DNA from: Bacteroidales bacterium
Lineage (GTDB): Bacteria; Bacteroidota; Bacteroidia; Bacteroidales; UBA10428
NCBI GenBank assembly: GCA_016935355.1
Contig: JAFGRC010000149.1
Location: forward strand, 1 to 56,096
Length of the DNA stretch: 56,096 bases
Direction: 5' to 3'
The translations under genes and the position numbers were made by a program. Each line of letters begins with the position of its first letter. Within the stretch, counting starts at the first letter, position 1. This document shows positions 1 through 56,096 of this stretch, one piece after another. The notes below the pieces were generated by a model. That model saw nothing but the letters and a program-made list of their open reading frames with translations. It ran no database searches and was not told the DNA's origin.

Positions 1-9
1 CATGCTTAA

Positions 10-2763
10 TCAATGTGCTTCCAACCAGTTATTGCCCGTACCAATATCAACAGTAAGGGGAACTCTCAGATCAACGGCATGTTCCATTTCATGTTTTACG
101 ATGCCGGCAATCTGCTCCAGTTCAGGCTTGAAAACATCAAATATAAGTTCGTCATGAACCTGCAGGATCATACGGGTTTTGAAATTTCCTTTAACAATCT
201 GATGAATATTGACCATGGCAAGTTTTATGATGTCCGCCGCTGAACCCTGAAGCGGTGCATTAATTGCATTTCTCTCTGCAACGCCCCTGACGATTGCATT
301 TGCAGAATTAATATCACTTAAATAACGCCTCCTTCCCATAATGGTTTCAACATAGCCCTTTTGCTTTGCAAACTGGATGGATTTATTCATGTATTCTTTT
401 ACTTTATAATATGTCCTGAAATAATCCGCTATCAGATCAGATGCCACTTTTCTTGATATGTTGAGTCTTTGAGCCAGTCCGAACGCAGAAATACCATAAA
501 TAATGCCGAAATTGGCTGTTTTCGCCTGGCTACGCATTTCCCGCGTTACCTCATCAAATGGCACTTTAAAAATTTTTGCCGCAGTGGCGGTATGAATATC
601 TTCCTGATTTAAGAATGCCTCAATCATGTTCTCATCTTCACTGAAATGCGCCATCAGGCGCAGTTCAATCTGAGAGTAGTCGGCAGAAAGCAGCACATTT
701 CCGTTGCTCGGTATGAATGCCTTTCTGATTTCCCTTCCCCTTTCATCCCGAACGGGTATATTTTGCAGATTCGGACTTTTTGAGCTGAGCCTTCCGGTGG
801 CCACCCATGCCTGGTCAAAAGAAGTATGAATTTTGTTCGTTTCAGGATTGATCAATGCAGGCAAAGCATCCACATATGTATTCAAAAGTTTTAGCAGCAT
901 TCTGTATTCTAGTATTTTACTGACTATTGGATGCTTATGTTCTATTTTACTTAAGACATCCTCACTTGTGGAATATTGTTTTGTTTTGGTCCTCTTTGCA
1001 TTTTCAGTAATTTTAAGCCTGTCGAACAATATTTCTCCCAATTGCCTGGGAGAAGATATATTAAATTCCACACCTGCCAATTGATATATTTCCTTTTCAG
1101 TTTTATATATTTCTTTTTTAAGAACTTCAGAATAATTATATAAACCTTCAGTACTTATAGTAAAGCCCGAATTTTCCATATCCGCAAGAACTTTAATCAA
1201 TGGCATCTCGACTTTTTCAGAAAGTCTGTTAAGGTTCATTTCGTTTATCTTTTGTGAAAAAATCCCATATAACTGCCAGGTGATATCCGCATCTTCACAT
1301 GCATATTCTTTAACTTCCTGTATATCCACATTCTGCATGTTCTTTTGATCCTTTCCTTTATCGCCGATCAGTTCTTCTATTCTGATGGTTTTGTAATTGA
1401 GGTATATTTCTGCCAGATAATCCATATTGTGCCTCAACTCAGGTTGTATCAAATAATGTGCGATCATCGTATCAAACATTGGGCCCTCAACTTCAATCCC
1501 GTATTTTTTAAGAATTTGCAGATCAAATTTCAGATTTTGTCCTATTTTTTTTATGGTTAAGCTTTCTAAAGCCGCTCTGAGCAATTCGAGAAATTCTTTT
1601 CTATTTTGATCTGTTAACGATATGTAATAGGCGACCCTGCTTTCAAAAGCGACTGAAAGGCCAATGATCTCAGCCTCCCGCACATTCAAACCGGTTGTTT
1701 CTGTGTCAAAGCAAAAAGCATCCAGGTTCAGCAAAGACTGAACCAGATTTTTTAACTGACTGTGATTGGAAACCAGGTGGTACTGATGGGGAACATTATA
1801 TACAGAGTTTTGCAGCTGCTCCTGTTTAGCAGCGCCACTATCTGCCTCCGAATAGAATAAGTTCCCTTGTTGAGGAATTCTTGTGTTGGTTTCCAGTGTT
1901 CTGGACAACAGCGTTCTAAATTCAAGATCACGGAATATCTCCTTTACCTTTTCAACATTCCATGTTTTTAATTTCAGCTTTTCAGGCTCTAATTCCAATG
2001 GCACCTCGGTAACAATCCTTGCAAGTTTCCTTGATAAATAAATTTGTTCCCGGTACTTCACGATATTTTCCTTAAGCCTGCCTTTCAATTTTTCTCGGTT
2101 AGCAAAAAGATTGTCAATTGTTTTATACTCTGCGATCAACTCTTTTGAAGTCTTTTCCCCGATGCCGGGAACTCCCGGAATATTATCCGTACTATCACCC
2201 CAGAGTGCCAGAATATCTATTACCTGAAAAGGCTCATCGACTTTAAAAATGTCTTTTACCTGTTGAATGCCAATTATTTCATTTTCATTGCTTCCTTTTG
2301 ATGGCTTATACATAAATGTTTTGTCCGATACGAGCTGTGCAAAGTCTTTGTCAGGCGTTACCATGTAGGTTAACCATCCTTTTTCTTCTGCTTTTTTTGC
2401 CAAAGTTCCTATGACATCATCTGCTTCATATCCGTCCACCTGGATTGCTTCAACATTCAAAGCTTCGAGGATCAATTTAATATAGGGTTCCGATTTGATT
2501 ATCTCTTCCGGTGTTTTTAACCGGTTTGCCTTATAGTTTTCATAAATACTGTTTCTAAAAGTTGGTGCAGGCGGATCAAACGCCACTGCAATATAATCAG
2601 GTTTTTCTTTCCTGATTATTTCAATCAGAGCACTTGTAAAACCGAAAATTGCAGATGTGTTAATCCCCTTTGAGTTTACCATTGGCCTGTTGATAAATGC
2701 ATAATAAGCCCTGAATATTAATGCGTAAGCATCGAGTAAGAAAAGTTTAGGATTTGAATTCAT
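10..2763 (-). CDS. polA: DNA polymerase I
   Basis: This is a full-length Family A polymerase of about 917 residues that fills gaps and removes primers in replication and repair. The N-terminal 300 residues form the 5'-3' nuclease (DGYEADDVIG, then a helix-hairpin-helix stretch with DNIPGVPGIGEKT). The 3'-5' proofreading domain looks active: DTETTG at about 353-358, a later NLKFD and then YACEDAD. The polymerase domain has motif A (SADYSQIELR), motif B (RSQAKTANFGIIYG) and motif C (QVHDELIFD, near residue 870). I chose the ATG at 2763 because MNSNPKLFLLDAYALI matches the usual family start; an in-frame ATG 27 bases upstream adds an unrelated tail. No TAnnTTTG element was seen just upstream. 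The gene runs to the left window edge. Confidence 0.97.
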   Translation of the reverse strand: MNSNPKLFLLDAYALIFRAYYAFINRPMVNSKGINTSAIFGFTSALIEIIRKEKPDYIAVAFDPPAPTFRNSIYENYKANRLKTPEEIIKSEPYIKLILEALNVEAIQVDGYEADDVIGTLAKKAEEKGWLTYMVTPDKDFAQLVSDKTFMYKPSKGSNENEIIGIQQVKDIFKVDEPFQVIDILALWGDSTDNIPGVPGIGEKTSKELIAEYKTIDNLFANREKLKGRLKENIVKYREQIYLSRKLARIVTEVPLELEPEKLKLKTWNVEKVKEIFRDLEFRTLLSRTLETNTRIPQQGNLFYSEADSGAAKQEQLQNSVYNVPHQYHLVSNHSQLKNLVQSLLNLDAFCFDTETTGLNVREAEIIGLSVAFESRVAYYISLTDQNRKEFLELLRAALESLTIKKIGQNLKFDLQILKKYGIEVEGPMFDTMIAHYLIQPELRHNMDYLAEIYLNYKTIRIEELIGDKGKDQKNMQNVDIQEVKEYACEDADITWQLYGIFSQKINEMNLNRLSEKVEMPLIKVLADMENSGFTISTEGLYNYSEVLKKEIYKTEKEIYQLAGVEFNISSPRQLGEILFDRLKITENAKRTKTKQYSTSEDVLSKIEHKHPIVSKILEYRMLLKLLNTYVDALPALINPETNKIHTSFDQAWVATGRLSSKSPNLQNIPVRDERGREIRKAFIPSNGNVLLSADYSQIELRLMAHFSEDENMIEAFLNQEDIHTATAAKIFKVPFDEVTREMRSQAKTANFGIIYGISAFGLAQRLNISRKVASDLIADYFRTYYKVKEYMNKSIQFAKQKGYVETIMGRRRYLSDINSANAIVRGVAERNAINAPLQGSAADIIKLAMVNIHQIVKGNFKTRMILQVHDELIFDVFKPELEQIAGIVKHEMEHAVDLRVPLTVDIGTGNNWLEAH

Positions 2764-2861
2764 CAGAACTGTATTAGGATGGTTAAACAAAGTGTCAACC
2801 AGAAAGCATATTCCAGCTGAAGGATCCTTATATTGGTTGGATCAGTGAATCCTTCCTGTTT

Positions 2862-3158
2862 TTAGCAGGTACATTTACTGATACAATCCACAAGACTGCT
2901 CAGGTTTTCATTCCGTATAAAATAAAACGTGTTTTTTCCTTCCCGCTTTGAACCAAGCACGCCCTTATCTTTTAAAATACCAAGATGATGTGATGTAGTG
3001 GACTGTTCAATGTGTAAATATTTATGTATTTCCGTAACCGTTAATTGATTACCGTTCTCCAGAAATTCGAGAATGGCTATTCTTGTGGGATGAGCAATTG
3101 CTTTGAGCATGTTTGCAGCTTTTTCAAGTTGTTCAGCCGTAAGACTTTCAAATTTCAT
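2862..3158 (-). CDS. ArsR-family winged-helix repressor
   Basis: A small (98 aa) winged-helix regulator of the ArsR/SmtB type. The helix-turn-helix core runs from AHPTRIAILEFLENG through the recognition helix IEQSTTSHHLGILK and into the wing (GVLGSKREGKNTFYFIR). The C-terminus, DCISKCTC, carries three Cys within six residues, a possible metal, thiol or persulfide sensing site, but the classical ELCVC-type site in helix 3 is absent. The effector is therefore unknown. It stands alone upstream of polA on the same strand (98 bases between them) and divergent from the polyprenyl synthase. A TAnnTTTG element overlapped by a palindrome lies about 90 bases upstream, which fits autoregulation (inference). 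Confidence 0.9.
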   Translation of the reverse strand: MKFESLTAEQLEKAANMLKAIAHPTRIAILEFLENGNQLTVTEIHKYLHIEQSTTSHHLGILKDKGVLGSKREGKNTFYFIRNENLSSLVDCISKCTC

Positions 3159-3248
3159 CTCAGATAGTCTCTTTTAAAGTGTAAAACATAAAGGTTTAGA
3201 ATAACATCCGATTGGTATGGTTGAATAAAACTTCAATATATCTACAAA

Positions 3249-3265
3249 CAAATATATTAATATAT
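3249..3265 (-). promoter_or_regulatory. Candidate arsR promoter -7 box with overlapping palindrome
   Basis: On the minus strand 3256-3249 reads TATATTTG, a perfect match to the Bacteroidetes -7 consensus TAnnTTTG. It overlaps a perfect 14-bp palindrome, ATATATTAATATAT, at 3252-3265. A dimeric repressor bound there would block the promoter, so this could be the ArsR autoregulatory site. No clear TTG -33 element is seen, and the AT-rich context lowers confidence. Confidence 0.4.
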
Positions 3266-3462
3266 CTTTAGATCTAAGTATATAATTCATAAAAACATTC
3301 GTGATGCGGTAACAGAACTTACATCATTCATAATGAATATATTAAGGAAATTATATACTGATTTATACAGTTATTGGACAAATGATCGCCAGACATTCAG
3401 TCACTTACTTGTATTAAGATTTTCCATACCGGAGCATGGTAGTAAAACAAATGGAATATTAT

Positions 3463-3470
3463 TACATTTG
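3463..3470 (+). promoter_or_regulatory. Candidate -7 promoter element of polyprenyl synthase gene
   Basis: TACATTTG matches TAnnTTTG and lies 18 bases upstream of the ATG at 3488, giving a very short leader of roughly 10 bases. No TTG is present at the usual -33 distance. Confidence 0.45.
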
Positions 3471-3487
3471 ACACCAAATCTCTGTGC

Positions 3488-4462
3488 ATGTACACGCTTG
3501 ACGATATAAAAAGGCCTGTTTCAAAAGAGCTTGCTGAATTTGAAAATTATTTCAGGGACGTCATGAAATCAGACATACCTCTGTTAAATTTTCTGATCAA
3601 ATATGTATTGAAAAGAAAAGGTAAACAAATGAGGCCTTTATTGGTTTTTCTGTCAGCAAAACTATTCGGGGAGCCAAATAAATCAACATTTACAGCAGCG
3701 GCTATGATTGAAATACTTCATACTGCCACCCTGATTCACGATGATGTTGTTGATGATTCCCATCAACGGCGTGGATTCTTTTCAATCAATGCCATCTGGA
3801 AATCTAAAATTTCTGTTTTGCTTGGGGATTATTTGCTTGCAAAAGGATTATTGCTCGCAGTGAACAACCATGAGTATGATCTGCTGCATCTTGTATCAAA
3901 TGCAGTAAAAGAAATGAGTGAAGGAGAATTGCTTCAAATAAAATATTCTCGTAAATTAATCATTACTGAGGATGAATATTTCGACATCATAAAAAAGAAA
4001 ACGGCAACATTGATTAGTTGCTGCAGTTCAAGCGGCGTAATATCAATCGGGATGGCTGATGATACGGTTCAAAAAATGAAGCGTTTTGGGGAGTTTTTGG
4101 GTATCGCATTTCAAATTAAAGATGATCTTTTAGATTTCCAAAACAATAAACTTACCGGGAAACCTGCTTTGAATGACATTAAAGAAAAGAAATTAACACT
4201 GCCAATTATTCATTCTCTTTCTACGGCAAATCATAATGACAGACAAAAATTGTTGCGTTTGTTGAATAATAGTTCAATGAATCATCACAGGTACACAGAA
4301 ATTATCGATTTTATTAATCGAGAGGGTGGAATCGAATATGCAAACAATAAAATGCTGGAATATAGCTCATTGGCCTTAAGTGAACTGGATTCCTTACCTA
4401 AGGGAGAAATAAAAAATTCTTTAACAGATTTTGTACATTATACAAATTCTCGTAAGTTATGA
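3488..4462 (+). CDS. Polyprenyl diphosphate synthase (trans, long chain)
   Basis: A 324-residue trans-isoprenyl diphosphate synthase that chains isopentenyl diphosphate units, most likely to make the side chain of menaquinone. The first Asp-rich motif is IHDDVVDD, with DDxxD at 85-89, and the basic GKQMRP substrate loop precedes it. The second Asp-rich motif is FQIKDDLLDF near residue 210. The residues before the first DDxxD (EILHTATLI) are small and aliphatic rather than bulky aromatic, which favours a long product such as octaprenyl (inference). The 3' end overlaps the convergent uvrC gene by 6 bases. Confidence 0.93.
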   Translation: MYTLDDIKRPVSKELAEFENYFRDVMKSDIPLLNFLIKYVLKRKGKQMRPLLVFLSAKLFGEPNKSTFTAAAMIEILHTATLIHDDVVDDSHQRRGFFSINAIWKSKISVLLGDYLLAKGLLLAVNNHEYDLLHLVSNAVKEMSEGELLQIKYSRKLIITEDEYFDIIKKKTATLISCCSSSGVISIGMADDTVQKMKRFGEFLGIAFQIKDDLLDFQNNKLTGKPALNDIKEKKLTLPIIHSLSTANHNDRQKLLRLLNNSSMNHHRYTEIIDFINREGGIEYANNKMLEYSSLALSELDSLPKGEIKNSLTDFVHYTNSRKL

Positions 4463-6262
4463 TTTTATATGCAAATATTCATACAGTATACGCCCTGCCC
4501 TTTTACCAATAATCATTTCAAGATCAGTTAATTGCATTTTTCTAACCGTTTCAATATCCTTTGTATTCTGTAACAGCTTATTCTTTGTTATTTTGCCGAT
4601 ACCTTTAATCTGATCCAGTTCTGAAAAAAGCATGGATTTTGATCTTTCATTTCTGTGAAAGGATACTCCAAAACGATGTGCTTCATTTCGTATCCTTTGT
4701 ATCATTTTCAAGCCCGGTGAATTCTTGTCAATATATAAGGGTACCATATCTCCCTGAATATAGATTTCTTCAAGCCGTTTTGCGATTCCAATAAATGTTG
4801 TTTGCTTTTTCATGACTATATCGTGAATTTCCTTTAACGCTGCATTCAATTGACCTTTACCTCCATCGATAACGAACAGATCAGGAAACTTCAGCTGATG
4901 CTCCTTGAAGTACCGGAGTCTTCTTTTTACTATTTCCCCAATTGATGCATAATCATTTGCCCCACTGACTGTTTTTATATGGTAACGTCTGTATTCTGAT
5001 TTATTCGGTTTACCTGATTTAAACACAACACATGATGCAACAGAATTCTTTCCCTGAATATTTGATATATCAACGCATTCAATATGATTGGGGATAACTT
5101 TCAACCTGAGCTCATTTTTAAGAGATTCCAGTGCATTTTTTTCAAATGAAGTTCTTCTATTGCTTTCCTGTATTCTGATTCTTTCTATTCGAAATGAATT
5201 CACATTTCTAAAAGATAAATCAAGTAATTTCTTTTTATCTCCTCTTAAAGGTACTGTAAAATTAACACCTTTAAGGGTCAAATCAAGTTTGAACGGGATA
5301 ATTATTTCGCTCGAATTGCTATTGAATCGGTTTCTAAGCTCAAAGATGGCAAAAGACAAAACATCTTCTGCCTGTTCCTCAATCCTCTTAATGATTTCAA
5401 TGTTATGGGCCTGTATGATTGCACCCTTTACCAATTTCATATAATTAACATATGCCGAACCAGGCTCATCTATTATCGAATATACGTCAATATTATTTAT
5501 CCCTGGATTAACTATTGTTGACTTTGCTTTGAACTTATCCAGTATTTCTAATTTCTGTTGGATAAGATGTGCTTTTTCATATTCATACTTATCTGCATAA
5601 TCCAGCATGTGTTGATTTAAATGATTGATCACCTGTTGCAGATTTCCCTTTAGTATTTCCCTTATTTGCTTCAATGAAGCATTATAATCATTTTCACTCT
5701 GCAGTCCTTCACATGGTGCTTTGCAATTCTCCAAATAATATTCAAGACAACGCTTATACTTTTTCTTAAGAATATTTTCTTGCGTCAGTGAATAATTGCA
5801 GGTTCTAAGCTTATATAATTGTTTTATAAGCGCAAATAAGGTTTTGATCATCATTACGGAAGTATATGGCCCGAAATATTCCGATCCGTCATTGATAATC
5901 TTTCTCGTATAAAATACTCTTGCAAACGGCTCGTTCTTTATGCAAATCCAGGGAAATGTCTTATCATCTTTAAGCAGTACATTATATTTGGGTTTATACT
6001 CTTTTATTAAGTTATTTTCCAAGAGCAACGCATCTGATTCATTTTCGACAAGTATATATTTAATATCATGTATTTTACTAACAAGAATTTTTTGCTTGTA
6101 ATGAATTGTGTTGACCTTGCCAAAATAACTTGATATTCTTTTCCTTAAGTTCTTTGCCTTGCCAATATACAGAATTTCACCTGTTTGATTATAGAATTGA
6201 TAAACACCAGGTTTTTCAGGTATGTTTCCGATTTTAACCTTTATGGTTGAATGAATGCCCAT
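4457..6262 (-). CDS. uvrC: UvrABC excinuclease subunit C
   Basis: UvrC (601 aa) makes the 3' and 5' incisions of nucleotide excision repair. The N-terminal GIY-YIG nuclease is seen as PGVYQFYN...EILYIGKAKNLRKR. A UVR motif that binds UvrB follows near residue 200 (DYADKYEYEKAHLIQQKLE). The RNase H-like 5' nuclease has CVDISNIQG, VIDGGKGQL and the HRFGVSFHR segment. A double helix-hairpin-helix (IKGIGKITKNKLLQ, IGKRAGRILYEYL) ends the protein. Nothing is missing. It converges with the polyprenyl synthase gene and is separated from mnmG by a 77-base spacer that holds a parS-type palindrome. Confidence 0.97.
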   Translation of the reverse strand: MGIHSTIKVKIGNIPEKPGVYQFYNQTGEILYIGKAKNLRKRISSYFGKVNTIHYKQKILVSKIHDIKYILVENESDALLLENNLIKEYKPKYNVLLKDDKTFPWICIKNEPFARVFYTRKIINDGSEYFGPYTSVMMIKTLFALIKQLYKLRTCNYSLTQENILKKKYKRCLEYYLENCKAPCEGLQSENDYNASLKQIREILKGNLQQVINHLNQHMLDYADKYEYEKAHLIQQKLEILDKFKAKSTIVNPGINNIDVYSIIDEPGSAYVNYMKLVKGAIIQAHNIEIIKRIEEQAEDVLSFAIFELRNRFNSNSSEIIIPFKLDLTLKGVNFTVPLRGDKKKLLDLSFRNVNSFRIERIRIQESNRRTSFEKNALESLKNELRLKVIPNHIECVDISNIQGKNSVASCVVFKSGKPNKSEYRRYHIKTVSGANDYASIGEIVKRRLRYFKEHQLKFPDLFVIDGGKGQLNAALKEIHDIVMKKQTTFIGIAKRLEEIYIQGDMVPLYIDKNSPGLKMIQRIRNEAHRFGVSFHRNERSKSMLFSELDQIKGIGKITKNKLLQNTKDIETVRKMQLTDLEMIIGKRAGRILYEYLHIKS

Positions 6263-6299
6263 ATGTTAAATAATTGATTGTATAAAATATTGGCTCCAT

Positions 6300-6315
6300 T
6301 GTTCCACGTGGAACA
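6300..6315. other. parS centromere-like site (ParB-binding palindrome)
   Basis: TGTTCCACGTGGAACA is a perfect 16-bp palindrome that fits the bacterial parS consensus TGTTnCACGTGnAACA. ParB dimers bind such sites, usually clustered near the replication origin, and with ParA they drive chromosome segregation. It sits in the short spacer between the end of mnmG and the start of uvrC; parS sites near gidA/mnmG are known in several phyla. No second perfect copy was noticed in this window, and parA/parB are not here. Confidence 0.85.
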
Positions 6316-6339
6316 TTTCTTCAGGCTAAAAATCATCGA

Positions 6340-8214
6340 TCACCTTCCCATGTATAACAATAAAATATTAATATCACTTGGTGAAACTCCTGGTATTCTT
6401 AGCGCCTGTCCTATTGTTTCGGGCTTTATCTTGTTCAGTTTTTGTCTTCCCTCAGTGGATATAGATTTTAAATCGTCATATTTGATATCTGTTTCAAGTT
6501 TAATGTTGTTAAGCCGCTTTACTTTATCTGCTAACATTCTTTCCCTTTCAATGTATCCTTTATACTTAATTTCCACCTCTACGGATTCCCATAATTCTTT
6601 ATCATAGAATTTCTGATCTTTTTTATAAATATTTAAATCCTCAACACTTTCTCTTAATTCCTCTATTGATACTTCGGGACGCAACAAAATATCTATCAAT
6701 TTAATCCTTTGCCTTATTGGTGAGGAGTTTTTCCTTATTAAATATGAATTCGCCTTCTCAGGTGTTATGCTATAGTTCTCAATAAACTTTTTTATCTCTT
6801 TTCTTTTTCTATTTCTATCATTATATATTCTTTCACGCTCCGGTTCAGCAAGTCCTATACCTATTGCAATTGGTGTAAGTCTCATATCAGCATTATCCTG
6901 CCTTAATAAAATCCTGTATTCAGCTCTTGAGGTAAACATTCTGTATGGCTCATCAACTCCTTTATTTATAAGATCATCTATTAACACACCTATATATGCT
7001 TCATCCCGTTTTAATATAACTGGATCCTTACCTTTCATCTTCATGGCAGCATTGATCCCTGCAACAATTCCTTGCGCTCCTGCCTCTTCATATCCCGTAG
7101 TTCCGTTTACTTGTCCCGCAAAGTATAATGATTCAATAATTTTGCTTTCAAGGCTTAAATTCAATTGTACCGGTGGGTAATATTCGTATTCTATTGCATA
7201 ACCTGGTCTGTATATCCTTGCATTCTCCAATCCTTTTATATTCCTTAAAGCTTTATACTGCACATCCAATGGTAGCGATGATGAAAAACCGTTTAAATAA
7301 TATTCATTTGTTTTCCAACCTTCCGGTTCAAGAAAAAGTTGATGCTGTTCCTTTTCACCGAATGTTATTATTTTTGTCTCTATACTTGGACAGTATCTCG
7401 GTCCTTTGCCTTTAATTGTACCATTGTAAAGAGGCGACTCAGAAAATCCCTGTTTTAAGATTTCATGCACTTTCTCATTCGTATAAGTAATATAACAACT
7501 TCTCTGCTTTTTCGTTATTTCCGTTTCCATAAAAGAAAACCTTCTGATATCCTCATCACCATGTTGCTCTTCAAGAATTTTAAAATTTATAGTCCTCCCA
7601 TCTATTCTTGCAGGCGTTCCGGTCTTCATTCTTCCTGATTCAATTCCTTCCTTATTTAACTGCCAGCTTATCCCTGAAGAATTTGGTTCAGCAATCCTTC
7701 CTCCGTTTGTCTTAAATCTTCCAATATATATTAATCCTTCTTCAAATGTACCCGTTGTTAAAATTACTGCCTTGGAATAGAATGTAACACCCATTTTTGT
7801 TCTTACTCCACAGACTATTTTCTTTTTAATTATTAATTCATTTACATTATCCTGCCAAATATCCAGATTATCAGTATTTTCCAATATAAATCTCCACTTC
7901 AATGTAAATAAACTTCTGTCGCATTGTGCCCTTGGACTCCACATAGCCGGTCCTTTGGATTTATTTAACATCCTGAATTGAATCATACTTTCATCAGTAA
8001 CAATAGCCGAATGTCCCCCGAGTGCATCAATTTCCCTCAATATTTGTCCCTTTGCAATACCGCCCATAGCAGGGTTACAAGACATTTGTGCTATCTTCGT
8101 CATATCTATTGTCACGATCAAAACCTTTGCTCCGCATCTCGCAGCAGCTACAGCTGCTTCACAACCAGCATGACCAGCCCCTACTACTATTATATCATAT
8201 ATTTCTTGCCTCAT
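6340..8214 (-). CDS. mnmG: tRNA uridine-5-carboxymethylaminomethyl modification enzyme MnmG
   Basis: MnmG/GidA (624 aa) binds FAD and, with the GTPase MnmE, installs the carboxymethylaminomethyl group on wobble U34 of tRNAs. The N-terminal Rossmann motif is VVGAGHAGCEAA. Other family signatures are CNPAMGGIAKGQ, TGTPARIDGR and GQVNGTTGYEEAGAQG, and the C-terminal helical MnmE-binding domain is complete. mnmE is not in this window. The gene lies between ybeY and the parS site. It is visibly AT-rich in codon choice, as are its neighbours. Confidence 0.97.
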   Translation of the reverse strand: MRQEIYDIIVVGAGHAGCEAAVAAARCGAKVLIVTIDMTKIAQMSCNPAMGGIAKGQILREIDALGGHSAIVTDESMIQFRMLNKSKGPAMWSPRAQCDRSLFTLKWRFILENTDNLDIWQDNVNELIIKKKIVCGVRTKMGVTFYSKAVILTTGTFEEGLIYIGRFKTNGGRIAEPNSSGISWQLNKEGIESGRMKTGTPARIDGRTINFKILEEQHGDEDIRRFSFMETEITKKQRSCYITYTNEKVHEILKQGFSESPLYNGTIKGKGPRYCPSIETKIITFGEKEQHQLFLEPEGWKTNEYYLNGFSSSLPLDVQYKALRNIKGLENARIYRPGYAIEYEYYPPVQLNLSLESKIIESLYFAGQVNGTTGYEEAGAQGIVAGINAAMKMKGKDPVILKRDEAYIGVLIDDLINKGVDEPYRMFTSRAEYRILLRQDNADMRLTPIAIGIGLAEPERERIYNDRNRKRKEIKKFIENYSITPEKANSYLIRKNSSPIRQRIKLIDILLRPEVSIEELRESVEDLNIYKKDQKFYDKELWESVEVEIKYKGYIERERMLADKVKRLNNIKLETDIKYDDLKSISTEGRQKLNKIKPETIGQALRIPGVSPSDINILLLYMGR

Positions 8215-8258
8215 ATTTTCTTATAATACTGTTAAAGCTTATGTAAAACTTCCATATA

Positions 8259-8266
8259 CAAAATTA
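8259..8266 (-). promoter_or_regulatory. Candidate -7 promoter element of mnmG
   Basis: On the minus strand this reads TAATTTTG (TAnnTTTG), 45 bases upstream of the mnmG ATG and just past the ybeY stop codon. It could give mnmG its own start within a longer transcript. No -33 TTG at the expected spacing was found. Confidence 0.35.
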
Positions 8267-8267
8267 T

Positions 8268-8702
8268 CTATATATTTATATATGGAATTATTCCTGCCCT
8301 TAAATAATATTCTTCCTTCTCCTTCATTTCAATTTTTTCCTTGTAACTTTTATCATTATATCCTGCCAGGTGCAATACTCCATGTATTATTACCCTTAAT
8401 AATTCTTTTAACAAATTAACACTATACCGTTTTGCATTTCTTTCTATACATTCGTAACTAATGTATATCTCACCATATATGATATTTTTTCTGTTATCCC
8501 CGAATGCAATAACATCCGTAAAATAATCATGCTTCAAATAAATCTTATTGATTTCCTGTAAATGATTATCGTTCGTGATAACGATTTGAATTTCACCTAA
8601 CCTCTTGTTTTCGGATTCAAGCGTACTTTTAATCCACTTCTGTAAGGGAGCTAATGCTATTTTTTTATCTGTACTGTTGAGGTATTCAATATGAACTTTC
8701 AA
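8268..8702 (-). CDS. ybeY: Endoribonuclease / rRNA maturation factor YbeY
   Basis: YbeY (144 aa) is a metal-dependent endoribonuclease for 16S rRNA 3' maturation and ribosome quality control. The signature is HGVLHLAGYNDK at 107-118. Two of the three canonical metal His are present (H107, H111); the third position is Asp117. This substitution also appears in other Bacteroidetes homologues as I remember them, so it is probably a lineage variant and not decay. The only plausible start is TTG at 8702; no in-frame ATG exists until late in the gene. It lies in the same reading frame as the upstream anti-sigma kinase gene, separated by TAA and one GTA codon. Confidence 0.93.
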   Translation of the reverse strand: MKVHIEYLNSTDKKIALAPLQKWIKSTLESENKRLGEIQIVITNDNHLQEINKIYLKHDYFTDVIAFGDNRKNIIYGEIYISYECIERNAKRYSVNLLKELLRVIIHGVLHLAGYNDKSYKEKIEMKEKEEYYLRAGIIPYINI

Positions 8703-8705
8703 TAC

Positions 8706-9104
8706 TTATTTTAAATTAAACTCCATTTCAACCGTTGCACCGTTCTTTGTAAACCGTAAGTTATCAGAAAGCTTCTCCATTAGAAATATTCCTCTTCCAT
8801 TTACATTCTCTATATTTTCAGGAGCAGTAGGATCCGGCACATTTTTGTAATCAAATCCGCTGCCCTCATCTTCTATTTTGAATGTAAGTATTTCATTATT
8901 TATATTCAGTTCGATATTAACAAACTTACTATCTTCCAGCTTATTTCCATGCAATATGGCATTATTTGCTGCCTCAAGAACCGCTATAAGAATGTTTCCA
9001 TATATATCAGTACTAATATTATATTCCGCTGATAATTCATCTACTAACTTCTCAACTTTTCTTAAGTTTTCTGTTTTTGAACTTATTCGTAACGTCTTTT
9101 CCAT
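8706..9104 (-). CDS. RsbW-like serine/threonine anti-sigma kinase (GHKL ATPase)
   Basis: A 132-residue single-domain GHKL ATPase of the anti-sigma regulatory kinase type. The N box is ILIAVLEAANNAILHGNKL, the G1 box is EDEGSGFD, and the G2 region is NVNGRGIFLMEKLSDN. Relatives such as RsbW, SpoIIAB and BtrW bind a sigma factor or phosphorylate an anti-anti-sigma (STAS) protein. No STAS protein, sigma factor or PP2C phosphatase is in this window; the distant SiaC-like gene at 28951 belongs to a related signalling world. ATG at 9104 is preferred over a TTG 24 bases upstream. It is likely co-transcribed with ybeY, 3 bases away. Confidence 0.88.
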   Translation of the reverse strand: MEKTLRISSKTENLRKVEKLVDELSAEYNISTDIYGNILIAVLEAANNAILHGNKLEDSKFVNIELNINNEILTFKIEDEGSGFDYKNVPDPTAPENIENVNGRGIFLMEKLSDNLRFTKNGATVEMEFNLK

Positions 9105-9181
9105 TCCTTGCTTTTCTTTTCTTTGCAATTAAATATACTAAAATCACGTATTTTTGGTTACTATTTTTCTGATATTTTAGT

Positions 9182-9189
9182 CAAAATTA
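9182..9189 (-). promoter_or_regulatory. Candidate -7 promoter element, anti-sigma kinase/ybeY
   Basis: The minus strand reads TAATTTTG (TAnnTTTG) in the 107-base gap between the EnvC-like gene and the anti-sigma kinase gene, about 78 bases before the start codon. A -33 TTG is not evident. Confidence 0.35.
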
Positions 9190-9211
9190 CTAAAAAATCT
9201 GTTATATTTTT

Positions 9212-10408
9212 CTATTTATCGCTACTGAGCCAAACTTCCGGATCATTTCTTTCTTCCTCCTTCCAAACCTGGAAATATAAAACACTTTCCCTTGTTTTAT
9301 TGTCTGTATATACGTTTCCAATAAACTGTCTGGTTTCTACTTCCTGACCTTTCGATACCTTCACGTTTATTAAATTATGATATAATGTGAAATATTCCCC
9401 ATGCCTTATAATAATTGTATAATTCTCACCCGGTATTGAAAAAACCCCTGATACGACACCTTTAAATATTGCATTTACTTCAGTTCCCGGTATTGTAGAG
9501 ATATAAATTCCACCGTTTCGTACTGTTACAGATTTGTAATCGGGATGTGCATGCTCTCCATATTTACCGGTAACTATTCCCTGTTCTGTTGGCCAAGGTA
9601 ATTTTCCTTTGTTCTTTCCAAATTCATCTGAGATCAGCCTTTCTTCCGGCGTCAGTGTCTCAAGCAATATTGCATTATTTGCTTTGCGCCTTTCCTCTTC
9701 TATTATTGCTGCTAATTCATTTTCAAGCCTTTTTGCAACTGTCTCCTTATTCCTGATTTCATTTAAAAGTTCTTTTTCCCTCTTTTCCAGATCCGATATT
9801 ATTTTATTCTTTTGTTCCGCTTCTTCCCGTATCTTCATATTTTCACTATTTGTCGCACTGATTATTCTTTCCTTCTCTTCATACATTATTTTCAGCGTAT
9901 CATTCCTGCTTCTTAGTTCATTATTCATTTCGGCCATCCTTTCCGCCTGCCTTCTCTGATATTCGTTATATATTCTGATATACCTGATCCTTTTATATGC
10001 CTGGTTCATATTTTCTGCAGCCAGTAAATACATTGCCATATAGTTCTTTCTTCTGTTCTTATATGCATTAACGATAATTTTGGCATAATTTTCCTTAATT
10101 TTTTTAACCTGTGCCTCTATTTGTTCAATCCTGCCATAATTATCGGATATTAACCATGAAATTTCCTGTAATTCATTTTCCATTTCATTCACTAATTCCT
10201 TTCTTTTTTCCAGCAGATGGCTTATTACGCTTAAATCGTTAAGAGAAGCATCTTTTCTCCCCTGGGTTTCTCTTAAAATTTCATTCGCATAATTGATTTC
10301 TTTCAGAGTTTCTTCCTTTAACTTCTCAATTTCCTCTCTTTTTTCCTGGCCTTTTACCATGGTAATAAGGAAACTCAATATCATTACAGCAATACAATGC
10401 TTTATCAT
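9212..10408 (-). CDS. EnvC-like murein hydrolase activator with degenerate LytM domain
   Basis: A secreted 398-residue protein with an N-terminal signal peptide (MIKHCIAVMILSFLITMVKG), a long coiled coil from about residue 20 to 245 rich in Glu, Lys and Arg, and a C-terminal LytM/M23 fold. The metal site of active M23 peptidases is missing: the usual HxxxD-type stretch reads NGGIYI and the HxH strand reads VLYFQVW, although RHGEYFTLYHNL keeps the fold. This matches E. coli EnvC, which activates amidases at the septum without cutting murein. It is the last gene of a run with the flippase, dut and TPR genes. Confidence 0.88.
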   Translation of the reverse strand: MIKHCIAVMILSFLITMVKGQEKREEIEKLKEETLKEINYANEILRETQGRKDASLNDLSVISHLLEKRKELVNEMENELQEISWLISDNYGRIEQIEAQVKKIKENYAKIIVNAYKNRRKNYMAMYLLAAENMNQAYKRIRYIRIYNEYQRRQAERMAEMNNELRSRNDTLKIMYEEKERIISATNSENMKIREEAEQKNKIISDLEKREKELLNEIRNKETVAKRLENELAAIIEEERRKANNAILLETLTPEERLISDEFGKNKGKLPWPTEQGIVTGKYGEHAHPDYKSVTVRNGGIYISTIPGTEVNAIFKGVVSGVFSIPGENYTIIIRHGEYFTLYHNLINVKVSKGQEVETRQFIGNVYTDNKTRESVLYFQVWKEEERNDPEVWLSSDK

Positions 10409-10421
10409 AAGTTAAAACATT

Positions 10422-12149
10422 TCATCTCGCTTTTTCTAAAGCTTTTCTAATTTTTTCTGATACATCTTCGTTCCGCTTCCGGTCAATTTGCAGAACTTTA
10501 TTCCAGATTAAAATGGATTCATCATATTTCCTTAAACTATATAATATATCACCAAAATGATCGAGAATATCAGGATCATCAGTTTCATCGTAGTAAATAG
10601 CTTTTTCTATTATCTTTCTTGCTTTCCTTACCTTTTTCATTTTATATAAAATCCATGCATACGTATCCAGATAAGTTGAATTCATAGGTTCCATCATAAT
10701 GGTTTTCTTACTAATTCTTAGGGCCTTATCCAGACTTAAATTTTCCTCTGCCAGATAATACGCATAATTGTTATTGATTACGGTATTATCCGCATCAATT
10801 TGTAATGCCTTCTCATAATAATTCCATGCACTGTCATAACTGGAAATTTTATGAAAACCATCTGCTATCAGATTGAAAAATTGTATTTTTACAGGATCAC
10901 TATTGGCATATTCAACACCATATTTTAACGACTCAAGTGCTTTTTCGTATTCTTTTGCCTGTAAATATCCTGATCCGAGATAAAGGAATGGTAATGGCCT
11001 CGTTCTGAATATTTCACCAGCTAATTTTGAATATTTAATTACGCTGTCTGTTCTGCTTAAAACATTTTCAGTGTAAAGCATCTGTTCCCATGCTACATAA
11101 TTATTTTCATCCTGTTCTACAATATTTTTTAGCATTCTGGAAGTTTCCGTAAAATTGCCCCTTCTGAACTGTATATCAGCATAAAGTGACTGTATGTTAA
11201 TATCGTTAGCATCCGTTTGCAACAATATTTTTGATAATGTGTCTGTTATAGCTTGCATTCTATTGAACATCAATTCATCCTGCAACATCTGATATACAAA
11301 TGAAATCTTCTCTTCTTTACTTATTTGGCTATTTAACATAGCATCTACCATAATATTTTCAGCTTCCTTTATTTGCTTGTCTTTTAAAAGAAATTCGCTA
11401 TATGATACAGCAACATCCAGGTTATCCTTATATTCTGGTATAATTAAGTTATAATAGTATTGCGCAGAATCTCTGTTATCAATGTCTCTGTAATACTCAG
11501 CCGCCATTCCCAATATCGTATAATCATCATTGAAAAATTGTTTCGCTTTATTTAACTCATTTAAAGCATTTTCCTCCTCACCTGATATTCTGTACAACCT
11601 GTATTTATTTAAAATAATTTCTTTACTGACTCCGATTTGTTTTTCCACTTCATTCAGATATAACAATGCATTCCCATATTTCCCCTGCAATTCATATAAT
11701 CCCGCCAGCACATATTTATACTCAATTCCGTCTTTCTCCATACTTATCAGTAATTCAAGCATGTGAACCGCACTATCCAGCTCTTGCGCATTCCTGTATA
11801 TGTTTATCAGATTGATGATATACCATTTGTTATTTTTATCATTATTATACGCATTTATGGCATATTGCCTTGCCCTGTTAATGTCACCAACACTAACCAA
11901 TATCTGAGAAATCTGGAAATTTACCGCAGAACTTTCCGGTTTTATTTTCAGACATTCATTGTATAAATTAATAGCCTGCAAATAATTATTCAGTATGTAT
12001 TGTTTCGTTGCTTCAATCAACGTATAATAATACTCCTCCTCGCTGTAACTGCTTATGTTTTCAGCATCACTTCTGATTACTTGTGCATTCACTTGTATAA
12101 CGAAAAAGCTGACTGCTATCAGTATGACTTCTAATATCCTTTTATTCAC
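10422..12149 (-). CDS. Exported tetratricopeptide-repeat protein
   Basis: A 575-residue secreted protein with an N-terminal signal peptide (MNKRILEVILIAVSFFVIQV, then NAQ) and TPR units over nearly its whole length, for example NNYLQAINLYNECLKIKPES near the N-terminus and KYDESILIWNKVLQIDRK at the C-terminus. It probably serves as a periplasmic scaffold for assembling other proteins; no enzyme motif is visible. The start codon is GTG at 12149, the only start that leaves an intact signal peptide. The next gene (EnvC-like) begins 13 bases downstream, and dut ends 27 bases upstream, so these look like one operon. Confidence 0.85.
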   Translation of the reverse strand: MNKRILEVILIAVSFFVIQVNAQVIRSDAENISSYSEEEYYYTLIEATKQYILNNYLQAINLYNECLKIKPESSAVNFQISQILVSVGDINRARQYAINAYNNDKNNKWYIINLINIYRNAQELDSAVHMLELLISMEKDGIEYKYVLAGLYELQGKYGNALLYLNEVEKQIGVSKEIILNKYRLYRISGEEENALNELNKAKQFFNDDYTILGMAAEYYRDIDNRDSAQYYYNLIIPEYKDNLDVAVSYSEFLLKDKQIKEAENIMVDAMLNSQISKEEKISFVYQMLQDELMFNRMQAITDTLSKILLQTDANDINIQSLYADIQFRRGNFTETSRMLKNIVEQDENNYVAWEQMLYTENVLSRTDSVIKYSKLAGEIFRTRPLPFLYLGSGYLQAKEYEKALESLKYGVEYANSDPVKIQFFNLIADGFHKISSYDSAWNYYEKALQIDADNTVINNNYAYYLAEENLSLDKALRISKKTIMMEPMNSTYLDTYAWILYKMKKVRKARKIIEKAIYYDETDDPDILDHFGDILYSLRKYDESILIWNKVLQIDRKRNEDVSEKIRKALEKAR

Positions 12150-12176
12150 AACGCTGCTTTAAAATTATTATTCACT

Positions 12177-12608
12177 CTAAATTCCTGTGTGTCCAAAACC
12201 TCCCGCACCTCTACTTGTGTTGTTAAGTTCCTCAATAACATTCCATTTTACCTTTTCGTGTTTTGCAACAACCATTTGACATATTCTTTCACCATCATTG
12301 ATGATATATTCCTGATCAGATAAATTTATTAATATGATCTTTATTTCACCCCTGTAATCAGCATCAATGGTTCCCGGTGAATTGAGCACAGTTATACCTT
12401 TTTTTATCGCCAGTCCGCTTCTGGGTCTTATTTGCGCCTCAAATCCTTCCGGCAGTTCAATAAACAGACCCGTACCAATGATTACCCTTTCCAGCGGTCT
12501 GATCAATACCGGCTCTTCGAGATTGGCAAATAAATCCATTCCTGCAGCATGCTCGGTTATATATTCCGGCAAACCATGTTTCGTTATACATTTAATTTTT
12601 ACTTCCAT
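12177..12608 (-). CDS. dut: Deoxyuridine 5'-triphosphate nucleotidohydrolase (dUTPase)
   Basis: A trimeric-type dUTPase of 143 residues that hydrolyses dUTP to dUMP and so keeps uracil out of DNA. All five family motifs are present in order: [27 protein letters not shown] with the catalytic Asp, RICQMVVAK, and the C-terminal Phe-lid [10 protein letters not shown]. Two adjacent ATG codons at 12611 and 12608 are possible starts; the start at 12608 gives MEVKIKCI, the usual form. Either overlaps the 3' end of the flippase gene by 17-20 bases, which suggests translational coupling. Confidence 0.96.
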
Positions 12609-14079
12609 CATTACGACCTGCAAAAATATTTATTAAATTTTCTTTCCCGTTGCAGTAATATATATAAATACCAATAAATAGCGTTCCTTCAAAAATATTT
12701 ACAAATATGTTGTCTGTTCTTAAAAACTTCGCCAAACAAAATATACCTATGCCCAATCCAGTATACATTAATATCTTACCAACATTATACCGGATCTTAT
12801 AAAATTTCTGTCCTGTATAATATGTTAAACTCAGCATCACAAGGTTACATACTACGTGAGTCCATGCACAAGCTACATAACTAAATTTAGGGATAAATAT
12901 TACATTCAGAATGATTGTAACAATTGCTCCTATTCCCGTAATAATAACACCATAAACCGTTTTACCGGTCAGTTTATACCACATATTGACATTGAAAAGC
13001 ATCCCCAAAAGAATATTGGCAAATAATACTACCGGGACGATCTTTAGTCCCTCATGATGCTTTGGGTCAATGAAATATTTGAAAATATCTATATACAATG
13101 TAACAGTTAAGAAAACAATCATCATAAATATTGTAAAATATTTCATCACATCGGCATATATGACTTTTGCATCCTTAAATTTCATGTAATTGAAAAAAAA
13201 AGGCTCAGCAGCATATCGGAACATTTGTACAAAAAGTGTCATCAATACCGCTATTCTATAGTTAGCACCGTAAATACCCAGTTCATACAGGGGACGTAAA
13301 GGAGCTTCGACCAAGTTTTTTAACAAAATCCTGTCAATAGCTTCATTGAACATCCCTGCTAATCCAGCAGCCATCAATGGCAGCGAATACATAAGTATCT
13401 TTCTGAGAAGACCGAAATTTATACTTAACCGATCGGGCAGAAATTCCTTCAGTAATAATATTAAAATTATCAGACTGGCCAGCAGATTCGATATTAAAAC
13501 ATAGCCCACACCAATATCTTCAAGCTTCATTCTGTAAAAATCTGTTTCTGAAATGATATACATTCTTGGCATAGCTTCCAGAAAGAACAACACAATAACA
13601 ATAGTAATCAGCACATTAATGATTTTGAGCAGTGCAAATCGCTTTACTTTATTTTCTATTCTCAGTTTTGCAAAGATCACTGCGCCAACAGCATCAGCTG
13701 ATAATATGCCACCCATGTAAGCTATATATTCAGGATTACCTGAGTATCCAATCCACTGAGAAATTGACTGCTTACCTGCAATTACAAAAACCAAAAAAAT
13801 AATTGAAGTTGCTATTACCGAAACAACTGATGTATGAAATGCCTGCTTTTTATTATTTCCTGCAGTTGAAAATTTAAACAGACCTGTCTCCATTCCATAT
13901 GTCAGGATTACCAGTAATATTGAAATATATGCATATAATTCAGTAATTACCCCGAAGTCCTCCACACTAAATCTTCTTGTGTAATAAAATGTAAGAATGG
14001 CGTAATTCAAAACTTTTGGCACAATGTTACCAAGTCCATAGATCAATGTCTGTCCGCCCAATTGTTTGTATGGATTCAA
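12592..14079 (-). CDS. Polysaccharide flippase (Wzx/MATE-like, MOP superfamily)
   Basis: A 495-residue integral membrane protein with about 12-14 predicted membrane segments and the N-terminal pattern of oligosaccharide flippases ([20 protein letters not shown]). It should move lipid-linked glycan units across the inner membrane; the substrate cannot be read from sequence. The start is TTG at 14079: no ATG occurs between the upstream in-frame stop and this codon, and the next in-frame Met would remove the first membrane segments. No glycosyltransferases are near, so this is the housekeeping copy that in many Bacteroidetes sits beside dut and a TPR gene. Confidence 0.88.
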
Positions 14080-14090
14080 GCTTTTTAATG

Positions 14091-14945
14091 TTATTTTGAT
14101 ATCATGTCACCGAGTGCAATATTAATGTTCCTATACTGGAAATCGAATCCTGCTTTAAGTAATTTACCTGGCAATACTTTCTGCCCCTCATTGAAAACCA
14201 GTGCACTTTCTCCAAAAATAATATTTAATATGACTGCCGGAATTTTTATTTTAAACACTGGTTTCAAAAATAAACACAATAGTTTTGTCGTATTTATCAT
14301 CGTTGTATATTCCGGTGCTACACCATTTACAATTCCAGTTATATTTCCGTCAGCAATAATATATTTTATCATTCTGTTTAAATCTTCCATATGTACAAAT
14401 GAAAATCCCTGTATTTCAGTTCCGAAAAATATTCCAATGTGAAATCTGAAAGGAAATAACATTTTCTTTATAAAACCTCCCCTTTTATCCAATACGATTC
14501 CCAGTCTTAATATTACAATCCTGAATTTTCGATCTGACAGCTTTTCTGTTTCAAATTCCCAGTCTTTTATCACTTTCGATAAAAAATTCTCTGCATATAA
14601 TTTACTGTTCTCCTGATGCTCATGTATGTTATCGTATATTCCCACTGCTGAAGCCTGAATAAAAATATCAGCAGGATTTTTACATGCATTTACCTCCTTA
14701 ATCAAATTTCTTGTTGTAATTACCCTGCTTTCATAAATCCTTCTTTTCTTTTCTTTCGTCCATATACCTACTATCGATGATCCCATTAAATTTATTATAA
14801 CATCCTTTCCTTCAAGAATTTTCCTGACATTATCTTCTTTAAATTGATTGCGTCCTATGGCTGTAACATTAAATCCGTTTCTTTCCAGATAACTGCTCAT
14901 TTGACTTCCAATAAATCCAGTGCCGCCCGTTATTACAATTTCCAT
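14091..14945 (-). CDS. TIGR01777-family NAD-dependent epimerase/dehydratase-like protein
   Basis: A 284-residue extended short-chain dehydrogenase of the YfcH/TIGR01777 type. The nucleotide-binding motif GGTGFIGS is at the N-terminus, followed by VIINLMGSSIVGIWTKEKK, a characteristic stretch for this family, and QASAVGIYD in place of the catalytic strand. The C-terminal domain (DUF1731-like) is seen as PGKLLKAGFDFQYRNI. The substrate of the family is unknown; E. coli YfcH and plant homologues affect division or plastid shape. It is 11 bases upstream of the flippase gene and probably heads the operon. Confidence 0.88.
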   Translation of the reverse strand: MEIVITGGTGFIGSQMSSYLERNGFNVTAIGRNQFKEDNVRKILEGKDVIINLMGSSIVGIWTKEKKRRIYESRVITTRNLIKEVNACKNPADIFIQASAVGIYDNIHEHQENSKLYAENFLSKVIKDWEFETEKLSDRKFRIVILRLGIVLDKRGGFIKKMLFPFRFHIGIFFGTEIQGFSFVHMEDLNRMIKYIIADGNITGIVNGVAPEYTTMINTTKLLCLFLKPVFKIKIPAVILNIIFGESALVFNEGQKVLPGKLLKAGFDFQYRNINIALGDMISK

Positions 14946-15002
14946 ATTAATTTATATTTTAGTCAATTATTTTATGATCCGTTTCATCAATTTTTTTTAA
15001 TT

Positions 15003-15671
15003 ATGAAAAAAACATTTATTATCCTTTTTACAATGATGTCTCTCGTTCTGTTCTTTTCATACCCTTCAGTATATGCCCAGCAACTCGTATTAATGGAAAC
15101 TACTTTAGGTAATATTAAAATTAAGCTTTATAACGAAACACCGGTACATAAATCTAATTTTCTCAAGTTGGTTTCATCCGGATTCTATAATAATGTTCTG
15201 TTTCACAGGGTTATAGAAGATTTTATGATTCAAGCCGGCGATCCTGAATCGAAATCGGCCATATCCGGCCAGCAACTTGGTTCCGGAGGTCCCGGATATA
15301 CAATACCTGCTGAATTTAACCGTACCCTGTTTCATAAAAAAGGAGCTGTGGCGGCAGCACGCCAGGGAGACAACATCAATCCCGAACAGGCATCTTCCGG
15401 TTCTCAGTTTTACATTGTCCAGGGTCAGTTGTATACAGAAGAGCAACTCTATTCATTAACTGCCGCCGGTAATCATGCGCCTTTTACATCAGCTCAAATC
15501 AGAGCTTATACAACCTTAGGAGGCACTCCTCATCTTGATAACGCATATACCGTCTTTGGTGAAGTCGTTGATGGACTGGATGTTGTTGACAAAATAGCTT
15601 CAGTCCAAACTGATTCGAACAACAGACCCGTTGTTGACGTTAAAATCATCAAAGTATCCATTATTGAATAA
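15003..15671 (+). CDS. Exported cyclophilin-type peptidyl-prolyl isomerase
   Basis: A 222-residue cyclophilin that catalyses cis-trans isomerisation of X-Pro bonds. The start at 15003 gives a classical signal peptide (MKKTFIILFTMMSLVLFFSY, cleavage after VYA); a longer frame from 14844 would bury it. Cyclophilin signatures are LFHRVIEDFMIQAGDP with the catalytic Arg, GPGYTIPAEF, ASSGSQFYIV and NAYTVFGEVVDGLDVVDKIA. It should fold proteins in the periplasm. The next gene, pheS, begins 18 bases downstream; the pairing may be transcriptional convenience only. Confidence 0.95.
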   Translation: MKKTFIILFTMMSLVLFFSYPSVYAQQLVLMETTLGNIKIKLYNETPVHKSNFLKLVSSGFYNNVLFHRVIEDFMIQAGDPESKSAISGQQLGSGGPGYTIPAEFNRTLFHKKGAVAAARQGDNINPEQASSGSQFYIVQGQLYTEEQLYSLTAAGNHAPFTSAQIRAYTTLGGTPHLDNAYTVFGEVVDGLDVVDKIASVQTDSNNRPVVDVKIIKVSIIE

Positions 15672-15689
15672 TGTGCAATACCGTTTCCA

Positions 15690-16703
15690 ATGATTGATTT
15701 AATTGCAAAATATAACCGTGAAATCGATTCATTTAGCATTCAGACTTCTGAAGATCTTCTGAATTTCCGGAATAAATATTTAAGTAAGAAAGGTTTGCTT
15801 TCGAGTTTGTTTAACGATTTTAAGAATGTTACAAACGATAAACAACTTATTGGAAAGCAACTGAATGAACTTAAAAAGAAAATAACAGAACGATATGAAT
15901 TTTTTAAGTGTCAGCTTTCTGAATCTGAACATGAGTTTCATTTTGATCTTACTCTGCCTCCCGTTCAGTATTCTGTAGGAAGCCGTCATCCGGTTTCCAT
16001 AGTAAGAAAGGAAATTATTCAGGTGTTTTCCAGATTAGGATTTACGGTTTATGAAGGACCTGAGATTGAAGATGACTGGCATGTATTTTCAGGACTTAAT
16101 TTTCCTCCTGAACATCCGGCGCGTGATATGCAGGACACTTTTTTCATTGAAAAAGACCCCGATATATTGCTCAGGACTCACACTTCACCTGTTCAGGTTC
16201 GCGCTATGGAAACCGAAAAACTTCCCATTCGTATGGTATTTCCCGGCCGTGTTTTCAGAAATGAATCCATATCAGCGCGTGCACATTGCATCTTCCACCA
16301 GATTGAAGGTCTTTACATCGATAAAAACGTTTCATTTGCCGATCTGAAACAGACTTTGATCTTTTTCGTCAGGGAATTCTTTGGTGATCAGACCAATATC
16401 CGTTTTCGTCCATCCTTTTTTCCTTTTACCGAACCTTCTGCCGAACTTGACGTCTCATGTACCATCTGTAACGGATCCGGCTGCAATGTATGTAAATATA
16501 CCGGATATCTGGAAATTTTGGGTTGCGGTATGGTTGATCCCAATGTGCTTGATTCTTCTTCCATTGATAGTAAAATTTATACCGGCTTTGCTTTTGGAAT
16601 GGGAATAGAGCGAATTGCCATGCTTAAATATCAAATTAATGATCTTCGCCTTTATTTTGAAAATGATATCAGGTTTTTATCCCGGTTTAAAAGTGCCCTT
16701 TAA
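15690..16703 (+). CDS. pheS: Phenylalanyl-tRNA synthetase alpha subunit
   Basis: The catalytic alpha subunit (337 aa) of the alpha2-beta2 PheRS. An N-terminal coiled coil for tRNA binding covers roughly 1-85. The class II core shows motif 1 (GSRHPVSIVRKEI), motif 2 (RAHCIFHQIEGLYIDK, with GRVFRNESISARAH before it) and motif 3 (FAFGMGIERIAML). The Cys stretch SCTICNGSGCNVCKYTGYLE is also usual for the family. pheT is not in this window, so the two subunits are unlinked here, as is common in Bacteroidetes. Confidence 0.97.
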   Translation: MIDLIAKYNREIDSFSIQTSEDLLNFRNKYLSKKGLLSSLFNDFKNVTNDKQLIGKQLNELKKKITERYEFFKCQLSESEHEFHFDLTLPPVQYSVGSRHPVSIVRKEIIQVFSRLGFTVYEGPEIEDDWHVFSGLNFPPEHPARDMQDTFFIEKDPDILLRTHTSPVQVRAMETEKLPIRMVFPGRVFRNESISARAHCIFHQIEGLYIDKNVSFADLKQTLIFFVREFFGDQTNIRFRPSFFPFTEPSAELDVSCTICNGSGCNVCKYTGYLEILGCGMVDPNVLDSSSIDSKIYTGFAFGMGIERIAMLKYQINDLRLYFENDIRFLSRFKSAL

Positions 16704-16707
16704 CCGG

Positions 16708-16750
16708 ATGGTAATCTGATTTGCCACACCTTTGATCTGCCAATTACCAT
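16708..16750. terminator. Possible bidirectional terminator between pheS and ruvB
   Basis: ATGGTAAT at 16708-16715 pairs with ATTACCAT at 16743-16750, an 8-bp stem with a 27-base loop in the 65-base gap between convergent genes. There is no clear U-tract, so this is weak. Confidence 0.3.
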
Positions 16751-16768
16751 ATACACATCGTTCATATT

Positions 16769-17791
16769 TCAAAATTGCAAATCCAGATTTCCGATTTTCT
16801 TTCTTCCAAGATGATTGTATGCTGCTTGTGTGGCTTCCCTTCCCCTTGGTGTCCTTTTGATAAATCCTTCTTTAATCAAGAATGGTTCATAGACCTCCTC
16901 AATTGTTCCCGCATCTTCACTGACCGCAGTAGCTATGGTATTCAGGCCAACCGGACCACCGTTGAATTTATCAATTATGGTCGACAGTATCTTGTTATCC
17001 ATGTCATCCAGTCCTTTTTTATCAATGTTCATAGCTTCAAGTGCATATTCAGTTATCTGTTTGTCAAGTATTTTCATCTTCTTAACCTGACCAAAATCCC
17101 TGACCCTCCTTAATAAGGCATTGGCTATTCTGGGCGTTCCCCTTGATCTTGAAGCTATTTCATATACTGCGTCATCCGATATAACAATATTCAGCAATCC
17201 GGCTGATCTCTTTAGAATTTTTTCAAGTACTGAACTTTCATAGTATTCCAAATGCAGATTTATACCGAAGCGGGCCCTTAAGGGACTTGAAAGCAATCCG
17301 GCCCTCGTGGTTGCCCCGATCAGGGTGAATGGATTTACTTTTAACTGAACTGACCGTGCTCCCGGTCCTTTATCAATGATCAGATCGATTTTATAATCCT
17401 CCATTGCCGAATACAGAAATTCTTCTACCGCAGGATTCAACCGGTGTATTTCATCAATAAATAAAACATCACTGCTTTCGAGACTTGTAAGCAACCCTGC
17501 CAGGTCACCAGCTTTTTCAAGTACTGGTCCGGAAGTACTTCTGAAATTGCTTTTGAGTTCATTTGAAATGATAAATGCAAGTGTTGTCTTGCCCAATCCC
17601 GGCGGCCCCGATAACATAACATGGTCAAGCGCTTCTCTTCTGATCTTTGCAGCTTCAACGAAGATCTTCAAATTATCAACGATTTTATCCTGTCCGCTGA
17701 ATTCAGCAAATAATGCCGGCCTTAAGTTTCTTTCAACTTCTTTATCCTCTTCAGACAAAACAAGGTTCCTTACTTCAAGCTTGTCATCCAT
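16769..17791 (-). CDS. ruvB: Holliday junction branch-migration ATPase RuvB
   Basis: RuvB (340 aa) forms the hexameric motor that drives Holliday junction migration with RuvA. Walker A is GPPGLGKTT, Walker B is DVLFIDEIHRL, sensor 1 is IGATTRAGLLSSPL and the arginine finger lies in LRARFG. The C-terminal winged helix ends with GREATQAAYNHLG. The ATG at 17791 fits the family N-terminus (MDDKLEVRN); it begins one base after the TGA of the upstream YwqK-like gene (TGATATG), so translation is likely coupled. An ORF extended upstream to 17842 would overlap that gene and is not favoured. ruvA and ruvC are not here. Confidence 0.97.
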   Translation of the reverse strand: MDDKLEVRNLVLSEEDKEVERNLRPALFAEFSGQDKIVDNLKIFVEAAKIRREALDHVMLSGPPGLGKTTLAFIISNELKSNFRSTSGPVLEKAGDLAGLLTSLESSDVLFIDEIHRLNPAVEEFLYSAMEDYKIDLIIDKGPGARSVQLKVNPFTLIGATTRAGLLSSPLRARFGINLHLEYYESSVLEKILKRSAGLLNIVISDDAVYEIASRSRGTPRIANALLRRVRDFGQVKKMKILDKQITEYALEAMNIDKKGLDDMDNKILSTIIDKFNGGPVGLNTIATAVSEDAGTIEEVYEPFLIKEGFIKRTPRGREATQAAYNHLGRKKIGNLDLQF

Positions 17792-17792
17792 A

Positions 17793-19358
17793 TCATTGAA
17801 ATAATTGAAGTCGATCTTCCTCAAATTCAATACGTATACCATTAATCCTGTATTCTTTGTTATCCCGGTATGTTATTGTAATCAGCAGGTTTCCGTTCTC
17901 ATCATATTTCTTCCAGTCTTTTTCACTGATCCCCATATTATAATAGTTCACTTCCTTCAAAACTCCATTGGGATAATAGAATCTGTGCATACCATCAGGA
18001 TTCCCCTGAATATAGTTACCTTCATATTTTAATTGACCGTCTGAATAAAATGCCTGCCATTTCCCGTCCCTCAATCCCCCTATATAATTCCCCTTTTCAA
18101 TATAATCACCAACCTGATAATACCATTCTCCTTCCTTTTCCCCGTCAAAATAACTTCCTTGTGTTATGATATTTCCCAGCATATCATATTCATAAGTAAC
18201 ACCCTCCTCCATTCCGTTATAATATTCCTCTTCGCGCTTTATGGATTCGTCTTCATAATACCACGTCCATAAGCCATCCGGTTTCCCGTTCTGAAATATG
18301 CCTTCCTGTTCAACAATCCCACCTTCATAATAGAATTCCCATTCTCCTTTTTCCAGATTATTTTCAAATCTTCCTTTTGACCGCACACTGCCATTCTGAA
18401 AAAAATATTTCCATTCTCCTTCTTTGCTACCCTCGTTTGTAATGATTCCTTCTCCTATTTTGTTCCCGGATTCATTATATAAAAAAGCGTTAATAACCTT
18501 TCCCTCCACATCATACTGACGGTGTATACCAATGGGTATGCTGTCGCGGTATGTCCCCGAGTAGATCAGATTACCATCATTATCATACCTGCTTCTTATT
18601 TCAACATCAATATCAACTGTATCAAATTCCTCTACAAGCAATCCCTTATTATATTCCAGCAAAACACTGATGTTGCCATTCCGGTCATATTCCTTATACG
18701 GACCGCTTAACTGGTCATCTTCATAATACCTTTCAATACGAATTTTACCATTATCATAATATTCCCTCCACAATCCCTGCTTAAGTCCGGCTTCATCAAT
18801 CCTGTTGATCCTTTCACGATCAACAAGGATGCCATTATTATAGGTCCTGATCATTATTATATTCCCTTCCGGATCATATTCCTTTGAAATGCCTGAACGT
18901 TTGTTTTCACTAAACTCCGCTTCTTCTTTTATAATACCGTTTGTATGGTAATAATAAGAAATACCCTCTTTTTTATCATTAATATAAAGTTCCCTCGATA
19001 TGACTCTTCCCCTGCTTAAAGGATCTTTATCTGCTTCTGTATTATAACCAATTGTGTAACCGTTTCTTTTCCCCATTACATAACTGACCTTCTGCATCGT
19101 ATCTCCCGCTTCATTATAAAATACCCATATACTGTCCAGAATAAAGTTCGTTCTGACCCCTTCACTTCTCAACACACCGTTAGGATAATAGGTTTTCCAG
19201 TAACCATCGGGTTTTCCATCGCGTATGGTTCCCTCACTTGACAGCACTCCCGTGGGATAGTATAATTTATGATACCCGTCCTCAAGTTCTTCTTCCTGAC
19301 TGTATGCATAAGCCACCATGACTATAAAAATCATCGAACTTATGATAATCCTTTTCAT
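17793..19358 (-). CDS. Exported YwqK/MORN-like repeat protein
   Basis: A 521-residue secreted protein made of about 18 repeats of the form GxWxxYYxNGxLxxEG, spaced 20-30 residues (for example [48 protein letters not shown]). A signal peptide ([20 protein letters not shown]) precedes the array. Such repeats are annotated as MORN-like or as YwqK-family antitoxin, but here there is no toxin gene beside it and the export signal argues against an antitoxin role. The function is unknown; a surface or periplasmic beta-rich binding rod is plausible. Its ATG overlaps the nadA stop codon (ATGA) and its stop nearly touches the ruvB start, an unusual sandwich. Confidence 0.85.
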
Positions 19359-20362
19359 AATACGCTGCTTTTTTTAAATGATATGTTAAGCATTTTTCTG
19401 ATAGATGATTCCGCCTGTCTGCGGAGGCTTTCTTCAATCACAATTTCAGGGTTTTCGTATTTCATGCAGATGTACAACTTTTCCATTGTATTCAGTTTCA
19501 TATAACTGCAATTACTGCATCCGCATGTTGAATCTTTTGGAGGTGCAACAATAAAAGTCTTTTCCGGCCTTTTCTTTTTCATCTGATGAATGATCCCTGG
19601 TTCTGTAGCTATAATGTAAATTTCACCATCATCGTTACTGATGAAATTCAGTAATTTTGATGTAGAACCGATAAAATCAGCTACCAGCCTTACCGGTTTT
19701 TCACATTCAGGGTGTGCAATGATCTTTGCACCCGGATATTCTTCTTTTAATTCCAGTATTCTTTCCAATGAAAACTCTTCATGTACATGACATGCGCCGT
19801 TCCATATCACCATTTCCCGACCTGTTATGGCGGCAATATAATTGCCCAAATTCCTGTCAGGTGCAAATATTATATTTTCCTTTTCCGGTATATTATTTAT
19901 AATTTTTTCCGCATTTGATGAAGTACAAATAATATCGGACAATGCTTTTATTTCAGCACTGGTGTTTATATAACTCACCACAGTGTGGCCAGGATGTTTT
20001 TCTTTGAATTCCTTAAAATCTTTACTTGTGCAGGATTCAGCAAGTGAACACCCGGCATTGAGATCAGGAAGCAGGACCTTTTTATCAGGGCACAGTATTT
20101 TTGCGGTTTCTGCCATAAAATGCACTCCGCAAAATACTATGATATCGGCATCTGTACTGGCTGCCTTTTGCGAAAGATCCAGACTGTCACCAACGAAATC
20201 CGCAATATCCTGCAATGGACCTTCCTGATAATAATGTGCAAGAATCACTGCGTTCTTTTCTTTTCTCAGTTTGTTGATCTCATATTCCAGATCCAGCTGA
20301 TCATCAATATCAACCTTCAGGTATCCATCTTTTAACAATTGTATATTAATATTATTATTCAT
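19355..20362 (-). CDS. nadA: Quinolinate synthase
   Basis: NadA (335 aa) condenses iminoaspartate with dihydroxyacetone phosphate to quinolinate, the first committed ring of NAD synthesis. The N-terminus has [19 protein letters not shown]. The three Cys expected to hold the [4Fe-4S] cluster fall at C105 (NAGCSLA), C191 ([10 protein letters not shown]) and within the CGCSNC group at 280-285. Length and motifs are normal. nadB and nadC are not in this window. It heads a run with the YwqK-like gene and ruvB. A pair of TGTTAACA palindromes lies just upstream. Confidence 0.97.
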
Positions 20363-20399
20363 TTAATTATTTATAATGATATTAATATGCTGTTAGTTA

Positions 20400-20456
20400 T
20401 GTTAACAAAAAATGATTCGGTTTTTTGGATAAAATCATATTAAAATTTTGTTAACA
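20400..20456. promoter_or_regulatory. Nested dyad with two TGTTAACA sites upstream of nadA
   Basis: TGTTAACA occurs at 20400-20407 and at 20449-20456. Between them ATGATT (20412-20417) and AATCAT (20433-20438) form an inverted repeat whose centre nearly coincides with that of the outer pair. The sites begin 38 bases from the nadA start codon and could be an operator pair; the binding protein is unknown. Confidence 0.35.
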
Positions 20457-20783
20457 GATAATAACATATTATTATGATAATTAATTATTGAAAATGAGTA
20501 GAATTTAAATTTATTAACCTGTTGTTAAAAAAACTCGTTGTACAAAAATAAGAAGAAAAACTAAGTCTTTAAGCTGTTAAGTTACTGTTCAATTTTATTA
20601 AAAAAACAAAGCTTCTCATTTATTATTTGAATTGTCTTTTAGATTATTGGTGTTTACAGATGTGTAAAATTAAGTTTTTAAAAGTTCTTACTTAATTTTA
20701 AACAGTGTTTTAACAAATATTATGATTAAAAGATAATTTTATCTTAATGATATTTTAATGGATTCGGAAAGCGTATATTTTCG

Positions 20784-20791
20784 TATATTTG
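20784..20791 (+). promoter_or_regulatory. Candidate -7 promoter element of rpiB
   Basis: TATATTTG (TAnnTTTG) lies 31 bases before the rpiB ATG. It is preceded by a near copy, TATATTTT, so the motif is doubled (20774-20791). No TTG is found at the ideal -33 position. Confidence 0.5.
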
Positions 20792-20822
20792 TTAATACCT
20801 CATCCTGAAGAAACGAAAAGAA

Positions 20823-21254
20823 ATGAAAATAGCAATTGCCAGCGATCATGCAGGTTATGAACTGAAAATGAAATTATTGGAATATCTTCAGACAAAAGGA
20901 TATAAAATATTTGATCTGGGGAGTGATTCTCCGGAGGCGGCCGATTATCCTGATTTTGGTCATAAAATAGCAAGGTATATCATAAATGGGGATGCTGATT
21001 TTGGTATTTCATTGTGCGGCAGCGGTAATGGTATTAACATGACATCCAACAAACATGCGGAAATACGGTCTGCATTATGCTGGAATCCTGAAATTGCTGA
21101 ATTGGCGAGAAAACATAATGATGCCAACATATGTGCTTTACCTGCAAGATTTGTTACTTTTAAGCAGGCGGTTCAGATCGTGGATGTTTTTCTGAAAGCA
21201 ACATTTGAAGGAGGCAGACATTACAGAAGGATCTGTAAAATTCCCATTAACTGA
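20823..21254 (+). CDS. rpiB: Ribose-5-phosphate isomerase B
   Basis: A 143-residue RpiB/LacAB-type sugar phosphate isomerase that interconverts ribose 5-phosphate and ribulose 5-phosphate in the pentose phosphate pathway. Signatures are IASDHAGYELK at the N-terminus, GSDSPEAADYPDF, the active-site loop CGSGNGINM with the catalytic Cys, and SALCWNPEIAELARKHNDANI. It is 9 bases upstream of an Rrf2-type regulator and probably co-transcribed with it. Confidence 0.95.
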   Translation: MKIAIASDHAGYELKMKLLEYLQTKGYKIFDLGSDSPEAADYPDFGHKIARYIINGDADFGISLCGSGNGINMTSNKHAEIRSALCWNPEIAELARKHNDANICALPARFVTFKQAVQIVDVFLKATFEGGRHYRRICKIPIN

Positions 21255-21263
21255 TTCATAGAT

Positions 21264-21698
21264 ATGTTGTCCAATACCAGTAAATATGCCATCAGGGCTG
21301 CAATATTTCTGGCCATGAATGCTAAAGATGGTGCAAACATTGACATCAAAACAATTGCAAAAGCTTTGGAAATTCCTTCACCTTTTCTGGCAAAGATTTT
21401 ACAGATACTGGCAAAGCAAAAATTGCTGAAATCTGCAAAAGGTCCCAATGGTGGTTTTGGATTAGCAAAAGACGCCAACGAAATATCAATGTACGAAATC
21501 GTTACCATTATTGACGGCAGTGATATTTTTGACAAATGTCTTATATCGCTCCGGACATGCAATGAAGAAGAAATACCTTGTCCGGTTCATGGTCAGTTTG
21601 CACCGATAAGGGCAAGTATCAAAAAATTATTTAAGGAACAGACACTTGGCAGTCTGGCAATGGCAATGAAGGACCACAAAGGAGCCGTCACCTTATGA
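21264..21698 (+). CDS. Rrf2-family transcriptional regulator with three-Cys cluster motif
   Basis: A 144-residue Rrf2 regulator. The winged helix is YAIRAAIFLAMNA...KALEIPSPFLAKILQILAKQ with a wing at GPNGGFGLAK. Three Cys at positions 92, 99 and 106 (C-x6-C-x6-C) occupy the place where IscR and NsrR bind an Fe-S cluster with C-x5-C-x5-C spacing. It is therefore likely an Fe-S dependent sensor of nitric oxide, redox state or iron-sulfur supply (inference). Targets are unknown. The hemerythrin/RIC protein encoded 3 kb away is the kind of gene such regulators often control. Its 3' end overlaps the convergent VanZ-like gene by 11 bases. Confidence 0.9.
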   Translation: MLSNTSKYAIRAAIFLAMNAKDGANIDIKTIAKALEIPSPFLAKILQILAKQKLLKSAKGPNGGFGLAKDANEISMYEIVTIIDGSDIFDKCLISLRTCNEEEIPCPVHGQFAPIRASIKKLFKEQTLGSLAMAMKDHKGAVTL

Positions 21699-22089
21699 AA
21701 TATGCGGTAAAAAAGCCCGCTAATGCCCCGGTAAGATCAAACATAAAGTCGATAACATTCGCGGAACGGTTCAGCGAGGGAAATGTGTATTGAAGCATTT
21801 CTGTAGATGCAGCAAATAGCAGGCAGATCAGAAACAAAAACAAAACCTGCTGTGATTTATTGTTGTTGAAGGATTTATATTTTTTGAAATCCCATGTAAG
21901 TAAAAACGAGAAAATGAAAAACAATGACAGATGAGCCAAAAGATCCTGAAAACTGATCTTTAAAAAATCAATCTTTTGCAGGCTTGTCGATGGGACCAGA
22001 CACAATACCAGGATGAAAATCCCAAAAAGAATCGGTTTCCAGAATTTTATAATAATCCCCGGGAGGGTATTCTTTAACATTTGATTCAT
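21688..22089 (-). CDS. VanZ-like integral membrane protein
   Basis: A 133-residue membrane protein with four predicted membrane segments. The end segment STEMLQYTFPSLNRSANVID, followed by FMFDLTGALAGF, is the hallmark of the VanZ-like family. Most members are unlinked to glycopeptide resistance and have no known function. It lies 37 bases downstream of dnaG on the same strand. Confidence 0.85.
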   Translation of the reverse strand: MNQMLKNTLPGIIIKFWKPILFGIFILVLCLVPSTSLQKIDFLKISFQDLLAHLSLFFIFSFLLTWDFKKYKSFNNNKSQQVLFLFLICLLFAASTEMLQYTFPSLNRSANVIDFMFDLTGALAGFFTAYFIR

Positions 22090-22126
22090 TGAAAAAAATA
22101 TTGGAGGTTCATGAAAAATTTAATAC

Positions 22127-24079
22127 TTAACCGGAAGGTGCAACAACAATTCGGTCACCAAGTCCTTTTGAAAGATTCTTCTTCAGATTGTTCAGAACAA
22201 TAAATTTAGACTGGAGTGCCAGCATGCGTTCCTCATCTGATTGCTGTTGTGCATGACGAAGTTCATCTTCAGTTTCTTTTATCAGGCGCATAACTTTTTC
22301 ATTTTTAAAAGATAAAAGTGCTTCAGGAACAAGTTCGGTAAGTCGCATTTCTTCCGTTTCGAAATAATTTTCAAATTTTTTCCAGATCTTGCTCAGGTCA
22401 TGTGCTGAGGTGATCAGGTCAACAACGGTTTTGCTGATTATTTCATCCGGATGTGTGACAAAAAAATGTTCCAGGTTTACCTGATCATTATCAATGATTT
22501 TAATTATTTCACCATATATCTGGTTTAATACCGGATGATGAAAATCAAGCTCATCCTTTTCTATTTCGTTGATCAGGTAACGACCCGCCTGCACTTCATA
22601 TTCCTGCTTGTTTGCATCGCGCAAAGTGATTTTCTGGCTGCCATACAGAAGCATCAGCCGGATAATTTCTTTTTCAGAATTATATTTTTCATCAGTAAGC
22701 TGAAAATTTTGATAAGGTGCAGCAGATGGAGCAGGTATATATGATTTGACATCTGTCTGATTCGCCTTCTGGCTGAACTTGTTTCTTCTGATTTTTGCAG
22801 TTTCGCTGTATAAAAGCCGTTCGTCAATATCAAAAATTCTGCTGCATTCCCTGATGTAAACCGAACGTACGATACTTTCGGGAATCACGGCAATGGACCT
22901 GACGATCTCGGTGATCAGGGAAGCCTTCTTTATAGGATCTTTCTCTGCTTCCTTGACGAGCAGGTTTACCTTGAAGGTAATAAAATCAGTTTCATTTTCG
23001 GTTATATAGTTAATGAACGCAACGGAACGGTTTTTTCTGGAAAAGGAATCAGGATCTTCTCCTGCCGGAAGCAGTACAACCCTTACATTAAGACCCTCTT
23101 CAAGCAGGATATCGATACCACGCAAGGATGCCTTAATACCGGCTTCATCTCCGTCATAAAGTACCGTTATGTTATGTGTAAAACGTTTAATAAGACGAAT
23201 CTGATTCACTGTGAGGGAGGTACCTGAAGAAGAAACAACGTTCTCAATACCGCACTGGTTCATGGATATCACGTCGGTATAACCTTCAACCAGGAAACAC
23301 TTGTCATTCTTTAATATTGCCTGCCGGGCAAAAAATATCCCATAAAGAATATCTCCTTTATGATAGACGTCCGATTCCGGTGAATTGATATACTTGGCGA
23401 TTTTTTCATTTGATCTCAATATTCGTCCTGCAAAGCCAACAATTTGTCCCGAAAGACTGTGAATGGGAAATATGATCCTGCCATGGAACCTGTCTGTTGT
23501 ATTTTTATTTTCGTGTTGGATAACAAGTCCGGTTTTGATCAGATAATCAAGCTTAAAACCTTTATAAACCGCTATTTTAGTTAATGAAGTCTTGTCTTCA
23601 CGAGCATATCCCAGTTGAAATTTCTCTATTGCATCTTCCCGGATGCCTCTTTCTAAGAGGTAACTCTTTCCCACGGCCTTCCCTTCTTCAGAATTCAATG
23701 TTTCCATGAAATACTGACAGGCGAAAAGATTCACCGCCAGCAGACTTTCACGTTCGTTTTTAAGTTGTTTTTCTTCAACTGTTTCTTCCTTTTCAACGAT
23801 TTCAATATTGTACTTCCTTGCAAGGTAACGCAATGCTTCCGGATAAGAGATCTTTTCATGTTCCATTAAAAATGTAACGACATTTCCGCCAATTCCTGAG
23901 CTGAAACATTTAAAAATTCCTTTAGAAGGACTGACAAAAAATGAAGGCGTCTTTTCTGTTTTAAAAGGACTTAATCCACGGAAATTCTGTCCCGTTTTTT
24001 TCAAATGCACAAACTCACCAATAACTTCTACAATATCAGCAGTTGCAAAAATTCTGTCAATAGTTACCCTGTCAATCAT
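22127..24079 (-). CDS. dnaG: DNA primase (zinc-ligand-depleted)
   Basis: DnaG (650 aa) makes RNA primers at the replication fork. The N-terminal zinc-binding domain keeps its shape but not its ligands: the usual CPFH reads SPFK (37-40) and CFGC reads CFSS (58-61), leaving only C58. The Toprim catalytic core is intact, with LVEGYTDVISMNQ and ITVLYDGDEAGIKAS. A C-terminal DnaB-binding helical region follows. The loss of the zinc ribbon also occurs in other Bacteroidetes primases as I recall. A -7 element lies about 50 bases upstream. Confidence 0.96.
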   Translation of the reverse strand: MIDRVTIDRIFATADIVEVIGEFVHLKKTGQNFRGLSPFKTEKTPSFFVSPSKGIFKCFSSGIGGNVVTFLMEHEKISYPEALRYLARKYNIEIVEKEETVEEKQLKNERESLLAVNLFACQYFMETLNSEEGKAVGKSYLLERGIREDAIEKFQLGYAREDKTSLTKIAVYKGFKLDYLIKTGLVIQHENKNTTDRFHGRIIFPIHSLSGQIVGFAGRILRSNEKIAKYINSPESDVYHKGDILYGIFFARQAILKNDKCFLVEGYTDVISMNQCGIENVVSSSGTSLTVNQIRLIKRFTHNITVLYDGDEAGIKASLRGIDILLEEGLNVRVVLLPAGEDPDSFSRKNRSVAFINYITENETDFITFKVNLLVKEAEKDPIKKASLITEIVRSIAVIPESIVRSVYIRECSRIFDIDERLLYSETAKIRRNKFSQKANQTDVKSYIPAPSAAPYQNFQLTDEKYNSEKEIIRLMLLYGSQKITLRDANKQEYEVQAGRYLINEIEKDELDFHHPVLNQIYGEIIKIIDNDQVNLEHFFVTHPDEIISKTVVDLITSAHDLSKIWKKFENYFETEEMRLTELVPEALLSFKNEKVMRLIKETEDELRHAQQQSDEERMLALQSKFIVLNNLKKNLSKGLGDRIVVAPSG

Positions 24080-24127
24080 TTGAAGAAATTTTGGATATCA
24101 TCACGGTCCGGGTTAAAGAAATATTTA

Positions 24128-24135
24128 CAAACATA
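24128..24135 (-). promoter_or_regulatory. Candidate -7 promoter element of dnaG
   Basis: The minus strand reads TATGTTTG (TAnnTTTG), 48 bases upstream of the dnaG ATG in the 127-base gap after the LuxR-type gene. A -33 TTG at normal distance is not seen. Confidence 0.45.
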
Positions 24136-24206
24136 AGCTTAAAAAGCAAAACATGGTTATACCGGATATATTAATGTGTTTTTAATAATAACCAGCCTTG
24201 ATGCAA

Positions 24207-24818
24207 TTAAGATGAGTCGCGATGGATGTCATCAATCCGGATCAGTTTATGAATTACGGCATAAACTGTTAAACCTGCAATGGTTTTTATACCAAGTTTG
24301 GCGGATATGTTTTTTCGGTGGGTAATAACGGTATGGGAACTGATGAAAAGTCTTTCACCTATTTCCTTATTGGTCAGGCCCAATGCCACCAACCGCAGGA
24401 CTTCCTTTTCGCGTTCACTGATTTCATAATTTTCACGAGGTGCAGGATGTGTTTGCAACAGAAATGACAATTGTCTGTCAATTTTACGTAAGATAATTTT
24501 TTCAGGATCATTGTATTCGATCGCTTCATTAAATGCAGCGATGATTCCGTCGGACGCCTCCTGATCGTGGATGATTATTTTACATGTGAATTGCATGAGA
24601 AATTCCAGCAATCCACTTACTGTTTTGTTAGCATGAACAAGAAATGAAACGCTGGTTATCAATATATTGGACGGGTTTTTAAAGGGCGTCCCAAATAATT
24701 TTTCGGGACGCGATATTTCCCTGATGTTAACGGGATAGTCCAGTTGCCTTAAAATACTGTAAATACCCAGCCGCGTAATCTGCAACCGATCAGCAATTAC
24801 AACAGTAATAGAATTCAT
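24207..24818 (-). CDS. LuxR-type regulator with degenerate receiver domain
   Basis: A 203-residue regulator with a C-terminal LuxR/NarL helix-turn-helix (about 133-195; EREKEVLRLVALGLTNKEIG, SSHTVITHRKNISAKLGI). The N-terminal 125 residues look like a receiver domain: it starts ITVVIADR with an acidic pocket residue, but the strand that should end in the phospho-acceptor Asp reads NILITSVSF, so phosphorylation there is unlikely. Activity may instead depend on a partner or ligand. It follows the hemerythrin-domain gene by 6 bases, so the two are almost surely co-expressed and may act together. Confidence 0.9.
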   Translation of the reverse strand: MNSITVVIADRLQITRLGIYSILRQLDYPVNIREISRPEKLFGTPFKNPSNILITSVSFLVHANKTVSGLLEFLMQFTCKIIIHDQEASDGIIAAFNEAIEYNDPEKIILRKIDRQLSFLLQTHPAPRENYEISEREKEVLRLVALGLTNKEIGERLFISSHTVITHRKNISAKLGIKTIAGLTVYAVIHKLIRIDDIHRDSS

Positions 24819-24824
24819 TATAAA

Positions 24825-25562
24825 TCACTGTAATACATGTTCATAAATCCATTTTTCCATGAATTTTACTTTCGGTACAAGAACTTTATCTTCTATTCGT
24901 GCGTGATCATTCAGATCGGCTTCAAGCCGGAACAACTCAATCAGTATCGTATTGCACAGGTGGATATCCTCAGGTGGTGGTATGTATTTAATAATCAGAT
25001 TTTTCAAATCAAACAGTTTGTCCTCAATATTATCATGTTCGTGAATAAAATCATCCATTGAATACTTGTTTGTCAATTCAATGATATCAGGTGAGGGTTT
25101 TTTTGAACGGAACGCTTTTTCAATAGCAAACACATATGGATAGACTTTTATTTCTTCACGGTTGATGTGGTCTTCAAGCTCGGATTTATAATCATTGAAA
25201 AATTTGTTGATCAGTGTGGACAATTCAGTATTACCGCTGTATGAGTCAAGCAGGAGCTGATGGATCAGATCTTCGATATAGGGTACCTTAACATGGAGAT
25301 AATGTTCGTGTGAATTTCTTAAATAATCCACAATCAATTTAAGAGGAAAACCCTGAAGTTGTTTTTTTGGAAAGTAGTTTTTATCATGGAAGGAATTGAC
25401 AATTTCAAGAAAAAAATATACATCAATCGAGTTTTCTTTGCATACCTGGTCAATGGACTTATCCCCGCACCCAAGCTTTATATTAAAACGTGAGATGATT
25501 GGGAGCAACAGATAATTCATGTGGATCATGTCAGCCATTTTCATACTGCGCGTAATTTGCAT
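24825..25562 (-). CDS. Hemerythrin-domain protein of the RIC (ScdA/YtfE) type
   Basis: A 245-residue di-iron protein. An N-terminal DUF542-like part has GCGDKSIDQVCKENSID with two Cys, and a C-terminal four-helix hemerythrin domain supplies His and Glu ligands in NSHEHYLHVKVPYIED, DHINREEIKVYP, IHEHDNIEDKL and NDHARIEDKVLVPK. Relatives repair Fe-S clusters after nitric oxide or oxidative damage, or bind O2/NO. The ATG at 25562 is preferred to a TTG 18 bases upstream. It is coupled to a LuxR-type regulator with a non-phosphorylatable receiver, so it could be a sensor as well as a repair protein (inference). Confidence 0.88.
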   Translation of the reverse strand: MQITRSMKMADMIHMNYLLLPIISRFNIKLGCGDKSIDQVCKENSIDVYFFLEIVNSFHDKNYFPKKQLQGFPLKLIVDYLRNSHEHYLHVKVPYIEDLIHQLLLDSYSGNTELSTLINKFFNDYKSELEDHINREEIKVYPYVFAIEKAFRSKKPSPDIIELTNKYSMDDFIHEHDNIEDKLFDLKNLIIKYIPPPEDIHLCNTILIELFRLEADLNDHARIEDKVLVPKVKFMEKWIYEHVLQ

Positions 25563-25664
25563 ATTGTAGCTGTTTGGCAATTAAATAATATAAAGTTTAA
25601 TTACAACATCTGAATTATTTCAGATTGAGCTTAAAATGCAACTGAAAAGAGAACGGTTTTATTC

Positions 25665-25949
25665 TTACTTTTCTGACTCCGATTTTTCCGGTGGTCCTTG
25701 CGTTTCTTTGGTTTCCTGCAATTTTTTGGCTTCTTCCTTTTTCATCTTTTTATTTTTTCTGTATGCTGTAACAGAAGAGGTGAAAACGCCCATCAAAACG
25801 CCGATGAACAGTACAAAGACCACAAGTAAAGCCTTGGAAACTTCAACATTCCATAAGAGAAGCCTGATCAGAACAGGCTCATGATTTTGTAAGGTAAAAA
25901 CAATAACGATCAAAATCAGAAGAAGATTGATAATCAGATTACGTTGCAT
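25665..25949 (-). CDS. LapA-domain small membrane protein
   Basis: A 94-residue membrane protein with two membrane segments (NLLLILIVIVFTLQN and VVFVLFIGVLMGVFTSS) and a charged Lys/Glu-rich cytoplasmic tail. The QNHEPVLIRLLLW stretch after the first helix is typical of the LapA/DUF1049 family, thought to help lipopolysaccharide assembly in E. coli. The start at 25949 gives MQRNLIINLLL; longer frames run into apt. It starts 10 bases after the apt stop. Confidence 0.8.
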   Translation of the reverse strand: MQRNLIINLLLILIVIVFTLQNHEPVLIRLLLWNVEVSKALLVVFVLFIGVLMGVFTSSVTAYRKNKKMKKEEAKKLQETKETQGPPEKSESEK

Positions 25950-25959
25950 GGTTGATGTT

Positions 25960-26496
25960 TTAAAATTGTATAAGACTATAAAGATCATATGGCGGGGATA
26001 AGCGTTCTTTCCCCTTAAGAAAACCAAGTTCAATTATAAAGTTAATATATATTGTTTTAACATAAAACAGTTTTATAAGTTCAATTACAGCAAGTGCTGT
26101 TCCTCCTGTTGCCAGCAGATCATCATGCAAAAGCACAACGTCCTCACTTGAAAGTGCATCTTTATGTATTTCAAGGGTATCGGTTCCGTACTCCAGTTCA
26201 TAAGTCTGTGAAAAGGTTTGAGCAGGTAATTTACCCGGTTTCCTGACAGGTACAAAACCGGCACCCAGTTTATAGGCCAGTGCGCCACCCGTAATGAAAC
26301 CACGTGCTTCCACTGCCACAACTTTTGTAACCTTACGATCCCGGAAATGACCGGAAATGCGGTCCACAATCAGGGAAAGCATTTCAGGTTTTTTAATAGC
26401 GGTTGTGATATCTTTAAACTGGATCCCTTTGTCAGGAAAATCAGGGATATTCCTGATGGCGTTTTTAAGCACATACAGATCTGAAATATCGCTCAT
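25960..26496 (-). CDS. apt: Adenine phosphoribosyltransferase
   Basis: Apt (178 aa) salvages adenine to AMP using PRPP. Typical segments are PDFPDKGIQFKDITT near the N-terminus, VVAVEARGFITGGALAYKLG, FVPVRKPGKLP, and the PRPP loop VVLLHDDLLATGGTA. The length is usual for the family. It is followed closely by the LapA-like gene. Confidence 0.96.
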   Translation of the reverse strand: MSDISDLYVLKNAIRNIPDFPDKGIQFKDITTAIKKPEMLSLIVDRISGHFRDRKVTKVVAVEARGFITGGALAYKLGAGFVPVRKPGKLPAQTFSQTYELEYGTDTLEIHKDALSSEDVVLLHDDLLATGGTALAVIELIKLFYVKTIYINFIIELGFLKGKERLSPPYDLYSLIQF

Positions 26497-26524
26497 GGAT
26501 TTTTACAGTAAAATTAATACTTAA

Positions 26525-26554
26525 TTGCAATTACAATAAGTGATATTAGATTTG
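26525..26554 (+). promoter_or_regulatory. Promoter of cytidylate kinase-like gene (-33 TTG, -7 TAGATTTG)
   Basis: TTG at 26525-26527, then exactly 19 bases, then TAGATTTG at 26547-26554: a full match to the Bacteroidetes TTG-N19-TAnnTTTG layout. The start codon is at 26612, so the leader is about 50 bases. Confidence 0.65.
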
Positions 26555-26611
26555 AAAAATTCATTATTAATCATTAAATTTATTTGATTGCTGTGTAAAC
26601 TTTAGTCTGAT

Positions 26612-27304
26612 ATGCATATCAATCTGGCCAAATATTTATCAGAAAGGGTAGAGGAAGATTATTCCAGAAAAACGGAACCCGGACCGGTTATAACTTTTTC
26701 CAGGGAATACGGATGTCCTGCCAAGATTATTGCTTCAAAACTTGCTGATGAGCTTACAAACAAAGCAATTTTAAAAGGGAAGGATGTAAAATGGAGGTAC
26801 ATTACCAAGGAAATTATGGCTGAATCTGCCAGAGCGCTGCAGATTGATCCTGAAAAAATAAAATATGTTTTTGCCTATGAACACAAAGGTGCCCTGGACA
26901 GTGTATTATCATCCCATCTGAACAAATACTATAAATCCGATAAGAAAATCAGAAATACCATTGCAAAGGTTATCAGAAATATGGCAAATGAAGGAAATGT
27001 GATTATTGTGGGCAGGGGTGGTGTTGCCATAACGCGGGATATTCCCGATTCCTTGCATATCATGCTTGAGGCACCTTTAGAGTGGAGGGCAGCAAGAATT
27101 GCCGAGAATTATAACATTAGCCTTCAGGAGGCACGAAAATCAGCAATTGATGTTGACAAGAAAAGAAAGGAATTTCGTGAATATTTTCAGGGGAAGGGTA
27201 CCGACTATACCTGTTTTGATACCACCTTTAACTGCATGACGCTTTCCATTGAAGAAATCGTCAAAATAACCTGCAAAATTGCAGAAATCCGTAAACTGAT
27301 CTGA
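26612..27304 (+). CDS. Cytidylate kinase-like family protein
   Basis: A 230-residue protein of the cytidylate kinase-like family (PF13189). The N-terminal segment ITFSREYGCPAKIIASKLAD replaces the classical P-loop, as in this family. VIIVGRGGVAITRDIPDSLHIMLEAP and RAARIAENYNIS in the middle match its core. It is not the main Cmk enzyme, and its substrate is unknown. ispD begins 5 bases after the stop, so the two form an operon. Confidence 0.85.
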   Translation: MHINLAKYLSERVEEDYSRKTEPGPVITFSREYGCPAKIIASKLADELTNKAILKGKDVKWRYITKEIMAESARALQIDPEKIKYVFAYEHKGALDSVLSSHLNKYYKSDKKIRNTIAKVIRNMANEGNVIIVGRGGVAITRDIPDSLHIMLEAPLEWRAARIAENYNISLQEARKSAIDVDKKRKEFREYFQGKGTDYTCFDTTFNCMTLSIEEIVKITCKIAEIRKLI

Positions 27305-27309
27305 GAAAA

Positions 27310-27987
27310 TTGGAAAAAATAGTTGTAATTGTTGCAGGGGGCACGGGTAAAAGGATGAACACCGCAGTGCCGAAGCAATTCCTTTTGCTTAAAGGACGTC
27401 CTGTCCTGATGCATTCACTTGATGTATTTCACAGATTTGATAAATTCATCAGGATCATTCTTGTTTTACCCGTGGATTTCATCGAGAGCTGGAAAAACCT
27501 GTGTAAAAAGTACGACTTTAAATTGATACATGAAATAAAAGCAGGAGGAAGAAACAGGTTTGAGTCTGTAAAAAAGGGCATAACAAATATACCGGATGAA
27601 TGTCTTATTGCCGTACATGATGGCGTAAGGCCTCTGGTGAGCATATCAACGATTAACAGGTGTTTTGAACAAGCAATGAAATCCGGGAATGCAATACCAT
27701 GTATGAAAATTCCGGAGACCCTTAGAAAAATTGAATCACATGGCAACATTCAGGTTGACCGGAAAAATTACCGGCTGATTCAAACTCCGCAGGTTTTTAA
27801 GGGCTCTGTTTTAAAAAGCGCTTACAGGCAGGAATACCGGGAACATTTCACCGACGATGCCAGCGTTGTTGAGAATCTGGGATACAAGATCCATCTGGTA
27901 GAGGGAAATGCAGATAATATAAAAATTACGCATCAGCATGATCTCATCATCGCCGAAGCAATTATGGGCAAAGATCTGTCAATTTAG
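27310..27987 (+). CDS. ispD: 2-C-methyl-D-erythritol 4-phosphate cytidylyltransferase
   Basis: IspD (225 aa) transfers CMP to methylerythritol phosphate in the MEP isoprenoid pathway. Signatures are VIVAGGTGKRM with the CTP-binding loop, VPKQFLLLKGRPVL, VHDGVRPLVS and TDDASVVENLGYKIHLVEG. The start is TTG at 27310: the nucleotide-binding loop begins eight codons later, and the only in-frame codons between the preceding stop (27292-27294) and the TTG contain no ATG or GTG. Confidence 0.95.
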   Translation: MEKIVVIVAGGTGKRMNTAVPKQFLLLKGRPVLMHSLDVFHRFDKFIRIILVLPVDFIESWKNLCKKYDFKLIHEIKAGGRNRFESVKKGITNIPDECLIAVHDGVRPLVSISTINRCFEQAMKSGNAIPCMKIPETLRKIESHGNIQVDRKNYRLIQTPQVFKGSVLKSAYRQEYREHFTDDASVVENLGYKIHLVEGNADNIKITHQHDLIIAEAIMGKDLSI

Positions 27988-28060
27988 CATAATTTTTTTG
28001 TGAAGGAAGCGGTGTGGAAAATCGGGTGAATTCAAAAATAAAAAAATTAATTCCCGGACA

Positions 28061-28216
28061 GTATTCACCATAAGTTGTTACGGCTTATACTAAAGTGGTT
28101 TCGGTGAATGAGATGTTATTCATCGTATGCTGTTACGGTACCCGACAGGGTGGTTTGGGGAGGGAGAAAGAGTTTATTCATCATACGATGTTATGGTACC
28201 GCCTGAAGCGGTTTTG
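28061..28216 (-). repeat. Three degenerate tandem copies of the GIN-gene 3' end
   Basis: The last codons of the GIN gene (TKTASGGTITSYDE then stop, 28174-28218) recur twice downstream in the same orientation. Copy 2, at 28116-28157, would read TTLSGTVTAYDE then stop; copy 3, at about 28061-28105, reads TETTLV, a stop, then AVTTYGE. The spacing is 55-58 bases. The two extra copies are not part of the gene. They look like decayed tandem duplications of its C-terminal strand. Confidence 0.7.
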
Positions 28217-28860
28217 GTCAGGCATATTCCGGGATTGCCCTTATATGTGATATAGCCCTTTAAAGCGGCCTGCGCATGAAGTTCTTCTTCTGCTAATATT
28301 TTGGCCGTTCCATTCGTTACAGCCTGTACAACAACAACATCACTTTCAAGGTCAAAAGCAGAAACTGTTGCGGAAGTTGCAACATAGATATCCTGAACGG
28401 TAGCATAGCCTTCACCCGTAAATAAGCTTCCCTCAATAACATGACTTTTCAAATAACCAACATCAGCATCAAGATATAAAATTCCGCCGGTCTTCAGTAC
28501 TACAGATAGTGAATCCGTTATGAGCAAAGAGTTTGTGCTGACATCTGCACCGTTTATGGCTTCAATGGACCGGATCATTTTATAATCAAGGTCGACCACG
28601 ACCTTCTTTCGGGTAAAAAGATTTCCGGAAACATACAAATGCAAAACATTGTTTTTTACTTCAGTTATAACGTCTTCAGCATCAATTCCCTGGACAGTGA
28701 TTGAAGCCATTTCACGTTCGGATTTATTCAAACGTACAATGATATTGTCGTCAACATATAGTCCGGTAAAAGGTTGCAGGTTTCTTTCAGCCGGTTGTTG
28801 TGGGAATAGCAGGGTAGTATGCATAAAGCAATACAGAAGTGCCAGAATTTTGCTGTACAT
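28174..28860 (-). CDS. Exported GIN-domain (DUF2807-like) protein
   Basis: A 228-residue secreted protein with a signal peptide (MYSKILALLYCFMHTTLLFP) and a repetitive right-handed beta structure typical of the head GIN / DUF2807 family. The domain is seen in the alternating hydrophobic strands from about residue 60, for example SIEAINGADVSTNS and GGILYLDADVGYL. The function is unknown; such proteins are common in the Bacteroidetes envelope. It is convergent with ispD. Its 3' end has been duplicated downstream. Confidence 0.8.
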   Translation of the reverse strand: MYSKILALLYCFMHTTLLFPQQPAERNLQPFTGLYVDDNIIVRLNKSEREMASITVQGIDAEDVITEVKNNVLHLYVSGNLFTRKKVVVDLDYKMIRSIEAINGADVSTNSLLITDSLSVVLKTGGILYLDADVGYLKSHVIEGSLFTGEGYATVQDIYVATSATVSAFDLESDVVVVQAVTNGTAKILAEEELHAQAALKGYITYKGNPGICLTKTASGGTITSYDE

Positions 28861-28950
28861 AAAACTTTGCTTTAAAGTTCAATTAATATATAACTGAAAC
28901 AACCGGATAAAAGTATACGATGCTGATGAAAAATAGCCCGACTTACCGGA

Positions 28951-29331
28951 TTACCTGTGTATATTTTCAATGATGTTAAAAGGCAGGTTAATCAATTCCT
29001 GGAAAACTTCGCCTGCTTCCAGCATTGAATCGTCGTCTGAATCATAAAACCAGTTAATGGTAACGATTTTCAGACCCTGATATTTGACCTGCAAGCCTTT
29101 TAAAATGTGCAGAAGCCATTTTGAAGAGCTTGAATTGATATAATTGATATGAAAATCAATATAAGCATATGATTTAAATTCATTTATGCTATTATTGAGC
29201 AACCGGTCAAATTCTTCATAAAATTTTGAAGGATCTTCCAGTCTCGATGAACCTGATATAACGATACGGCGCTCATCACGCAGAACAATTACCGAAGGCG
29301 TGACACGGGTTTCTTTTATAGCTGATGCCAT
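28951..29331 (-). CDS. SiaC-like (DUF1987) regulatory phosphoprotein
   Basis: A 126-residue protein of the SiaC/DUF1987 family, recognised by FYEEFDRLLNNSINEFKSYA, IDFHINYINSSSSKWLL and GLKIVTINWFYDSDDDSMLE AGEVF. In Pseudomonas aeruginosa SiaC is controlled by phosphorylation (SiaB kinase, SiaA phosphatase) and activates a diguanylate cyclase. None of the partners is encoded here. A 27-bp near-perfect palindrome starts 3 bases upstream of its ATG, so its translation or transcription is probably controlled there. Confidence 0.8.
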   Translation of the reverse strand: MASAIKETRVTPSVIVLRDERRIVISGSSRLEDPSKFYEEFDRLLNNSINEFKSYAYIDFHINYINSSSSKWLLHILKGLQVKYQGLKIVTINWFYDSDDDSMLEAGEVFQELINLPFNIIENIHR

Positions 29332-29333
29332 AT

Positions 29334-29360
29334 ATCAATATTTTTAATAAAAATATTGAT
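29334..29360. promoter_or_regulatory. 27-bp palindrome at the SiaC-like gene start
   Basis: ATCAATATTTTTA (29334-29346) and TAAAAATATTGAT (29348-29360) are 13-base inverted arms around one central base. The palindrome begins 3 bases before the minus-strand ATG at 29331 and 69 bases before the hemW ATG on the other strand. It could be a dimer operator for both genes, or a leader hairpin covering the ribosome entry site. Confidence 0.7.
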
Positions 29361-29413
29361 TTTTATGCATCAGCAATTGTTAATATCTGATAACTTATCA
29401 ACGTGACAAGTTT

Positions 29414-29421
29414 TATTTTTG
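29414..29421 (+). promoter_or_regulatory. Candidate -7 promoter element of hemW
   Basis: TATTTTTG (TAnnTTTG) ends 8 bases before the hemW ATG at 29429, so the transcript would be nearly leaderless. A well placed -33 TTG is not seen. Confidence 0.4.
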
Positions 29422-29428
29422 CATCATT

Positions 29429-30574
29429 ATGGCTGGTATTTATATACACATCCCTTTTTGTAAAACAAAATGCAATTATTGTGATTTTTACAGAATAACG
29501 GATATTGCCCGGATTCCCGTTTATTTGAAGGCTCTTGAGAAAGAAATTGAAATCAGAAAGGAGTATCTTGAGGGCGATGAAATTGAAAGCATATATATTG
29601 GAGGAGGCACACCTTCCTTGCTGGGCATGGATCAGATAAACAGTCTGCTGTATGCGGTTGATAAAACCCACAATATAATCCGTAATTGTGAAATAACATT
29701 CGAGGCAAATCCGGATGATCTTTCGGCTTCATTTTTAGGCCGGTTGAAGTATCATACACCGATAAACCGCCTGAGCATTGGCATACAATCGTTTTTTGAT
29801 GCCGATCTGACATTGTTGAACAGAAGACACAGGGCATTACAATCTGTTGAATGTCTGGAACAAGCTGCAAATGCGGGATTCAGAAACATCAATATGGACC
29901 TGATCTATGGAATACCCGGGATGACAGCAGAACGATGGGAAGCAAACCTTCAGCAAATCCCCTATGATAAGATCAGTCATCTTTCGGCATACCACCTGAC
30001 TGTTGAACCGGATACGCCTTTACACCGGATGGTGGAAACAGGACATATCAGGCCTGTGGATGAAGAAACAAGCCGTGTGCAATATATATTGCTTTGCCGT
30101 GAAACCGGGAAACAACAATTTCAGCATTATGAAATATCAAATTTTTGCCGTGACGGCTTTTATTCGATACACAATTCAGGTTATTGGAAGGGAAGGAAAT
30201 ATCTGGGCCTGGGTGCTTCAGCGCACTCGTATGATCTGAATTCAAGGCAGTGGAATGTTTCTGATGTTAAAGTTTATATTAAAGCAGTACAAGATGGGGG
30301 AGCGGCCTTTAAATATGAACGGATCAACGATACCATGCGGTTCAATGAATATGTCATGGTTTCGCTGAGAACCATCTGGGGTGTCAGCCTGAAAAAAATA
30401 AATTCAGTTTTTGGAAGCGAAATTGTCGCTGAATTTATAAAAAATGCATCCAGGTTTCTGGATGCAGGTCAAATGATTTGCATCGATGGAATATATACCA
30501 TCCCTGAAGCATCATGGCTTATATCGGATTATATAGTCAGCAGCCTGATGCTGATGCCCAAACATAATAAATGA
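29429..30574 (+). CDS. hemW: Radical SAM heme chaperone HemW
   Basis: A 381-residue radical SAM protein. The cluster motif is CKTKCNYC (C11, C15, C18) in GIYIHIPFCKTKCNYC. Other signatures are YIGGGTPSLLG, RLSIGIQSF, MDLIYGIPGMT and LGLGASAHSY. HemW is a heme chaperone, long annotated as coproporphyrinogen III oxidase; it lacks the extra N-terminal part of HemN. The 3' end faces a hairpin and then the convergent coiled-coil gene. Confidence 0.93.
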   Translation: MAGIYIHIPFCKTKCNYCDFYRITDIARIPVYLKALEKEIEIRKEYLEGDEIESIYIGGGTPSLLGMDQINSLLYAVDKTHNIIRNCEITFEANPDDLSASFLGRLKYHTPINRLSIGIQSFFDADLTLLNRRHRALQSVECLEQAANAGFRNINMDLIYGIPGMTAERWEANLQQIPYDKISHLSAYHLTVEPDTPLHRMVETGHIRPVDEETSRVQYILLCRETGKQQFQHYEISNFCRDGFYSIHNSGYWKGRKYLGLGASAHSYDLNSRQWNVSDVKVYIKAVQDGGAAFKYERINDTMRFNEYVMVSLRTIWGVSLKKINSVFGSEIVAEFIKNASRFLDAGQMICIDGIYTIPEASWLISDYIVSSLMLMPKHNK

Positions 30575-30579
30575 GAAGA

Positions 30580-30616
30580 CAGATTGGCAGACCGTATGTT
30601 CTGCCACGGCAATCTG
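30580..30616. terminator. Hairpin between convergent hemW and coiled-coil gene
   Basis: CAGATT-GGCAGA (30580-30591) pairs with TCTGCC (30600-30605) and, after a 5-base bulge, AATCTG (30611-30616). The 12-bp interrupted stem with an 8-base loop sits 5 bases after the hemW stop codon and 6 bases before the stop of the opposite gene. It may terminate both transcripts. There is no U-run. Confidence 0.5.
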
Positions 30617-30622
30617 TGCCGG

Positions 30623-31525
30623 CTAGTTCAATGAAAACGAAGCAGATCCGATTTCATAACCTTCTGCATATAAAATTACCGTATAATTGCCGGCAATCAG
30701 ATCAGTGTTTTTTGTCCAGAAAATACATATGTCGATGTCACTGTTCTGATAGTCAAGCTCACGCTGGGCAGAATAAACAACCTGTTCGCCGTTAAATTCA
30801 AAAGTCTCACCCCCGTCAGAAGGAAGTATAAGTTCATCGGGTCGGATGATGCGCATATTAATTTGTTTCGGACCAGGCTCGGCAATTGCATTTTCACGTA
30901 CAGTAAAGCAAACCTTTATTTGCTCCAGGTTTCTGATTTTATTCGTGCTTCTGTCGTTTCTTCTCTGTGGTTCAATTACAATGTTTTTTGCAGAAAGAAC
31001 ACTCGCAAGTTGCACCTGTGTGGTTAGCAATTCCTTTTCGGAAGCCAGGGCAATGTTTTGTTCTTCGACAGATGTAAGCTGCTGCCTAACCTGAATATTT
31101 TCCTCGGTAAGCAAACGATTCCTGGTATTCAGTGAATCAATCTGGACAATATAATTGCGCATTACTTTTCGCAAGGTTTCCAGCTCAGACTGGTATTTTC
31201 TGATCTTTTCAGCATCTGTTGCCTGCATCCTGAGCAATCGGGTAATCTTTTCCTGTTCCTGTGCGAGCAAATTGTTTACACTGTCATTATTGGTTTTTAA
31301 AGAATCGTATTCAACGATCATGTTACGCAATTGTTTTTCGAGGTCACTTTTTACATCTTCAAGAATGGATTTTTCCTCGGTTGTCTGAACAAGCTGTCTG
31401 GATTCCTGATAATATTTGTAACCAAGCACTATTGTTGCAATAGCCAATACTATTACAATAACTACCAAAACAACAGAAGGCTTGTTTTCATGTTGATTTT
31501 GATTTGCGTTTGTATTTGTTTCCAT
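30623..31525 (-). CDS. Membrane-anchored coiled-coil protein, function unknown
   Basis: A 300-residue protein that I cannot assign. After a short polar N-terminus rich in Asn and Gln it has one membrane helix (VVLVVIVIVLAIATIVLGYK, about 20-40). A coiled coil of about 130-150 residues follows (heptads such as EKSILEDVKSDLEKQLRNMI). The last 100 residues are a beta-rich domain with RIIRPDELILPSDG and FWTKNTDLIAGNYTVILYAE. The probable topology is a short cytoplasmic tail with the coil and domain in the periplasm. Its neighbour upstream on the same strand is the RND adaptor gene (78 bases). Confidence 0.75.
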   Translation of the reverse strand: METNTNANQNQHENKPSVVLVVIVIVLAIATIVLGYKYYQESRQLVQTTEEKSILEDVKSDLEKQLRNMIVEYDSLKTNNDSVNNLLAQEQEKITRLLRMQATDAEKIRKYQSELETLRKVMRNYIVQIDSLNTRNRLLTEENIQVRQQLTSVEEQNIALASEKELLTTQVQLASVLSAKNIVIEPQRRNDRSTNKIRNLEQIKVCFTVRENAIAEPGPKQINMRIIRPDELILPSDGGETFEFNGEQVVYSAQRELDYQNSDIDICIFWTKNTDLIAGNYTVILYAEGYEIGSASFSLN

Positions 31526-31602
31526 GATTAATTAGTATTCATAATAAATAGAATGGCAAATATATAACATGTAGGAAGAAAAAATATTATCCGGAATCAA
31601 TT

Positions 31603-32739
31603 TTATTCCTCTTTAAAAAGTGAATTCAGCACCAGTATTTCATTGATGACAAAGCCGGCATTGTAAAATGCCGGGTTCAGATTTCCAAGTTCTGTCATTT
31701 CATTGCGTACAGTTCCGGTGGCTATTGGGATCCTGGTTATAACACCATCATGAAAGATGAAAACGTACTCTGCATACCCGGTTGAAAGGATAGCTTTTGA
31801 CGGAATCATATAAGCCGAGTCAGGATCTGCCTGAATCGTCGCATAAACGGTCGTTCCCGGCATGGGAAGCGATCCGGGTTGCTGCATGAAAACGATAGCA
31901 TCCAGCGTTTTTTTGACGGGATCAATCCGCGTTCCGGTTAATTCAATGCATCCGCCCGTCCTTACAAAAGTATCGCCGGGACTTGTAAAACTTACAGGTT
32001 GACCAGGGTTAACGGCTGATGCATATTGCTCAGGCACCCGGAGGTCTAAATACAGATCCTTCGGGTTTACGATTTCACAGATAACGGTTTCAGGAGATAT
32101 GTGACTGCCGGGAATGATCCCCGTCTCTGTAATATATCCTGCAATTGGTGCCCTGATGCTGACTGACGGGGAAAGATTCTCTATGTTCAGACTATCGGCA
32201 TTGATCCCTAATATTTTAAGCTGTTGATCAAGAGCAAAGAATGCAATTTCGGTAGTTCTGAAATTTACTTCAGCCTCCTGCATTTTTCTGACCGAGGAAG
32301 CGTTTTCAACAGCCAGTTCTCCCTGTCTTGTAAATTCTTCATGATAAAAATGTAGCAAACTCTTTATTTCAAGATAATCCTGCTGGATTTTCAAATAATC
32401 GGGATGTGTAATGACAGCCAGCAATCTTCCTGATTTTACATACGTGTTGTTTTTAATATGCAGTGCAGTCACGATACCTCCAAAAGGAGCTGTTACCCGG
32501 GCACAATTCGATACGGGTATTGAAACGGAACCTGTACAGGGGATGTCGCGATCAACAATCTGTTTTTCAAGTTTTACAGTTTCAATATTGAGATTTTTGA
32601 TTTGCTTTTCCGTAAGAGAGATGGAAAGGATTTCATCCGGGCCTCCGGCAAAGGGAATGACGGTATTTTCGTTCCTGCTGCAATTTATGGCTGTCAACAT
32701 GATATACGATACTGCGGTAATGATTTGTTTAATTCGCAT
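31603..32739 (-). CDS. RND-type efflux periplasmic adaptor (HlyD/CusB-like) lipoprotein
   Basis: A 378-residue membrane fusion protein. The N-terminus is a lipoprotein signal with a lipobox-like LTAIN-Cys at C20. The lipoyl/biotinyl halves are seen in RVTAPFGGIVTALHIKNNTY and ISIRAPIAGYITETGIIPGS, flanking an alpha hairpin (about 125-190), then a beta-barrel (DLYLDLRVPEQYASAVNPGQ). Its start overlaps the end of the TolC-like gene by 11 bases. No RND, ABC or MFS pump gene follows, so the third part must be elsewhere or missing. Confidence 0.9.
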   Translation of the reverse strand: MRIKQIITAVSYIMLTAINCSRNENTVIPFAGGPDEILSISLTEKQIKNLNIETVKLEKQIVDRDIPCTGSVSIPVSNCARVTAPFGGIVTALHIKNNTYVKSGRLLAVITHPDYLKIQQDYLEIKSLLHFYHEEFTRQGELAVENASSVRKMQEAEVNFRTTEIAFFALDQQLKILGINADSLNIENLSPSVSIRAPIAGYITETGIIPGSHISPETVICEIVNPKDLYLDLRVPEQYASAVNPGQPVSFTSPGDTFVRTGGCIELTGTRIDPVKKTLDAIVFMQQPGSLPMPGTTVYATIQADPDSAYMIPSKAILSTGYAEYVFIFHDGVITRIPIATGTVRNEMTELGNLNPAFYNAGFVINEILVLNSLFKEE

Positions 32740-33925
32740 AGAACTCCAGTTGAATGGCGGTTTGATTGTAATGGTTCAAAATTTCAAGGTATTCCAGTTT
32801 AGTGGACAGGGATTCTGCAATCCTGCGGGCATATTCAATGTATCCGATTTCTTCTTTTTCAAGTTGCCGTGTTGCCGTTTGCACGATTTGTTCTGCCTCC
32901 AATAAGGCATACTGGTCAAAATAGATCAGTTTTTTGAATATCATTTCAAGCTCAAGAACCAGATTTTCAATGGTTTTGTTAATTGCAAAAAGCTGGTATT
33001 CATATTCATTTTCAGAAATCTGCGTTTCAAGTCTCGCCCGTTGTACTTCAGCTTTCTTTGTAAAGAACAGTACCGGGATTGAAAGTTCCAGCTGCCATGC
33101 CCATAGCCCCGAATAGGGTGCGATGTGTTGATTGATGATCCCGAATGATAGCTCCGGGAAAAATGCAGCAGATTTTGATGCAACGGTGCAATCGTTCAAT
33201 TCCGTAAGGCTTTTATAATAGCTGGCCAGGATGTGGTTTTGATACATACGGGTATCTGATGCCCGGTTGATTTTATACATGGATAGTTCAGTCATGGAGG
33301 GCAATATTTCCGCATCCGTTACGATCAGTTGCTTTACCTTGTTCCTGGCCATTTCAAGTTCGTCGTACAGGATGTTCAAACCGGTTTCCACGCTTGCAGC
33401 CTCAGTGACCAAAGCGGTCCTTTCAAGCAGATCAATGTCCCCGTTTTTATATTGCAGGTCAGCTATCCTTTCTATATCGCTGAATACCTTGCTTTGTTGT
33501 TCCTGAATGATGAGCCTGTTGTATGTATAAACCCAGTAATAGTATGTCGAATTTACCTCAGCAATAAGGTTTTTCCGGGCCAGGTTATATTCGGTTTTGC
33601 TGAGTTGCAGCTGTTTGTCTGCCAGGCGGTAATTATGGATGTGCTCCAGCAAGGACCCGAATCCCTGGTTGATTTCAAGATAACGGTCGCGTTCAGGCCC
33701 GTATAGCTGACCCGACCTGTATTTCATTCCGGTGGATTCAAAGTCCCATGAAACCTTTCTCATGAGCTGACTTTGCTCAATTCTCAGGGACTGGTTCACG
33801 ACTGCAGGGTTGTTTTCAAGTGCCATTTTAACGGATTCCTCCGGTGATATAACAGATATGGGACCGGTTTGGCCGAAAACATACACCTGCACCCACAGAA
33901 ACGTCAATAAAATGAAATTCCGCAT
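32729..33925 (-). CDS. TolC-family outer membrane efflux protein
   Basis: A 398-residue outer membrane factor with a signal peptide (MRNFILLTFLWVQVYVFG) and the long paired helices of the TolC/OEP family, for example VKMALENNPAVVNQSLRIEQ near residue 32 and ARIAESLSTKLEYLEILNHY at the C-terminus. The family forms the export channel across the outer membrane in trimeric efflux machines. It is slightly short compared with the usual 420-480 residues. A promoter-like TTG-N17-TACCTTTA lies upstream. Confidence 0.88.
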   Translation of the reverse strand: MRNFILLTFLWVQVYVFGQTGPISVISPEESVKMALENNPAVVNQSLRIEQSQLMRKVSWDFESTGMKYRSGQLYGPERDRYLEINQGFGSLLEHIHNYRLADKQLQLSKTEYNLARKNLIAEVNSTYYYWVYTYNRLIIQEQQSKVFSDIERIADLQYKNGDIDLLERTALVTEAASVETGLNILYDELEMARNKVKQLIVTDAEILPSMTELSMYKINRASDTRMYQNHILASYYKSLTELNDCTVASKSAAFFPELSFGIINQHIAPYSGLWAWQLELSIPVLFFTKKAEVQRARLETQISENEYEYQLFAINKTIENLVLELEMIFKKLIYFDQYALLEAEQIVQTATRQLEKEEIGYIEYARRIAESLSTKLEYLEILNHYNQTAIQLEFYAN

Positions 33926-33953
33926 GCGATCAGATGATAGCTTGGTGCTAAAA

Positions 33954-33981
33954 TAAAGGTAAAATCAACAGTTTAAGACAA
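33954..33981 (-). promoter_or_regulatory. Weak promoter candidate of the TolC-like gene
   Basis: On the minus strand TTG (33981-33979), 17 bases, then TACCTTTA (33961-33954), one base off TAnnTTTG. It lies about 29 bases upstream of the ATG. Confidence 0.3.
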
Positions 33982-34007
33982 AAGTTATCAACCTGGCAGC
34001 GGACATG

Positions 34008-34685
34008 TCAGACTGACAAATCAAATGGATTGTATCTGATACCGTGATCATAGACATCTGTATTTTCCGCACGCTTGAGTGTTCTGACTACGGCGTATGT
34101 AAGGGGTGTGAAACATATCTCCACCATACATTTGAAAATATAGTTAGACAGGATTACAGACCATAATATGGTTCCGGGAAGGGTACCGTAAAAAGCCACA
34201 AAGCAGAAAATAATGGTATCCAATCCCTGACCCACAAGCGTTGAGCCGATAGTCCTTGTCCACAAATGTTTTCCGCGCGTGAAAATCTTAAGTCTTGACA
34301 ATATCACGGAATTCGAGAATTCTCCTGTAAAATAGGCAATCAAACTGGCCATAACGATCCTTGGCACAAATCCGAGAATATTCTCATATGCTTGCTGGTA
34401 GGGCCAGTCGGCAGCAGGAGGAAGAATTTGCACGACAAAAAATGTCACCGACATGAGCAGTGCCGATACAAATCCAAGCCAGATAACCCTGCGCGATCGT
34501 TTAAAACCATATACTTCTGTAAGGATATCCCCAAAGATGTAACTGAGCGGAAACAGGATGGTGCCTCCGTCGAAGGTGAATTTCCAAAGACTGAGGATCT
34601 TGGTGGAGGCGATGTTTGAAATAAGTAAAACAGCAACAAACAATGCGACCAGCACGTCAAAGTATTTAAACTGATGCGATTTCAT
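34008..34685 (-). CDS. Queuosine precursor transporter (YhhQ family)
   Basis: A 225-residue membrane protein of the YhhQ/VUT family with about six membrane segments. The family stretch FDGGTILFPLSYIFGDILTE and GFKRSRRVIWLGF are conserved, as is LVGQGLDTIIFCFVAFYG. It imports preQ0/preQ1 for queuosine, a tRNA wobble modification. No other queuosine gene is in this window. The serine hydrolase gene lies 35 bases upstream on the same strand. Confidence 0.9.
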   Translation of the reverse strand: MKSHQFKYFDVLVALFVAVLLISNIASTKILSLWKFTFDGGTILFPLSYIFGDILTEVYGFKRSRRVIWLGFVSALLMSVTFFVVQILPPAADWPYQQAYENILGFVPRIVMASLIAYFTGEFSNSVILSRLKIFTRGKHLWTRTIGSTLVGQGLDTIIFCFVAFYGTLPGTILWSVILSNYIFKCMVEICFTPLTYAVVRTLKRAENTDVYDHGIRYNPFDLSV

Positions 34686-34720
34686 AACCTAAAATATATT
34701 ATGCCGCATCCGGCAGAAAA

Positions 34721-36079
34721 TCACTGATCTGTTTGAATAGCCTGCAACAACCGCACATCAGGTGAAGTCTCACGATGATCCGTTTCCTCTTTAAACAACA
34801 TTTCATAGAACAGTGGGATGCAGGAAGAAGCAAATGATGTGTTGGCATTAAACAAAACAGCAATACCCATTTCTTCGACAGGATCAAAAGCAACTTCTGT
34901 GCGGAATCCTTCCACATATCCTCCATGGTAAACAATATCGTGGTCCATAAACCGGAATATCCTCCAGCCCAAACCGTAGGAAGTATTTTGAAGACCGTTC
35001 CAGGTGCTTCTGTAGGTTTGAAGCAGGGGAGTGTGTATATTGATTTCAGTGACCTCTTCAAGAATCTGATGCGCGATGATGTCGGGAAAATTACCGGTAA
35101 GCGCCAGTAGCCATTGTGCCATATCTGAAGCACTTGCATTGATACCGGAGGCAGGAGCAACTGAATAATACCGGTCGTTTAAAGGTCTTGATTTCCATCC
35201 GGATTTTGTACTGAGATGCGGTAAAGCAGTATTGTTGTTTTGCACCATTGCCGTATAGTCACTGGATGCATACATCATGTTCAGGGGCGAAAATATTTTT
35301 TCACGCAACAGTTCATTGTAAGTCTTCCCCGATACCTGCTGCAGAACATCACTGATCAGACTGTAAATGACATTCTGATAAGCATAAACTGCTCCCGGCC
35401 TATAGTGAATCGAAATACCATTAAGCAATTCCTTGATTTTTTCATATGGTATTCCGGCATCGAGCATATCCGTATAAGCATGTACGGGAAAACCCGATGT
35501 ATGACTTAAAATGTGTCTGATTGAAAGCTGGCTGACGTATGAGGTGTCCCGCAAGCGGAAATCCGGAATATGATTTAGCAGACAGTCGTCCCAGTTAAGA
35601 TAGCCTTCACGTACCATGATCCCCGAAAGCACAGAAGCAAAACCCTTTGAAACAGACCCCAGCCGGAAAATAGTATGCGTATCGATTTTTTCGTCAGTCC
35701 CGGTTTCTTTAACTCCGTATCCTTTCAACAAAAGAATGCTTCCCCTGTAAACGATGGCAACGGCTGCACCGGGACTTAAGCTGTTGTCAACCGACTGCTG
35801 AATATAATGGTCAAAGTTGAAGATCAGGTTGTCAAAGCGATTCTGAAATTTATTGAAATAAAGATCAGATTTTTCAGAGAAATAAAGGCCATCGGTGATT
35901 GACCCCATATTTAAAGTTGAAAGCAGCAATACGAGAAGGACAGATACGAAAAACCTGATGCTTTTCCGCAAGCCCTGTAATTTCAGCACACCCTGCAATC
36001 CCCGCACGCCCTGTAACCAAAACAGAATTCCGATCTTTCCCATATGAACACGCATCTGCAACTCATTTTTTGCCAGCAT
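34721..36079 (-). CDS. Serine beta-lactamase-like hydrolase
   Basis: A serine hydrolase of the class C beta-lactamase / AmpH / esterase family, 452 residues if read from 36079. The catalytic SxxK is SVSK at 142-145 in FRLGSVSKGFAS, the Tyr motif is YAYQN and the HxG box is YHGGYVEGF. A hydrophobic segment (SIRFFVSVLLVLLLSTLNMG) at 40-60 is the export signal. The 39 residues before it include three repeats (LQGVRG, LQGVLK, LQGLRK) encoded by an 18-bp tandem repeat. The true start is uncertain: 36079, 36055 and 36043 all carry ATG, and there is no ATG between the repeat and the hydrophobic segment. Confidence 0.85.
   Translation of the reverse strand: MLAKNELQMRVHMGKIGILFWLQGVRGLQGVLKLQGLRKSIRFFVSVLLVLLLSTLNMGSITDGLYFSEKSDLYFNKFQNRFDNLIFNFDHYIQQSVDNSLSPGAAVAIVYRGSILLLKGYGVKETGTDEKIDTHTIFRLGSVSKGFASVLSGIMVREGYLNWDDCLLNHIPDFRLRDTSYVSQLSIRHILSHTSGFPVHAYTDMLDAGIPYEKIKELLNGISIHYRPGAVYAYQNVIYSLISDVLQQVSGKTYNELLREKIFSPLNMMYASSDYTAMVQNNNTALPHLSTKSGWKSRPLNDRYYSVAPASGINASASDMAQWLLALTGNFPDIIAHQILEEVTEINIHTPLLQTYRSTWNGLQNTSYGLGWRIFRFMDHDIVYHGGYVEGFRTEVAFDPVEEMGIAVLFNANTSFASSCIPLFYEMLFKEETDHRETSPDVRLLQAIQTDQ
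35968..36021. repeat. Three tandem 18-bp repeats
   Basis: Units at 35968-35985 (GCAAGCCCTGTAATTTCA), 35986-36003 (GCACACCCTGCAATCCCC) and 36004-36021 (GCACGCCCTGTAACCAAA) share GCA, then a CCCTGYAA core. They lie in the N-terminal extension of the serine hydrolase gene and would encode LQG-type hexapeptides. Their sequence resembles dispersed short repeats and differs from the surrounding coding pattern. Confidence 0.8.
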
Positions 36080-36458
36080 CAGATCATGATTGAACTTCCC
36101 TTTCCGGATCCGAATCCGAAAAATGCTGATGCCGAAACTTTAAATGGCTAAAAATAGAACTTTTTAATAATTGAACGAGAAGAGCATGAAAAAAGTTATA
36201 CACGGGGAATGGCAATATTAGTAAATGCAGGTTGGGATTTCTTCCATGTGCGGAATTTGAATTCATTATAAATAATTTTCACAAGTATATATTTATGTTA
36301 TTAAATTGGTCTTGTGTAACTTACCATGATCATATTTTCATCTTCTTTTGTGAATATATTGGAAATATGATCATGGACGTATCATTCTTGTGAAACTTAT
36401 TTTATAAAACATAATATTGTACTAAATTGCACATATTTATGAATGAAAATATTGACAT
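36080..36458. other. Repeat-rich divergent region, serine hydrolase / aldo-keto reductase
   Basis: A 379-base gap between divergent genes. No gene was recognised. Its right half holds a 17-bp inverted repeat containing two ATGATCAT palindromes, three TTGTG(T/A)A words and a short leader ORF (36439-36474, MNENIDIWIIK) whose stop overlaps an internal ATG of the reductase gene. No TAnnTTTG element was found near the reductase start. Confidence 0.5.
36310..36399. promoter_or_regulatory. Inverted repeat with flanking direct repeats upstream of the reductase
   Basis: CCATGATCATATTTTCA (36324-36340) and TGGAAATATGATCATGG (36360-36376) are inverted arms of 17 bases with one T-G mismatch and a 19-base loop. 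Each arm carries the palindrome ATGATCAT, centre to centre 41 bases. The unit is flanked by TCTTGTGTAACTTA (36310-36323) and TCTTGTGAAACTTA (36386-36399), 13 of 14 identical. It may be a two-site operator or a remnant of a small mobile repeat. Confidence 0.6.
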
Positions 36459-37664
36459 ATGGATAATAAAATGAACTTTAACCGCAGGGGATTTTTAAAG
36501 TCTTCTGCACTGGGAGCTGCAGGTGCCATAATCAGTTCATCTGCACTTGGAAATCCGCTTGCAAAACAAAGGCAAAATCTTCCGGTAATTACAAGAAAGC
36601 TGGGTAAGACCGGACTGGAACTTCCCATTGTAAGTTTTGGCGTCATGCGTTCGGATAATGCAAATCTTATAAGATCAGCTCTGGAAATGGGCTATGTTCA
36701 TTTTGACTCAGCGTATTCCTATATGGGTGGGAGAAACGAACAGATGCTCGGTGAGGTATTTAAAGAGTATCCGAGGGATTCATTCGTGATATCTACAAAA
36801 GTCCAGGCAGACGGTATTGACCGGAGAACGGGCGCACTGGGTCCGGGTTCCACCAAGGAAGCCTTCCTTGCAAAATTTGAAGAAAGTCTGGGACGCCTGC
36901 AGATGGATTATGTTGATATTTTTTATTTCCATCAGCCACCAAATCGTGAAGTGGTACTGGCGCCGCAATATCTGGAAGCCCTGAACGAAATAAAGAAACA
37001 GGGCAAGGCCCGTTTTGTGGGTTTATCCACGCACAGTAACGAACCGGAAGTGATTCAGGCGGCCATTGACAGCAATGTATACGACATCGTACTGGTTGGT
37101 TATAATTTCAAGCACCAGAGAGCTGGTGAGATCAAGGAAAAAATTGCACTTGCCGCGCAAAAAGGTCTTGGCATTATCGGAATGAAACCGATGGCAGGTG
37201 CTTTCATGGACCAGGAACGGCAGCATCCGATCAATTGCAAGGCAGCACTGAAATGGGTGTTGCAGGATCCGAACGTACATACCACCATACCCGGGATAAC
37301 AACCTTTGAAATGCTGACTGAAAATTTCTCGGTAATGGAAAATCTTGAACTGACGGAGGAAGAAAAAAACCATCTTGAAGAAGCAAAACTGGTGGCAGGA
37401 CTGTATTGCGGAGGATGTGACGATTGCACGCACCAGTGTAAAAAACACCTTCCTGTTCATGAGATCATGCGTGCTTTCATGTATGCATACGGTTACAGGG
37501 ATTATGACCATGCCTATGCTGTTCTGGAAGAGTACAACCTCTCCTCCAGTCCTTGTGCGGATTGTAACGAATGTGTCGTGAAATGTCCGAAAGGCATATT
37601 GGTGGCCGACCGGATCGCCAGCGTATCAAAGCTCAGGGAATTGCCGAGAAACATGCTGGTTTAA
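36459..37664 (+). CDS. Tat-exported aldo/keto reductase with two 4Fe-4S motifs
   Basis: A 401-residue protein: a twin-arginine signal (NRRGFLKSSALGAAGAI), an aldo/keto reductase barrel, and a ferredoxin-like tail. The AKR tetrad appears as Asp/Tyr in HFDSAYSYMGGRNEQ, Lys in FVISTKVQ and His in IFYFHQP. The tail has CGGCDDCTHQC (317-327) and CADCNECVVKC (366-376), enough for two [4Fe-4S] clusters. The substrate is unknown; similar proteins may pass electrons to a sugar or carbonyl in the periplasm. Either the ATG at 36459 or the one at 36471 (closer to the RR motif) may be used. A DUF6599-like gene follows. Confidence 0.9.
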   Translation: MDNKMNFNRRGFLKSSALGAAGAIISSSALGNPLAKQRQNLPVITRKLGKTGLELPIVSFGVMRSDNANLIRSALEMGYVHFDSAYSYMGGRNEQMLGEVFKEYPRDSFVISTKVQADGIDRRTGALGPGSTKEAFLAKFEESLGRLQMDYVDIFYFHQPPNREVVLAPQYLEALNEIKKQGKARFVGLSTHSNEPEVIQAAIDSNVYDIVLVGYNFKHQRAGEIKEKIALAAQKGLGIIGMKPMAGAFMDQERQHPINCKAALKWVLQDPNVHTTIPGITTFEMLTENFSVMENLELTEEEKNHLEEAKLVAGLYCGGCDDCTHQCKKHLPVHEIMRAFMYAYGYRDYDHAYAVLEEYNLSSSPCADCNECVVKCPKGILVADRIASVSKLRELPRNMLV

Positions 37665-37718
37665 TTATCGGTAATGCAGGTTGTTTTAAGGGGCAGTATG
37701 TAAATAAAACCATTGGTA

Positions 37719-38564
37719 ATGTTCAGGAAACTTTACATTTTTATGTTGTGTTGCTGCATGACCGTATCATCGGCTGTTGCGGAAAGCACATGGTTTCCGG
37801 AAGTTGACGGCTGGACAATGGATGAATACGAAAGGATTTATCATTCCGGAGACCTCTGGGAGCTGATTAACGGGGCTGCAGAAGGATTTCTGAATTACGG
37901 ATTTGAAAGCCTGCATCTGGCTGAATACACAAGAAATGATGAGATCATAAGGGTTGAGATTTACAGTCAGGGTTCAACCGAAAATGCTTATGGCATGTAT
38001 TCCGCTGAAAGAATGCCTGACTACCGGCAGGTTAAAATAGGCGCTCAGGGTTATTCAAGTGAAGGCATCGTTAACTTTTTTACAGGGCCTTACTATGTCA
38101 AAATTATGGCGGTGGGACTTGCAAATGTCGAAGAAAGTAAAATTTTTGAAATGGCCGTGCTGGTTGACAAACATCTGGATCAGCCATCCCGCATGCCGGC
38201 AGTGCTTTCACTTTTACCGGAGGAAGGCAGGGAATACTTATCAGACCAGTACATTGCGACAAATTTTATGGGTTATGGGTTTTTGCATTCGGCATTTACT
38301 GCACGTTACAATAAAAATGGCAGCTTTCAGCTTTTTATAATCAGGTCTTCTACTGAAGAAATACGGAAGATGCTCGACCTTTATAAGGAAATGCTGACAG
38401 AAGAAAGGGTTCATCAGAAAGATGACCTGTATATATTGAATGATACATATAACGGAACGGTCTTTCTTGCAGAAAAGGATGAATACCTGATAGGCATACT
38501 GGATACTGAAGAAGAGCACACCGCTGTTGAATATATTAACGCAGTAATTGCCAGATTGCCCTGA
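37719..38564 (+). CDS. DUF6599-like exported protein
   Basis: A 281-residue protein with a signal peptide (MFRKLYIFMLCCCMTVSSAV) followed by a domain that resembles DUF6599: HSGDLWELINGAAEGFLNYG, RVEIYSQGSTENAYGMYSAE, YVKIMAVGLANVEESKIFEM, and a second half with FMGYGFLHSAFTARY. Function unknown. The ATG at 37719 is preferred over a TTG 6 bases upstream. It begins 54 bases after the reductase stop and is followed by a small lipoprotein gene, so the three may form an exported unit. Confidence 0.75.
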   Translation: MFRKLYIFMLCCCMTVSSAVAESTWFPEVDGWTMDEYERIYHSGDLWELINGAAEGFLNYGFESLHLAEYTRNDEIIRVEIYSQGSTENAYGMYSAERMPDYRQVKIGAQGYSSEGIVNFFTGPYYVKIMAVGLANVEESKIFEMAVLVDKHLDQPSRMPAVLSLLPEEGREYLSDQYIATNFMGYGFLHSAFTARYNKNGSFQLFIIRSSTEEIRKMLDLYKEMLTEERVHQKDDLYILNDTYNGTVFLAEKDEYLIGILDTEEEHTAVEYINAVIARLP

Positions 38565-38596
38565 ACAGGTTGCTCAGAATTATAAAACTTGTACGG

Positions 38597-39016
38597 ATGA
38601 ATATGAGAAATCCCTGGATGATATTAATCCTTACAGCAAGCCTGTTTATTTCGGGTTGTTCCTATAAAAAAGGGGAATCATATTATTACACTGATTCCGG
38701 AGATACGGTGAAGTTCATTGTCAGAAATTCCGGAAGCGGAAATGCAATCTTAAAAAAGGTTGGAAAGCATCGTGCAATTCACGCCCAGAGACGGGATGAT
38801 TACCGGTTTGTTTTCCTCAGTGATTCGACCGATATCATTGATAATAAGAGCGTATTACTGTCTCATTCCGAAATGCCGGATTATGAAGAAGACCTGCTGA
38901 CAAGGGGCTATCTGGGAGCCTTTGGCACAAAAGAAGTCGTGACCTATATGATTGTCACGGTTTCGGATTTCGAGAAATACTTTATACAGGAGCGTGAAAT
39001 TTCCGGGACGGAATGA
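38597..39016 (+). CDS. Small lipoprotein of unknown function
   Basis: A 139-residue protein with a lipoprotein signal (MILILTASLFISGC, lipobox Cys at 21). The mature part has no recognised domain; it has an N-terminal SYYYTDSGDTVKF-like stretch and a compact alpha/beta pattern to the end. The ATG at 38597 gives the best signal; a TTG at 38570 is also open. It lies 32 bases downstream of the DUF6599-like gene and converges on the cysteine synthase gene. Confidence 0.7.
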   Translation: MNMRNPWMILILTASLFISGCSYKKGESYYYTDSGDTVKFIVRNSGSGNAILKKVGKHRAIHAQRRDDYRFVFLSDSTDIIDNKSVLLSHSEMPDYEEDLLTRGYLGAFGTKEVVTYMIVTVSDFEKYFIQEREISGTE

Positions 39017-39032
39017 TCAAAAAGGCATCTTT

Positions 39033-39944
39033 CTAAAAAAGTCCTTCCACACTCAGATATCTTTCTCCCGTGTCATAGTTAAAGGTGAGTATCCGGGATC
39101 CTCCGGGAATATCTTTAAGTTTTTTGGCAACAGCAGCCAAAGCAGCACCGGAAGATATTCCCATGAAGATACCTTCTTCTTTTGCGGCCCTGCGGGAATA
39201 TTCAAAAGCCTCTTCTTTCGATACCGCAATAACGCCATCCAGCAAATCAGTATACAAATTGCCGGGAATAAAGCCTGCGCCAATTCCCTGAATGGGGTGA
39301 GGCCCGGCCTGGCCTCCTCCGATGACCGGGGATAGTTCAGGTTCAACAGCAAATATTTTGATTTCATGAAACTTTTCTTTAAGGACCTGTGCGATGCCGG
39401 TGATGTGACCACCTGTACCCACACCGGTTATCAGGTAATCCAAACCTTCCGGAAAATCAGCAAGGATTTCCAGTGCTGTTGTCCGGGCGTGGGCGTTTAT
39501 GTTGGATACATTATCGAATTGCATGGGCATCCATGCTTTTTTGTCGGCACCCGAAAGCTCCTGCGCTTTTTCAATTGCGCCTTTCATCCCCTTTTCACGT
39601 GGTGTCAGTTCAATTTCTGCCCCGTAGGAGGTCATGATCTTTCTTCGTTCCACTGAGAAAGATTCAGGCATTACCAGAATGAGCCGGTATTTTTTTACGG
39701 CAGCGACCATAGCCAGACCAATACCAGTATTTCCTGAGGTAGGTTCTATGATTACCGAATCAGGTTTCAGAATGCCCTGTTGTTCGGCATCTTCGATCAT
39801 GGCTTTGGCGATGCGGTCTTTGATGCTGCCTCCCGGATTGGCACGTTCAAGTTTGCACCAGACTTCATACCGCTCATCAAAAAGATGGTTAATTCTCACA
39901 TGGGGCGTATTCCCGATCGTTTCAAGTATGTTTCCGGCCTTCAT
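39033..39944 (-). CDS. Cysteine synthase (O-acetylserine sulfhydrylase)
   Basis: A 303-residue PLP-dependent enzyme of the CysK/CysM family that makes cysteine from O-acetylserine and sulfide. The PLP Lys is K42 in [11 protein letters not shown]; the substrate loop is [12 protein letters not shown]; the phosphate loop is [10 protein letters not shown]. It is fully conserved and follows cysE by 19 bases, so both steps of cysteine synthesis are co-expressed. CysK versus CysM cannot be settled by eye. Confidence 0.95.
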
Positions 39945-39963
39945 AATATTTATTTAAGAAAAC

Positions 39964-40803
39964 TTAAATCACATAATTGATAATATCTCCGTTTTCCTTG
40001 CTTTCCCTGATCACGACTTTACTTTCATGATACACAACAGAATAAGGAGGTACACTTTTAGTAAGCCAGACATTGCCTCCGACTACCGTATCATGACCGA
40101 TGACGGTCTCACCGCCAAGGATCGTGCTCCCCGAATAAACAATAACATTGTCTTCGAGGGTCGGATGTCTTTTTTTACCGCGCATGCTTTTGTCGACTGA
40201 CAATGCACCAAGGGTGACTCCCTGATATATTTTCACATTATTACCAATGATTGTGGTTTCCCCGATCACGATGCCCGTACCATGATCGATAAAAAAATGC
40301 TCACCTATGATCGCACCGGGATGAATTTCAATACCGGTAACACTGTGCGCACATTCGCATATCATCCTGGGGAGATAGGGTATTTTGAGCTTAAAAAGTT
40401 CGTGTGCCAGACGGTAAACCGCTATTGCATAAAAGCCGGGATAATAAAGGATCACACTTTCACGGCTCCTGGCAGCGGGATCAAAATCAACAAAAAGCTG
40501 TGCATCCTTGATCAGGCTTTCATAGATTGAAGGAATGGCCTGGAAAAACTTCCGGTTTATGTTGGAAATAGATTCTTCCAGGACAGGTTCCAGCGGCACC
40601 AGGATGTCTTTCAGGTCAATCTGCAACTGTGCAACACTGAGTTCGATCAACGGAAGATTGCATTTCCGGTCAACTTTAAAAGGGAACAAAAAATAGATCA
40701 GATTGTCAATGAAACTGCGTGCCTTGGTCATTGACGGCACTTCCTTTTTGAATTCATTGTATTGCTCAAGGAGGTATTGCGGAAAATCTTCAATGGTAAT
40801 CAT
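39964..40803 (-). CDS. cysE: Serine O-acetyltransferase
   Basis: A 279-residue serine acetyltransferase with an N-terminal helical domain and a C-terminal left-handed beta-helix of hexapeptide repeats (IHPGAIIGEHFFIDHGTGIV, VKIYQGVTLGALS, GGETVIGHDTVVGGNVWL). The catalytic Asp-His pair lies in FIDHGTGIVIGE. It supplies O-acetylserine for the neighbouring cysteine synthase. The longer N-terminus is typical of EpsC-like or plant-like forms rather than the E. coli type. Confidence 0.94.
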   Translation of the reverse strand: MITIEDFPQYLLEQYNEFKKEVPSMTKARSFIDNLIYFLFPFKVDRKCNLPLIELSVAQLQIDLKDILVPLEPVLEESISNINRKFFQAIPSIYESLIKDAQLFVDFDPAARSRESVILYYPGFYAIAVYRLAHELFKLKIPYLPRMICECAHSVTGIEIHPGAIIGEHFFIDHGTGIVIGETTIIGNNVKIYQGVTLGALSVDKSMRGKKRHPTLEDNVIVYSGSTILGGETVIGHDTVVGGNVWLTKSVPPYSVVYHESKVVIRESKENGDIINYVI

Positions 40804-40820
40804 GGCATGATATCTTTAAA

Positions 40821-40828
40821 CAAAGGTA
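40821..40828 (-). promoter_or_regulatory. Candidate -7 promoter element of cysE-cysK
   Basis: The minus strand reads TACCTTTG (TAnnTTTG), 17 bases upstream of the cysE ATG. The leader would be about 10 bases. No -33 TTG is seen at the expected distance. Confidence 0.45.
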
Positions 40829-40878
40829 TGCATTTCGGATAAAAAAGTCCGGATTTTCAGCTTGAATTTTTCGAAGGG

Positions 40879-41673
40879 TTACAGGTTCTCAAGTTTGTTG
40901 AAAGAAGTTATGAGCCCTCTGATCACGGCTGAACTTAATCCCTGGTGTTCCATTTCATTCAGGCCTGAAATGGTGATTCCCTGGGGGGTTGTGACTTTGT
41001 CAATTTCCCTTTCCGGGTGGTTGTTGGTCTCAAGAATCAGTCTGGCAGCACCTTTTACGGTTTGTGCAGTAATGAGCTGTGACATTTCCGAGTTGAAGCC
41101 AATTTCAATTCCACCCTGCGACATGGCACGCATAAACCTAAGGGCGAAAGCTATGCCGCACGCTCCCACAACGGTCGCTGCCCCCATCATTTCTTCAGGG
41201 ATAACAAGTGTTTTTCCCAGCTTTCCGAAAATAGACAGGATCTTATGTTCGGTTTCCACGGTGGAATTTTTATATGAGATGCAGGTCATGGATTCGCAGA
41301 TTTCCAGGGCAGTATTCGGCATGATCCGGAAGGTTGGAAGAACTCCGAATGCTGACTCGATCTCCTTGTGACTGATTCCCGTTATGGTTGAAATCAGTAT
41401 ATGTTGGGGACCTGTTACATCTTTTATTTCCTCAGAAAGGCTTTTGAATTGTTGGGGCTTGACTGACATGACAAGCAGCTGTGAGTTTTTTACAGCGTCT
41501 TTATTGTTGTCGGTGACATGAAAGCCCAATGATGCAAGATAGCTGATCCGGGAGTCCCTTTTTTCAGTGATGATGATTTCATCGTAGGTAAATTGTCCGG
41601 AAGCGATCATTCCTTTGGCCAGAGAAGTACCCAGGTTCCCTCCGCCCAGAATTGCCAGTTTTGGTTTTTTCAT
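40879..41673 (-). CDS. proC: Pyrroline-5-carboxylate reductase
   Basis: A 264-residue NAD(P)H-dependent enzyme for the last step of proline synthesis. The N-terminal Rossmann motif is LAILGGGNLGTSLAKGM; the C-terminal dimer domain has MRAMSQGGIEIGF and ARLILETNNHPEREIDKVTT, then PQGITISGLNEMEHQGL. All family segments are present. It follows pgk by 21 bases. Confidence 0.94.
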   Translation of the reverse strand: MKKPKLAILGGGNLGTSLAKGMIASGQFTYDEIIITEKRDSRISYLASLGFHVTDNNKDAVKNSQLLVMSVKPQQFKSLSEEIKDVTGPQHILISTITGISHKEIESAFGVLPTFRIMPNTALEICESMTCISYKNSTVETEHKILSIFGKLGKTLVIPEEMMGAATVVGACGIAFALRFMRAMSQGGIEIGFNSEMSQLITAQTVKGAARLILETNNHPEREIDKVTTPQGITISGLNEMEHQGLSSAVIRGLITSFNKLENL

Positions 41674-41694
41674 TTTTATATGTTTGAAAAAGAA

Positions 41695-42957
41695 CTACTT
41701 ACGGATTGCTTTTACGCCGGGTAATTCTTTTCCTTCTATGTATTCAAGCATGGCGCCACCACCGGTTGAAACATAACTGACCTTATCGGCAAGTTTGTTT
41801 TTGTTTATGGCAGCTACGGAATCACCTCCACCGACCAGGCTGAAGGCCCCCCTTGCAGTTGCATCAGCAACTGCTTTGGCAATAGCAGATGTTCCTGCAG
41901 AGAATTTGGACATTTCGAAGACACCCATAGGACCGTTCCACAAAATGGTTTTTGAGTTTTTTATGATATCGGTGAACAGTATTATGGATTCCTCACCGAT
42001 ATCCAATCCAAGCCATCCCTCAGGAGTTTCACTGATCTTTGAGTATGCAGTACGGGCATCGGCATCGAATTTATCGGCATTAACGGCATCCACGGGCAAT
42101 ATCACATTCACTTTGTTTTCAACGGCTTTTTCAAGAATACTCAGTGCCAGGTCAAGCTTGTCTTCTTCACAAAGGGAATTGCCGATTTTACCTCCTTGTG
42201 CCTTAACAAAAGTATAAGCCATACCGCCGCCGATGATCAGGTTGTCAATACGCGGCAACAGGTTTTCGATGACCATTATTTTATCCGATACTTTTGCGCC
42301 TCCCATAATAGCTGTAAAAGGTTTCTGGGGAGCGTGCAACACTTTATCCATTGCGTTCAGTTCGGCTATAATGAGATATCCGAACATTTTGTTTTCATCT
42401 GAAAAGAGATCCGCAATCAGCGCAGTGGAGGCATGTGCACGATGTGCCGTGCCGAACGCATCATTGACATAACAATTGGCGTAGGAAGCCAGTTTTGCCG
42501 TAAATTCTTTCTGCGATTTCTTAACGGCTTCCTTGGCAGCTTTTTTATCTTCTTCTGATATATTTTCCGGCAGATTAGGTTTGCCTTCTTCCTCAACATA
42601 GAACCTGAGATTTTCAAGCAGTAACAATTCACCGGGTTTTAGTGAGCCTGAAAGTTCCCTCGCTGTTTCACCGACACAATCATCGGCAAATTTAACATCC
42701 ATACCAACCAGGTCTTTCAAAGCCGGAAGCACATGTTTCAGGGAATATTTTTCCTGGGCCATACCACCCGGCCGACCGAGATGAGACATTAAAATGGCTG
42801 AGCCGCCGTCTGCCAGTATCTTCTTAATAGTGGGCAATGCACCCCTGATCCGGGTATCATCGGTAACCTTAAAGGTGTTCTTGTCAAGAGGTACGTTAAA
42901 ATCGACCCTAACGATAGCTTTCTTGTTTTTAAAGTTGAAATTATCAATTGTTTGCAT
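41695..42957 (-). CDS. pgk: Phosphoglycerate kinase
   Basis: Pgk (420 aa) makes ATP from 1,3-bisphosphoglycerate in glycolysis. Signatures are [10 protein letters not shown] and [11 protein letters not shown] at the N-terminus, [27 protein letters not shown], and the nucleotide-binding GPMGVFE and [12 protein letters not shown]. The ATG at 42957 (MQTIDNFNF) is preferred to one 24 bases upstream at 42981 because a -7 element at 42986-42993 would place the transcript start at or beyond 42981. Confidence 0.96.
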
Positions 42958-42985
42958 ATTGATTGGTTTTGAATGGTTCATGAAA

Positions 42986-42993
42986 CAAAGATA
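42986..42993 (-). promoter_or_regulatory. Candidate -7 promoter element of pgk
   Basis: The minus strand reads TATCTTTG (TAnnTTTG), 29 bases upstream of the chosen pgk ATG. Transcription would begin near 42980, which decides for the shorter protein. A -33 TTG is lacking. Confidence 0.5.
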
Positions 42994-43009
42994 GAAAACT
43001 ATTTTTATT

Positions 43010-43017
43010 TACCTTTG
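43010..43017 (+). promoter_or_regulatory. Candidate -7 promoter element of holB
   Basis: TACCTTTG (TAnnTTTG) in the 146-base divergent gap between pgk and holB; it lies 87 bases upstream of the holB ATG. The minus-strand pgk element is only 17 bases away, so the two promoters are back to back. Confidence 0.4.
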
Positions 43018-43103
43018 AACAGACGGGATTTGGCAGTGTAAAAAGATGAATATTACCCGTTGTGGTCCGATTGTTTAATTGATTTTCAGCAGGTATTTAC
43101 AGC

Positions 43104-44240
43104 ATGTTATTCCGCGATATTATTGGACAGGAAAAGATAAAGAAACGGTTGACCGAAACTGTGAAAAACAACCGTGCCGGTCACGCATGGCTGTTTTTCG
43201 GACCGGAAGGTTCCGGCAAACTGCCGCTGGCAATAGCATTTGCCAGATATATATCATGCCTGAATCCAAAGGAGTCGGATTCATGCGATACCTGCACAAG
43301 TTGCATAAAATACAAAAAATTTATCCACCCAGACCTGCATTTCAGTTTCCCTGTAAACAAAACCAGAGATAAGGACACAGTGATCTCTGACGGATTCATT
43401 AAAGAATGGCGGGATTTTTTAACCCTCAAACCATATGGCGGACTTGCAGAATGGTATGAATCAATAGGACTTGAAAACAAACAGGGCATCATCAGCACGG
43501 AAGAAAGCAAGCGCATCGCATATAAAATCAACTTAAAGGCTTATGAGTCGGATTACAAAACGGTAATTATCTGGCAGGCGGACCGGATGCATGATCAGGC
43601 TGCAAACAAGCTGTTAAAGCTGATTGAAGAACCGCCTCCAAATACTTTTTTCATTCTGGTGAGTGAAAAGCCCGAACAAATATTGCCTACCATACGATCA
43701 AGGTGCATGAACCTTAAGATACCACGGATTGAAGATGTGGTAATGCGGGACATATTAATGCTGAAACATGGGCTGGATGAACTGAAAGCCGGAGAAATTG
43801 CACGGATCGCTTCGGGAAATTATCAGAAGGCATTGACATTGTTGCAGGAACCGGAAGAATATCATTATTGTTTTACCAGATTCAGGGAACTGATGCGTTC
43901 ATGTTACCGGAAGAAAATTCCTGAAATCATGAAGATTGCCGATGAGCTGGCTTCACTGAACCGTGAAAAACAGAAATCATTTCTAAACTACAGCCTGGGA
44001 TTGGTACGTGAAAGTCTGATCATGCATTATGATCAACCCGGACTGGTTTATCTTTCAGATGAGGAAAATGAATTCACTTACAATTTTGCCCCTTTTATTA
44101 CCGGTGATAATGTGGTGCAGTTTAAGGAAGAACTGACAAAAGCCGCATTTGACATTGAGCGCAATGCCAATGGTAAGTTTGTTTTTCTTGATATGGCACT
44201 GACCATCTCACAGTTACTGAAGCAGGAGCAGAAAAAATGA
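43104..44240 (+). CDS. holB: DNA polymerase III delta prime subunit
   Basis: A 378-residue clamp-loader subunit. The N-terminal AAA+ fold has a degenerate Walker A (GPEGSGKL at 33-40, Leu in place of Thr/Ser), a Cys cluster (CLNPKESDSCDTCTSC) for zinc, and VIIWQADRMHDQAANKLLKL with the EEPPPNTFFILVS and RCMNLKIPR segments that mark delta prime. It does not hydrolyse ATP itself but orders the clamp loader. It converges with the LytTR gene. Confidence 0.92.
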   Translation: MLFRDIIGQEKIKKRLTETVKNNRAGHAWLFFGPEGSGKLPLAIAFARYISCLNPKESDSCDTCTSCIKYKKFIHPDLHFSFPVNKTRDKDTVISDGFIKEWRDFLTLKPYGGLAEWYESIGLENKQGIISTEESKRIAYKINLKAYESDYKTVIIWQADRMHDQAANKLLKLIEEPPPNTFFILVSEKPEQILPTIRSRCMNLKIPRIEDVVMRDILMLKHGLDELKAGEIARIASGNYQKALTLLQEPEEYHYCFTRFRELMRSCYRKKIPEIMKIADELASLNREKQKSFLNYSLGLVRESLIMHYDQPGLVYLSDEENEFTYNFAPFITGDNVVQFKEELTKAAFDIERNANGKFVFLDMALTISQLLKQEQKK

Positions 44241-44273
44241 TTGTGCTGATCAAAAACGGCCGGACAAGAAGTC

Positions 44274-45041
44274 TCAGAAATTGAATTTTTCCCTGATGTT
44301 TTTAAGGCCTTTGCGGCTCACCCGGATTTGCGCTCCATTCTTCAGTTTCATGATATAGTTGTCCCTGGAGTAAGGCTCGATCATGGATACCTGGTCAATT
44401 TTAACAATATATGAACGGTGCACCCGCACAAAAGAATCCGCATCGAGATGTTCCTCAAAATGGTTCATGGTTCCTTTTTTCAAATGTTTGCCTTCATCCG
44501 TATAAATCATCACATAATCGTCCTGTGCTTCCAGATAGATGATCCTGTCGACAGGTATCACGCGGATCCTCGTTCCGGATTTGACCACGATGCGATTAAG
44601 GTTATCGCCCAATGGTTGACGAATCAACCGGTTAATCGTATCATCACGATCAGGTTCAGGGTGGCTCTTGTCATGGCCGGCAGCAATTCTTTGTCTTACC
44701 CTGCTTACAGCGCTTATGAGCCGGTCTTTTGAATAAGGCTTTAACAGGTAATCCACGGCATTCATTTCAAAAGCCCGGATAGCATAATCATTGTGTGCGG
44801 TTATGAAAATGATTTCAGGTGACTGATCAACCAGTTCAAGCATTTCAAAACCATTTAGTTTCGGCATCTGGATATCCAGAAATACCAGATCGGGATCCAG
44901 TTCATTTATGGCTTTGATCCCTTCAAAACCATTTTCACATTCTTTGATGATCTCGATATCTTCAAGATCTTTAAGGAAGTTTTTGATCAGCTCCCGCGAC
45001 AATTCTTCGTCTTCAATAATAATGGTTTTAATCTTGTTCAT
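44274..45041 (-). CDS. LytTR-family response regulator
   Basis: A 255-residue regulator: a receiver domain with acceptor D56 (DLVFLDIQMPKLNGFE) and acidic residues in IIEDEELSR, and a C-terminal LytTR DNA-binding domain (RVIPVDRIIYLEAQDDYVMI, SFVRVHRSYIVKIDQV). Its ATG abuts the TAA of the LytS-type kinase gene with no gap, so they are translationally coupled and form a two-component pair. Its targets probably include the LiaF-like gene upstream in the same operon (inference). Confidence 0.94.
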   Translation of the reverse strand: MNKIKTIIIEDEELSRELIKNFLKDLEDIEIIKECENGFEGIKAINELDPDLVFLDIQMPKLNGFEMLELVDQSPEIIFITAHNDYAIRAFEMNAVDYLLKPYSKDRLISAVSRVRQRIAAGHDKSHPEPDRDDTINRLIRQPLGDNLNRIVVKSGTRIRVIPVDRIIYLEAQDDYVMIYTDEGKHLKKGTMNHFEEHLDADSFVRVHRSYIVKIDQVSMIEPYSRDNYIMKLKNGAQIRVSRKGLKNIREKFNF

Positions 45042-46100
45042 TTATACACTCTTATTTTGGGGTATGACGATCCGGATTTCAAAAGTGTTGACTTCTTTCC
45101 GGATGGCGATCAGGTCTTCCTGGTCATACATAATCTTCAGCCTGTTTCTGATATTTTGAAGGCCCAGTCCGGCACCCTGTTTCTGTTTCATTTCAGGATC
45201 ATATTGATTCCTGACCGTGATCAGCAATACATCCGGTTGCGGTTTGCAGACAAGCTCAATGGAGGCAGGTTCGGTATTTTCATAAATGCTGTATTTAACG
45301 GCATTTTCAATAAGCGGCTGAAGTATAAGTCCCGGAAGTTTCATATCGAGGGCCATATCATCAACAATCTGATGAACGGAAAGCCGTTTGCCAAATCTTA
45401 TTTTTTCAATATCCAGATACCGGTTTATGTTTTCCAGCTCTTCATGGAGCGGAGTTAATTTTTCATCTTTATTTGCCACGGAATACCTCAGAAAATCAGA
45501 GAGTTTAATGATCATTTCCTGGGCTTTTTCAGGGTGTATCAGGGTCAGGGAACTTATTGAGTTCAGGCTGTTAAAAAGGAAATGGGGATTGATCTGTGAT
45601 TTCAGTGAATTCAGTTCGGATTCCCTGACCAGTGTTTCCAGCCGGGCTTCTTTAACCAGACTGTTTTTCATATTGGTGTAATAGATCAGCAGATAGTAAA
45701 CCAGGATGATAAGCCAGTAGTATAAAATACCAGTGACGGATTTCCAGGGAATGGATCTTTTAAGATAATCCATATATCCGGTTTCGGATCCGAACATGGA
45801 ATATAAAATCACGTACTGTATTACGATCCACAGGGCCACAGCTGACAGGCAGGCAAAAATATGCCGGATGATAAAATTAAGGACTTTTTCACCCGCCGGT
45901 TTACCGTAAAACACCGGAAACCATAATCCCAGACCGATTGCGGCAAAGAGCACATTTACGGTCAGGCCTTCTCCGATCGCAACGTGAACGGGTATGCCGG
46001 CATACAGTGACGACAATACCACATGGACACAGATCACGATCAGCCATACAAGGAAATAGGCAACTATTGAACTGCGGTTATTCAGCAAAGGATTTTGCAT
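45042..46100 (-). CDS. LytS-type membrane sensor histidine kinase
   Basis: A 352-residue kinase with four N-terminal membrane segments (about 10-155) and a His_kinase domain. The phospho-His region is LNSLKSQINPHFLFNSLNSI, and the ATPase shows the N box LILQPLIENAVKYSI and the G box GAGLGLQNIRNRL. It lacks the CHASE- or 5TM-type input domain of classical LytS, so the stimulus is unknown. It lies between the LytTR gene (0 bases) and the LiaF-like gene (21 bases). Confidence 0.92.
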   Translation of the reverse strand: MQNPLLNNRSSIVAYFLVWLIVICVHVVLSSLYAGIPVHVAIGEGLTVNVLFAAIGLGLWFPVFYGKPAGEKVLNFIIRHIFACLSAVALWIVIQYVILYSMFGSETGYMDYLKRSIPWKSVTGILYYWLIILVYYLLIYYTNMKNSLVKEARLETLVRESELNSLKSQINPHFLFNSLNSISSLTLIHPEKAQEMIIKLSDFLRYSVANKDEKLTPLHEELENINRYLDIEKIRFGKRLSVHQIVDDMALDMKLPGLILQPLIENAVKYSIYENTEPASIELVCKPQPDVLLITVRNQYDPEMKQKQGAGLGLQNIRNRLKIMYDQEDLIAIRKEVNTFEIRIVIPQNKSV

Positions 46101-46121
46101 GACATCATGTCTGACGATATG

Positions 46122-46832
46122 TTAATCAGGATAACGCTTTATTTCCCCTCCTCCGAATATTACCGTACCTTTTATGATCAGCTGGGTTCCTTCATCTGTT
46201 GCACCTTCCTGTTTAATATACCGTTGTTTCTCACTGAATCCACCGAAAATTGAAACCACTCTGATCTTGATGTTCCAGTCCTCAGGAGCCATGATCTTCA
46301 TGCCACCGAAAAGACAGAACACGTCAATATAGTTTTTCCCCGGAGCAAGTTTTGCCCTGAACATGTCGTAATTCAAGCCGCCAAACACGGTTGTAACTTT
46401 ACCTCCCTTGAAATGCTGGGATTTGACGATCCGGTCGCCTCCGCCAAAAAATGCAAGTTCGTCGATGATATCATCATCGGAGATTATCGTCCGGTCGTGC
46501 CAGTCTTTATCGATTTTATGCCTGAAAATGATCAGAACGCCAATAAAGATCAGCAGGGAAGGCCAGAATAACTGCCAGAAATTGAAATGCCAGTGCAAAA
46601 AGTCGCGCATGTAAAAAACACCTCCGATCACCAGAAGGATAATCCCGGTTGTTTTGCTGCGCTGGCCCAGGACAAATACCAGCCCGATTATCATAAGCAG
46701 TACTTCCCAGCGAAAGAAATACCGGCGAATCTGGTAATCAAGAAGGCCGAAATTATCTGCAAGGAAGAACAATCCGATCAGCACCACGCCGATACCGAGC
46801 CATAATCTGCGGTCATAAGGTTTTGTTTCCAT
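46122..46832 (-). CDS. LiaF-like membrane protein (DUF5668)
   Basis: A 236-residue protein with four short N-terminal membrane segments (LGIGVVLIGLFFLADNFGLL, then LLMIIGLVFVLGQ, GIILLVIGGVFYM and FWPSLLIFIGVLIIF) and a C-terminal beta-rich domain (VTTVFGGLNYDMFRAKL, CLFGGMKIMAPEDWNIKI) typical of LiaF-like cell-wall-active antibiotic response proteins. In Firmicutes LiaF inhibits the LiaS kinase. Here it precedes a LytS/LytTR pair on the same strand. Confidence 0.88.
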   Translation of the reverse strand: METKPYDRRLWLGIGVVLIGLFFLADNFGLLDYQIRRYFFRWEVLLMIIGLVFVLGQRSKTTGIILLVIGGVFYMRDFLHWHFNFWQLFWPSLLIFIGVLIIFRHKIDKDWHDRTIISDDDIIDELAFFGGGDRIVKSQHFKGGKVTTVFGGLNYDMFRAKLAPGKNYIDVFCLFGGMKIMAPEDWNIKIRVVSIFGGFSEKQRYIKQEGATDEGTQLIIKGTVIFGGGEIKRYPD

Positions 46833-47040
46833 TTTTAAATCTCATTTTAATGAATTGTGATTTAAAAATAGTCACTTAAAACGGATTCACGATTGACAAA
46901 TCGGTAAAAGACCCTGACTTGTCGGTAAGCCGCGGCTATCTGGCAACAGACGCCTGCCGGACCAAAGACGGGAAGTTCTTCCGGAATGGAACAATCAACC
47001 TGCTTTTGCAGCGGAATTAAAAACTAACACCGGTACAGCT

Positions 47041-47787
47041 TCATTTTGCCTTCCCCTGGTTGGCTACGGCTTCCATGGCTTTTCTGATAGCTTCCGGATC
47101 ACCCAGGTAATAGTGTTTGATGGGCTTGAGATCTTCATCAAGCTCATAAACAAGCGGAACACCGGTGGGGATGTTCAGGCTGATAATTTCTTCGTCGGAC
47201 ATGTTGTCGAGATATTTGACAAGTGCCCTGAGACTGTTTCCGTGCGCGGCAATCAGTATCCTTTTTCCGGTTCTGATAGCGGGAGCAATGGTATCATGCC
47301 AGAAAGGAAGAAACCTTTCAACAGTATCTTTCAGACATTCGGTCGTGGGAATATCCCGAAAATCAACATCTGCATACATACGCTGGTTGCCCGGATATCT
47401 CGGATCGGTTTTTTCAAGTCCGGGAGGCGGGACATCGTAACTGCGTCTCCAGAGCTTGACTTTTTCTTCACCGTGTTTGGCAGCAGTTTCAGCTTTATTC
47501 AAGCCCTGAAGTGCACCGTAATGACGTTCGTTCAGACGCCAGGTCTTGATCCATGGGATCCACAACTGATCCATTTCTTCAAGGGCCAGCCAGAGGGTTC
47601 TCAAAGCCCTTTTCAGAACGGAAACGTATGCAATATCAAATTCAAAACCGGCTTCCTTCATCATCTTACCTGATTCATGAGCTTCTGCTATACCTTTTTC
47701 GGACAGATCAACATCGGTCCATCCCGTAAAGCGGTTTTCTTTATTCCAGGTACTCTCACCATGTCGTAACAATACTATTTTATACAT
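47041..47787 (-). CDS. gpmA: 2,3-bisphosphoglycerate-dependent phosphoglycerate mutase
   Basis: A 248-residue dPGM of glycolysis. The catalytic His is in the N-terminal [20 protein letters not shown]; the second His is in [29 protein letters not shown] and RRSYDVPPP are also present. Full length, with the C-terminal tail typical of dPGM. A strong promoter lies upstream. Confidence 0.96.
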
Positions 47788-47838
47788 CGGTCGATTGGTT
47801 TAAATTATAAGGGCTAAGTAAGTATATGAACTGAGAAG

Positions 47839-47868
47839 CAAAGATAAAAAACCAATTAGAAATAACAA
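47839..47868 (-). promoter_or_regulatory. Promoter of gpmA (-33 TTG, -7 TATCTTTG)
   Basis: On the minus strand TTG (47868-47866), exactly 19 bases, then TATCTTTG (47846-47839): a complete match to the Bacteroidetes sigma factor layout. The start codon is 52 bases downstream of the -7 box. Confidence 0.7.
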
Positions 47869-47937
47869 TAAGCAGAAAGGTTTCAGCAAATCCATGCCGG
47901 TGTCGAAACACAATAATTCAAACTTCCGGTTTTTTCC

Positions 47938-48855
47938 TTAACTGTAATAAATCATGCTTTTATCGTCACAGCAATGGTACCCGAACTGAATGGTAACATG
48001 GATGATGCCGAAATGGTTTAGCAGAATATCGTCGATCTGTTTCCTGATTTTTTCCGTTTCACTGATCTTCAGATCATGGATCAGATCCACATGGCATTCA
48101 AAGTGTATCTCCTGATCATTCAGGTTCCAGGCATGAATGTGGTGGATGTTGTCAATTTCGGGAATTTCTTCCAGCGCTTTTTTAAGCTTTTTCAGATCAA
48201 GCCCTTGCGGCGTACTCTGCATCAGAATATCAACAGCTTCCCGGATGATCTGGTAAGTTTCCTTCAGCAAATAGATGCCCAGCATAAACGTTACCAGCGG
48301 GTCGATCCAGTACAGACCGAAAAAATAGATCAGAACGGCCGTAATGATCACCAGGATGGAAGATACCGTATCACCAAACAGGTGCAGGTAAGCCGACCTG
48401 ATGTTGAGATTGTGGTTTTTATGTTCTCTCAGCAGGAAAACGGAAATCAGGTTGGCCAGAAAGCCTGCCACAGCCACAACGAACATGATAAGACCTTTAA
48501 TGGGTTGCGGATCCCGCAGACGTTGATAAGCCTCCACAAAAAGATAAATAATAATAACTGTCAGGACAACAGCATTGAAGAGCGCAGCCAGGATCTCAAT
48601 CCGTTTATAGCCAAAGGTCCTTTTGGTTGAATACCTGTGCTGGCTGACAAGATGGGCAATATAGGCAATGAATAGGGCAAATGTATCGCCCAGGTTATGC
48701 AACGCATCGGACAGCAGTGCCAGACTGTTCGAAAGCAGTCCCCCAATAACTTCTGCAATGGTGATTGTGAAATTCAGGACAGTGGACAGGAGTAAATTCT
48801 TCTCTTTTATTCCTGCATTGTCTGAATCATGTGGCCGGTGATCATGACGATTCAA
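47938..48855 (-). CDS. Cation diffusion facilitator (CzcD/ZitB-like)
   Basis: A 305-residue metal exporter with six membrane segments and a cytoplasmic C-terminal domain. Metal site A is seen as LLSDALHNLGDTFALF and SAYLHLFGDTVSSI. The N-terminus is His/Asp-rich (NRHDHRPHDSD), and the C-terminal part has HHIHAWNLNDQEIHFECHVD. The substrate is likely Zn2+, exchanged for protons. TTG at 48855 is the only start before the first membrane segment that I can support. Confidence 0.92.
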   Translation of the reverse strand: MNRHDHRPHDSDNAGIKEKNLLLSTVLNFTITIAEVIGGLLSNSLALLSDALHNLGDTFALFIAYIAHLVSQHRYSTKRTFGYKRIEILAALFNAVVLTVIIIYLFVEAYQRLRDPQPIKGLIMFVVAVAGFLANLISVFLLREHKNHNLNIRSAYLHLFGDTVSSILVIITAVLIYFFGLYWIDPLVTFMLGIYLLKETYQIIREAVDILMQSTPQGLDLKKLKKALEEIPEIDNIHHIHAWNLNDQEIHFECHVDLIHDLKISETEKIRKQIDDILLNHFGIIHVTIQFGYHCCDDKSMIYYS

Positions 48856-48880
48856 AACACAAGGAGCTTAAAAAGCAAAG

Positions 48881-49993
48881 TTACGCAGTTTTCTTTTCCG
48901 GCCATCGCCAGATTATGAATCCTATTCCTATCAATACAAACGGAATGCTCAGTATCTGTCCCATATTCAGTGTAAGGCTGTCCTCAAAGGATTCCTGATT
49001 TTCCTTGATGAATTCTATGAGAAATCTGGACAAGAACACAAGTGTCAGAAACAAACCGAAAAGAAAGCCTTCCCGGAGGCGTTCATTATATTTGTAATAA
49101 ACAAATAACAACAAAAAGAAAATCAACAGATAACACGATGCCTCGTAAATCTGCGAAGGAAAACGGGGCATTCCAAGGATGGTGGCAGTGAAATGAAAAC
49201 CCCTGATATCCCTTTCAAACTTATAATTTATTGAGTCGTTTTCCGGAGCTTTTACGTTGCTGTCAAAATTATAGCGGGATAAATCATCCATCAGCACATA
49301 ATCGCCCAGTTGTTTCACAATTTGCTCATCATTAACATTTCTGGCAAATGTTATGTTCATTTCAACGGGAACGTATCCGCCCTTGTTTTCCACATTTTTA
49401 ATTTTACTGTAACTGATATGCCGGATGCGGTCATCGTACTGGTCCGTTAAAAGGTCAGTAAGATCCCGTGTAAAAACAAAGCCATAATTGCTGTTCGTTG
49501 GTTTTCCGTATATTTCCGAATTCATCAGGTTGCCCGTCCGGATCATCGCACCGGCCAGTGCCGTTACCATTACGATCATATCCATCACCCACAGGTATGA
49601 CATTTTTGTTTTACGGGCAAAAAGGTATATTCCGGCCAGAATTCCCACAGCTGCTCCGTGACTGGCCAGTCCCTGAAAGCCCGTAAACCGGAAATCCTTA
49701 CCCGGGGTACCCTGCCAGGGCAGGAAGATTTCAAGGATATGCTGACTGTAATAATCAAACTCATAGAAAAGACAATGTCCGAGTCTTGCTCCGATAATGG
49801 TGCTGATAACCATGTATATGGTCAATTTGTCAATGATTTCGGGCTGAAGGCCTTTATTTTTAAATATTCGCGACAAAATGATATAACCTGCAACAAAACC
49901 AAGAGCAAAAAGAAGGCTGTAATACCTGATTTCAAAATTTCCAAAATCAATCAGCTGTGGCCTTACGTTCCAGATAATGTATGTTATTGACAT
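48881..49993 (-). CDS. lgt: Prolipoprotein diacylglyceryl transferase
   Basis: Lgt (370 aa) attaches diacylglycerol to lipoprotein lipobox Cys. Membrane segments and family motifs are present: LASHGAAVGILAG, AMIRTGNLMNSEIYG and RFPSQIYEA. It is about 90 residues longer than E. coli Lgt because of an insert between the catalytic Asn motif and FPSQIYEA (about residues 175-270), which looks soluble and is probably periplasmic. Lengthened Lgt is seen in other Bacteroidetes. Confidence 0.93.
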   Translation of the reverse strand: MSITYIIWNVRPQLIDFGNFEIRYYSLLFALGFVAGYIILSRIFKNKGLQPEIIDKLTIYMVISTIIGARLGHCLFYEFDYYSQHILEIFLPWQGTPGKDFRFTGFQGLASHGAAVGILAGIYLFARKTKMSYLWVMDMIVMVTALAGAMIRTGNLMNSEIYGKPTNSNYGFVFTRDLTDLLTDQYDDRIRHISYSKIKNVENKGGYVPVEMNITFARNVNDEQIVKQLGDYVLMDDLSRYNFDSNVKAPENDSINYKFERDIRGFHFTATILGMPRFPSQIYEASCYLLIFFLLLFVYYKYNERLREGFLFGLFLTLVFLSRFLIEFIKENQESFEDSLTLNMGQILSIPFVLIGIGFIIWRWPEKKTA

Positions 49994-50016
49994 AGCCGGA
50001 AATATAAATATTTCTG

Positions 50017-50045
50017 CAAATCTAATAAAACTACCTATAGCGCAA
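50017..50045 (-). promoter_or_regulatory. Promoter of lgt (-33 TTG, -7 TAGATTTG)
   Basis: On the minus strand TTG (50045-50043), 18 bases, then TAGATTTG (50024-50017). The lgt ATG lies 23 bases downstream, a short leader. A plus-strand TATATTTG at 50059-50066 may serve the divergent Big_5 gene. Confidence 0.6.
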
Positions 50046-50145
50046 CACTTTTGTTATTTATATTTGCTGATGGAATGATTTTAATATGATCATGACGGTA
50101 ACCGGTCCGGACTTTTAATACCGGTGAACATAAACACGATAAACC

Positions 50146-52017
50146 ATGCCAGGATCCCTTGGAAAGACCACAGAAAGCGTTTGTCCAGAAAAGAAGAATA
50201 AAACAAAGATCATTTATTCTAAAAGGAATAATACAAAAAGGATAATTTGCTGCCATAACCTGGCCATACTGTTTATTATACTCCTGTATGGCTGCGCGCA
50301 GGTGGGCGCTCCAACAGGCGGACCAAGAGACACAACTCCTCCGTTAGTTGTGAAAAGTGAACCGGGAAACCGGACGATTAATTTTTCCGGTAATGAAATA
50401 ACTATTTTATTCGATGAATATATTGTACTGAAGAATCTGAACAGAGAGTTGCTTGTGTCCCCCCCGCTGGAAATCAGGCCTGATGTCAGGGTAAGAAGCA
50501 AATACATACTGATAAGCCTGAACAATGATCTGTTGCCGAATACAACATATACAATGAATTTCGGTGATGCAATTACTGACAACAATGAAGGAAATATCCT
50601 GAAAAGATTTGAATTTGTCTTTTCGACCGGCAGTTATATTGATTCGCTTGCATTGACCGGAACGGCATTGAGTGCCACTGATCATAAACCCCCTCTGGAA
50701 AGTGAGGATGTTTATATTATGTTGTATGAAGATCCGGGTGATTCTGTCCCGTTGCTCGAACTACCACGTTATCTGGGCGGAATTAACGAAAGTGGTCATT
50801 TTCTGGTTAACAATATCCGTCCCGGTACCTTCAGGGTAATTGCATTAAAAGATACGGACGGTGATCTGCGGTATGATCCCCTTACAGATGCCATTGCATT
50901 TGCCGATACCCTTGTGGTTATCGGTCCGGAAACCGTTGAGGAAATACACATCATTTCAGATACCGTACAAACGGCTGATACGGTTCGCGATGAAGGATTC
51001 CTTCTGCAGGCCGTGAAACTGGATATGTACTATTTTTATGAAGAGACCGGCAGGATATTCCTGAATACAAGGAGCCGCGAATCTCCCCGGGAAGTTTTCC
51101 TCACTTTTACACGTTCAGCGTATGATTCCGTTACGATAAGACCCCTGAACTTCGAACCCGACAGCACATGGTTCATAGCGCAATATACATCGGATATGGA
51201 CAGCATAAGATACTGGATTACGGATACTTCAATTGCGGCCATGGAAAGGATCGATCTGGAAGTGTCATTTATGACGACAGACCCTGAAGAACAATTTATC
51301 ATGCAACATGATACGGTTCAACTTCTTTACAGACCAACGGAAAGGGCAAGGTCAGCCGCAAGGCGGCAGGAAGATGCACTTGAACCGCAGCGTGAGACTG
51401 GACTGAGACTCACGTCCGGTACAGCCAATAACAGATCCATTGAACCGAAAGCCATGATCCGCTATATTGCCGGCACACCTCTGGCAGAATTAGATCCCGG
51501 GCGTGTTGAGTTAAAAAGGATCGTTGATTCACTTGAATATGATCATGCATTTACTGTTGTCAGGGATACGAACGACATCAGGTGTTTCATGATTTCGGCG
51601 CTTTGGGAAGAAGAGAGTCAATACCACCTGGTCATTCTGCCCGGGGCCGTAAGTGATATTTTCGGACTGGAAAATGATTCGGTCAGGTTAAATTTCAGTA
51701 CCCTGCCTGAAGATTATTATGCAAACATACGGGTTACGGTAGAAAGTGCCTATTTTCCCCTCATAATACAGCTCATGGATGCAAAGGAACAGATTGTCCG
51801 GCAACATTTTATGGAACGGCCGGGAACCTTCACATTTGAATATATGATACCGGGGACCTATTCCTTAAAAGCCATTCATGACCGTAATAACAACAAAAAA
51901 TGGGATACCGGCAATTATTTCAGGAAAATCCAGCCCGAATCCGTGTTCTATAATAAGACAAGGACAGAAGCCAGGTCCAACTGGGATTATGAGATATTAT
52001 GGCAGATTACGGATTGA
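50146..52017 (+). CDS. Big_5 (SbsA Ig-like) domain lipoprotein
   Basis: A 623-residue exported protein. The lipobox is IILLYGC with Cys at 50, followed by AQVGAPTGGPRDTTPP, the usual start of a Bacteroidetes family with one SbsA-type Ig-like (Big_5) domain (residues about 65-170; VVKSEPGNRTINFSGNEITI, PNTTYTMNFGDAITDNNEGN). A beta-rich remainder ends with GTYSLKAIHDRNNNKKWDTG, a Ca-binding-like loop. Function unknown, probably surface-exposed. The n-region before the lipobox is unusually long (about 40 residues); no later ATG is available, so a rare start codon cannot be excluded. Confidence 0.82.
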   Translation: MPGSLGKTTESVCPEKKNKTKIIYSKRNNTKRIICCHNLAILFIILLYGCAQVGAPTGGPRDTTPPLVVKSEPGNRTINFSGNEITILFDEYIVLKNLNRELLVSPPLEIRPDVRVRSKYILISLNNDLLPNTTYTMNFGDAITDNNEGNILKRFEFVFSTGSYIDSLALTGTALSATDHKPPLESEDVYIMLYEDPGDSVPLLELPRYLGGINESGHFLVNNIRPGTFRVIALKDTDGDLRYDPLTDAIAFADTLVVIGPETVEEIHIISDTVQTADTVRDEGFLLQAVKLDMYYFYEETGRIFLNTRSRESPREVFLTFTRSAYDSVTIRPLNFEPDSTWFIAQYTSDMDSIRYWITDTSIAAMERIDLEVSFMTTDPEEQFIMQHDTVQLLYRPTERARSAARRQEDALEPQRETGLRLTSGTANNRSIEPKAMIRYIAGTPLAELDPGRVELKRIVDSLEYDHAFTVVRDTNDIRCFMISALWEEESQYHLVILPGAVSDIFGLENDSVRLNFSTLPEDYYANIRVTVESAYFPLIIQLMDAKEQIVRQHFMERPGTFTFEYMIPGTYSLKAIHDRNNNKKWDTGNYFRKIQPESVFYNKTRTEARSNWDYEILWQITD

Positions 52018-52038
52018 TGCGGTTAAGTCAAATTTGAT

Positions 52039-52046
52039 TATTTTTG
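52039..52046 (+). promoter_or_regulatory. Candidate -7 promoter element of ricT
   Basis: TATTTTTG (TAnnTTTG) lies 19 bases before the ATG at 52065 and overlaps an in-frame TTG at 52044. A start at 52044 would therefore lie within the promoter, which favours 52065. Confidence 0.45.
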
Positions 52047-52064
52047 TCAATAATTTTATTTGCC

Positions 52065-53204
52065 ATGGGAGAGCTATTTGAAGGACGGGGATGCCACAAA
52101 CTGGTTAAAGACCAGACTGACGCATTTTCCTGTTACGATATCGGAGGCAATAAACTGGATGCCATAAACCTGCACAGGGATATTCCGGAGCATTATCATA
52201 ATTGCGATATAGTGGAAGTGCGATTCAAGAATACCCGCAAGGGATATTACAAAAATGTGAACAGTCTTAAGCTGCAAAAGGGTGATGTTGTTGCTGTTGA
52301 AGCATCACCCGGACATGATATCGGGATCGTATCGCTTACAGGAATGCCAGTTCAGTTGCAGTTGAATATAAACAACATACCCGGAGAGTCTACAGAATTC
52401 AAAAAGATCTACAGGAAAGCAAAATCTGTTGACATCGACAAATGGAAAGAGTCCATATCAAAGGAGTTCAAGACCATGATCGATTCCAGGAAAATCACCG
52501 GCGATTTAAAACTGGAAATGAAAATAGGGGACGTGGAGTACCAGGGTGACGGGACCAAGGCGATCTTTTACTACATTGCTGATGATCGCGTTGATTTCAG
52601 GGAACTTATTAAAGTGCTGGCCGAGCGTTTGAAGGTGAGGATTGAAATGAAACAGATCGGTGCCAGACAGGAAGCCGGCCGTATCGGGGGTATCGGGTCA
52701 TGCGGCAGGGAACTGTGCTGTTCGACATGGATCACCAATTTCGTATCGGTAACGACAAATGCAGCAAGGTATCAGGAGGTGTCGCTCAATCCACAGAAAC
52801 TTACCGGGCAGTGCGGCAAACTGAAATGTTGCCTGAATTATGAATTGGCAGCATATCTGGATGCTCAGAAGGATTTTCCGGACACATCCATTCTGCTGGA
52901 AACGGAGCAGGGACAGTTCTTTCACCAGAAGACGGATGTATTTAAAAGACTGATGTGGTATTCTTCAAAGAAAGAAATGCCCTCGGAGATTGTCTGCCTT
53001 TCGGTCGATCAGGTGAAGGAGATCATTGTCAGGAACAGAAAAGGGGAAAAGGTTAAAAAACTGGAAAGCGTTGCAGCAGTGAACATAGCTCCCATCATCG
53101 ACTACAAGTACCAGCTTATGGATGACGAATCCAGTCTCGCCAACTATGAGGATGCTCCAACCGAAAAAAAGACGCAAAGAAAATTTCGTAAAAAATACCG
53201 TTGA
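52065..53204 (+). CDS. PSP1-domain protein RicT
   Basis: A 379-residue PSP1/RicT protein. In Bacillus, RicT with RicA and RicF forms an Fe-S complex that works with RNase Y and in development. Here the PSP1 core is recognised by VEVRFKNTRKGYYKN and GDVVAVEASPGHDIG, and the Cys motifs are GIGSCGRELCCSTW and QCGKLKCCLNYE, likely cluster ligands. The C-terminal tail is charged and rich in Lys. ATG at 52065 is preferred over TTG at 52044. gldH follows 7 bases downstream, a recurring pair in Bacteroidetes. Confidence 0.88.
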   Translation: MGELFEGRGCHKLVKDQTDAFSCYDIGGNKLDAINLHRDIPEHYHNCDIVEVRFKNTRKGYYKNVNSLKLQKGDVVAVEASPGHDIGIVSLTGMPVQLQLNINNIPGESTEFKKIYRKAKSVDIDKWKESISKEFKTMIDSRKITGDLKLEMKIGDVEYQGDGTKAIFYYIADDRVDFRELIKVLAERLKVRIEMKQIGARQEAGRIGGIGSCGRELCCSTWITNFVSVTTNAARYQEVSLNPQKLTGQCGKLKCCLNYELAAYLDAQKDFPDTSILLETEQGQFFHQKTDVFKRLMWYSSKKEMPSEIVCLSVDQVKEIIVRNRKGEKVKKLESVAAVNIAPIIDYKYQLMDDESSLANYEDAPTEKKTQRKFRKKYR

Positions 53205-53211
53205 CAATTCT

Positions 53212-53679
53212 ATGAAAAAAGCCGGTCTGATCCTTTCAATAGCACTAATCACACTATCATGTGACACACGTAAGTTATTTGAAGAATATACTGAAATCCC
53301 GGGTGATGTATGGAACAGTAAAAATGTGCTGCACTTTAATGTGAACATCAGTGATACAATCAGATCATATAATATCTATATTGGTGTGCGCAATGCGGAC
53401 CGGTATCCATATTCCAACCTGTATCTGTTCGTAACTGCACATTCACCGGATGGAAATTCATTGAAAGACACCGTTGAGGTTGTCCTGGCGGATGAACTTG
53501 GTAAATGGCTGGGGAAAGGCGCCGCAAGTATTTATACCACACAACATCCCTATAAATCAAACATCAGATTTCCCGTACGGGGAATATATACCTTTGATAT
53601 TGAACAGGCTATGCGTGTTCAGGATCTGCGGCATATCAGCAATATCGGACTCCGGATTGAGGCGGCAGACAAAAATTAG
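53212..53679 (+). CDS. gldH: Gliding motility lipoprotein GldH
   Basis: A 155-residue lipoprotein with signal MKKAGLILSIALITLSC (Cys at 17). The domain after it (WNSKNVLHFNVNISDTIRSY, NIYIGVRNADRYPYSNLYLF, and ADELGKWLGKGAASIYTTQH) matches GldH. In Flavobacterium GldH is needed for gliding, but gldH also occurs in many non-gliding Bacteroidetes. No other gld or type IX secretion gene is in this window. The start at 53212 is required by the signal peptide; longer frames overlap ricT. Confidence 0.88.
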   Translation: MKKAGLILSIALITLSCDTRKLFEEYTEIPGDVWNSKNVLHFNVNISDTIRSYNIYIGVRNADRYPYSNLYLFVTAHSPDGNSLKDTVEVVLADELGKWLGKGAASIYTTQHPYKSNIRFPVRGIYTFDIEQAMRVQDLRHISNIGLRIEAADKN

Positions 53680-53706
53680 CATCCATGCTGTAAAAGATCA
53701 ACCGGT

Positions 53707-54420
53707 ATGCCCAAAAAAAAACTGCAGCGGTTTGCAGAAATGAAAACATTTCCCAACGTTCTTCAACCTGATTTCGGGGAAGTTTTCCGGAAAGATCATC
53801 CTTTTAAAGGAAGGTGGAAAAACTCATATTTTGGTAATGAAAATCCCATCATTCTCGAGCTCGGTTGCGGCAAGGGAGAATACACCATCGGTCTGGCCAG
53901 AAACTTTCCCGGAGCCAGTTTTATCGGTGTCGATATCAAAGGTGCCCGCATTTGGAAAGGTGCACATACGGCACTTCTGGAAGGAATATCCAATGTGGCT
54001 TTTATCCGCACCCGTATTGAACTGATCGATTCCTTTTTCGGAAAATCAGAAGTGGATGAGATCTGGCTTACTTTTCCTGACCCGCAATTAAAAAAAGGGC
54101 GCAAACGACTTTCATCATCCAGGTTTCTTCTATCCTATCAGAAATTTCTCAGGGAAAACGGACTCATACATTTGAAAACGGACAGTGAAACACTTTACCG
54201 CTATACACATGAACTGGCTGTCCGCAATAATTTCAGAATACTTTACACAACCGAAGATCTGTATCATTCCGGTATACAAAATGATATCCTGCGCATCAGA
54301 ACATTTTACGAAAAGCAATATCTGGAGAAGAATTTGAAAATAAAATATCTGTGTTTCGAACTGCCCTATGGAACGATCATCGAAGAACCGGCTGAATCAG
54401 GAAAACCAGAGTTTTTTTGA
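53707..54420 (+). CDS. trmB: tRNA (guanine-N7-)-methyltransferase
   Basis: A 237-residue SAM-dependent methyltransferase that forms m7G46 in tRNA. SAM motif I is ILELGCGKGEYTIGLA; FIGVDIKGARIWKGA and WLTFPDPQLKKGRKRLSS, with the catalytic Asp, are typical of TrmB. It is complete and starts 27 bases after gldH. Its last 53 bases overlap the next gene in another frame. Confidence 0.94.
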   Translation: MPKKKLQRFAEMKTFPNVLQPDFGEVFRKDHPFKGRWKNSYFGNENPIILELGCGKGEYTIGLARNFPGASFIGVDIKGARIWKGAHTALLEGISNVAFIRTRIELIDSFFGKSEVDEIWLTFPDPQLKKGRKRLSSSRFLLSYQKFLRENGLIHLKTDSETLYRYTHELAVRNNFRILYTTEDLYHSGIQNDILRIRTFYEKQYLEKNLKIKYLCFELPYGTIIEEPAESGKPEFF

Positions 54421-54730
54421 CCGGGTATATGAAGTTGTGCGTTTGATCCCGGAAGGAAGGGTTACCACATATGGTGCCATTGCCCGGTATATAGGAGCTC
54501 CGCAGTCAGCCCGCCTGGTAGGCTGGGCCATGAACGCATCGCATTACTGGTCAGGTTTCATACCGGCGCACCGGGTGGTGAACCGGATCGGGGTGTTGAC
54601 CGGCAAGAATCACTTCAGGTATGGAAATCTGATGCAGGAATTGCTGGAAAGCGAAGGGATCAAAATTGAAAACGATCAGATCGAAGAATTTGACAAAGTC
54701 TTCTGGGATCCTTATAAAGAATTAATCTAA
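54368..54730 (+). CDS. Alkyltransferase-like DNA repair protein (ATL)
   Basis: A 120-residue protein with the MGMT DNA-binding fold: VVRLIPEGRVTTYGAIARYI with the helix-turn-helix and ARLVGWAMNAS with the Arg finger. The acceptor site that reads PCHRV in methyltransferases is PAHRVV here (A67 in place of the reactive Cys), which defines ATLs: they bind O6-alkylguanine and hand it to nucleotide excision repair. uvrC is encoded in this window. The ATG at 54368 lies inside trmB, a 53-base overlap that implies coupled translation. Confidence 0.9.
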   Translation: MERSSKNRLNQENQSFFDRVYEVVRLIPEGRVTTYGAIARYIGAPQSARLVGWAMNASHYWSGFIPAHRVVNRIGVLTGKNHFRYGNLMQELLESEGIKIENDQIEEFDKVFWDPYKELI

Positions 54731-54759
54731 ATAAAATCCGGATTGCAGGAAAAGTATAT

Positions 54760-54767
54760 TATCTTTG
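54760..54767 (+). promoter_or_regulatory. Candidate -7 promoter element of mrp
   Basis: TATCTTTG (TAnnTTTG) lies 39 bases before the mrp ATG; a TTG is present but only 14 bases upstream, shorter than ideal. Confidence 0.4.
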
Positions 54768-54806
54768 GAAACCGTTAGAGCATCATTAATTTAACATTTT
54801 AATGTT

Positions 54807-55925
54807 ATGAATTTGAGTGAAAATCAAGTTATTGAAGTATTGCGAAGGATTGTTCATCCGGTTTCGGGCAAGGATATTGTCACGATGGGTATTGTTAAAG
54901 ATCTGAAGGTGGAACAGCACAATATAGAATTTGCGCTGGTATTCAAAAATTTCAACGATCCTTTGCAATCATCCATTAAAAAAGCATGCATTCAGGAACT
55001 CACTGATGGCTTCGGAACGGAGGTCAATGTGAATGTTGACATTCAGACCCTTATGAAACCCGTTACCGGATCCAAAAGGCAGTATTTGCCTGAAGTACGG
55101 AATATCATAGCCATTGCATCGGGTAAGGGTGGTGTGGGAAAATCAACCGTGGCCGTGAATCTTGCCGTGGCATTTGCGGCTGCTGGTGCGAAAACAGGAC
55201 TCATTGACGCAGATATTTTCGGGCCGTCGGTTCCAAAAATGTTGAAAGCAGAGGATGTCCGTCCTCAGATGACGAAAATCAACGGAAAAGACTGCATAGT
55301 TCCTGTTGACAGATACGGAGTAAAGACCCTTTCCATAGGTTTTTTCATCAATCCCGGGGACGCTACTGTCTGGCGCGGGCCTCTTGCATCCAATGCATTT
55401 CAGCAGTTGATGAGGGAAACCGACTGGGGGGTTCTGGATTATATGTTTATTGACCTTCCTCCCGGTACCAGCGATATTCACCTGACATTGGTCCAGAGTG
55501 TTCCCGTGACAGGAGCGGTGATTGTATCCACACCACAGGATGTTGCCATGGCAGATGCAGTCAAGGGAATTAACATGTTTCGCAATCCGTCGGTGAGCGT
55601 ACCGGTGCTCGGACTTATTGAAAACATGTCCTGGTTTACACCGGAAGAATTACCGGATCACAAATATTATATTTTCGGTAAGGACGGCTGCAGGAAATTG
55701 TCAGAACAGTTTGGAATTCCTTTACTCGGACAGATTCCCCTGGTTCAGGGTATCCGTGAAGGAGGTGACAACGGAGAACCATCAGTATTGCATAAAGATC
55801 CGGTAAGTGAAGCTTTTAAAACGGTTGCCGACAATCTCGTCATACAGTTGGACAAACGCAATGCAGAACAGGAACCAACCAGAATAGTGGAGATTAAAAA
55901 AGGAAAAGCAAGTAATTCACGATAA
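54807..55925 (+). CDS. Mrp/ApbC family Fe-S cluster carrier ATPase
   Basis: A 372-residue Mrp/NBP35 P-loop ATPase. An N-terminal MIP18/DUF59 domain (1-90; LRRIVHPVSGKDIVTMGIVK) precedes the deviant Walker A ASGKGGVGKSTVAVNLA. LIDADIFGPSVP and FIDLPPGTSDIHLTL follow. The region that in ApbC holds CPxC reads ENMSWFTPEELPDHKYYIFG, so the cluster-binding Cys pair is absent, as in other Bacteroidetes homologues I recall. It should assemble or carry Fe-S clusters. The NifU-type gene 10 bases downstream supports this. Confidence 0.9.
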   Translation: MNLSENQVIEVLRRIVHPVSGKDIVTMGIVKDLKVEQHNIEFALVFKNFNDPLQSSIKKACIQELTDGFGTEVNVNVDIQTLMKPVTGSKRQYLPEVRNIIAIASGKGGVGKSTVAVNLAVAFAAAGAKTGLIDADIFGPSVPKMLKAEDVRPQMTKINGKDCIVPVDRYGVKTLSIGFFINPGDATVWRGPLASNAFQQLMRETDWGVLDYMFIDLPPGTSDIHLTLVQSVPVTGAVIVSTPQDVAMADAVKGINMFRNPSVSVPVLGLIENMSWFTPEELPDHKYYIFGKDGCRKLSEQFGIPLLGQIPLVQGIREGGDNGEPSVLHKDPVSEAFKTVADNLVIQLDKRNAEQEPTRIVEIKKGKASNSR

Positions 55926-55935
55926 ATATTATAAT

Positions 55936-56096
55936 ATGGAAGCAGAACAAAAAAAAGCCATTATTGAAAAGATAAATTCTGGCATCGAAATAGTACGGCC
56001 TTATCTGAAAGCTGACGGAGGGGATGTGGAGCTGATTGATGTTACTGATGACCTTTCTGTAAAGGTCAGGCTTAAGGGAGCATGTGACGGATGCCC
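55936..56096 (+). CDS. NifU-type Fe-S scaffold (cut by window end)
   Basis: The first 53 codons of a NifU C-terminal-type (Nfu) protein: MEAEQKKAIIEKINSGIEIV, RPYLKADGGDVELIDV, then LKGACDGCP, where the two Cys form the cluster-binding CxxC. The window ends in this motif. It follows mrp by 10 bases, so the two Fe-S assembly genes are an operon. Confidence 0.9.
   Translation, partial: MEAEQKKAIIEKINSGIEIVRPYLKADGGDVELIDVTDDLSVKVRLKGACDGC

Follow-up and report, generated by a model that had tools for sequence, protein, structure and literature searches.

A palindrome beside mnmG as the predicted chromosomal parS site of a Bacteroidales bacterium

Introduction

Between uvrC and mnmG of a Bacteroidales bacterium lies a short perfect palindrome, which raises the question of whether it serves the segregation of the chromosome or the expression of its two neighbors. 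A preliminary description of this DNA had claimed a perfect parS-type palindrome in an intergenic location, and had regarded the window, if the site is real, as origin-proximal and the spacer as a centromere element and not just a terminator. In the ParABS system of model bacteria, ParB nucleates on parS and spreads via CTP onto adjoining DNA, and movement of the complex by ParA separates the origin regions (PMC7333895). The two ParB and ParABS reviews that we searched make no mention of Bacteroidetes; a Hi-C study of two gut Bacteroidetes found ParABS and no recognised SMC condensin (PMC10197239). We analyzed the window, i.e., the whole 56,096-nucleotide stretch of DNA, together with the draft genome of the host (2.83 Mb, 94% complete, 173 contigs) and genomes of its relatives.

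A single perfect match in the mnmG-uvrC spacer

The palindrome is found at exactly the positions that had been claimed and lies within the gap between the two genes, as follows:

4457 to 6262, minus strand: uvrC (Pfam UvrC_RNaseH_dom, E 1.7e-50; GIY-YIG), the neighbor on the other side of the site in the host's family
6263 to 6339, no strand: mnmG-uvrC intergenic spacer of 77 bp that holds the 16-mer; the remaining spacer sequence is unconserved
6300 to 6315, no strand: predicted parS site; the perfect palindrome TGTTCCACGTGGAACA has the same sequence as parS2 and parS3 of P. aeruginosa (PMC4368675); position kept in relatives
6340 to 8214, minus strand: mnmG (gidA; Pfam GIDA, E 6e-159, plus SAM_GIDA_C), the anchor gene of the site across Bacteroidota

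The 16-mer TGTTCCACGTGGAACA has full dyad symmetry and matches the 16-bp palindromic consensus TGTTNCACGTGNAACA perfectly. When up to 2 mismatches are allowed, it is the sole match to this consensus within the window, compared with a mean of 0.14 in shuffles, and the only match in the entire draft genome at 0–1 mismatch. At 2 mismatches, 9 further matches occur genome-wide, versus 9 for the reversed control pattern. Based on base composition, ~0.012 perfect matches are expected per genome and ~2.5e-7 for the mnmG-uvrC spacer. The scan at up to one mismatch that had been suggested earlier thus returned one copy, so the motif is not scattered through the genome; nor does it form a large cluster there.

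The 16-mer has the sequence of the strongest sites in P. aeruginosa: parS2 and parS3, which share the 16-mer with the chromosomal parS of P. putida, are the sites bound most tightly by P. aeruginosa ParB (PMC4368675). Of the ten parS sites of P. aeruginosa, four are near oriC, whereas the single site of the host is anchored to mnmG and its parAB genes are on a different contig. A single high-affinity parS near the origin is sufficient in P. aeruginosa (PMC4368675, PMC7022226).

The host encodes a chromosomal-type ParB

The earlier description would have lost its basis in a genome that lacks ParB; the host encodes a ParB of the chromosomal type with an adjacent ParA. Its only ParB_N protein is encoded on contig C127, with parA immediately upstream, and both parB and dnaA are located on contigs other than that of the 16-mer. 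When compared with solved chromosomal ParB structures, the host protein matched those of H. pylori (E 1e-49) and Caulobacter (E 2e-46) at 162–172 bits. It contains an N-terminal LGRGL motif as well as GERRLRA and ENIQR, and the CTP-binding motifs are kept. Of the 296 near-complete genomes in the class, 291 have a ParB.

We also considered a Noc-binding site (NBS), since the protein of the Noc/NBS nucleoid occlusion system is related in fold to the host ParB and its site is likewise a palindrome of 16 bp. Arginine at position 173 and glycine at position 201 are reported to be absolutely conserved in ParB, with glutamine and arginine in their place in Noc (Jalal et al., PMC7383237). The host protein has R173 and G201 at these discriminating residues and therefore is not Noc, and the NBS sequence is itself unlike parS; the NBS reading was rejected. 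Among 24 ParB proteins of relatives, R173 occurs in all 24 and G201 in 23. Positions 179 and 184 in Caulobacter numbering, reported as variable among ParBs (PMC7383237), are Tyr and Lys/Arg in the aligned Bacteroidales ParBs, and the host differs there from the Thr and Ala of the known systems. The adjacent parA-parB pair, R173/G201, the CTP motifs and the parS consensus are common to the host and to the ParABS systems of Caulobacter and Bacillus (Spo0J/Soj).

Conservation within the family and order

In the host's family (23 genomes), the TGTTCCACGTGGAAC[A/T] sites for which we read the flanks are all located in the mnmG-uvrC spacer. The mean major-base frequency in 14 relatives is 0.98 inside the 16-mer and 0.48 on either side of it, and the central ACGT is invariant in all 14. 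Across the order Bacteroidales, GTTYCACGTGRAAC is present in 127 of 149 genomes, with the reversed control almost absent. Relatives usually carry one or two copies of the site, sometimes up to four or five.

Family genomes without a near-consensus site were not counted against conservation because most of them have no mnmG in the assembly. The gene is absent from 8 of the 23 family assemblies (G002, G003, G008, G009, G015, G017, G019 and G021), some of which are 93–100% complete; these eight also have no TGTTCCACGTGGAAC-type site, the entire mnmG-parS region being missing. The region may really have been lost, or binning may have been biased against contigs close to the origin.

Several relatives carry, toward uvrC, a second, slightly degenerate parS that is 3.5–5 kb away from the first (L053 at 15923, L054 at 7675, L057 at 14978 and L059 at 15869); there is no such second site in the window.

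The site is anchored to mnmG across Bacteroidota

The site (at most 1 mismatch) is present within 3.5 kb at 60 of the 71 named mnmG loci of Bacteroidota, compared with none of 71 for the reversed control. Fifty of these 60 carry it at most 200 bp 3' of mnmG, usually just past the stop codon, and in some lineages it is found upstream of the gene. The other neighbor, uvrC, is no fixed partner of the site, being ~1.7–2 kb off or elsewhere in most other Bacteroidales; in lineages from which uvrC has moved away, the site remains by mnmG, often downstream of it and with unrelated neighbors. Zero-mismatch sites were detected in 13 of 16 single- or two-contig genomes of the order and class, all adjoining mnmG. 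In 2.4 Mb of sampled genome sequence there were no perfect 16-mers and only two GTTNCACGTGNAAC cores, both of which correspond to the L280 pair, i.e., the mnmG-adjacent sites of G205. One copy in the host and a mnmG-side position kept through family and phylum are the opposite of the random scatter that would have spoken against the preliminary description.

No site at 1 mismatch or fewer was found within 3.5 kb at 11 of the 71 loci; one of these, L056, has CGTTCCACGTGGAACG directly after mnmG. The single-contig genome G001/CP070654.1 was considered as having lost the site, which was rejected, as CGTTCCACGTGGAACG directly follows its mnmG. No ParB was found in this 75%-complete genome, which does not represent a clean case of co-loss. 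A reduced 1.2-Mb Bacteroidales genome (L236 of G112) has mnmG, and has neither ParB nor a parS near mnmG.

In the literature searched, which did not include the parS survey of Livny et al. 2007, we found no report of a phylum-wide anchoring of parS to mnmG.

Alternative explanations for the palindrome

Taken with the host ParB, this conservation makes it very likely that the palindrome is the chromosomal centromere (parS), the predicted landing site of ParB, of this Bacteroidales bacterium. The best of the alternatives, which we nevertheless regard as very unlikely, is a transcription-factor operator acting on mnmG or on uvrC, e.g., a LexA-like SOS box, as uvrC, which functions in DNA repair, has the 16-mer 37 bp upstream of it. 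LexA normally has further targets at its own promoter and at other repair genes, whereas the 16-mer is present in a single copy in the genome. Furthermore, the site keeps to mnmG where uvrC is elsewhere, which would not be expected of a LexA-type operator, and is often downstream of mnmG among unrelated neighbors.

An intrinsic terminator, or an RNA hairpin at which transcription of mnmG would end, is slightly less probable still. A scan does report a stem of 6 bp followed by the tail TTTCTTC on the plus strand, but both genes use the minus strand, and there the tail reads ATGGAGCC, with no T-run. The T-rich tail thus exists only on the strand used by neither gene and is unconserved among relatives, while the central ACGT, the part of a hairpin that would form its unconstrained loop, does not vary among the 14 relatives; some lineages, moreover, carry the site upstream of mnmG. 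These observations favor the spacer as a centromere element rather than just a terminator, as had been suggested.

A functionless chance match is a general possibility, with ~0.012 perfect matches expected per genome, that we consider negligible given that the same position is kept in the family while the flanks have diverged, and that 60 of the 71 loci in the phylum have a site, compared with none of 71 in the control.

Distance of parS from the replication origin

Since the host draft consists of 173 contigs, origin proximity was measured by GC skew in single-contig relatives. The distance between parS and the skew-defined origin is 1.6% of the genome in G154 (permutation fraction 0.003) and 1.0% in G400 (permutation fraction 0.000), with significant skew in both. 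The distance of 1.9% in G313, where the skew is weaker (permutation fraction 0.117), is suggestive. G205 disagrees, as its weak skew (permutation fraction 0.087) would place the site on the far side of the chromosome from the origin, and the skew computed for G170 and G171 gave no usable signal. In the host genome itself, the site may likewise be close to the origin.

In the single-contig Bacteroidales genome G154 (locus L154 at C1 1672980; dnaA at C1 467170), dnaA is ~1.1 Mb from the skew switch and parS is within 70 kb of it, which argues that parS rather than dnaA tracks the origin there. Likewise, parB is ~1.7 Mb from parS in G400, so that parS rather than parAB tracks the origin in that genome. 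The pattern in G154 fits the Hi-C report that dnaA is not a reliable, systematic origin marker in the bacteria mapped (PMC10197239).

Proposed mechanism and evolutionary origin

Based on the known ParABS systems, a ParB dimer would recognize the 16-bp palindrome through its helix-turn-helix, and would then close into a CTP-bound clamp that may slide onto the adjacent DNA over mnmG and uvrC. After replication, the ParA encoded beside parB would separate the origin regions coated with ParB.

The ancestral cluster of origin genes has parAB and dnaA beside mnmG; in the host they are not. It seems somewhat more probable than not that a parS locked to mnmG is a constant origin landmark in Bacteroidota from which dnaA and parAB have become separated, over distances that reach more than 1 Mb, and that it is left over from an ancestral gidA-parAB-dnaA cluster at the origin, kept since parS function tolerates little relocation. 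Recurring next to mnmG in much of the phylum, the site would then mark where these little-studied chromosomes begin separating. A single, position-conserved parS beside mnmG provides a precise target for ChIP, fluorescent origin labelling and segregation tests in this phylum, and a mnmG-side parS offers a simple rule to find the origin region in fragmented genomes. If the site is indeed locked to mnmG, the mnmG-adjacent parS would locate the origin in Bacteroidota drafts better than dnaA.

Surroundings of the site in the window

The minus-strand run that leads to mnmG includes a gene for a HATPase_c_2 (anti-sigma-kinase-like) protein at 8706–9128, between ybeY and an M23-peptidase gene. A MORN_2-repeat protein is encoded at 17793–19358, between ruvB and nadA, and overlaps the start of ruvB. 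From 6000 to 30000, the G+C content rises from ~0.33 to ~0.40 and the GC skew goes from ~−0.3 to ~0 near 20 kb, a shift that coincides with the end of the run of mostly minus-strand genes.
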